A stretch of DNA of 36,423 nucleotides from an uncultured Synergistales bacterium (GTDB lineage: Bacteria; Synergistota; Synergistia; Synergistales; Aminobacteriaceae). The first letter of the stretch is position 1; the number at the start of each line of letters is the position of its first letter. Below the pieces are notes generated by a model, which was given only the letters and a program-made list of their open reading frames with translations, searched no databases and was not told the DNA's origin. A program made the translations under genes and the position numbers. Where the stretch lies: assembly GCA_905233455.1 (NCBI GenBank), contig CAJOES010000005.1, positions 1 through 36,423 of the forward strand. The letters run 5' to 3'. Positions 1 to 36,423 of this stretch are shown here, piece by piece.

Positions 1-600
1 TATGCAATCATGGCAGGTTTCAATTACGTAGCACGGCATGAAGGACTGCCCGAAGTATCTCATGAACTCACGATGAAATACATAGCCACGCCTATTCCTA
101 CGTTCTGTGAGGGACTGTTGGGAGAATACCGTCCTGAATGGATAAAACTCTACCGGGACTGCAACGAACAGTACGAACGCGAACTGATACGCCCGTTCGA
201 TGACACTATACCGACGCTTACGGCACTTCGGGCAATGGGCATAAAGACAGCGGTAGCCTCAAACCGTGAGACCCCGCGCAGAGTCTTGGAGCGTACCGGG
301 CTGATAGAGTATTTTGACGGTGTTGTAGGTGCGGAAGAACCATACGGTAAGCTGCCCTACAAGCCTAACCCTGCTATGCTTCTCGAACTCATGAAGCACA
401 TGAATATTCCTGCGGCTGAAACAGTCTACGTCGGTGATGCAGATATAGATATTCTTACGGCAATAGGCGCAAATGTACGCGGTATCGGCATCACTAAGGG
501 AAACTTCACGGCGGAAGAGTTCATGCTTCTCGGAGCATGGAAGAGCATAGATTCTTTGAGCGAACTTACAGGAATAGCCCAAGAGGATGCCAATATCTGA
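1..600 (+). CDS. HAD-family hydrolase (phosphoglycolate phosphatase-like), 5'-truncated by window edge
   Basis: The frame is open to the left edge, so the N-terminus lies outside the window; the first internal ATG is at 10. What remains is the C-terminal part of a Gph/PGMB-type HAD phosphatase. Motif II is VASNRE, the motif III lysine lies in KPNP, and the motif IV acidic cluster is VGDADIDI, followed by the usual ANVRGIGIT strand. Motif I (DxDGT) with the nucleophile aspartate is not seen and must lie upstream. The part before motif II has the helical look of a HAD cap. Such enzymes dephosphorylate small sugar or glycolate phosphates in the cytoplasm; the substrate cannot be told from this fragment. 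The 3' end overlaps the next gene by 14 bases, so the two are probably cotranscribed. Confidence 0.85.
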   Translation, partial: YAIMAGFNYVARHEGLPEVSHELTMKYIATPIPTFCEGLLGEYRPEWIKLYRDCNEQYERELIRPFDDTIPTLTALRAMGIKTAVASNRETPRRVLERTGLIEYFDGVVGAEEPYGKLPYKPNPAMLLELMKHMNIPAAETVYVGDADIDILTAIGANVRGIGITKGNFTAEEFMLLGAWKSIDSLSELTGIAQEDANI

Positions 601-2764
601 TCTTCTGCCGCTGACATCTTACGGAGAATACACGGAAGAGACAGCAGCACCTGTAGCAAGCGGGCAGGTATTCACTCCAGCAAATCATCTCGCCGGAGAA
701 CTCAGCCCGTACCTGAAGCAGCATGTTTCTGACCCGGTAGGCTGGTACGCTTGGGGGCAGGAGGCATTCGCGGCGGCACGTCAGGAGGATAAGCCGCTTT
801 TCCTGTCTGTAGGTTTCTCGTCGGATCACTGGTGTCATATTATGGGGCGTGAATGTTTCAGTGATGGCGAGGTTGCCGGCGTAATGAATGAAATGTGTAT
901 TCCCGTGCTTGTTGACCGTGAAGAATACCCCGTGCTGGATTATTACTTCATGGAGATATGCAGAATCCAGAACGGGAGCGCGGGATGGCCTCTGAATATA
1001 TTTCTGATGCCCGACGGACGGCCTTTCTTCTGCACAACATGGCTGCCTAAAAGGACAGTAGGCCAAGTTCCCGGCATAACTGCTCTTCTTCCCCGCATAA
1101 AGTGGCTGTGGCATATGCAGAGGGACGATGTTGAACGTTCGGCGCATGAACTGGCAGAACAAACTAAATCACGGCTTGAAGAATTATCGGGAAAAAAGCA
1201 CGGAGGACGTATCGGCAAATATAGAGCATTTGAGGCATTGAGCGGTCTGCGCAGGACTTTCGATATACGCTGGGGAGGGTTCGGTTCTGCACCGAAATTT
1301 CCTGAAGCCAACAAGCTGATATTCCTGCTGAAAGAAGCAGATGAATCTTCAGGAGCATCGAAAAACGATATGTCTGATGCGGCATATATGGTGGACGTAA
1401 CTTTGAGGCGTATGTGGCGCGGCGGCATTCATGACCATTTAGGCGGAGGATTCTCGCGCTATGCGGTTGATGAACACTGGATAGTGCCGCATTTCGAGAA
1501 GCTGCTGTGCGATAATGCCCTGCTGCTTTTTGCTGTCTCTAAGGCTCAGGAACTGCAGGACAATTCATTTCACCGGCTCATGGCGGAAGATATTATTTTC
1601 TGCACAACAAAGTATTTCAGCGATGACGTTTCATATTCTCAGGGCTTCAGGTCTGCAGTAGACGGCGACACTTCAGAGGGCGAAGGCAGGTATTACCTGT
1701 GGAATGAGAACGAGATTAAACGCATTCTCCCGGAAGGTGATGCGGGGCTTTTCTGTGCGGCATATGCAGTTCTCCCAAGCGGGAATTTCGGGAATGAGCT
1801 TGCCGGGTCTCAAATGAGCTGGAATATACTGTATGAGGCTTCAACGGTTACGGAACTTGCGAAGCGTTACGGCATAAAAGGTTCTGATGTCGGAAGGAGG
1901 CTGTACGAATGCAGGAGGGTTCTGCTTGATGCAAGAGACAGAAGACACCCCTTGAAGAGCGACAACAAAATATTGATGTCATGGAACGGTCTCATGATCG
2001 GTGCTTTGTCCCGTGCTTCTGTGGCGTTTGATCAGGGGGAATGGCGGGAGATGGCAGAGCGCAGTGCTTTGTTCCTGCAGAAGAATTTTCCCGACAAGGA
2101 CGGCTCATGGCGCAGGTGCTGGATTGACGGACATGCTGTCATTGATGCCGTAACGGAGGATTACGCATATTTCCTGTGGGGAGTTCTGGAACTCTACAGA
2201 GCCGCAAAGCATTTCAACGCCGGGGAAAAGCAGTTAAGCGACTGGCTGAAGTGTGCGCAGGGATTAGCTGATGCAATGATCGAAAGATTCTGGGACGAGA
2301 AGAACGGCGGATTGTTCCTGTCCTCACCCAAAGGCGGAAATGTCATGAAATCTGCAGTGGACGTGAATTCCCTGCCCAGCGTCAATGCTGTAGCACTAGC
2401 CGCGCTTACGGAACTTGGCCATATTCTTGAGGAGAAGAAATACACCGATTATGCACGGAAGATAATAGAATGCTTTTCACGCAATGCCGCAGATGAGCCG
2501 GTGAACTATGTATCACTCATAGCCGCCGCGTTATCCTGGAAGCCAGTGAAGAATAAGCCTGCTCCGCCGCCTGCACCTGTACCTACAGATGAAGAACTGA
2601 ACCGAGAAGAGCCTGTGCAGGAACAGCCCAAGCCTGAACCGGAAGCACCCAGAACCGCACGTGCAGGTAGAAGGTCATCACGCACAGCAGCTACGGACAG
2701 GACAGACAGGGCAGAAAGATCAGAACGCAGACGTTCATCACACAGGACTGCAAGAAGGCAGTGA
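587..2764 (+). CDS. DUF255 / YyaL-type thioredoxin-domain protein (SSP411 family) with degenerate CxxC
   Basis: The 725-residue length and layout match the family of B. subtilis YyaL and mammalian SPATA20: an N-terminal thioredoxin-like DUF255 domain (about residues 33-190) followed by an alpha/alpha-barrel similar to N-acylglucosamine epimerases and glycosidases. Family signatures are SPYLKQH, DPVGWYAWG, DREEYP, GWPLNIFL and KFPEANKL. The usual redox motif CHWCH reads DHWCH here (around base 830), so the first Cys of the CxxC is lost while the second stays. The last 70 or so residues are an unusual tail: Pro/Glu-rich, then an Arg/Ser-rich segment with 14 Arg in 37 residues. The only upstream in-frame start option is this ATG, because a stop lies at 575. 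An AGGA at 570-573 may serve as ribosome site. The cellular function of the family is not settled. Confidence 0.88.
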   Translation: MPISDLLPLTSYGEYTEETAAPVASGQVFTPANHLAGELSPYLKQHVSDPVGWYAWGQEAFAAARQEDKPLFLSVGFSSDHWCHIMGRECFSDGEVAGVMNEMCIPVLVDREEYPVLDYYFMEICRIQNGSAGWPLNIFLMPDGRPFFCTTWLPKRTVGQVPGITALLPRIKWLWHMQRDDVERSAHELAEQTKSRLEELSGKKHGGRIGKYRAFEALSGLRRTFDIRWGGFGSAPKFPEANKLIFLLKEADESSGASKNDMSDAAYMVDVTLRRMWRGGIHDHLGGGFSRYAVDEHWIVPHFEKLLCDNALLLFAVSKAQELQDNSFHRLMAEDIIFCTTKYFSDDVSYSQGFRSAVDGDTSEGEGRYYLWNENEIKRILPEGDAGLFCAAYAVLPSGNFGNELAGSQMSWNILYEASTVTELAKRYGIKGSDVGRRLYECRRVLLDARDRRHPLKSDNKILMSWNGLMIGALSRASVAFDQGEWREMAERSALFLQKNFPDKDGSWRRCWIDGHAVIDAVTEDYAYFLWGVLELYRAAKHFNAGEKQLSDWLKCAQGLADAMIERFWDEKNGGLFLSSPKGGNVMKSAVDVNSLPSVNAVALAALTELGHILEEKKYTDYARKIIECFSRNAADEPVNYVSLIAAALSWKPVKNKPAPPPAPVPTDEELNREEPVQEQPKPEPEAPRTARAGRRSSRTAATDRTDRAERSERRRSSHRTARRQ

Positions 2765-2791
2765 AAATATATACAGTGAATAAATTTTTAT

Positions 2792-2798
2792 GGGAGGT
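2792..2798 (+). promoter_or_regulatory. Shine-Dalgarno site fixing the start at GTG 2806
   Basis: GGGAGGT lies 7 bases before GTG 2806. The earlier in-frame GTG at 2761 has no comparable site and would put 15 residues in front of a clean signal peptide. Confidence 0.8.
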
Positions 2799-2805
2799 CT
2801 TAAAC

Positions 2806-4839
2806 GTGAAAGACTTTAGGAGAACCGCAATAGCAGTATTATTTGTATTTGCGGCTGTAGGCATTTGCAGCTTTGCTTATGCCGATTACCAGTTTGATGA
2901 CTTGACAGGGCCGAGCGGACGAAGCTGGCAATGGATGGCGATCAACAATCAGGGCGATACTTTCGGTGATACTCACACGAACGCAATAGACGTTTCCGCA
3001 GACCTTATCACCAACACGGAAGATGCCGTGATTAATGTACTAAGCGGAAAATCAGTTTCCGACATTGATAACAGGAATCTTCATACGCTTTTCTTTGTGT
3101 TGACTGATGAATACGGCGAGTTCGATATGAACTTCAGATCCCCTACAATGAGATTCGAAGCAATAACGTCAAATCTTGGTCTCAGTACGATAATGCCGGA
3201 AGACAGTTCCCCATACACTGCCGCAAAGACAGCGAACGGACAGCCTGAAGGTAATAATTATGATGCACTGTGGAGCAATTACCACTTCAATATATACCGC
3301 AACAGGAGCACCGGAACATATGATACAGTCGTGCAGTATTTCTACTTCCAGCAGAATCCCACAAATACGGCCTCACAGGGAATACCGCGCCCGCTCGTCA
3401 TTACAACGGTTGAGCCTGATAACGCGTCTAAAGCTCCCCTTGAACTGCGTATAACCATGCGTGATGCGTCAAATTCCGGAAATATCGTAGCGTATGCACA
3501 TGAATACTGGAATGTCGAGGAAGACGGCTCATCTTCAGGGAATCAGTGGGTTTTTGTGCCTGTAGATGATCTCAGCGTCATAATCAATAACAGCAGGATA
3601 AATTACTATCTCACGACGGAGATCGCGAACCATACAGCATACAGGTACGCATCAGCAACGTATGACAGCAACAACACTACGCAGAGGCCAAGCTACTGGA
3701 AGTTCGACCTGCCGCGCTATCAGGGCAACACATATGTAGAGAGCAGTTTCCAGCTTGCACCGTCCAGCCATGCCGCACCCGGACTCGTTACAGTCTATGA
3801 GAGGCCGTTCAACGTCAACGAGAAGAACAAGCGTGTATTGCGTCTCTATCCTGTTGATGATGTGAGGGGGACGGGCATATATGATTTCCGCGTGAACCAT
3901 AACGTTATATTCGGCAAGAGGCTCGGCGATACCTACAAGAAACCGGCAAGCGTGGGCAGATTCAATCTGTTTGAGGTTACAGCATTCCAGCTGCGCCCGG
4001 CAAGCATGACGTTCTATGAGACACTTGCAGGCGTTGTAGGCTCAAAGGGTGAGGTGAAGCCCCTGACCACGCAGAACTTCAACGCAAATTCTGTCTCCAG
4101 CAACGCAAACACTGAAGCCATACCCAGTGCGGCAATGCAGTATTTCACGGTAAACCAGAGCATACCGGGCTCCCTCAGAACAGACAAAAACGAAGGAATC
4201 ATGCCCCTGCATATAACGTTCAACATTCCCGTAACTATGGTTGAAGACCGTACATGGTGGAAGGAAATGGCGGACAGATGGCAGAACGGGAGCGGTATCG
4301 CTGAACAGTTCCTGGATAAATTTCACATATACCTTCTGACACAGACAGGCGGAAAGGACAACCCTTGGGACTTGTCGCAGTACCTCGACAACAGGGGAAT
4401 ATATACGGATCAGATAAAAGTATTCTTTGATGCTGACAGGGGCACCATGACTCAGGACAACAACAGCGGGCTTATCACCGTAAGTTTCATCGTTATGCTT
4501 ATGGACGGTACACGCGACGGGAAAAGGCCGGAACTGAGCATAGTGAAAGATGATACCGGACTCGATACCGATATGAGCTATATGGTCATACGCGACGGGG
4601 TTTCCGACAATAAGTGGGGCATGACGTTCTTTATTGCTCCCTCCGACTATCCTATAGTCAACAATGATGATTACGTAGACACAGACGACACCAGCAATCT
4701 GAACAGTGCCAGAAGTGGCGGCGGCAATGATGATTCAAACGGCGGCGGGCCGGGAGACAGCGACAGTAATTGCAGTATCGGAGTGGGGATTTTGTCATTG
4801 GCGGCACTGTTTGCGTTCAAGAGGCGTGAAGGGAGATAG
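2806..4839 (+). CDS. Synergist-CTERM surface/secreted protein (677 aa), family unknown
   Basis: The start at GTG 2806 gives a classic signal peptide: basic MKDFRR, a hydrophobic core, and a likely cut after SFAYA. The body has no domain I recognise; it is rich in Asn, Tyr and Asp and looks like an all-beta exported protein. The end is a sorting signal: Gly/Asp/Ser-rich linker, a single Cys in NCSIG, a hydrophobic stretch and a terminal KRREGR. This matches the Synergist-CTERM tail. The protein is a clear relative of the larger one at 23163-25922. Shared landmarks are GEF-x-(M/L)-x-F near the N-terminus, YW-(K/R)-(F/Y)-(D/N)-L, APGLVTVY in the middle, and a W-(G/D)-(M/L) block before the tail. 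It follows the DUF255 gene by 41 bases and precedes the beta-helix gene by 8, so it probably belongs to one operon. Role unknown, presumably surface exposed. Confidence 0.87.
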   Translation: MKDFRRTAIAVLFVFAAVGICSFAYADYQFDDLTGPSGRSWQWMAINNQGDTFGDTHTNAIDVSADLITNTEDAVINVLSGKSVSDIDNRNLHTLFFVLTDEYGEFDMNFRSPTMRFEAITSNLGLSTIMPEDSSPYTAAKTANGQPEGNNYDALWSNYHFNIYRNRSTGTYDTVVQYFYFQQNPTNTASQGIPRPLVITTVEPDNASKAPLELRITMRDASNSGNIVAYAHEYWNVEEDGSSSGNQWVFVPVDDLSVIINNSRINYYLTTEIANHTAYRYASATYDSNNTTQRPSYWKFDLPRYQGNTYVESSFQLAPSSHAAPGLVTVYERPFNVNEKNKRVLRLYPVDDVRGTGIYDFRVNHNVIFGKRLGDTYKKPASVGRFNLFEVTAFQLRPASMTFYETLAGVVGSKGEVKPLTTQNFNANSVSSNANTEAIPSAAMQYFTVNQSIPGSLRTDKNEGIMPLHITFNIPVTMVEDRTWWKEMADRWQNGSGIAEQFLDKFHIYLLTQTGGKDNPWDLSQYLDNRGIYTDQIKVFFDADRGTMTQDNNSGLITVSFIVMLMDGTRDGKRPELSIVKDDTGLDTDMSYMVIRDGVSDNKWGMTFFIAPSDYPIVNNDDYVDTDDTSNLNSARSGGGNDDSNGGGPGDSDSNCSIGVGILSLAALFAFKRREGR

Positions 4840-4847
4840 GCTGTTAT

Positions 4848-7800
4848 ATGAAGAAAATTTTTTGCGTTCTGGTTTGCATTCTTGTGCTGGGATTTTCTGT
4901 TACGGCTGAGGGGGCTTCAAGTAACTCTCAAACATTTACGCTGGGAGGTGATCCTGTTACTATTGGTGAGGATGATTTCGGCCCTTACTACAGCATAACA
5001 GAAGTATTAGATGGAATTTATGGTTACGGAATTGCTAATGTAACTATAGTAATTCCAGATGATTATGATATTGGATATAATGAGGGCAGTTATCTTTTCG
5101 GCGATGGTTATGAAATTGATGATGATATAAACTCGCTGGTTATTCAAGGGTCTAGACCTTCCATTAAGCTGATTGCTCCGTTCGGCGACCGTCATTTTGT
5201 TATTGATGATTCCGTGCCTGTTTTCACACTGAAAAATATAACTCTGGTAAAAAATGAAGAAGAGGACTATGAAGAAGATTCTCCTAATGTAAACGGCGGA
5301 ATAGAAATTACCGGAGGCAGCATAACTTTCGACGGAGTAACCTTCAGGGGACTGAACAGCAAAAGCGGCGGAGTCGTAAGCATAACGGGCGGAACTGTAA
5401 CATTTAAGGGAAGCAGCTTCAATTCATGTTATGCAGATAACGGCGGAACAGTCAGCATAACCGGCGGGACAGTAGATTTTGCCGACAGCACTTTCGATAC
5501 GTGTTCTTCAGACAACGGCGGGGCTGTCAATGTCGCAGGCGGGACAGCATCATTCACCGGAGGCAGCTTCAAGTCATGCAGTGCCAATAACGGCGGGGCT
5601 GTGTATGCTGACAACGGAAGCGTAACGTTTTCCGGCACAGCATTTTCCGGCAACAGTGCGGACAAAGGCGGGGCAATCTACAGCAAGGCTACGTTAAAGC
5701 TGAGTAACGGCACGGCATTTTCCACCAGCAAAAACAAGGCAAGACTCGGAGGGGCTTTGTACATTGAAGGCGGTGAAACTGCAACTGAAGGCACGGTCAA
5801 TTTTGATGGGAATACTGCAGAAGACGGAGGAGCTGTATACATCGAAAATGGTACGTTGAACGCAAATTCGGCTGTAACATTCAGCAGCAATGAAGCATCA
5901 GGAAACGGCGGTGCTGTGTACATTGCAGGAGGCAGCTTTACGGCATCATCTGCAGCATTCGACGGCAATATTTCAGCAGGGGACGGCGGTGCTGTGTATT
6001 CTCCCAACGGAAGCAGTACCGTAACATTTTCCGAAATAACATTTTCCGGCAACAGTGCAGACAGAGGCGGGGCGGTCTACAGCAATTCTGCCATGAACCT
6101 TAATGCAGGCACGAAATTTTCTGCGGCAAACAAGGCAAGATTAGGAGGGGCTTTGTATGTTGCAGGAATGACGGCTACAATCGGCGGAGAGGTTGAGTTC
6201 TCGAGCAATACTGCATCCGAAAACGGCGGTGCTGTGTATCTGGAAAAAGGCAGCATTACCGGGAATGCGGCATCAGATTTCACGGGCAACACGGCATACG
6301 GCAGCGGAGGAGCTATATACATTGCTGGAGGGGGCTTCGCGTCAAGCGCGGCGGACAGCTTCACGAACAACATCGCATACAGCAACGGAGGAGCTGTTTA
6401 CGTTTTTTCCAGTGCCAGAGATAACAGATGGACGGGTAATATTGAATTTACGGGAAACACTGCCGGTACTCTCAAAGCTGAGGGCTGGCCTTCTGATCCC
6501 GAAGAACCTTCTGTAGATGACGGATTCGGCGGTGCGCTGTATATCGGCGGCACAGCGGTATTCAGCGGACAGACTGAGTTCAACAGAAACATGGCCAATA
6601 ACGGAGGAGCAGTATATATACCTTCAGGAGGCGATCTGCAGTTCAGCGAAGTTTCGTATTTCGGCAATAACGAAGGTAATCAGGCATATAACGGCGGTGC
6701 TTTGTATCTTGCGTCAGAAAGTTCAATTACCTTCAGCAACACTGCTGCATTCTCCGGCAATATAGCAAGGAACAGCGGAGGCGCAATAATGGCTGCAGGA
6801 ATGAGACGGTTTAGCTTCTCCTCAGACTACAAATACACTTTCACCGACAACAAAGCCAATTATGATAACGGCTTGAAAGGCGGAGGAGGAGCAATATTCT
6901 GGGGAGCTTCAAATACTTCTTCACTGACATCCGAACTTTCTTCAGCAGATTTCTCCGGTAATACAACAGAAGGAGTCCCTGATATTGACGAAGGAAACGA
7001 TGCCGCTGCAGGAAGCGGAGGTGCATTGTTTATATCATCAGATCAAGGGCTTGTTATAGGTTCTGGTTATAGTTTCGCGAATAATAAAGCCTATAATAAC
7101 GGAGGATCTATATACCTTACAACTGCAGGAATCAGATTTTCCAGCACGAATTTCGATGCGTCTACTTCATCTCAGGCTGTGAACGGGAACGGCGGATTCG
7201 TATATACAGGTGGAGATATTACATTTGAGAACGTTAGTATAGACTGCATCAACATAAAGGCTGAAAAAGGGAACGGCGGCTTTGCTTATGCTGAAGGCAA
7301 GGTAACCATAACCGGCGATTCGGTACTGTATTCCAGTGCATTATCATCTACTGCAAAGAATGCAGGCAATTACGGCGGCTGTGTCTATGCAGAAGGCGAT
7401 ATAACTATAGGAAGCTCGACAATTTACGGTTTCAGGGCAACGGCGGGCGGTGCAGTATACGGAGCAAGCAATATCACTATAACCGGCGGAACTTTAAGAG
7501 ACAATTTAACCAGAGGAAGCGACGCTAATATCGGAGGCGGTGCAGTTTTTGCTGACGGTGATTTTGAGGCAACCGGGACTCTTTTTACCGGGAATCAGCA
7601 CACTTCTGAAGGCGGAAATTCAAACGGAGGAGGAGCTGTATATACTACCGGGAGGCTTACTGTTACGGACTGTATTTTTGAGAGCAACCAAGTCAACACT
7701 ACAGGAAACGGAGGAGCAATCTTACTGAACAATGAATTAACCTCAGAATCCTCAATAACTAATTCACTTTTCAGCGGGGACACTGCACCGGGGGATGGCG

Positions 7801-10073
7801 GGGCTGTCTATGCTATCATTGACGGGACTCTGAATTTTGCGTCGCTTTCATTCGTGAACAACAGTGCCAACGGTGGGGAAGGAGGAGCTGTTTACGTTGC
7901 TACAAGAGACTATTTCAATGTAAGCGGGTCATATTTTTTCAATAACGTTGCACGATCCAGCAATGGCGGAGGAGCTTTGTATTTCTCTCAGCTGCAGGGC
8001 AAAATACGCATTACCGATTCCGTATTCAGGGAAAATTATGCACGTGAAGGGGACGGAGGAGCAGCATATATACAGGCATATGATGGATATATACGCCGCT
8101 GCACGTTTGATACTAACATGGCTTCCCAGCAAACTTCAGATACTAAAGGCGGGGCACTTTACATTGAGACTTCCAATGCAGGAGACATAATAGCGGTCGA
8201 TACGTGTACTTTCTTTGGGAACAGAGCATTAAGCGGCAGTAAGGCGGCCAAAGGAGGAGCTTTGTATACTGTAGGTTTAGTTGACGTGAAAAGCTCTACA
8301 TTTACCAAGAACATAGCACTACTTGGCGGAGCAATTTATGTCAGTGCTGAAAACAGATCCAAAGCCGTACTGAATCTCACTGCAACAATCGCTGTAGAGA
8401 ACTATGAGATTACCGGCAGTGATATTTATCTTGAGGGGGGCGGTGGCATATTCTCAAACGGTTACAACCGTGTCGGTGTAATCTCTAACACAACAGCATC
8501 TTCGTCTGCTACGGACTGGAGTATAGTTGACGGGACTACTGGTACCGACAAGACACCAAAAGACACCAGACCGGAAATACCAGAATGGACAGCAGCAACA
8601 TTCTTCGGGAGCAATGCCGCACTAGCCGTAAATGAAACCAGAAACAGCACATCATCAAACATGCAGCCTCCGTTGGTAGGAGCAGTGCTTGAGGGAATAT
8701 CTGAAGAAGCAAATGAACGCATAAAGACGGTAATGCTTGATGAAGATGATTTGCTCCCTCGTGAGGTCAGAGCAATGGACGCGATCCCGAGAGATATTGC
8801 CGGTATGCTGGATATTGCTGCCACAGACCAGCGCGGAGAGACCAGGCCGCTTCCGGTGGGAGGCCCGCTAGATATAGGAGCATATGAGGTGGATCAGCCC
8901 GGAATCTATGACCCTGAGCACCCAACAGAGAACTTCTCCATACAGAGCGTTTTCATGAGCGGAATACCCAACATCATGCGGAGTCTTGGCCAGACCGTGA
9001 ACCTTATTGCGATGGTGCGTTATGAGAATGGCACGACGACATACAGCAATGCGGACACAGAACCGGTAACATGGTCAAGCAGCAACCAGAATATAGTACG
9101 CATAGACAGCAAAGGGGTTATGACTGCTATTGCCCCCACGCCGGACAATGATTACGTAACTATCAGCGTGAGAACCCGCACGGCATCGGACGGATCATTT
9201 GCTTCGGCAAGCAGTCCTGTAAGGGTTATACTGCAGTACAGCTACATGAATATATCTCCTGAATGGCAGACATATTTTGCTGATTACGTCAGGGATATTG
9301 CCGAGCATGATATAGCCGTTGATATAGCTGACTCTAACTCTTCCTCTGTAAGTTCTTCCAGCTTCCAGAGGAATTTCAAGAAATTATGGAATGCAGGTTC
9401 AGTGAGACAGATAACGAATATTTCAGGAGTAACGCCTGAGTTCGGCACGGCTTCATCGTCAGGCAGTCCCAGCGGTGTTGTGTCAGCAAAAGATGTAGCT
9501 GTGAAAATAAACTATAAGGGCAGAAGCAACGGTGATATTCTCCCGCTGAAATATTTATGGACATTTTCCGGAGAAGAGCTGAATCAGATTCTGCGCAGGG
9601 ACGTAGATATCTCTTCGGCCTCGCTTGCTGATGAGATTTTCCCGGCACTGCAGATAGACTTTGAGGGCGAAAACGGAACATGGACAGTAATAGGCGACGG
9701 CGGGGTCAGTGCTCAGGATGCAGTATCGAGCGGTGCACTGAAACTTACGAAGACAGACGGCGGAAACGGTGTTATGGTGGAACTGACAGCATATCTCGCT
9801 AACGTTGAGGCATCTGACGATAACGGGCCTCAGCTGGTGAAATCTGACAGCAAGAGCCTTCTTGTTGTCCCTGACGGCAACAATGACGGAGCTATTTCCG
9901 GCACTATGTGGATGGCAAAACGTTCATCAGTTACGGTTCAGGCACAAAGCGGTATCCGGTCTGGTGGCTCTGGATCTGATTCCGGTTCAGACTCTGAAGA
10001 CGGAGCAGGCTGTGAGGCTTTAGGGCTTGGCCTTATCGGTGCGGCTGTATTCTTCGCACTCCGCAGAAGATAG
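4848..10073 (+). CDS. Giant right-handed beta-helix Synergist-CTERM protein (1741 aa, Pmp-like repeats)
   Basis: The signal peptide begins MKKIFCVLVC and is probably cut after TAEGA. An acidic, AT-rich leader of about 145 residues follows. From about residue 149 to 1165 come roughly three dozen GG(A/S/F)x(Y/F) motifs, typically GGAVYI, alternating with SGNSA or FxxN turns. This is the pattern of chlamydial polymorphic outer membrane proteins and other parallel beta-helix adhesins. About residue 1338 is GGPLDIGAYE, the 'choice-of-anchor Q' signature; about 1407 is a bacterial Ig-like (Big_2) segment with TWSSSN and DSKGVMTA. The tail is a Ser/Asp/Gly linker, Cys about 1722 (GAGCEAL), a hydrophobic stretch and RRR: a Synergist-CTERM signal. 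GGGAG at 4831-4835 is 12 bases from the ATG. It is the last gene before the terminator at 10091. A surface adhesin or S-layer-like role is inferred. Confidence 0.92.
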   Translation: MKKIFCVLVCILVLGFSVTAEGASSNSQTFTLGGDPVTIGEDDFGPYYSITEVLDGIYGYGIANVTIVIPDDYDIGYNEGSYLFGDGYEIDDDINSLVIQGSRPSIKLIAPFGDRHFVIDDSVPVFTLKNITLVKNEEEDYEEDSPNVNGGIEITGGSITFDGVTFRGLNSKSGGVVSITGGTVTFKGSSFNSCYADNGGTVSITGGTVDFADSTFDTCSSDNGGAVNVAGGTASFTGGSFKSCSANNGGAVYADNGSVTFSGTAFSGNSADKGGAIYSKATLKLSNGTAFSTSKNKARLGGALYIEGGETATEGTVNFDGNTAEDGGAVYIENGTLNANSAVTFSSNEASGNGGAVYIAGGSFTASSAAFDGNISAGDGGAVYSPNGSSTVTFSEITFSGNSADRGGAVYSNSAMNLNAGTKFSAANKARLGGALYVAGMTATIGGEVEFSSNTASENGGAVYLEKGSITGNAASDFTGNTAYGSGGAIYIAGGGFASSAADSFTNNIAYSNGGAVYVFSSARDNRWTGNIEFTGNTAGTLKAEGWPSDPEEPSVDDGFGGALYIGGTAVFSGQTEFNRNMANNGGAVYIPSGGDLQFSEVSYFGNNEGNQAYNGGALYLASESSITFSNTAAFSGNIARNSGGAIMAAGMRRFSFSSDYKYTFTDNKANYDNGLKGGGGAIFWGASNTSSLTSELSSADFSGNTTEGVPDIDEGNDAAAGSGGALFISSDQGLVIGSGYSFANNKAYNNGGSIYLTTAGIRFSSTNFDASTSSQAVNGNGGFVYTGGDITFENVSIDCINIKAEKGNGGFAYAEGKVTITGDSVLYSSALSSTAKNAGNYGGCVYAEGDITIGSSTIYGFRATAGGAVYGASNITITGGTLRDNLTRGSDANIGGGAVFADGDFEATGTLFTGNQHTSEGGNSNGGGAVYTTGRLTVTDCIFESNQVNTTGNGGAILLNNELTSESSITNSLFSGDTAPGDGGAVYAIIDGTLNFASLSFVNNSANGGEGGAVYVATRDYFNVSGSYFFNNVARSSNGGGALYFSQLQGKIRITDSVFRENYAREGDGGAAYIQAYDGYIRRCTFDTNMASQQTSDTKGGALYIETSNAGDIIAVDTCTFFGNRALSGSKAAKGGALYTVGLVDVKSSTFTKNIALLGGAIYVSAENRSKAVLNLTATIAVENYEITGSDIYLEGGGGIFSNGYNRVGVISNTTASSSATDWSIVDGTTGTDKTPKDTRPEIPEWTAATFFGSNAALAVNETRNSTSSNMQPPLVGAVLEGISEEANERIKTVMLDEDDLLPREVRAMDAIPRDIAGMLDIAATDQRGETRPLPVGGPLDIGAYEVDQPGIYDPEHPTENFSIQSVFMSGIPNIMRSLGQTVNLIAMVRYENGTTTYSNADTEPVTWSSSNQNIVRIDSKGVMTAIAPTPDNDYVTISVRTRTASDGSFASASSPVRVILQYSYMNISPEWQTYFADYVRDIAEHDIAVDIADSNSSSVSSSSFQRNFKKLWNAGSVRQITNISGVTPEFGTASSSGSPSGVVSAKDVAVKINYKGRSNGDILPLKYLWTFSGEELNQILRRDVDISSASLADEIFPALQIDFEGENGTWTVIGDGGVSAQDAVSSGALKLTKTDGGNGVMVELTAYLANVEASDDNGPQLVKSDSKSLLVVPDGNNDGAISGTMWMAKRSSVTVQAQSGIRSGGSGSDSGSDSEDGAGCEALGLGLIGAAVFFALRRR
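5592..6386 (+). repeat. Two-copy tandem segment of about 131-134 codons inside the beta-helix gene
   Basis: Unit 1 (5592-5984, 393 bases) and unit 2 (5985-6386, 402 bases) carry the same order of blocks: GGAVY, then TFSGNSAD(K/R)GGA, then NKARLGGALY, then further GGAVY turns. Near-identical DNA runs occur around 5644-5680 and 6043-6080, and around 5734-5760 and 6131-6155. This is a higher-order duplication above the basic coil repeat. Confidence 0.75.
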
Positions 10074-10090
10074 CAGGCGGGAATCATTCA

Positions 10091-10127
10091 GCAGATCTCT
10101 CACGCAAATCGAGGGGTCTGCTTTTTT
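10091..10127 (+). terminator. Rho-independent terminator after the beta-helix gene
   Basis: An 11-pair stem (10091-10101 with 10111-10121, two G-U pairs) has a 9-base loop and is followed by six T. It closes the operon that runs in from the left edge. Confidence 0.9.
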
Positions 10128-10137
10128 GCTGGCTTTC

Positions 10138-10166
10138 TTGCGTAATATTTTCTTGTGTGCTAGACT
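10138..10166 (+). promoter_or_regulatory. Predicted promoter of the dnaJ-like/pgsA operon
   Basis: TTGCGT at 10138-10143, a 17-base spacer, and TAGACT at 10161-10166 with an extended TG at 10158-10159. It lies just after the terminator and about 55 bases before the ATG. Confidence 0.6.
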
Positions 10167-10178
10167 TGCGAAAGTCTA
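10161..10178. promoter_or_regulatory. Palindrome overlapping the -10 box: possible operator
   Basis: TAGACTT at 10161-10167 and its exact reverse complement AAGTCTA at 10172-10178 are separated by 4 bases. The palindrome covers the predicted -10 and start of transcription. It does not resemble the CIRCE element of heat-shock genes. Confidence 0.45.
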
Positions 10179-10221
10179 AAAGGTTAAAGTTAGTCAACAA
10201 GAAGGAGAGAGATTATATACG

Positions 10222-11094
10222 ATGCAATACAAGGATTACTATAAAATTCTGGGAGTATCCAGAGAAGCAAGCAATGACGATATAAAGAAAGCGTACAGAA
10301 AACTGGCTAAACAGTATCATCCCGACATAAACAAAGAAGCAGGAGCAGAAGAGAAATACAAAGAGATAAATGAAGCATATGAAGTCCTGAAAGACCCGGA
10401 CAAGCGCAAAAAGTATGACACACTCGGCATGAACTGGCAGAACGGGCAGGATTTCACGCCCCCGCCGGGCTGGCAGCACGTAGAGTTCGGCGGAAATATG
10501 GGGGATATAGGCGGGGGATTCAGCGATTTCTTCCAGACGCTTTTCGGGAACGCAGGCGGAAGGTTCGACAGGTTCGGGGATCTATTCGGCGGCACGCGCT
10601 ATCAGCAGCCCATGAAGAGAGATACGGAAGCGGATCTGACTCTTTCGCTTGAGGACGCAGTGAAAGGCGGGACGTATGATTTGAGGCTGGGCAAACGTAC
10701 AATCAACGTGAGGCTGCCTAAAGGAATAACGGAGGGAACGCAGATAAAATTACCGGGCAAATCTGAAGGCGGCGGAGATATTTACGTGAATATCCATATA
10801 GCACCGCATAATATGTTTGAGGTAAACGGCTATGATCTTACGCGTGAAGTGAAAGTGCCCGTGTATGATGCAGTGCTCGGCAAAGATATTCGCGTAGGAA
10901 CTCTCACGGGAGAAGTTACGGTGAAGATGCCTCCCGGAATCCAGGACGGGCAGAAGCTGCGGCTCAGGGATAAGGGAATGCCCAAAAGAGGCGGGGGAAA
11001 CGGTGATATGTATGTGCGCGTAAGGATTGAAATACCTAGGCACATAAACACTAAGCAAAAAGAACTATGGGAAAAACTTTCTGAATTGGGATAA
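10222..11094 (+). CDS. DnaJ-type co-chaperone without zinc finger (CbpA-like, type B J-protein)
   Basis: The 290-residue protein has a J domain at residues 1-70 with the catalytic HPD in YHPDINKE, the part that stimulates DnaK ATPase. A Gly/Phe-rich linker with GGG, FFQTLFG and DLFGG repeats spans about 85-130. The two DnaJ C-terminal beta domains follow, with [14 protein letters not shown] and [10 protein letters not shown]. There are no CxxCxGxG zinc repeats, so this is a CbpA/DjlA-like type rather than canonical DnaJ. Translation probably begins at this ATG; the AAGGAGAG site ends 12 bases upstream. It is first in a two-gene operon with pgsA, 37 bases downstream. A chaperone role or, as in CbpA, nucleoid binding is possible; which one applies cannot be told from sequence alone. 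Confidence 0.93.
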
Positions 11095-11131
11095 TATGTT
11101 AATTCAATAAACTTCCGAGAGGTGAAACTAA

Positions 11132-11692
11132 ATGCAGTCAAAAGTATTCAATGTTCCCAATACGTTAAGCCTTATCCGTGTATTTCTCGCGCCTCTGGTT
11201 CTTCTGTTCCTGTCTTTGAGGATAGATATTCCCATTGTCGCATCATTTCCCGATTTGAGCTGGGGCGATGCCATTGCGGCGGCAGTGTTCATCATTGCCT
11301 CAATCACGGACGCATTTGACGGCTATATCGCTCGCAAATACAAGCTGGTTACGACACTGGGGAAATTCATAGATCCTCTGGCCGATAAGGTGCTGGTTAT
11401 TGCGGCTATGCTGGCATTGATTGAGCTGGGAAGACTCCCGGCATGGATCGTTATGGTGATAATCACGCGGGAATTCATCGTTACGGGACTGCGTTTGGTT
11501 GCTGCGGCTGAAGGCGTAGTGATTGCGGCCTCAAAGGGCGGCAAGCTCAAGACGTGCTGTCAGATTGCGGCATTGATCATGCTGATACTGAACATACCCG
11601 GCGGAATGGCTGTCATGTGGGCTGCAATGATTTTGACGGTGTGGTCAGGAATGGATTATCTCATCAAGGGAAGCAAAATCATTACCGGCTAG
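11132..11692 (+). CDS. pgsA: CDP-diacylglycerol-glycerol-3-phosphate 3-phosphatidyltransferase
   Basis: This 186-residue integral membrane enzyme makes phosphatidylglycerol phosphate from CDP-diacylglycerol and glycerol 3-phosphate, the committed step to phosphatidylglycerol and cardiolipin. The complete CDP-alcohol phosphotransferase signature is present at residues 65-88: DG, two residues, AR, eight residues, G, three residues, D, three residues, D. It starts at DGYIAR and ends at DPLADK. NVPNTLSLIR at the N-terminus and REFIVTGLR after the second membrane segment are typical of PgsA rather than Pss or Cls-type enzymes. Length is normal for the family. The ATG follows an AGGTG site with a 7-base gap. 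The gene ends just before a terminator shared with the opposing gene cluster. Confidence 0.93.
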   Translation: MQSKVFNVPNTLSLIRVFLAPLVLLFLSLRIDIPIVASFPDLSWGDAIAAAVFIIASITDAFDGYIARKYKLVTTLGKFIDPLADKVLVIAAMLALIELGRLPAWIVMVIITREFIVTGLRLVAAAEGVVIAASKGGKLKTCCQIAALIMLILNIPGGMAVMWAAMILTVWSGMDYLIKGSKIITG

Positions 11693-11702
11693 AAGATAAA
11701 AA

Positions 11703-11734
11703 TTTTCCCCCTGCATATGAGGGGGATTTTTTTT
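11703..11734. terminator. Bidirectional terminator between convergent pgsA and the FlaA1-type gene
   Basis: CCCCCT (11707-11712) pairs with AGGGGG (11720-11725) around a 7-base loop. A run of eight T follows on the plus strand, and A-rich sequence upstream gives a T run for the minus strand. A near copy occurs at 25937. Confidence 0.88.
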
Positions 11735-11740
11735 GTGCTG

Positions 11741-13576
11741 TTATAACGGCTGGTATTCCGGGACTAACTCCTTCAGCAGTCTCAATGAATCGTCAGGATG
11801 TTCAAGGGCGTATTCAAGCATCTCATTCATTTCGGGATTTGTATTGTTCTCTTCTGCCTTTATGTTGCTCACGTAAATTTTCGGGTGCAGTGTCTTGTTC
11901 ACCGCTCCTTCATCGTAAAACAATTCTTCATACAGTTTTTCGCCCGGCCTTATGCCTGTATAGATTATATTGATGTCCCTGTAAGGCTCATACCCGCAAA
12001 GACGTATCAATAATTCCGCCATTTCCTTAATCACGACAGGCTCGCCCATATTCAGCACGAAAAGTTCTCCGCCATGCCCCAAAGCCCCCGCCTGAATCAC
12101 CAGACTCACGGCTTCAGGTATAAGCATAAAGTACCGTTTCATGCCCGGGTCAGTAACAGTAACAGGCCCTCCTGATGCTATCTGCTCCTCAAACTTAGGG
12201 ATAACGCTTCCCCTGCTTCCGAGAACATTGCCGAAACGCACAGCCATATATTTTGTGCTGGTGTAATTCTTCTGTTCATGCTCTAAGATTTTTTCCGCGA
12301 GTCTCTTTGTTGCACCCATTACGCTTGAAGGGTTCACTGCCTTATCTGAGGAGATCATTACCATACGTTCAGCATGATATTTCCCTGCGGCCCGTGCAAG
12401 TGTCCTGGTTCCCAGATCATTTACCCTCATAGCCTCCCTGACGGAAAATTCCATCAGCGGAACGTGCTTATGTGCGGCGGCATGAAATATTACCTGCGGC
12501 TGATGCTTCCTGAATAGGTCTTCAACTGCAACACTGTCTGCAACGTCGGCAATAACCGGCTGAACCGGAATATTTACGCGCAACCTGCTCAGCTCCTCCG
12601 TGAGAAGGTATATAGACTGCTCGCCGTGTCCCAGCACAAGCAGTTCCGACGGCTTATTGTGCAGTACCTGCCGAACTATCTCGCTTCCGATTGATCCTCC
12701 CGCACCCGTAACGAGAACCCTTTTGCCCTTTATGTAGTTCATCGACTCTTCAAGGTCAATCCTTACAGGCTCGCGGCCAAGCAGGTCCTCGAGTTTCACC
12801 TTCCGGAGTCTTGACACCGAAACATGACCGTCCGCAAGTTCCCGGAGGCTCGGCAGTATCCGCACCTGAACACCAAGCGGCGATAATGATTCATACATTG
12901 CGCGTATCTTCTGTCCGTTTGCGCTGGGTATGGCTATCAGCACAACTTCAATCTTCTCGCGTTCAACTATCTGCTTCAGTTCCGACGTACTGCCCAGAAC
13001 TTTAAGCCCGGATATGTACCTGCCTATTTTCTGCGGGTCATCATCGACGAATCCTGCCGGGTATAATTCTGACTCGTTGCGCATGAGATCCCGCGCCAAG
13101 AATGAACCTGCTTCCCCTGCACCGGCAATAAGAGATTTAAGCCGTTCCGTCTTGGGTTTTGTGTGCACCGGCCTTACCATGAGCCATGAGACTCGCAAGC
13201 CCCCGCACAGGAACAGCCCCGCGAAGAATGCGATCACGAATGACGTTCTGGGGAAAACTGCCAGCTTGAAGAAACTGTTTATGATGAGGAACGTGAATAC
13301 TGCCGTTACGTAAAGCCATAAGAATTTTGCGTAATCCTCCGGGCCGGCGTGCATCCATATGGTGCGGTACTGGCCGAAAATCGCGAAAAATATCACGCAC
13401 ACAAACGGAAGAATCAGCCCCACGTGCTGCCAGTCATCGACATAACGCGGAATGATTATGCCGAGCCTTATCGCGTAGCCTGCGTACACTGCCAGCATGA
13501 GCAGGAAGAAATCCACTGCCGCGATGAATGCGCCCCGTGTTGAGAGTTTACGCCAGGAATCCTTCAGGCCGTTCAT
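11741..13576 (-). CDS. FlaA1/CapD/WbpM-type UDP-sugar 4,6-dehydratase, membrane bound
   Basis: The start at ATG 13576 gives 611 residues beginning MNGLKDSWRK; the frame stays open upstream but that extension would run into the preceding gene. Four hydrophobic segments (about residues 15-140) anchor the protein. A CoA-binding-like Rossmann unit follows (LIAGAGEAGSF), then the catalytic short-chain dehydrogenase unit with VTGAGGSIGSE for NAD(P). The catalytic region reads SSDKAVNPSSVMGATKR: Met replaces the usual Tyr before the Lys, as is normal for the long WbpM/FlaA1 dehydratases. Family members convert UDP-GlcNAc to a 4-keto-6-deoxy sugar for O-antigen, capsule or glycan decoration of proteins. 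It is the last gene of a minus-strand cluster, two bases after the preceding stop, and has only a weak ribosome site, so translational coupling is likely. Confidence 0.92.
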   Translation of the reverse strand: MNGLKDSWRKLSTRGAFIAAVDFFLLMLAVYAGYAIRLGIIIPRYVDDWQHVGLILPFVCVIFFAIFGQYRTIWMHAGPEDYAKFLWLYVTAVFTFLIINSFFKLAVFPRTSFVIAFFAGLFLCGGLRVSWLMVRPVHTKPKTERLKSLIAGAGEAGSFLARDLMRNESELYPAGFVDDDPQKIGRYISGLKVLGSTSELKQIVEREKIEVVLIAIPSANGQKIRAMYESLSPLGVQVRILPSLRELADGHVSVSRLRKVKLEDLLGREPVRIDLEESMNYIKGKRVLVTGAGGSIGSEIVRQVLHNKPSELLVLGHGEQSIYLLTEELSRLRVNIPVQPVIADVADSVAVEDLFRKHQPQVIFHAAAHKHVPLMEFSVREAMRVNDLGTRTLARAAGKYHAERMVMISSDKAVNPSSVMGATKRLAEKILEHEQKNYTSTKYMAVRFGNVLGSRGSVIPKFEEQIASGGPVTVTDPGMKRYFMLIPEAVSLVIQAGALGHGGELFVLNMGEPVVIKEMAELLIRLCGYEPYRDINIIYTGIRPGEKLYEELFYDEGAVNKTLHPKIYVSNIKAEENNTNPEMNEMLEYALEHPDDSLRLLKELVPEYQPL

Positions 13577-13578
13577 GA

Positions 13579-14007
13579 TTACAGTATGAGCTTCTTGCTG
13601 GTGTTGTTTCCGCCGAGACGGTCTAATTCGTTCAGCACACCGGCAGGAGCAACATCTATTCTGGGCTTGGCCTGTTTTTCTGCTTCTGCCTGTAACCTTT
13701 TCTGCAGTTCCTCGATTGAGCGTTTGATCTCTTTTGCGTCTCCCTTGATCCACAGCATGAGATTATCTGCGGCGGCTTTCAGTGTCTTGTCGTCAGGCAT
13801 GGCTTTTATCATTCCGAGTTCAAGAAGTATCCTGTTCTCTTCTCTTATGGCTTCAAGCGCGTCTTTCTCGTCGAATAGTCCCTTCTTGTAGAGCATACGG
13901 AACATGATATTAAAGCGGCTTTTCTGGTTATCGCTGTCTAAAGACATTTCCTCAACACGCGAGACTAACATGCTGAGTAATTCATCAAGACCTATTTGCA
14001 TAGGCAT
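13579..14007 (-). CDS. Hypothetical small protein, charged and helical (142 aa)
   Basis: I do not recognise this protein. It has no signal peptide and no membrane segment. Residues 1-60 are an acidic helical region (LDELLSMLVSRVEEMSL). Residues about 85-120 look like a short coiled coil (KEIKRSIEELQKRLQAEAEK). A loose tail ends in NNTSKKLIL. An AAGGAG site lies 12 bases before the ATG. The gene starts 8 bases after the CsgG-like gene and ends 2 bases before the dehydratase gene, so it is almost certainly cotranscribed with both. A cytoplasmic helper role for the envelope genes around it is possible but unproven. Confidence 0.75.
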   Translation of the reverse strand: MPMQIGLDELLSMLVSRVEEMSLDSDNQKSRFNIMFRMLYKKGLFDEKDALEAIREENRILLELGMIKAMPDDKTLKAAADNLMLWIKGDAKEIKRSIEELQKRLQAEAEKQAKPRIDVAPAGVLNELDRLGGNNTSKKLIL

Positions 14008-14015
14008 AATAATTA

Positions 14016-14999
14016 TTATCTCCTTTCATTTGCGGTAAAGCGCATCAGGGCAGCTTCTGAAAGCGATATTGCTTCGAGCCTGTACCCGTTGCGTATTATC
14101 CTGCTCAAGTCCTGTACGGTATCAGCATTTTGGGCTTTATTTCCCTGAAGCTGGCTTGCTGGCAATACGGCAATGCTGTCTTCATCACCTGCTTCGGATA
14201 TGCGCAAAAGTATTATACTGATCATTCTTTTGCCTAATGGAGTTTTATCGAGGTCAAAAAGCTCTCCTCCTTCCCTGTATACCCTGTATAATGCTCCAAT
14301 ACCAACACTAGAATTACCTCCTCGGTTTATTCGTACAGCATCGCTTTTTACTTCAAGCACAATGGCATACTCATTGGCTAAAACCTCGCGTATTTTATCA
14401 CTTAGCCTTGAAACTGCACTATTAACAGCTCTTTCCCTCAATACATTTGCTGATAATACTCGGTCATCGTTATTGAAGTTTATGCCGCTTCCAGTTTTGG
14501 AGAAAGACAACACAACTCTTCCGGAAGAAGAATCAATCAGCTTTGCATCAATATCAAGCGTTACTTCCTGAATTATCTGTGAGGTTTCTTTCTTGCCTGT
14601 CAGGAATGAGATCAGCGGCAACGCATCATCTACGGCACTAGTTCCATCCCTTTGGAGCTGTATATTATTTTCTGTATTCGTTATATATCCCTGCAGTATA
14701 TATTTTGCTCCTGTACTGCGTCCGATTCTTGCGGCCATGTCCTGATTGAGTATTCCGGAATTTATATCAATACCGAGATTTATGGCAGCAGCTCCGATTT
14801 TTTTAGGTTCAATCACTGATATAGACTGTGAAACCCTGAGTGCATGTAAAATTTTTTTAGTTATCTGTTCAGCCTGTTTTGTTGTAATTCTGTTGGTAGT
14901 GCTCTGGAAAGGCAAGACCCCCAGAGAAATTTTTTCGTTTGCCTGTGCCTGAAGTGCGAACATAAAGAATATGCACAAAAAAATCTTTATTCTTTTCAT
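14016..14999 (-). CDS. Exported CsgG/HfaB-like protein with FlgT-like C-terminal domain
   Basis: The 327-residue protein starts with a signal peptide (MKRIKIFLCIFFMF, likely cut after LQAQA; no lipobox Cys). The first domain follows the CsgG pattern: ISLGVLPFQS at the start, ISVIEPKKI (the 'VVE' position), MAARIGRSTGAKYILQGYI, and LDIDAKLIDSSSGRVV. The second part (about 205-300) reads AVRINRG, then SVGIGALYRVYR, resembling the C-terminal domain of FlgT-type proteins. CsgG relatives act at the outer membrane in curli or holdfast export, or as periplasmic assembly factors. Without a lipobox, pore formation is doubtful here. The ATG overlaps the stop of the upstream CsgG-like gene in a TAATG arrangement, so translation is coupled. 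The partner gene carries two more copies of the same fold. Confidence 0.75.
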   Translation of the reverse strand: MKRIKIFLCIFFMFALQAQANEKISLGVLPFQSTTNRITTKQAEQITKKILHALRVSQSISVIEPKKIGAAAINLGIDINSGILNQDMAARIGRSTGAKYILQGYITNTENNIQLQRDGTSAVDDALPLISFLTGKKETSQIIQEVTLDIDAKLIDSSSGRVVLSFSKTGSGINFNNDDRVLSANVLRERAVNSAVSRLSDKIREVLANEYAIVLEVKSDAVRINRGGNSSVGIGALYRVYREGGELFDLDKTPLGKRMISIILLRISEAGDEDSIAVLPASQLQGNKAQNADTVQDLSRIIRNGYRLEAISLSEAALMRFTANERR

Positions 15000-16972
15000 T
15001 ATTTTTTACCCCTCCCGGTTGTAACTGTCTTCATCTGGCTCTGCATTAATTCATAGAATGATACCGTCTCAAGCCTTGTACCCGGTGCAGGCTTGTACTT
15101 TTCTGACATTGATCTCGATAATTCCGCCACGCTGTAGAGATCCTGCACTTCATTTATGATAATCACTGCTTGTGCGTTCTCAGGCGTTTTATTCTTAGGG
15201 TACATAACATACATGCTTCCCGGTTCAATTCCGTCATAAAGTCCCCTGTTTATTACTATGCCGTTCTTGCTGGACAATACAACGTGCATATCTTCACCTG
15301 AAATAGATGTTCTGATTCTGTCGCTGAGATCTGCCGCCAGTGAAGCTAAAGCACTGCTCTTTATGCTTTCGGTATCTACCGTCTCAGCCGATTTAGTTCT
15401 GCCGTTATTTTTCTGCACGATCTTGATTGTCTTAAAGGCGTTTCCATGAGCGGGAAGCAATGCAACAATTTTTCCCGTTTTTGCATCTATAATACTTGCA
15501 TTGACTTCAATACTTGCCTCTGAAGTCCTGGCAACTACATTGTTAGGAAGTTTGCTGAACCTTTCCATTCTGCCGAAAAGCTCAATAGCCATAGTCCAGA
15601 GCAGTTCTCTAGCCTCTGATTTGTTGTTGACTTTTGTGTTAAGTGTTGCATCAGAAAGCATCCCGCTGTCCTGAGAAATGAAGTCTCCTGTACGTATCTC
15701 ACGTTCGGTTAATGTTGCAAGTTGTCCTGTTACAACATACTGACAGCCCGTGAGCCTTCCTATCTCTGCGGCAGTCAAAGGCTCAATAACTCCTGATATA
15801 TCAACCCTGTTAGCCAACGCTGCGGCTTCAAGTGTATCCGGTTCAATAACGGCGAACTTCTTTGAGGCTGCCAGAAAGTTAGCTGTAAGATGTGCGGCTG
15901 TTGATGCTTCTTTCCTGATCGTACTGGATTTATCTGCGAAATTGATGATACCTATTTTGATTGTGCCGGGCGGAAGTTCTGATGCTTCAAGTTTAACAGG
16001 TGTTTGTTGCTGAGTTGTACTGTTTGCGGCTTTCTGTGTTCCCGGATGCCTCTTGGGGAATTGTTGCTGCGTTATTGAATCAAATTCTGCTTCCGTAACA
16101 GGTCTTGCCATATCACCAGGCTGTACGGCGGTAATATAACCCAGCTCCGACATTATCTCTGCAATGCTGGAATTATCCTGTACATCAACTATAGCTGCTA
16201 ATGCTATATTGACTGTCTTTGCAGTTACGCCGGTACTTGCTGCTTCTGTGTATATCCTGCAAACGTCCCCTTTGTTCAGGCCAGATGATAACCCTTTGTT
16301 CAGTATTATCCTGTCTCCCTGAATTGCGGCAACTCTCGCAATCTCACCAGAAAGTGATACGCGCATTTCTTCAAGTGCTTCGGTGAAAGCCTGTTTGACT
16401 GCCTGTCCCCTTGCTTTGTCTTTAGCTTTATGTTTAGCCTTCGCAGTAATAGAAACTGTATTTTTAGCAGTAAAGCCATCCGCCGCTCCAGTCTCGACAT
16501 TAATTGCACGAAGCAAGACAAAAGCTGTAATATTTTTTGTAGTTTCCTGCAGTTCATAGAAACCACTGATTATATGACTGCAATTTTCATCTCGTCCAGC
16601 CATTGTATGTTTATATGAGAACCGCATTCCCTCCTTAGTTTTAGCAGGAGCATAGTTATATTCCCAGCGGTTTTGTAAGTTATAATCAGGTCTTGCGTAA
16701 TGTTTTAAGAATAGTTCATACATGTTATTCCCAGTCATATCGACTACATCAAATCCACCGTTTTCCCTTACTACATTAACCAATATTTTACTGAACTCAA
16801 CCATTCTTGTTGCTTCTATCTTTTGTTCAGCACCAACAAACATCATGCCCAGTGTACCAACATGTTCTTCTATATCCGGATCAAGTCTATTATAACTACC
16901 ATGTTCTTCTATATCTGAATCAAGCGTGTGGTAGCTGCGAGGATTAGATACGGCTAGGCTTGAAATAGGCAT
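14999..16972 (-). CDS. Double CsgG-like protein, probably cut off from its signal peptide by a frameshift
   Basis: This open frame of 657 residues holds two CsgG-like units. The first is degenerate (about 1-310): GGFDVVDM, then IARVAAIQGDRIILNKG with GLNKGDVCRIY. The second (about 335-657) is better kept: IKIGIINFADKSS, FAVIEPDTL, AAEIGRLTGCQYVVTGQL, then GIVINRGLYDGIEPGSMY. The third copy is the next gene. As written, the protein starts MPISSLAV with no export signal, which is odd for this family. Directly upstream in another frame is a short ORF (16972-17070) with a perfect signal peptide and the first CsgG strand, IRVGIVNVQ. The intact gene was probably 14999-17070. The two frames share one A in TAATG, so coupled reinitiation is an alternative. 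A tandem 13-codon repeat lies just after the junction. Confidence 0.7.
   Translation of the reverse strand: MPISSLAVSNPRSYHTLDSDIEEHGSYNRLDPDIEEHVGTLGMMFVGAEQKIEATRMVEFSKILVNVVRENGGFDVVDMTGNNMYELFLKHYARPDYNLQNRWEYNYAPAKTKEGMRFSYKHTMAGRDENCSHIISGFYELQETTKNITAFVLLRAINVETGAADGFTAKNTVSITAKAKHKAKDKARGQAVKQAFTEALEEMRVSLSGEIARVAAIQGDRIILNKGLSSGLNKGDVCRIYTEAASTGVTAKTVNIALAAIVDVQDNSSIAEIMSELGYITAVQPGDMARPVTEAEFDSITQQQFPKRHPGTQKAANSTTQQQTPVKLEASELPPGTIKIGIINFADKSSTIRKEASTAAHLTANFLAASKKFAVIEPDTLEAAALANRVDISGVIEPLTAAEIGRLTGCQYVVTGQLATLTEREIRTGDFISQDSGMLSDATLNTKVNNKSEARELLWTMAIELFGRMERFSKLPNNVVARTSEASIEVNASIIDAKTGKIVALLPAHGNAFKTIKIVQKNNGRTKSAETVDTESIKSSALASLAADLSDRIRTSISGEDMHVVLSSKNGIVINRGLYDGIEPGSMYVMYPKNKTPENAQAVIIINEVQDLYSVAELSRSMSEKYKPAPGTRLETVSFYELMQSQMKTVTTGRGKK
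16861..16938 (-). repeat. Tandem direct repeat, 39-base unit, two copies, in the CsgG-like gene
   Basis: Units 16861-16899 and 16900-16938 match at 30 of 39 positions by eye, including the first 16 bases. They encode two versions of a 13-residue block ending in (S/P)DIEEH. The duplication is in frame and lies about 30 bases from the presumed frameshift. Confidence 0.85.
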
Positions 16973-17070
16973 TACTGCACATTCACAATCCCTACACGTA
17001 TTGAAGCATAGGTTTTCCCGCAGTTAAATACGAGAAACAAAAGCATGAAACAAAAAGCAAATTTTTTCAT
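16972..17070 (-). CDS. Detached signal peptide plus first strand of the CsgG-like protein (32 aa)
   Basis: ATG 17070 is preceded by AGGAG (17081-17085 on the plus strand) at 10 bases. It encodes MKKFAFCFMLLFLVF, a likely cut after KTYA, then SIRVGIVNVQ and a stop. The last ten residues look like the opening beta strand of a CsgG domain (compare KISLGVLPFQ and TIKIGIINFA in the neighbouring units). A one-base insertion or two-base deletion at the junction would fuse it to the 657-residue frame. It is therefore best read as the 5' end of that gene, either broken by mutation, by a sequencing error, or separated on purpose. It is too short to be a likely protein by itself. Confidence 0.75.
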   Translation of the reverse strand: MKKFAFCFMLLFLVFNCGKTYASIRVGIVNVQ

Positions 17071-17113
17071 AGCAAAATTTCTCCTATAAAACTATTATTT
17101 TTGAAGCTGTTGA

Positions 17114-17119
17114 ATTATA
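17114..17119 (-). promoter_or_regulatory. Candidate -10 box for the CsgG-like cluster
   Basis: TATAAT on the minus strand lies about 45 bases upstream of ATG 17070. No convincing -35 box is present at the right distance, so confidence is limited. Confidence 0.4.
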
Positions 17120-17193
17120 GGCATGAATTTTCAGTATTGTATCATAGGGAGGTTAGATTAAAATTCCTGTGATAAAGCCACTAAAACATCAAA

Positions 17194-17201
17194 AAGGAGG
17201 T
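17194..17201 (+). promoter_or_regulatory. Shine-Dalgarno site fixing the dnaX start at TTG 17208
   Basis: AAGGAGGT, the full anti-16S complement, lies 6 bases before TTG 17208. An earlier in-frame GTG at 17169 has no such site and would add 13 residues not typical of the family. Confidence 0.85.
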
Positions 17202-17207
17202 CATTTG

Positions 17208-18887
17208 TTGGGAATATCGTTATACCGTAAATACCGTCCGCAGAATTTTGCTTCAGTCGTCGGTCAGAAATCCGCCGTAGAAGTCATCACGAACTCAATC
17301 GCTAAAGGCCGTGCAGGTCATGCTTACCTGTTTTCGGGTTCACGCGGCTGCGGAAAGACATCAATAGCGCGTATCTTCGCCAAAGCCCTGAACTGCTTAG
17401 AGCCTGAAGGATTCGAGCCGTGCGGGAAGTGCCGTAACTGTGAGGCCATAACTGCAGGTGAAAGCCTTGACGTGATAGAGATAGACGGGGCATCGAACAA
17501 CGGGGTCGAAAATATCAGGGGGCTGAAGGAAAATGTAACCCTTGCGCCGTTCAGCTCAAAGTACAAGGTATATATCATAGATGAAGTTCATATGCTGTCT
17601 CAGGGAGCATTCAACGCGCTCCTGAAGACTCTTGAGGAGCCGCCCGAATATGTAGTGTTCATACTAGCTACGACAGAGCCGCACAAAGTCCCGGTAACGA
17701 TACGGTCAAGGTGTCAGCACATCCCGTTCCACAGCATAACGCCGGATGATATATTTTCGCGCCTCGAATACGTCTGCGCACAGGAAGCGGTCGAGGCCGA
17801 ACAGGAAGCATTATGGGAGATTGCACGGCAGGCGGACGGGGCATTGCGTGATGCGCTGTCATTGCTGGAGCAGGTCATAGCGTCGGGAGAGGTTACCCTG
17901 CAGAACGTTGAAGCTGTCTTCGGTGCGGGAAGTCGTCCTGCGTTTGAGCGTTGGGTGAAGACTCTGCGCGAGAATCCGGAGGAAGCATACACGGCACTAA
18001 AGGCTATGTTTGACGGCGGGGCATCGGGTGTCCGTGTCTTTGAGGAAATGTTTTCGCTTGTGCGCAACCTCTGGCTCGCGTCGAAATGGAAGAATATTGC
18101 GGACTCTCTTGGCCTGTCCGGGAACGAGAAGAAATTTTTGCTTGAGGAAGTCCGGAACTGGAAGACTGAAAGACTGCATACACTTCTTGCTGTCATCATG
18201 AAGCTGCTGACTCACGCAAGGCAGGGAATCAGGCCCGATATTCTGCTTGGAATGTTCATGCTGTACCTTGAGCCTGTACCGGAGGTCAAAGATTCCGCTG
18301 CTCCTGCTCCCGTAACTTCACGGAGTGCCGTAACGCGTCCTGCACCCGCTCCCGTTATTGCTGCTGCTACTCCTGATGCGGGCGATGACGGGCTGAAGGC
18401 AGAGTTGCTTGAGACTGCACACGGAAAAGATTTTGCGCTGTTCTGTGCATTGCTGGACTCAAGGCCTAGAACTATTGAAGACCGGCTGATTCTGGATATG
18501 GAGCACGCATACTGTTTCGACTTCCTGAAGCGCAGGGATGAGGCTTTAACTTCAATGTTCAGTAATTACCGTGCTGTATTCCTTCAGCACGGGAACGAAA
18601 AATATATGTGTCTGAAGACTTCACCGAAACCTTCACCAGCAATGACAGCACCGGCATCTAAACCAATACCGACACCTGAACCAACACTCCCGGTATTTGC
18701 GGAGTCCGAACCGAAACCAGAGCCTAAAGCATCATCACGCCATGAGCTTTCGCCGTTCGATGAGCTGAAACGGAAACTGACGCAGTTCGGTGCAAGGCCT
18801 GAAATACTGTACGTGAAGAATCTTGAACCTCAGGAGGACAGCGGCAATGACGATACAGAAATTACGGAAGGAGAAAATGAATCATGA
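17208..18887 (+). CDS. dnaX: DNA polymerase III subunit gamma/tau
   Basis: This 559-residue protein is the ATPase of the replisome clamp loader. It begins at a TTG with the family N-terminus SLYRKYRPQNF. The Walker A is GSRGCGKTS (the usual third residue Pro is Ser), the four-Cys zinc site is in CLEPEGFEPCGKCRNC, the Walker B is VYIIDEVHML, and the arginine-finger SRC motif lies in TIRSRCQHI. Residues about 230-350 form the lid and collar helices. The C-terminal 190 residues are Pro/Ala-rich linkers with a short tau-like domain. I found no slippery heptamer in the right frame for a programmed gamma shift. The stop overlaps the dnaE start in ATGA, so the two replication proteins are made in a coupled way. 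Confidence 0.95.
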   Translation: MGISLYRKYRPQNFASVVGQKSAVEVITNSIAKGRAGHAYLFSGSRGCGKTSIARIFAKALNCLEPEGFEPCGKCRNCEAITAGESLDVIEIDGASNNGVENIRGLKENVTLAPFSSKYKVYIIDEVHMLSQGAFNALLKTLEEPPEYVVFILATTEPHKVPVTIRSRCQHIPFHSITPDDIFSRLEYVCAQEAVEAEQEALWEIARQADGALRDALSLLEQVIASGEVTLQNVEAVFGAGSRPAFERWVKTLRENPEEAYTALKAMFDGGASGVRVFEEMFSLVRNLWLASKWKNIADSLGLSGNEKKFLLEEVRNWKTERLHTLLAVIMKLLTHARQGIRPDILLGMFMLYLEPVPEVKDSAAPAPVTSRSAVTRPAPAPVIAAATPDAGDDGLKAELLETAHGKDFALFCALLDSRPRTIEDRLILDMEHAYCFDFLKRRDEALTSMFSNYRAVFLQHGNEKYMCLKTSPKPSPAMTAPASKPIPTPEPTLPVFAESEPKPEPKASSRHELSPFDELKRKLTQFGARPEILYVKNLEPQEDSGNDDTEITEGENES

Positions 18888-21800
18888 GCAAAGAATTTGT
18901 GCACCTTCATGTTCACACTGAATACAGCCTGCTTGACGGTGCAATAAGAACTAAAGACCTCGCAAAAAAAGTATCAGGCTGGGACAGAAAAGCAGTTGCT
19001 ATGACAGATCACGGCGTAATGTACGGGGCTGTTGAGTTTTACGAGAACTGCAATGCTCAGGGCGTTAAACCTATTATGGGCTGTGAAACGTATGTAGCAC
19101 CTGAAGGCATAAATTCGCGGGGCAAACGCTATCACCTCATACTTCTTGCAGAGAATGACACAGGCTGGCACAACCTCATCAAGCTGATATCAATCGCCAA
19201 CACTGAAGGAATGTACTACAAGCCTAGAATAGATCATGAACTTTTAGCGCAGTACCATGAAGGCATAATAGCTTCTTCGGCATGTCTTGCAGGAGAGATC
19301 CCGCAGCTCATACTTCAGGGCAATGAAGAGGAAGCATTACAGCGGGCAGAATGGTATCGTGCAGTCATGGGGAACGGTAACTTTTTCCTTGAAGTAATGC
19401 CCAACTCAATGGACGCGCAGAAGAAAGTGAATACCGCAGTCAAACGCATATCAGACAAGACAGGAATCCCAATAATAGCTACAGGTGATGCGCATTATCT
19501 TGAAGCAAAGGATTATGACTGGCACAAATTGCTCATTAAGATTAACACTCATGCAGATGCTAAGGATGACGCGTTCGGCTTTGACCGCAATGAATATTAT
19601 TTGATGTCGCCTGAAGAAATGTATGCGCACTTTGAGACCGAAATACCTGAAGCACTCACCAACACCGTAGAAATAGCAGAAAGATGCAATGTTACTGTAG
19701 TTCCGAAGCCAAAGAAATACTTGCTGCCTGATCTGAAGCTGGAAGAGGGCGTAACGCTTGAGGACGAATTGCGCAGGCGTGCACGCGAGGGCCTGAATAT
19801 GCGGTTTGAATCTACGGGACGCGGTGAGGTTACGGAGGAATACGCCAAACGCCTTGAGTACGAATTAGGAGTCATTACGCAAATGGGGTTCTCTGCATAT
19901 TTCCTGATTGTGTCGGGAATAATTCAGGCCGCAAAGGAGAGGCATATACCCATAGGGCCGGGCAGAGGCTCTGCGGCAGGAAGTGTTGTTGCGTGGAGCC
20001 TCAAGATTACGGAGCTTGACCCGCTGAAGTATAACCTGCTGTTTGAACGTTTCCTGAACCCCGAAAGAATCTCAATGCCTGATATTGATACGGACGTTTC
20101 AGACAAGGGACGTGATGAATTACTGCGCTACATATCTGATCATTACGGGAGCGATCATGTTGCACAGATTATCACTTTCGGGCGCATGAAGGGCAGGCAG
20201 TCAGTGAAGGATGTCGGCAGGGCTTTAGGCGTGGATTATTCCATCATGGACAAGACAGCTAAACTCATTCCCGCTATGGCCAAGAATATTGATGCCGCAC
20301 TTGAGGATACGCCAGACTTCAGGGAACAGTACGAGACAGATCCCACGATACATAATATAGTGGATAAGGCACGGAATATTGAAGGGCTTGCGAGGCATAC
20401 ATCACAGCACGCGGCAGGAGTTGTGATTACCCCAGTCCCTATAACTGACGTAGTGCCCGTAAAGAAAATTTCCGACGACAAGAAAGATGATGATTCGGGA
20501 ATAAGCCAGATAGTTACGCAGTTCACTATGGATCCTGTAGAAAAATTAGGACTGGTGAAGATGGATTTTCTGGGCCTCAGTACGTTATCCATAATAGAAG
20601 AGGCGTTAGAGAACATAAGGCAGAGCAGTAAAGCTGTTCCCGACATGAACAAGATCAATGACGAGATGAATGACCCTGCGGCATTCAAGATACTGCAGGA
20701 GGCGGACACTATGGGGGTATTTCAGCTTGAATCCGACGGTATACGGGCAATGCTGCGCAAACTCCGCATAGACCGTTTCGAGGATCTCGTCGCGGCACTG
20801 GCTATGTACCGTCCCGGCCCTCTGGACTCCGGAATGGTGGATCAGTATATAGACTGCAAGCACGGAAGGGCAAAGCCTGTATATCCTCACCCGCTGCTGG
20901 AGAACACGCTGAAGGAAACATACGGAGTGATACTCTATCAGGAACAGGTCATGCAGTGTGCTTCAGTTCTTGCCGGGTACACTCTGGGAGAAGCTGATAT
21001 ACTGCGCAGGGCAATGGGCAAGAAGAAGGTTGAAGTTATGCAGGAACAGCGTGCGAAATTCCTTGCTGGTGCGGAGAAGAATCACATTGACCCCGACACT
21101 GCCGGGGCAATATTCGACAACATAGAGAAGTTTGCAGGGTACGGCTTCAACAAATCACACAGTGCGGCTTATGCGTTAATCTCATACGACACAGCATATC
21201 TCAAAGCGAACTACAAGACAGAATTCATGGCGGCTTATCTCTCAAGCCAGATGAAAGCAAGAAAAGATGTTTTAGGGCATTACGTGCTTGAAGTCAGGCA
21301 GAGCGGAATACCTGTGCTTGCTCCGGATATAAATCAGTCTATGGAGAACTTTACAGCTGTCGGGGAAGTTATACGCTTCGGGCTTGGTGCTGTCTCAAGA
21401 GTGGGGCACAATACGGTAGAGATGATAATACGCGAGCGCAAAGCTAACGGGAACTTCAAATCATTATGGGATTTCATGAAGCGTGTAGATATGAGCCTGA
21501 TGAACAAAGCAGTTTTTGAGAACCTCATAAAGGCCGGAGCATTTGACGAACTGCACAATAACAACAGAGCCATTCTGCTTAATGTCCTGCCCGTATACCT
21601 TGACGCAATACAGAAGAACAACAAAGCAAAGAACTCAAGCCAGATAGGGATATTCGCTGAAGACACGGAAGACGAAGCCGTGAACACTCAGCCGGACATG
21701 CCTGAAATCCCGGACTTTCAGGAGCACCAGAGACTAGAATACGAGAAAGAAGTTACTGGACTCTACATTTCCGGGCATCCGTATGAATCCCATCAAGAAA

Positions 21801-22342
21801 AACTTTATCCCTACACCAACTGCACAATAGCGGACGTTCCTGACTGGCAGAATGAGGAGATGAAACCGTGTTTCGGCGGGATAATCTCATCATTGCAGGA
21901 GAAGACAACGAAGAAAGGCGATTTGATGTGCGTAATGCAGGTTGAGGACGCTGAAAGAAGCATTGACGCTGTGATATTCCCAAGACAGTGGCAGGAGCTT
22001 AAAGGGACGGTGCTTGTTGGTGATGCCTGTATCGTTGAAGGAAGCAGGGACGACAGAGGGCAGGTGCTGCTGGAGAAGCTGATACTGCCGGAGGATATAG
22101 AGCGCAAAGCACAGAGATACTTCAACATTTCGCTGAATGAATCGGACATAGAGAGATTTGACGCAAGAAAATTCATCACGTCAGCGGGGAGCAAAGAATA
22201 CAAGGGAAATGCAAAAATTATCCTTGAAGTTCGCGGTGAAGAGAAGAGAAGGTATATGTGCTTTAACGGTTTTTCTGTTGCTCCTGAAAAACTCATTGAA
22301 ATTTTGCCGAAAGAGTTTCCCGAACTTGCAACGAAAGCATAA
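18884..22342 (+). CDS. dnaE: DNA polymerase III subunit alpha (replicative polymerase)
   Basis: Full-length DnaE1-type alpha subunit of 1152 residues. The N-terminal PHP domain keeps its metal-site motifs: HLHVHTEYS, MTDHG, GCETYV and GDAHYL. It may therefore retain metal binding or proofreading, unlike E. coli DnaE. The catalytic aspartates are in PDIDTD (about residue 398; Val follows where Phe is common) and in KMDFLGLS (about 564). Other signatures are GPGRGSAAGS, RHTSQHAAG, YRPGPLDSG, YQEQVMQ and GYGFNKSHSAAYA. A helix-hairpin-helix region follows, then an OB-fold (about 1000-1070, GGIISSLQEK). It overlaps dnaX by four bases. nnrE follows after 60 bases without a terminator. Confidence 0.97.
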   Translation: MSKEFVHLHVHTEYSLLDGAIRTKDLAKKVSGWDRKAVAMTDHGVMYGAVEFYENCNAQGVKPIMGCETYVAPEGINSRGKRYHLILLAENDTGWHNLIKLISIANTEGMYYKPRIDHELLAQYHEGIIASSACLAGEIPQLILQGNEEEALQRAEWYRAVMGNGNFFLEVMPNSMDAQKKVNTAVKRISDKTGIPIIATGDAHYLEAKDYDWHKLLIKINTHADAKDDAFGFDRNEYYLMSPEEMYAHFETEIPEALTNTVEIAERCNVTVVPKPKKYLLPDLKLEEGVTLEDELRRRAREGLNMRFESTGRGEVTEEYAKRLEYELGVITQMGFSAYFLIVSGIIQAAKERHIPIGPGRGSAAGSVVAWSLKITELDPLKYNLLFERFLNPERISMPDIDTDVSDKGRDELLRYISDHYGSDHVAQIITFGRMKGRQSVKDVGRALGVDYSIMDKTAKLIPAMAKNIDAALEDTPDFREQYETDPTIHNIVDKARNIEGLARHTSQHAAGVVITPVPITDVVPVKKISDDKKDDDSGISQIVTQFTMDPVEKLGLVKMDFLGLSTLSIIEEALENIRQSSKAVPDMNKINDEMNDPAAFKILQEADTMGVFQLESDGIRAMLRKLRIDRFEDLVAALAMYRPGPLDSGMVDQYIDCKHGRAKPVYPHPLLENTLKETYGVILYQEQVMQCASVLAGYTLGEADILRRAMGKKKVEVMQEQRAKFLAGAEKNHIDPDTAGAIFDNIEKFAGYGFNKSHSAAYALISYDTAYLKANYKTEFMAAYLSSQMKARKDVLGHYVLEVRQSGIPVLAPDINQSMENFTAVGEVIRFGLGAVSRVGHNTVEMIIRERKANGNFKSLWDFMKRVDMSLMNKAVFENLIKAGAFDELHNNNRAILLNVLPVYLDAIQKNNKAKNSSQIGIFAEDTEDEAVNTQPDMPEIPDFQEHQRLEYEKEVTGLYISGHPYESHQEKLYPYTNCTIADVPDWQNEEMKPCFGGIISSLQEKTTKKGDLMCVMQVEDAERSIDAVIFPRQWQELKGTVLVGDACIVEGSRDDRGQVLLEKLILPEDIERKAQRYFNISLNESDIERFDARKFITSAGSKEYKGNAKIILEVRGEEKRRYMCFNGFSVAPEKLIEILPKEFPELATKA

Positions 22343-22351
22343 AATTTTGTC

Positions 22352-22363
22352 TGGTAATATAAT
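22352..22363 (+). promoter_or_regulatory. Candidate internal promoter before nnrE
   Basis: TGG followed by TAATATAAT gives either an extended -10 (TAATAT 22355-22360) or TATAAT (22358-22363). No good -35 box is found. If real it would allow nnrE expression apart from dnaXE. Confidence 0.35.
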
Positions 22364-22402
22364 ACGAAAATAAATTTTGTTATTAGGAGGTAAACGCTTT
22401 TC

Positions 22403-23128
22403 ATGCCCCCAGAGATCGAAGAACTTGAACATGAACTAGAAAATTTTTATGATCCCGATGAATTTTACAGGGAAGTTGTATATCACGACGTGCATTCGCC
22501 GGAGTCAGTATCGAGAGAAGAAGCCAGAAATGCCGACAAGAGAGCAATAGAGACATTCGGAATCCCAAGCATATTACTGATGGAGAATGCCGGGCTTGCT
22601 GTAGTGCGTGAAGTTCAGGAATATGCAGTGTTCGCGATTGTATGTTCGCCCGGAAGCAACGGAGGGGACGGACTGGTGATAGCCCGGCATCTGTGCATAC
22701 TCGGAAAGGACGTTAGAGTCTATATCGCAGGAGATCCCAAGAAGGGCAGTGATGACTTCAAGATTAACCTAAAGATAATGAGCAAATTAGCTCCTGAAGT
22801 GCTGAACACCGTAAATGATGAGAACTTTGAGGACTTTGAACACGCACTTAGAGGCTGTGAGACTTGCATTGACGCATTATTGGGCACGGGGCTTAATCGT
22901 CCGGTTGAAGGCATATACAGGCGGGTGATTGATGCTATGAACGATCTGGCTAATCATATCGTCAGCGTAGACATTCCTTCAGGGCTTGACTGCGATACGG
23001 GCGAAGTTCTCGGTGCGGCTGTCCGTGCAACAAGAACAGTAACGTTTCACCGCATGAAGAAGGGGCTTGATGTTTCACCGCAGTACGGCGGGGATGTAAC
23101 GGTGTCGTATATAGGAATTCCGGATTAA
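22403..23128 (+). CDS. nnrE: NAD(P)H-hydrate epimerase, stand-alone YjeF N-terminal type
   Basis: The 241-residue protein carries the YjeF_N fold that interconverts R and S forms of damaged NAD(P)H hydrate. Motifs in order are LLMENAG (about residue 58), PGSNGGDGLVIARHL, DALLGTGLNR and VSVDIPSGLDCDTG. The first 35 or so residues are an acidic extension before the domain. In many bacteria this domain is fused to the ADP-dependent dehydratase (NnrD); here the protein stops after the epimerase, so the dehydratase, if present, is elsewhere. AGGAGG lies 12 bases before the ATG, a long gap seen with several genes here. It sits between dnaE and a surface protein gene, with no obvious functional tie to either. 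Confidence 0.93.
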   Translation: MPPEIEELEHELENFYDPDEFYREVVYHDVHSPESVSREEARNADKRAIETFGIPSILLMENAGLAVVREVQEYAVFAIVCSPGSNGGDGLVIARHLCILGKDVRVYIAGDPKKGSDDFKINLKIMSKLAPEVLNTVNDENFEDFEHALRGCETCIDALLGTGLNRPVEGIYRRVIDAMNDLANHIVSVDIPSGLDCDTGEVLGAAVRATRTVTFHRMKKGLDVSPQYGGDVTVSYIGIPD

Positions 23129-23145
23129 AGGCTAAAATTTTTCGC

Positions 23146-23150
23146 AGGAG
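23146..23150 (+). promoter_or_regulatory. Shine-Dalgarno site fixing the start at ATG 23163
   Basis: AGGAG ends directly before an in-frame ATG at 23151, too close to use it, and 12 bases before ATG 23163, which gives the cleaner signal peptide MFRRLLAALF. Confidence 0.7.
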
Positions 23151-23162
23151 ATGATTTTTATT

Positions 23163-25922
23163 ATGTTCAGAAGGCTATTAGCGGCATTATTCCTGATTGT
23201 ATTATTGTGCGGAACTGCATTTGCTGCTGTTGCTACAATCAACTTTGACCCGTTCAGCATGAACACTCGCTATCTTAGTTCGGCAGATCAGGAGTCGGTA
23301 TATTCGCGCTACTATGATTCAGATTTCTTCTATCAGCTCAGGGACATAACAGGAGCGTCAAGACAGTCGCAGGTTGCCGGGCCTCAGTGGTTCGCTACAG
23401 TATACGAGAACTACTACACCACAATGAATGTGCGCAATGCCGGCAACAACAATAACAACAATAATGCTGGCGGGAATCCTGCGCAGGTATACCGCAGGAC
23501 TATGGGCGGAGAAATTCCGGACGTTCCTGTATCTGCAATAGGGGATCTGCTTGACGGGTTCAACTTTGTATTTGCCGAAGAACCCCAGCCTTATGCAGCA
23601 TGGCACAATTTTGTTGATACCAGAGTATATGACACTTACCCTGACCCGTTAGAGAGTCTCTGCATAGTCATCACAGAAGGGCGCGGAGAGTTTAACCTTA
23701 AATTTGCCAACCCTTACGCAAGGCATTTCCCGTTCTGGTGGAACTACAACGGAGTTACGGCAGATTTTGACTGGTCATGGTGGAAGAATGCTTATGACTG
23801 GAGGACTTCTGTATATTATCCGACGGTTGAGCCTATTGCGTACATATATGCTCAGAATGAGGGCAGGATATACCAGCGCGGAGAGAATTACACCTACACA
23901 GCAGCATATACACTCAATGAGGACGCTTCAGGGGATCAGTATATTTCAGATCTGGACGGGACGACTGTAATTCTGAAGATTTCCGGAGACAGCTATTATG
24001 ACAGTGATGACAAGCTAGTGTATACAGTTGAGGATAACCGCGTATACAACTCATCACATGAACTGGCCTATACTCTTGAGTATGCGACAGGTTCAGACAC
24101 TGCAAACTGCGTGTATATCTGCGAACCCAGAGACGTATACGAGACAGTTTCATTCTCAGATTTCGATGACGATTACACAATAACCGTAAGACCTTCAGGA
24201 GAATGGCCGATAAGCTCCACAAACTATTTAGAGACATCAATAAACCTCAACGGGCACATGCCGGACTACGGGAGCAAGCTGGGATATATAGGCTTCAGGC
24301 AGAGGGCGAGCTTCACATCAGGCTACACGAATTACCGGGAGTTCACGAGCATTCCTACGGTTATAGCGAACGTGTCAAACGGCAATGCTTCAACGAATCC
24401 TTTGCTTTTCGACATGACCATTTACGATGATAATAATGATGTCGTTGACAGGGTAAAATTCAACTGGGACGTACAGAGCGACAAGACACAGAATCTCGGA
24501 ACATTCTTCATGATATTTCCGGAGGGCACAGCGCAGGTCAATCCCTACAGGATAGAGACGAGAATCACCAACAACACAGGCACAAGATACGAGCTTTACC
24601 GGTATGACATGATACGCCGCGCGGATCAGGACTCGGATTACCGGGACAATTACCGCAGGATATGGCCGTCATACTGGAGATACAACCTAACGCCTGACCT
24701 TTACGGGACTCTGCCGGACTCGTTCCTTCTGGACGCACAGAGCCAGATAGCTCCGGGACTGGTTACGGTGTACACCAGCAACATGGGAGGAAGCTATGAT
24801 GTCGGGAGCGGGTACACTACGATAGACATGCAGAAGGACACTCAGGAATCTTTCAGGCTGTACGAATATGATGCGAACACTCCCAGAAATCTCCGGCTGA
24901 ACTACAAGCGCATTGCAGGAATGACATCTGCCGGTGCTCCTGAACCTTTGGACGGAGGCATCGGTGAAGTTCAGGGATTCAGTATGCAGTTCGTTGACGT
25001 TCTGGAGAATCAGGAAAATACAGCGGCAGAGATACGCAATATCGTAGGGCAGTATGATGAATACCACAAAGACCCCGCGATGATTCTTCCGGCTTCAAGC
25101 ACCGCAGGCTCTCAGGTATTCTACGTGAATTCTTCTGCGCTGAACTCGTTTTACATCAATAAATCATTTACAGAGGCAGATTTCATTAATCCTCCTGTCT
25201 ATTACCTGCTCGAAACTCCGGAAGAGGCCGAAGAACCTGCTACACAGCCAGCAGAACCTCCCGCAGGAGGTGCATTCATTGCCGCGTATGATCCCAACAA
25301 TGACCATTCCACGCATAGTTCAGACCGTGTTGCGTTGCTGCCGGTGAAGATACGGCTGAAGATACCGAGGGCAAGCACATTCCTTGAGACTCACTGGCAG
25401 GATCTCGAAAATGCTTCAGATTCACGGGAGCTGTTCAACAGGTTCGCTAATTTCGGTGCTGTATGGGTGCGTTCAGATGCGGCAAGGGAGCTTGACACTA
25501 ACCTTTTCACCGCAATAGACAACAAAGGAAACGGTTTCGGAGCAGGAGACTGTGTCAGGGCATACATACACGACAACTATTTATACCTTGACTTTATCGT
25601 TATCATTGCCGACGCAGAAAGCCCGAAGGAAGGCAGGACAGCATTTATTGACGTGATCACTGATGACGGAGTGCCTTATGTCCTTATCGGTGATGGTGCT
25701 GTTGACATGAGATGGGACTTGAAGTTTTATGTTGGTGCAAATGCCGCCAATCCTACAAGCAGTGTGATTTCCGGCGATTCTTCCGGAAGCACGCTCAGGA
25801 GAAATTCATCGAATACAACAGATATAGGATCACTCATTAACAGCCCTTCAGGAGGCTGCAGTCTTGGCTTTCTCGGTATGGCAGGAGTTATGATTTTAGC
25901 TCTGGGTATTAAGAGAAGATAA
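23163..25922 (+). CDS. Large Synergist-CTERM surface/secreted protein (919 aa), paralogue of the 2806 gene
   Basis: The signal peptide (MFRRLLAALFLIVLLCG, likely cut after AFA) is followed by an aromatic- and Asn/Asp-rich body with no domain I recognise. A run of seven Asn (AAC/AAT codons, about 23445-23466) lies near residue 97. A Glu/Pro-rich linker (EEAEEPATQPAEPP, about residue 690) splits the body. The tail is GGCSLGF, a hydrophobic stretch, then GIKRR: a Synergist-CTERM signal. It shares landmarks in the same order with the 677-residue protein at 2806: GEFNLKF, YWRYNL, APGLVTVY, a TFLETHWQD region matching TMVEDRTWW, and MRWDLKFYV matching KWGMTFFI. Extra blocks in the first half explain the greater length. 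It ends a plus-strand run that includes dnaX, dnaE and nnrE, and a terminator follows. Confidence 0.87.
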   Translation: MFRRLLAALFLIVLLCGTAFAAVATINFDPFSMNTRYLSSADQESVYSRYYDSDFFYQLRDITGASRQSQVAGPQWFATVYENYYTTMNVRNAGNNNNNNNAGGNPAQVYRRTMGGEIPDVPVSAIGDLLDGFNFVFAEEPQPYAAWHNFVDTRVYDTYPDPLESLCIVITEGRGEFNLKFANPYARHFPFWWNYNGVTADFDWSWWKNAYDWRTSVYYPTVEPIAYIYAQNEGRIYQRGENYTYTAAYTLNEDASGDQYISDLDGTTVILKISGDSYYDSDDKLVYTVEDNRVYNSSHELAYTLEYATGSDTANCVYICEPRDVYETVSFSDFDDDYTITVRPSGEWPISSTNYLETSINLNGHMPDYGSKLGYIGFRQRASFTSGYTNYREFTSIPTVIANVSNGNASTNPLLFDMTIYDDNNDVVDRVKFNWDVQSDKTQNLGTFFMIFPEGTAQVNPYRIETRITNNTGTRYELYRYDMIRRADQDSDYRDNYRRIWPSYWRYNLTPDLYGTLPDSFLLDAQSQIAPGLVTVYTSNMGGSYDVGSGYTTIDMQKDTQESFRLYEYDANTPRNLRLNYKRIAGMTSAGAPEPLDGGIGEVQGFSMQFVDVLENQENTAAEIRNIVGQYDEYHKDPAMILPASSTAGSQVFYVNSSALNSFYINKSFTEADFINPPVYYLLETPEEAEEPATQPAEPPAGGAFIAAYDPNNDHSTHSSDRVALLPVKIRLKIPRASTFLETHWQDLENASDSRELFNRFANFGAVWVRSDAARELDTNLFTAIDNKGNGFGAGDCVRAYIHDNYLYLDFIVIIADAESPKEGRTAFIDVITDDGVPYVLIGDGAVDMRWDLKFYVGANAANPTSSVISGDSSGSTLRRNSSNTTDIGSLINSPSGGCSLGFLGMAGVMILALGIKRR

Positions 25923-25936
25923 AATATAAAAAATTT

Positions 25937-25968
25937 CCCCCTCGCCTTTGTGGTAAGGGGGATTTTTT
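25937..25968. terminator. Bidirectional terminator between convergent surface-protein gene and lysC
   Basis: CCCCCT (25937-25942) pairs with AGGGGG (25956-25961), followed by ATTTTTT. A-rich sequence on the other side serves the minus strand. Stem and tail match the terminator at 11703. Confidence 0.87.
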
Positions 25969-25973
25969 GTGCG

Positions 25974-27290
25974 TTATTCAGCGTCAACAAAGATGTGATA
26001 TATAGATCTTATTGCGCGTTCAAAGTCCTCATTCAGGACACCTACAATTATATTCAGCTCGCTTGCTCCCTGATCTATCATTCTGACATTGATTCGTGCC
26101 TCCGCCAGTGCCCTGAAGATTTTTGCGGCAGTACCTGACTGCGACTTCATGCTTCTTCCGACGACAGCGATCAAAGCTATTCCCGACTCAACTTCAAGCG
26201 ATTCCGGCTCGACAAATTTAGCTATGCGGCTCAGCACTTCCTGTTCGTGCTCAATGAATTTGCTTTCGTGAACAATAACCGTCATAGTGTCAATTCCTGA
26301 CGGTAGATGCTCAAGCGGTATGCCGTTCTCCTCGAAACACTGAACAACTTTGCGGTAAAAGTCCGGCTGTGAGTGCATGAGATCCTTTGCGATAACGATA
26401 GAGCAGAAATTTTTGCGTCCTGCAATTCCCGTGATGGTGTATTTTGAGCGTCTTGCAGTATTCTCGACGATCCATGTTCCCGGGTCTTCTGGCCTGTTGG
26501 TGTTGCGTATATTGATGGGTATTCCTGCCTTCTTGACGGGGAAAATTGCGTCCTCGTGCATTACGCTTGCACCCATGTATGACAGCTCCCGAAGTTCCCG
26601 GTACGTTATGCTGCTCATCATTGCGGGGGTGCTGACGATATGCGGGTCAGCCATGAGGAGGCCTGATACGTCCGTCCAGTTCTCATAGACTCCGGCCCGG
26701 CAGGCACTAGCTACGATTGAGCCGGTAATGTCCGAACCTCCGCGCGAGAATGTCTGGATTCTGCCGTCAGTGCCCGAACCATAGAAGCCCGGGATTACAG
26801 CGCATGAGCATTCTTCAAGCCTCTGCGCAAGTATTGAGTTCGTTTTTGCCGCGTCAAAATTCCCGGCCTCGTCGAAAAATATCACTTCCGCCGCATCAAT
26901 GAACTGATACCCCAGAAAGTTAGACATGATTAACCCGTTGAGATATTCGCCCCGTGATGCCGTGTAATCCCTTTCAGGCTCATGCAGTAATTTATCTTCT
27001 ATTGCGTCAAATGCTTCTGCAAGGGACATATTCAGGCCGAGTCCCTGTATTATCTCGTTGTATCTGTCCTTCACTGCAAGGAAAGGCTCATAAAAGTTTT
27101 TCCCGTTCGCTGCAAGTTCATAGCATTCATACAGCAAATCAGTAACCTTAATGTCCCCGTCATGCCTCTTGCCCGGTGCTGAAGGGACAACATACACGCG
27201 GGACTCATCACTCCGGATTATTGCGCCGACTTTGCGGAACTGGTTAGCGTCTGCAAGGGAACTTCCGCCGAACTTCACGACTTTCTTCAA
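25974..27290 (-). CDS. lysC: Aspartate kinase
   Basis: The 438-residue enzyme phosphorylates aspartate, the first step to lysine, methionine and threonine. The N-terminal kinase domain has VKFGGSSLAD, the substrate loop TFSRGGSDITG, and WTDVSGLLMADP. The C-terminal quarter contains two ACT-type regulatory units (about 300-365 and 375-438, with IALIAVVGRSMKSQSGTAAKIF), so feedback inhibition by an amino acid end product is likely. Length and motif spelling resemble the AK III/YclM class. The start is TTG 27290, preceded at 9 bases by GGAGG that lies inside the end of hom. The gap to hom is 4 bases. It is the third gene of an asd-hom-lysC operon that ends at the shared terminator. Confidence 0.95.
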   Translation of the reverse strand: MKKVVKFGGSSLADANQFRKVGAIIRSDESRVYVVPSAPGKRHDGDIKVTDLLYECYELAANGKNFYEPFLAVKDRYNEIIQGLGLNMSLAEAFDAIEDKLLHEPERDYTASRGEYLNGLIMSNFLGYQFIDAAEVIFFDEAGNFDAAKTNSILAQRLEECSCAVIPGFYGSGTDGRIQTFSRGGSDITGSIVASACRAGVYENWTDVSGLLMADPHIVSTPAMMSSITYRELRELSYMGASVMHEDAIFPVKKAGIPINIRNTNRPEDPGTWIVENTARRSKYTITGIAGRKNFCSIVIAKDLMHSQPDFYRKVVQCFEENGIPLEHLPSGIDTMTVIVHESKFIEHEQEVLSRIAKFVEPESLEVESGIALIAVVGRSMKSQSGTAAKIFRALAEARINVRMIDQGASELNIIVGVLNEDFERAIRSIYHIFVDAE

Positions 27291-27294
27291 CGTA

Positions 27295-28314
27295 TCACGC
27301 CTCCAGAATCCTGAATTTGCCGGTTGGTTTCTTGGCCTTCACCGTAACTTCAGCAGGTTCAAGCCCGTCAAAGCCGTTGGGTATGTTCCTTCCCTGCTCC
27401 CTGATGCACTCGATCACGTCAGCAACAATCGCGCTTGCCGTAGGAAGTTTGCCCGCGCCCCTGCCGTAAAACATTAAGTTATCGACCTGCGTACCGTGAA
27501 TCAGTATGCCGTTGAAGACATCATTTACCCCGTAAAGCACGCTTGTATTCGGCACGAGATGAGGAGCAACTATTACAGATCCTTGATTTGCGTCATACAC
27601 ACCGAGCAGCTTTATCGACATTCCTCTTTCTTCAGCATACGCAAAATCATAACGCGTAATGTTGGTGATACCCTCGCATTCAACCTGTTCATACGAATAC
27701 TTTTTGCCCGACACCAATGATGCAAGTATAGCTATCTTCCGTGCCGTATCGTGCCCTTCAACATCTGCCGCCGGGTTGCGTTCAGCGAAGCCCTTAGCCT
27801 GTGCCTCTGCAAGTGCCTCCGCAAAATCTTTCCCGTTCTTCATGTTGGTTAGTATGTAGTTGCACGTGCCGTTCAGGATTCCTGCAATCTTCGTGATGTT
27901 CTCATGTCCGCATGATTCCCGCAGTGTCCGCAGTATTGGGATTCCTCCTCCTACGCTGGCCTCAAACAGATAACTGCAGTTATGCTTCCGTGCTATTCCG
28001 CTGAGTTCCACGCCGTGAGCGTCAACAAGCTCTTTGTTGGAGGTGCAGACAGATATGCCGTGCTCAAGCGCAAGTTTCGTGTATGTGTATGCAGGTTCTT
28101 TGCCGCCCATTGTCTCACAGACGACCTTAACTTCAGGGTCATTTACGATTGCGTTGATATCCTTGACTGCTCCGGGAATGTCCCTGATGTCAAGAATGTA
28201 TTTCACCCTGACCGTATCACCTGCAGCACGTTTGATTTCTTCGCTGTTTTTCTCGACGACTTCAGCAACTCCGCCGCCGACAGTCCCAAGACCTAATATA
28301 GCAATGTTTATCAT
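27295..28314 (-). CDS. hom: Homoserine dehydrogenase, short form without ACT domain
   Basis: The 339-residue enzyme reduces aspartate semialdehyde to homoserine, the branch to threonine and methionine. The Rossmann motif is AILGLGTVGGGV; SNKELVDAHG, GGGIPILRTL and GILNGTCNYILT are the central signatures; FAERNPAADVEGHDTARK carries the catalytic Lys/Asp region. The protein ends soon after the catalytic domain, about 90 residues short of forms with a C-terminal ACT domain, so allosteric control probably rests with aspartate kinase. The ATG is preceded by GAGG at 10 bases and begins 2 bases after the asd stop, which indicates coupled translation. Confidence 0.94.
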   Translation of the reverse strand: MINIAILGLGTVGGGVAEVVEKNSEEIKRAAGDTVRVKYILDIRDIPGAVKDINAIVNDPEVKVVCETMGGKEPAYTYTKLALEHGISVCTSNKELVDAHGVELSGIARKHNCSYLFEASVGGGIPILRTLRESCGHENITKIAGILNGTCNYILTNMKNGKDFAEALAEAQAKGFAERNPAADVEGHDTARKIAILASLVSGKKYSYEQVECEGITNITRYDFAYAEERGMSIKLLGVYDANQGSVIVAPHLVPNTSVLYGVNDVFNGILIHGTQVDNLMFYGRGAGKLPTASAIVADVIECIREQGRNIPNGFDGLEPAEVTVKAKKPTGKFRILEA

Positions 28315-28316
28315 TT

Positions 28317-29405
28317 CTACTTTGCCTCTATATATCCCTGTTTCACGAGAAGTTCAGCGCATTCAACCGCACCGCCAGCCGCTCCCCTCAATGTGTTGTG
28401 AGAGAGTCCGACAAACTTCCAGTCATATATATTGTCCGTACGCAAACGCCCGATCGTAACACCCATTCCTTTGCCGTAATTCACGTCAAGCGCAACCTGC
28501 GGCCTGTTGTCCTCCTCAAAGTATTTGATGAACTGTTCCGGTGCTGTCGGTAATTTTGCCTCTTGAGGATAGCCCCTAAAGCCGTTGAGTTTCGCTATAA
28601 GTGCCTCTTTGCTTTCCGGTGCTTTGCGGAACTTCACGAATGCCGCCGCTGTGTGTCCGTACAGTACTGGAATGCGTATGCACTGTGCAGAGATTACCGG
28701 TTCTTTTGCCGCGATGATTTCCCCGCCCTGAATGTGCCCGAAAATCTTCAGCGGTTCTTTCTCGCTCTTTTCCTCTTCACCGCTGATGAACGGGATCACA
28801 TTGCCGACCATCTCCGGCCAAGTCTTGAAGTTCTTTCCTGCGCCTGAAATCGCCTGATACGTAGTTACGATGACTTCATACGGTTCATACTCTTTCCATG
28901 CCGCCAATGCAGGTGCGTAGCTCTGAATCGAACAGTTCGGTTTTACCGCAATGAATCCTCTTGAAGTTCCGAGACGTTTGCGCTGTGATGCGATTATGTC
29001 TGAATGCTGGGGATTTATCTCCGGAATTATCATCGGCACGTCAGGTGTCCACCTGTGCGCTGAGTTGTTCGACACTACCGGGGTTTCTGTCCTTGCGTAA
29101 TCCTCCTCAATCTTCTTTATCTCGTCCTTTGAGAGGCTTACGGCACTGAACACAAAATCTACGTCCTTTGCTATACCCTCAACTTCATTGACATCACGAA
29201 GCACTAAGCCTTTGATGTTCTCCGGTACAGGCTCATCAAGAAGCCAACGATCAGCGACAGCCTCACCGTAAGTTTTGCCCTTGCTGTTTGGTGAGGCCGC
29301 AATAACTTTCACGTCAAACCACGGATGATTGCCGAGTATCTGAATGAATCGCTGTCCTACCATTCCCGTAGCACCGAGAACTCCTACATTTAATTTTTTC
29401 TGCAA
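28317..29405 (-). CDS. asd: Aspartate-semialdehyde dehydrogenase, archaeal/fungal-type
   Basis: The 362-residue enzyme makes aspartate semialdehyde from aspartyl phosphate. GVLGATGMVGQRF binds NADP; the active-site Cys is in KPNCSIQSYAP (about residue 157); the catalytic His is in RIPVLYGHTAA. The spelling around the active site and the sequence VSNNSAHRW belong to the archaeal/fungal subgroup rather than the E. coli type. Translation starts at TTG 29405, with AAGGAG 9 bases upstream. It is the first gene of the operon, followed within 2 bases by hom, and is divergent from the PTS gene. The three adjacent enzymes catalyse successive reactions. Confidence 0.95.
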   Translation of the reverse strand: MQKKLNVGVLGATGMVGQRFIQILGNHPWFDVKVIAASPNSKGKTYGEAVADRWLLDEPVPENIKGLVLRDVNEVEGIAKDVDFVFSAVSLSKDEIKKIEEDYARTETPVVSNNSAHRWTPDVPMIIPEINPQHSDIIASQRKRLGTSRGFIAVKPNCSIQSYAPALAAWKEYEPYEVIVTTYQAISGAGKNFKTWPEMVGNVIPFISGEEEKSEKEPLKIFGHIQGGEIIAAKEPVISAQCIRIPVLYGHTAAAFVKFRKAPESKEALIAKLNGFRGYPQEAKLPTAPEQFIKYFEEDNRPQVALDVNYGKGMGVTIGRLRTDNIYDWKFVGLSHNTLRGAAGGAVECAELLVKQGYIEAK

Positions 29406-29447
29406 AGTATTTCACTCCTTCTCAAATTGTCAAAAAATTTTCTGCAT

Positions 29448-29456
29448 AGTATATCA
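29448..29456 (-). promoter_or_regulatory. Predicted extended -10 promoter of asd-hom-lysC
   Basis: On the minus strand TG, one base, TATACT forms an extended -10 about 45 bases before the TTG start of asd. No clear -35 box is visible. Confidence 0.45.
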
Positions 29457-29478
29457 CCTCAATAAAGGCAATTTAGGC

Positions 29479-29484
29479 TATACT
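29479..29484 (+). promoter_or_regulatory. Candidate -10 box of the EIIA gene
   Basis: TATACT lies about 50 bases before ATG 29533. The region at the -35 distance (around 29456) does not match the consensus, so this rests on the -10 alone. Confidence 0.4.
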
Positions 29485-29532
29485 ATTCACACAGCAATAA
29501 ACCTCGCAATCATAGAGAGGAGAATAATAACA

Positions 29533-30027
29533 ATGGCACTATTCGGAAAGAAAGCACCTGCCCCCGTAACATTTCCTGCAACATTGGTTTCACCTGCAAC
29601 CGGTGAATATGTCCCTATGGCAGAACTCAAGGACGCAGCTTTTGCCAGCGGTAAGCTCGGAGTCTGCTGCGGCATCATTCCTTCAGACGGAAACATTTAC
29701 GCTCCTGCTGACGGCGTAGTTTCGGAAGTTACGGACACATCACACGCTCTGGTGATTACTGCCGGAGGAATGGATATACTGATTCATGCGGGAATCCATA
29801 CCGTAAACATGCAGGGCGAAGGCTTCAAGACTGCCGTAAAGCTGGATCATGCCGTGAAGAAGGGAGATTTGATTCTGCAGATGGACTTGTGGAAGGTCAG
29901 GAATTCAGGATATGACTCTACAGTCATTGTAGCAGTATCGAATTCCGATGATTTCGCTGGCGTTGAGGCTGTTGCTAAAGCCGGGAAGATTACTACAGGA
30001 GACGCAATACTGAAGGTCAGCAAGTAA
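29533..30027 (+). CDS. crr: PTS glucose-type EIIA protein, stand-alone
   Basis: The 164-residue protein has the EIIA-Glc fold from residue 14 on. SPATGEYVPM opens the domain, SHALVI holds the first conserved His, and ILIHAGIHTVNMQGEGF carries the phosphorylated His (about residue 92). The usual sequence after it is GIDTV; here the Asp is His. The domain ends GDAILKV. The ATG follows GAGGAG at 10 bases; the frame stays open upstream into the divergent asd gene but that part is not conserved in type. No EIIB, EIIC, HPr or EI gene is nearby, and the gene has its own terminator. It could serve a distant sugar transporter or act as a regulator of other permeases, such as the one downstream; the latter is speculation. 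Confidence 0.9.
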   Translation: MALFGKKAPAPVTFPATLVSPATGEYVPMAELKDAAFASGKLGVCCGIIPSDGNIYAPADGVVSEVTDTSHALVITAGGMDILIHAGIHTVNMQGEGFKTAVKLDHAVKKGDLILQMDLWKVRNSGYDSTVIVAVSNSDDFAGVEAVAKAGKITTGDAILKVSK

Positions 30028-30044
30028 ACATTTCCGCAGGTTTC

Positions 30045-30078
30045 AGGGGTGTCATTACGTGATGCCCCTTTTCTTTTT
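30045..30078 (+). terminator. Rho-independent terminator after the EIIA gene
   Basis: A 10-pair stem with two adjacent G-U pairs (30045-30054 with 30060-30069) and a 5-base loop is followed by a T-rich run. Confidence 0.85.
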
Positions 30079-30124
30079 GCAAAAATGCAGTGCTTTACTC
30101 AATGGCAGGTAAAATTATTTTCGC

Positions 30125-30130
30125 TATAAT
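30125..30130 (+). promoter_or_regulatory. Candidate -10 box of the fusion transporter gene
   Basis: A perfect TATAAT lies 55 bases before GTG 30186 and after the terminator. The -35 position (about 30102) is weak, which may mean an activator is needed. Confidence 0.5.
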
Positions 30131-30185
30131 ACTTGCACCCAATCAATAAAATTTTTTCAGGTATAAGAATGGAGGTAAACTCAAA

Positions 30186-32513
30186 GTGAAAAGATTTACA
30201 TGTATTCTTCTCACTGCCCTTCTTGCACTATTTGTGTGCATTCCCGCCATTGCCCAAGAGGCAGAAGTCCCGGTAGCACCTGCAGTTACAGTCTGGAAGT
30301 TCGACAAGCCCGTAACTATCGTATGCCCTTGGGGTGAAGGCGGCGGTGCAGACTCGACACTCCGCGCAATAGTCCCGCTCCTGAAGGATATTCTCGGCGT
30401 TGAAGTGAACGTCCAGAACGTAACAGGAGCAAACGGCATCAACGGCGCAAGGTTCGTGAATGAACAGCCTGCAGACGGCTACACGTTCATGCTTGGGACA
30501 CAGAGCTTCCTGATTCAGGAGGTACAGGGGGTAATGCCATTCAAGTTTCATGAGGAGTTCGTACCTGTTGCACGTCTCGTGAACGCAATCAACGTCATAG
30601 CGGCCTCACGCAAGGCAATGGAGGAGAGAGGCTACAGCAACTTCTCACAGCTCCGCGATTACATCAAGGCACACCCTGCAGGAATCAGCGTAGGAATGCT
30701 CACCAGCACGGGCGTTGATGGTCTTGCACTGCGCCAGGCTCTTGAAGGTCTCGACATTCTTGAAGTCAGCTACCCTAATGGTGCAGGTCTCACGCTTGCA
30801 CTGAACGAGGGACAGATCGACCTCATGATTACGGGAACGGACGAGATTGCAGACCTCATAGCCGCAGGAGACATTACGCCGCTGTTGGTGCTTGCAGAGA
30901 ACAGGATGAACCGTTATCCCAATGTCGAAAGCTCAAAGGAACTCGGCATCAATTCAGTGCTTGGGCCTGAAAGGGGAATTTTCGCGAAGAAAGGTACTCC
31001 GCAGGGTGCTATAGATGCTCTTGCAGGTGCAGTAGAGCAGGCAGTAAAGTCTGATTCATGGCAGGCATTCCTTGAGAAGGGCGGATATGATGAACGCCCC
31101 GGTTTCGCGAACAGTGCGGAATACAAGAATGCTGTAGATGATGAGTTCAAGACATTCACCGACATGCTGAAGCCCGCAAAAGCCCCGGCCAAGAAAGCAG
31201 CTGCCCCGTCAACAAAACTTGCTGTAATAGGTTTCGTGATGGTGTTAGTTCTGATTGTGTGCCTCATCAAGAAAATAGTAATACCGCCTATCGCATTCAT
31301 ACTTCTTCCTACGATTGCGGCATTAGCGGCAGGATTTGACCCGCTCGCTATCAACAAGTTTGCGGCATCAGGAATAAGCAAGATGGTTTCTACGGTGTCA
31401 TTGTTCGTGTTCTCGATTTCATTCTTCTCACTGATGAGCGATCAGGGGGTCTTTGATCCTATAGTGAATTTCCTCATCAAGAAGGCCGGGACAAACGTAA
31501 CCCTCGTACTGCTCGCAACAGCGGCTGTAGCAATCATCGGACACCTTGACGGTTCAGGAGCTACAACATTCATCATAACGATCACAGCAATGCTTCCGCT
31601 GTTCAAGAAACTCAAGATGGACAACAGAGCCTTAATGATGATTATCTGCGTAGGTATCGGAGTCATGAACGTATGTCCTTGGGGCGGCCCGACGATAAGA
31701 GCGGCTACAGTTCTTGAGACGGACCCCAATGCGTTATGGCACAGGCTGCTTCCGGTTCAGGGCGCAATGCTGGTATTCACGTTCGTAATTGCATTCATCA
31801 TGAGCGGAATCCAGAAGAGAAGGATCAAGAAGCTGGGGCTTACTATAGATGATACTGTAGAGGAAGCCAAAGCCGAAGAGACAAAAGCAAAAGTATCAAC
31901 AGCTCTCCAGTGGTACAACTTCATCATAGTTGTTGCAGTAATCGTTGTTCTTATGATGGGACTGCTGAACCCTGCATACACATTCATGCTTGCCCTTGCG
32001 CTGACCCTTCCGTTCAATATCAAGTCTCTGAAGGAGCAGAACGGGAAGCTGAAGAATTACGGTGTTGCCGCAATGTCAATGGTTGTTACGCTGTTTGCGG
32101 CCGGTATCTTTACGGGAGTCCTGAGCGGTACTGGAATGCTTAACGCTATGGCTTCAGCAGTAGTTACGGTAATTCCGCCGGATCTCGGACGGTATACACA
32201 CTTCATCGTTGCGTGCTTTGCTGTGCCTCTCATTATGTGCTTGGGTACGGACAGCTTCTACTTCGGGCTTCTTCCTGTCGTTGTAGGTATTGCATCACAG
32301 TTCGGCGTGAACCCGATGGACGTGGCTTGCGTACTTCTGGTTGCGGAGAACGTCGGCGTTATGATTTCCCCGTTAAGCCCTGCAATGTATCTCGGACTCG
32401 GACTGCTTGAGATTGACGTAGGCGAACACATCAAATACTCTCTTGCGTGGATATGGGGAGTCAGCCTTCTTGCGATCGTTGCCTGCATAGTGCTCGGAGT
32501 TACTCCGCTGTAG
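30186..32513 (+). CDS. Fusion of TctC/Bug-type solute-binding protein and CitMHS-type citrate symporter
   Basis: One uninterrupted frame of 775 residues. Residues 1-24 are a signal peptide or anchor (cut possible after IPAIA). Residues about 35-325 are a tripartite-tricarboxylate (TctC/Bug) binding protein: ITx-type opening KPVTIVCPWGEGGGAD, NVTGANGINGA, PADGYTF, SVGMLTSTGVDG and LIAAGDITPLLVL. A Lys/Ala/Pro linker (about 328-343) follows. Residues about 345-775 form a dozen or so membrane segments with CitMHS signatures GHLDGSGATTF (about 451) and MNVCPWGGPTIRAA (about 494), a family of metal-citrate/proton symporters. TctC partners normally work with TctA and TctB, which are not here. The GTG is preceded by GGAGGT at 9 bases. 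The gene has its own terminator. A likely job is uptake of citrate or a similar acid using a tethered binding protein. Confidence 0.9.
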   Translation: MKRFTCILLTALLALFVCIPAIAQEAEVPVAPAVTVWKFDKPVTIVCPWGEGGGADSTLRAIVPLLKDILGVEVNVQNVTGANGINGARFVNEQPADGYTFMLGTQSFLIQEVQGVMPFKFHEEFVPVARLVNAINVIAASRKAMEERGYSNFSQLRDYIKAHPAGISVGMLTSTGVDGLALRQALEGLDILEVSYPNGAGLTLALNEGQIDLMITGTDEIADLIAAGDITPLLVLAENRMNRYPNVESSKELGINSVLGPERGIFAKKGTPQGAIDALAGAVEQAVKSDSWQAFLEKGGYDERPGFANSAEYKNAVDDEFKTFTDMLKPAKAPAKKAAAPSTKLAVIGFVMVLVLIVCLIKKIVIPPIAFILLPTIAALAAGFDPLAINKFAASGISKMVSTVSLFVFSISFFSLMSDQGVFDPIVNFLIKKAGTNVTLVLLATAAVAIIGHLDGSGATTFIITITAMLPLFKKLKMDNRALMMIICVGIGVMNVCPWGGPTIRAATVLETDPNALWHRLLPVQGAMLVFTFVIAFIMSGIQKRRIKKLGLTIDDTVEEAKAEETKAKVSTALQWYNFIIVVAVIVVLMMGLLNPAYTFMLALALTLPFNIKSLKEQNGKLKNYGVAAMSMVVTLFAAGIFTGVLSGTGMLNAMASAVVTVIPPDLGRYTHFIVACFAVPLIMCLGTDSFYFGLLPVVVGIASQFGVNPMDVACVLLVAENVGVMISPLSPAMYLGLGLLEIDVGEHIKYSLAWIWGVSLLAIVACIVLGVTPL

Positions 32514-32536
32514 ACTCTGAAGGCATAAATATTTTC

Positions 32537-32572
32537 ACTGTCGTCGTGTACAATAGCGGCGGCAGTTTTTTT
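32537..32572 (+). terminator. Terminator of the transporter gene, directly ahead of the M48 gene
   Basis: A 10-pair stem with two G-U pairs (32537-32546 with 32557-32566) and a 10-base loop is followed by a seven-T run. It ends about 20 bases before the next ATG and leaves no room for another promoter. Confidence 0.85.
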
Positions 32573-32592
32573 ATGGAAAGGGGAAGATTTAT

Positions 32593-33237
32593 ATGCGCAA
32601 GTTTTTCTGTGCAGTGGCATTCATGATTATGCTGTGCTCGTGTTCGGAAGCAAAGATTTCTAAGACGACCGTGCAAAAGGCATGGAACAAAGTAGCTAAG
32701 GCTGACGGCTTCAAGGTAATACCTATAACATACGAGAAAAGCCAGTCTCCAAATGCGTGGGTAAAATTCAAGTCAGAAAGCAAATTCAGCGTCCACGTAA
32801 CGCAGGGATTAATGGATATTCTGACCAGTGAGGACGAGATAGCCGGAGTACTCGGTCATGAGATAGGGCACGTAAGGCTTGGCCATTACAGCAAGGGTGT
32901 CGGCGTGGCTGTTGGCAGTGCTGTGGGGAAGACTGTAGCGAGCAATATTCTCGGCTCATTCTTCGGGACAGTCGGTCAGGTCATCGGCAATGTTGGTGTG
33001 AGTGTCGGTGCAAGCCTCGTCGAATCCGGATTCAGCCGCGGGCAGGAGGTAGAAGCGGACGATTACGGGACAGAACTTCTCGTGAAGGCCGGTTATCCTT
33101 CTGACGGGTTATACCGTGCGATGAAGGCATTTGCGGATCATAAGATCATCACAGAACCTAGCGGATTCAATTCACACCCGCCGACAGAAAGAAGACTGCA
33201 GCACCTGAAAGAGAAAGCGAGGTCATTAGCGAAATGA
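32593..33237 (+). CDS. M48-family zinc metalloprotease, probable lipoprotein (LoiP-like)
   Basis: The 214-residue protein has a short signal with a plausible lipobox (LCSC; Cys about residue 17), so it is probably tethered in the envelope facing the periplasm. The zinc site is HEIGH (about residue 89) and the third ligand Glu lies in EVEADDYG. VTQGLMDIL before the site and FNSHPPTERRLQHL at the end are typical of small M48 proteases such as LoiP/YcaL, which handle misfolded outer membrane proteins. A Gly/Val-rich helical insert (about 100-140) lies between zinc site and third ligand. A GGGGAAG site precedes the ATG. Its stop overlaps the start of a Synergist-CTERM protein gene in ATGA, so the two are translated together. 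Confidence 0.92.
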   Translation: MRKFFCAVAFMIMLCSCSEAKISKTTVQKAWNKVAKADGFKVIPITYEKSQSPNAWVKFKSESKFSVHVTQGLMDILTSEDEIAGVLGHEIGHVRLGHYSKGVGVAVGSAVGKTVASNILGSFFGTVGQVIGNVGVSVGASLVESGFSRGQEVEADDYGTELLVKAGYPSDGLYRAMKAFADHKIITEPSGFNSHPPTERRLQHLKEKARSLAK

Positions 33238-34436
33238 TGAACAGAAAAATTTTCGCCGCAATACTTATGATGATATTTGCGGCCTCATGCGCACATTCAT
33301 ATTCCGGCGGTAACGGAACAGAAGCAGATCCCTACACCATAGCAGCACCGGATGATTTAGCTCAAATTGACGGGGAAGCATATTACGCCATTATGGACAA
33401 CATAACGCTTCCGGAAGACTGGGAAACTATACCAGCATTCAGCGGGCATCTTGACGGGAACGATCACACAATCACAGTGAAAGACTCTGTGCTTTTCGGG
33501 ACTGTCAGGGGCAGCATTGAGGCACTCAGGATTGACGGCAGTATCTCACGTGCAGGAGGAGTAGGAGGAATAGCCTTAGAGCTTTGCGGCGGGACAATAG
33601 ATGGCTGTACTGTCAGTGCGGACATTGAGGGCACAAAGTCGGGTGAAGACACTCATGCGGATTCGGGCGGTATTGTGTCTGTAATGCGTTCCGGGGCTAT
33701 CACTAACTGCAATGTTCAGGGGAAAATACGTGTAGAAGGCGTAACTTTTCCGCGCACGGGAGGTATTACGGCCTTAATGTATGGCGGAAAAATCATCAGT
33801 TGTTCAGTTACGGGCGAAATAGAATCAAACGGAGATTCTGCCATTGCCGGAGGGATTGCAGGACAGGCGAATATATCTCCGGATATGGGCATCAGTGAAT
33901 GCACTTTCAGCGGTAAAGTCATAAGCACAAGATATGCCGGAGGGATTACCGGACACTTGAGAGGCGGAAAAATCACGAACAATAATATTATTGCCGGATC
34001 TGAAGTGTCGGGAGCATATTTATCCGGTGGGATTGTCGGGAAGATTGCAGAGACTGCATCACTTAGCGGGAACACCTATACGGGAGCATCATACGGTATA
34101 GGTGAGAATGAAGACGGGATTCCCAGCGATGAAGGGTGTACGCGCATTACTGAGGAAGATACGCAGGGAGAGTCCTCAAATGATGGTGAACAGCCTAAAG
34201 GAACGCAAGAAAGCCCGGTAGAAGATAATGAACAGCCTAAAGAGACGCAGAAAGATAACGAGACGGCCAATGATGACACTCAAGGCCAGCCCGTTACGGA
34301 GGAGCAGGAAGACAGTACAGACACCACAGCCGGAAACAGTAATGCTTCAGGTTCAGGAGGAGGAGGCTGTAATACCGGGATAGGATTCATGATTGCGTAT
34401 GTTCTGTCTGCACGGCGTTTTTTTGCGCGAAAATAA
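33234..34436 (+). CDS. GLUG-repeat Synergist-CTERM protein (400 aa)
   Basis: The gene begins at ATG 33234, overlapping the M48 gene by four bases (a second ATG at 33237 also fits). The signal peptide MMNRKIFAAILMMIF is cut perhaps near SCAHS. SGGNGTEADPYTIA opens a region common in exported beta-helix proteins. Six GG(I)-type repeats of GLUG kind follow (about residues 100-290), for example GGITALMYGGKIISCSVTG and GGITGHLRGGKITN. About 80 residues of Glu/Gln/Thr-rich linker with repeated EQPK(G/E)TQ motifs precede the tail: GSGGGGCNTGI, a hydrophobic stretch and RRFFARK, a Synergist-CTERM signal. It is probably surface exposed. The protease partner may process, mature or quality-control it; that is inference from the overlap only. 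Confidence 0.85.
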   Translation: MMNRKIFAAILMMIFAASCAHSYSGGNGTEADPYTIAAPDDLAQIDGEAYYAIMDNITLPEDWETIPAFSGHLDGNDHTITVKDSVLFGTVRGSIEALRIDGSISRAGGVGGIALELCGGTIDGCTVSADIEGTKSGEDTHADSGGIVSVMRSGAITNCNVQGKIRVEGVTFPRTGGITALMYGGKIISCSVTGEIESNGDSAIAGGIAGQANISPDMGISECTFSGKVISTRYAGGITGHLRGGKITNNNIIAGSEVSGAYLSGGIVGKIAETASLSGNTYTGASYGIGENEDGIPSDEGCTRITEEDTQGESSNDGEQPKGTQESPVEDNEQPKETQKDNETANDDTQGQPVTEEQEDSTDTTAGNSNASGSGGGGCNTGIGFMIAYVLSARRFFARK

Positions 34437-34452
34437 CGAGTTAAGCTATAAT
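34423..34452 (+). promoter_or_regulatory. Predicted promoter of the 34499 gene
   Basis: TTGCGC at 34423-34428, an 18-base spacer, and a perfect TATAAT at 34447-34452. The -35 box lies inside the end of the preceding gene. Confidence 0.6.
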
Positions 34453-34498
34453 GTGAAAGATTTTGGCACATCATGAACATGAAGAGCAGGTGAAAATT

Positions 34499-35311
34499 TT
34501 GTCCGGAAAGAGAACAAAAACGTTAATTATTACGTTACTTTCATTGAATCTTATTATACACGCTGCAGAAGCGGCGCAGTCAAACGGCGCGGTCAGATAT
34601 ACGGGAGCTGTTATGAATGCGTATCAGCAGGTTTATGCTATGAACTTTGAGATATGGCGGCCTTCAGATCTTCCTGCAGGTTGGTACGCAACATTTGACG
34701 GTTTCCCGGTTGCGCAGATAGCCGAGAACAGGTGGGTTTACGGTCAGATGGGCATTGACGGCGTACTGAAGCCCACGAATGTGCTTGTAGGTTCAGTTGT
34801 TCCCGCGAATGTTCCCGGGCTTGCGCGTATTGCTTCGGTGTGGACTTTCGGAAAGGCTGTCAGTTCTCCGGAGTTTCAGAAGATAAAGGATTACAGGATT
34901 AACCGCATGGGCTGGCTGAACTATGAAGGAATAAGCACGATAATAGCATGGAACACGCACAGGCCGGAGGTGTATGTGTGGCTCGGCAACAGGTGGAAGA
35001 GGCTTGAACCCAACACCGGCGAATATACATGGCAGATGCTGAAGAGAGTCAGCCCGTGGATAGCCAATGAACTGCGCAAAAACGGCGTATGGTATCAGGG
35101 AGGCGAACCCATAGAAGCGGCAGACATGGCTCGGCAAATGGGCTATATCTGGGGCGGCAAAGTGATTCTGGAGAGCCTGAAGACCTACAGGGACAGCAAC
35201 AGCCACGAAAGCAGTAATGTAACCTCAATGCGTGAGTCATCAAGCGGCAGTTCCGGCAGTACACCTCAAGAACCGTCGCGTAACAACAACTCAAACTGGG
35301 ACGTAGACTGA
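34499..35311 (+). CDS. Exported protein of unknown family (270 aa)
   Basis: I do not recognise this family. The start chosen is TTG 34499, with AGGTGA (34488-34493) just upstream; GTG 34490 is a fair alternative, while TTG 34463 lies too close to the predicted transcription start. The N-terminus MSGKRTKTLIITLLSLNLII with a likely cut after HAAEA is a signal peptide. The body is rich in Trp, Tyr and Asn (WRPSDLPAGWY, NRWVYGQMG, VYVWLGNRWKRL), suggesting a folded beta-rich periplasmic or surface domain. The last 45 residues are Ser/Asn-rich and disordered. There is no Synergist-CTERM tail. A TPR-like gene follows after 16 bases, so the two are probably cotranscribed. Confidence 0.75.
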   Translation: MSGKRTKTLIITLLSLNLIIHAAEAAQSNGAVRYTGAVMNAYQQVYAMNFEIWRPSDLPAGWYATFDGFPVAQIAENRWVYGQMGIDGVLKPTNVLVGSVVPANVPGLARIASVWTFGKAVSSPEFQKIKDYRINRMGWLNYEGISTIIAWNTHRPEVYVWLGNRWKRLEPNTGEYTWQMLKRVSPWIANELRKNGVWYQGGEPIEAADMARQMGYIWGGKVILESLKTYRDSNSHESSNVTSMRESSSGSSGSTPQEPSRNNNSNWDVD

Positions 35312-35327
35312 TCCGGGGGTGGCATTA

Positions 35328-36227
35328 ATGGCAGACAAAAACAAGAAAGCAAGAATAAGCCAGCTTCTGCAAATGGCATGGGCAACAAAAAGCCGGGCAA
35401 GGATTCTTGCAATAGCTAACCAGATATTAGAACTTGATCCGGACAACACTGAAGCACTTATGATAAAGGCAGACAGCACAGACGATGCAGACACGAGGGT
35501 AACTCTTTTGCAGAAAGCTCTTGACTCTCTGGACAAGCCGGACAGCTACAGCCAAGAAGACAGGGATATGTTTTTCCTTGTGCTGAATCAGAGAATGGCA
35601 TATACGTTTTTTGCGGTGAACAACATAGAAAAAGCGTTTGAGTTCTGCGAGACTGCACTGAAATTTGAGGAGGGACACGGGAATCTCGGTGATATGGACG
35701 ATGACGGCGCAATGAAGAGCCTGTATTACCGGATACTGATAGAGCGTAAAGACTGGCAGAAGATTCTTGCGGAGACTCTGAGGGATGACGAGCATTCGCT
35801 TGCATGGGGCTATGCCCGCCTTGTTGCGGCATGGATGATAGCTCCGGATAACGGGCAGGCTGTGTGCGCAAATATGTTCTGGGACGTGCTGATGATTTCT
35901 CCTGATGTTCCGTTCTACATGCTGGGATATTTCCCTGAACCAGACGAAAACGACGAAATTAGCGCGCATGAGGCCTTTGACTTTGCGCTGATGTTCTATG
36001 ATGTTATCTCGGTGTCTGATGATTTCTTCCGTTGGTTCTCGCGTGGCGTAATACTTTTCGGGCTGTTGTCCGGAAGATTCGACGAGAAAGAACGGGAATA
36101 TATGCTTGATGTTATTGACACTCTCGGAGGCTATGAGGAATACGAGAGAATGAGCAGTATTATTGTTGAAGGCGATGATGAAGCAGTGATTGAGATGCTT
36201 GCGGCTAATAAATGTCTTGCAGAATAA
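35328..36227 (+). CDS. TPR-like helical protein, cytoplasmic, function unknown
   Basis: ATG 35328 follows a GGGGGTGG site at about 6 bases; an in-frame GTG at 35319 would lie inside that site. The 299-residue product has no signal peptide. Residues 20-55 read as a tetratricopeptide-like hairpin (ANQILELDPDNTEALMIKA), and a second unit follows at about 88-115 (AYTFFAVNNIEKAFEFCETALKFEEG). The rest is acidic and helical. TPR proteins usually act as binding scaffolds; the partner is not apparent. It lies between an exported protein gene and a Lon-related protease gene, in the same direction and with short gaps. Confidence 0.75.
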   Translation: MADKNKKARISQLLQMAWATKSRARILAIANQILELDPDNTEALMIKADSTDDADTRVTLLQKALDSLDKPDSYSQEDRDMFFLVLNQRMAYTFFAVNNIEKAFEFCETALKFEEGHGNLGDMDDDGAMKSLYYRILIERKDWQKILAETLRDDEHSLAWGYARLVAAWMIAPDNGQAVCANMFWDVLMISPDVPFYMLGYFPEPDENDEISAHEAFDFALMFYDVISVSDDFFRWFSRGVILFGLLSGRFDEKEREYMLDVIDTLGGYEEYERMSSIIVEGDDEAVIEMLAANKCLAE

Positions 36228-36255
36228 ACTTTTAGTATCAAGGAGAAAAGATTTA

Positions 36256-36423
36256 GTGAGAAGGAAAATCAATATCACACAGCAAAATATAAATACAAAA
36301 TGGAGACTTGCACCGGATCAGCTGAGGAAAACAAAACCTGTTGATTCATGGAAGCTCGCAACAACAGAAGATATACCCGTAACGCGTCAAAGAAAGCCTG
36401 AACCGTTAATTGGACAGCAGAGA
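36256..36423 (+). CDS. Lon-related ATP-dependent protease, N-terminus only (cut by window edge)
   Basis: GTG 36256 follows AGGAG (36241-36245) at 10 bases, and the frame is open to the right edge for 56 codons. The sequence has the N-terminal layout of LonB/YcbZ-type proteases (AAA_32 family): WRLAPDQLRK, then a TTEDI segment, then EPLIGQQR, where related proteins read IGQERA. The ATPase and Ser-Lys protease domains would lie beyond the window. The call rests on a short N-terminal stretch. Confidence 0.65.
   Translation, partial: MRRKINITQQNINTKWRLAPDQLRKTKPVDSWKLATTEDIPVTRQRKPEPLIGQQR

Follow-up and report, generated by a model that had tools for sequence, protein, structure and literature searches.

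A predicted one-chain, binding-protein-dependent transporter: a TctC/Bug-type domain fused to a CitMHS-family permease in a genus of Synergistota

The fused gene and its surroundings

The window analysed here, the whole 36,423-nucleotide stretch of contig CAJOES010000005.1 from an uncultured Synergistales bacterium (assembly GCA_905233455.1), carries a single open reading frame of 775 codons, free of internal stops, in which a signal peptide, a TctC/Bug-type solute-binding protein (SBP) domain, a Lys/Ala/Pro linker and a CitMHS-family permease domain follow one another (Table 1). The start codon is GTG, and a purine-rich AGGAGG-type site lies 5' of the start in nearly all relatives of the gene.

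Table 1. Coordinates of the features of the fusion locus and of other large reading frames of the window
Feature	Position	Strand	Basis or detail
Large reading frames of 692, 923, 400, 282 and 302 aa	2761-4839, 23151-25922, 33234-36227	+	
1741-aa protein	4848-10073	+	many Chlamydia-type polymorphic membrane protein repeats (PF02415, 9e-41)
PTS EIIA-Glc-type gene	29344-30027	+	directly upstream of the fusion gene
Terminator-like hairpin between the PTS EIIA and fusion genes	30045-30069	+	11-bp stem, then a T run
Promoter-like site ATGGCA-17-TATAAT	30102-30130	+	10/12 matches; weak, consensus sites in the region being no commoner than in shuffles
Ribosome-binding site GGAGGT	30171-30176	+	read directly from the sequence
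Fusion reading frame	30186-32513	+	
Signal peptide, aa 1-23 (MKRFTCILLTALLALFVCIPAIA, then Q)	30186-30254	+	read directly from the sequence
TctC/Bug-type solute-binding domain, aa 40-330	30303-31175	+	Pfam, PDB sequence relatives, fold match
Lys/Ala/Pro linker, aa 327-343 (MLKPAKAPAKKAAAPST)	31164-31214	+	low complexity, low pLDDT
CitMHS-family permease domain, aa 344-775	31215-32510	+	TIGR00784, PF03600, motifs
Intrinsic-terminator-like hairpin directly past the stop codon	32537-32566	+	11-bp stem, then TTTTTT; count compatible with chance

The signal peptide features a basic n-region, a hydrophobic core and an AIA-type cleavage site (IPAIA before Q) and contains no canonical lipobox; its pattern is kept across the genus, while its sequence itself is not conserved. 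In the binding half, the Pfam model PF03401 (TctC) matches residues 66-323 (81.5 bits for a cut-off of 27; 9.4e-23), sequence relatives are found in the PDB (25hk, 5oei, 6hke and 2f5x), and the CPWGxGGGADSTxR binding loop is retained together with other cleft residues. The permease half is matched by PF03600 (CitMHS) over residues 363-720 (76.6 bits, cut-off 31.9) and by the NCBIfam model TIGR00784 (citMHS) over residues 345-772 (275 bits, curated cut-off 259.7), retains the family-invariant HLDG, PWGGP and TD motifs, and is a complete CitMHS permease with a remote likeness to DctM (a weak PF06808 match of 31.8 bits). The linker is present in 30 of 30 aligned relatives, where its length varies and the frame is always kept. 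A preliminary description of this DNA had proposed a signal peptide, a TctC/Bug domain, a linker at about 31170-31220 and a CitMHS symporter on one chain; the domain searches that it suggested confirm both halves, the linker was located at 31164-31214, and the frame runs through it without a stop.

The fusion gene probably forms its own transcription unit, since terminator-like hairpins lie on both sides and are accompanied by a promoter-like site. The host possesses a PTS, as indicated by five EIIC matches in the genome, and a regulatory link between the upstream PTS EIIA-Glc-type gene and the transporter is possible. Downstream lies an M48 peptidase gene (Pfam), and both neighbours recur in several, but not all, of the relatives' loci. 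Elsewhere in the window, the large reading frames of 692, 923, 400, 282 and 302 residues have no Pfam match at 1e-3, and some of them are conserved in the relatives' loci.

Distribution, conservation and descent

The preliminary description had suggested a search for the same architecture in other Synergistota. In a phylum sample of 188 Synergistota genomes, the host genus is represented by 43, of which 32 carry the fusion (31 full-length, and one, G078, cut by a contig end); it was found in none of the 145 others. A sample of about 1,550 genomes drawn from four further classes likewise gave no fusion; these were the classes of a Sphaerochaetaceae genome (395 genomes), of a Clostridium symbiosum genome (391), of a Rhodospirillum-labelled genome (385) and of a Veillonella genome (380), and scoring covered the two top candidates of each genome, among which a fusion would be expected to rank first. 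It was found neither in 12 further genomes examined nor in 68 CitMHS loci outside the genus, in which no TctC adjoins the permease, and among 72,556 plasmid records a single one, from Roseomonas mucosa, covers both halves, as separate genes. In the genomes covered by these searches, the fusion is limited to a single genus. One candidate, G1695, was rejected: its match began inside the SBP half, yet inspection revealed no TctC.

Within the genus, the fusions share 68-84% identity, and one species (G051) carries two copies. Named records of these proteins come from rumen, gut and faecal Synergistaceae, one being labelled uncultured Fretibacterium. Across 30 aligned relatives, 83 of 295 positions are invariant in the SBP half and 304 of 431 in the permease half, and the median dN/dS, computed over 117 pairs, amounts to 0.14 in the binding half against 0.07 in the permease half; both halves are under purifying selection. 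These observations bear on the trivial explanation that an assembly error or a frameshift joined two neighbouring genes, a concern for a source genome that is a draft of 166 contigs. Thirty-one further genomes from separate species keep the open frame, which in one of them is truncated at a contig end, and the linker differs in length among relatives while always staying in frame. Because the open frame recurs across the genus, and both halves show constrained dN/dS values, chance and artefact were ruled out, with a residual likelihood that we consider negligible.

Phylogenetic trees set the fused SBPs apart from every free TctC of their subfamily (branch support 100/100) and gather the fused permeases into one clade (100/100). 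The nearest stand-alone relatives of the fused permease, 56-59% identical, belong to another Synergistota family and to Lachnospiraceae, and no TctC adjoins them. Given the single clade of fused permeases and the separation of the fused SBPs from free TctC, the phylogeny would be explained most simply by one fusion event followed by vertical descent.

The two partners also occur together as unfused genes. In G060, a member of the genus (89% complete) in which no fusion was found, a CitMHS gene and, behind it on that strand, a TctC gene (L039:4504-6807, G060:C246) are separated by 15 bp, and a ribosome-binding site lies between them. This CitMHS is 38% identical to the fused permease and falls in a different clade, with Lachnospiraceae proteins, and the TctC (56%) groups with citrate-type TctC. 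As the permease comes from another clade and the gene order is reversed, the trees and gene order indicate that TctC and CitMHS were brought together twice, in opposite orders. This pairing, found in one genome and nowhere else in the phylum, is the strongest evidence in our analysis that the halves cooperate. On the Roseomonas mucosa plasmid (NZ_CP025064.1, 60352-62994, L212), separate TctC and CitMHS genes lie 363 bp apart, and genes for HMG-CoA lyase and CoA transferase are found upstream of them. They may represent a third, looser pairing, or chance, since proteobacteria can hold very many TctC genes.

Fold, proposed mechanism and substrate

The SBP half was poorly modelled in a first AlphaFold2 run; with a few distant TctC sequences added, the mean pLDDT was 81.2, with low values in the linker (block means of 67 and 32). 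Foldseek assigned the N-terminal half of this model to the Bug/TctC fold (TM-scores of 0.86 with 2dvz, 0.85 with 5oei and 2f5x, and 0.84-0.85 with 6hke) and the C-terminal half to the DASS/TRAP-M fold (0.71 and 0.68 with VcINDY, 4f35_B and 6okz_B; 0.68 with SiaQM, 7qha_B; 0.63 with human NaCT). The permease half also matches the elevator transporters Pho90 and SiaQM/IseQM, and the model points to an elevator-type permease whose motion is suggested by the fold. Another fold match of this half is PDB entry 9a59, an integrative model titled MLEN-METQ, whose title hints at a further case of a binding protein associating with a secondary transporter. The preliminary description had suggested structure prediction as a check on whether the binding lobe docks on the outer face; at a pTM of 0.57 and with a low-confidence linker, the docking pose is unreadable.

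Topology was deduced from charge bias and homology. The cytoplasmic side is marked by loops rich in Lys and Arg, after the first helix (KK) and at residues 473-482, 547-574 and 609-617. This would place the N-terminus of the first helix, and with it the linker end of the permease, outside the membrane, the position that the linker has to occupy if the SBP is exported. The N-terminus of DctM is likewise periplasmic (PMC5812351), so an SBP could be joined to a CitMHS permease without an extra helix.

We propose, with a probability of roughly two in three, that the fusion is a one-chain secondary transporter that depends on its binding protein and takes up a tricarboxylate, citrate being the likeliest. 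The TctC-type domain, directed over the inner membrane by the signal peptide, would bind the anion in the periplasm; the flexible Lys/Ala/Pro tether would attach this domain to the first transmembrane helix at that helix's periplasmic N-terminus, allowing it to pass the anion to the CitMHS permease beneath. An elevator motion of the permease, coupled to an H+ or cation gradient, would bring the substrate into the cell. High affinity and direction would be conferred by the SBP, as in TRAP and TTT systems, and a small DctQ/TctB subunit would not be needed, each permease having its own capture domain. Both the hand-over from SBP to permease and the nature of the coupling ion, H+ or a cation, are predicted features. 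The proposal is supported by the single conserved reading frame, the selection acting on both halves, the fused clades, the elevator fold match and the G060 pairing, and by the precedent of the TAXI-GltS mechanism (PMC12344293).

Several points speak against the proposal: the docking pose is unreadable, the fusion gene has no citrate genes next to it, the 68 CitMHS loci outside the genus show no adjoining TctC, and stand-alone CitMHS carriers work without a binding protein, so the SBP domain may be dispensable. The CitMHS half could then be self-sufficient, the tethered domain merely raising the local substrate concentration, serving as an anchor or being partly vestigial. Such a role would fit the stand-alone CitMHS homologues, up to 59% identical, that have no neighbouring TctC, and the faster evolution of the SBP half (83/295 against 304/431 invariant residues), but we judge it unlikely in view of the purifying selection on that half (dN/dS of 0.14), the retention of its CPWGxGGGADSTxR loop and other cleft residues, and the second, independent TctC/CitMHS pairing in G060.

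The genome also contains separate tctA and tctB genes, whose presence the preliminary description had proposed to check: TctABC occurs as three complete sets, and a partial TctA lies at a contig end, so that the fused domain is not the sole TctC. The SBP half might consequently serve one of these TctAB permeases, with the CitMHS domain reduced to a membrane anchor or an unrelated passenger, and orphan TctC proteins without their own membrane partner are known in other bacteria (PMC5812351). This reading appears highly improbable to us: every complete TctAB is accompanied by a TctC of its own, adjacent or close by, the fused SBPs split cleanly from the TTT-partnered ones (100/100), and the permease half is the better conserved of the two and keeps its invariant motifs, which an anchor would not require.

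Clues to the substrate of the proposed one-chain transporter come from gene neighbourhoods. The closest free TctC in the host genome, 61% identical, heads a TctC-TctB-TctA-citD-citE-citF operon on contig 11 (TctA, TctB, the CitD-type ACP and the CitE-type lyase were confirmed by Pfam, CitF by a genome search). In G076, and in G931 and G648 from the Clostridia sample, members of the same TctC subfamily have citrate-lyase genes beside them, TctA is followed by citrate-lyase genes in G117, and CitMHS genes adjoin citrate-lyase genes in G105, G120 and G1682. Because the nearest TctC relatives and CitMHS genes both recur beside citrate lyase, a tricarboxylate, most likely citrate, is the best guess. 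The same mechanism could act on another C4-C6 di- or tricarboxylate, e.g. tricarballylate, malate or a metal-citrate complex: the carboxylates bound by TctC proteins are diverse, malate (6hke) and oxoadipate (5oei) being the ligands of solved relatives, and neither citrate-lyase nor other citrate genes lie beside the fusion gene. We regard such a substrate as possible but somewhat doubtful, since the closest TctC relatives adjoin citrate lyase in several lineages and the proximity of CitMHS to citrate lyase recurs.

Two further kinds of TctC were encountered. G078 (L198:3113-4306) and G076 (L199:3402-4577) encode TctC proteins of about 390 residues with roughly 100 extra N-terminal residues, one of the two carrying ...NWGVGVRHHEHKEHSDNNS; their genes have either a normal TctC and TctBA or citDEF as neighbours, and look like duplicated, remodelled TctC genes. 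TctC/Bug-type binding protein genes are also carried by three IMG/VR viral contigs (L222, L223 and L224), and predicted Caudovirales proteins of this kind occur in the viral fold library.

Comparison with known transport systems

To our knowledge, TRAP and TTT systems were until 2025 the only secondary transporters known to use binding proteins. The fusion shares its SBP family with TTT systems (TctCBA, TC 2.A.80), its nearest paralogue being the TctC of the TctCBA-citrate-lyase operon, but differs from them in having a CitMHS permease instead of TctA, no TctB, and a tethered rather than free SBP. TctA (12 TM, PF01970) has no match in the fusion protein, PF01970 being found elsewhere in the genome, and TctB (small, 4 TM, PF07331) has none in the fusion protein or its neighbours in the window.

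With TRAP systems (DctPQM, SiaPQM, TC 2.A.56), the fusion would share dependence on a binding protein and a periplasmic N-terminus, as in the M subunit, along with the elevator fold of the large membrane domain. It differs in lacking DctQ and in drawing its SBP from another family, TctC, and the DctM-specific model TIGR00786 gives 18.7 bits against a cut-off of 268.45. The whole permease domain is that of the CitMHS symporters (TC 2.A.11, TIGR00784, above the curated cut-off), and transport of citrate or metal-citrate with H+ or a cation, as in CitMHS, is predicted. Known CitMHS carriers, by contrast, stand alone, whereas this permease is preceded by a signal peptide and some 290 residues of binding domain.

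The closest parallel is the TAXI-GltS fusion of Lachnospiraceae, described together with the BP0403-GltS pair of Bordetella by Jaques et al. 2025, in which the coupling from SBP to permease is putative so far (PMC12344293). In both cases, an N-terminal SBP domain precedes a C-terminal secondary transporter of modelled elevator type without a small Q/B subunit, and the fusion is rare, occurs mostly in one bacterial group and is accompanied by unfused operon pairs. The partners differ: a TAXI SBP and a GltS glutamate permease there; TctC/Bug and CitMHS, with citrate as the predicted substrate, in Synergistota here. TAXI and GltS domains are not found in our protein, its Pfam matches being to TctC and CitMHS, and the TAXI-GltS design itself (a secreted N-terminal SBP, a C-terminal elevator-type transporter and no Q/B subunit) is recovered in its domain order, folds and conservation. 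The preliminary description had suggested a secondary transporter that depends on a binding protein, differs in design from the TRAP and TTT systems and has no described example known to its author. The first part stands as the best-supported reading, on indirect grounds, and the open-licence literature yielded no description of a TctC-CitMHS fusion; the design itself has a parallel in TAXI-GltS (PMC12344293).

The authors of that work proposed that an elevator mechanism permits the use of SBPs and that further classes would allow a test (PMC12344293). The TctC-CitMHS chain offers such a class, given its elevator fold in the model and its SBP-free stand-alone relatives, which, at 56-59% identity, are natural controls. 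Its one-chain layout eases tests of hand-over, directionality and the dispensability of the small subunit, and it bears on why only some pumps use capture proteins. The fusion is not categorically new, and constitutes another case of the design seen in TAXI-GltS (PMC12344293).
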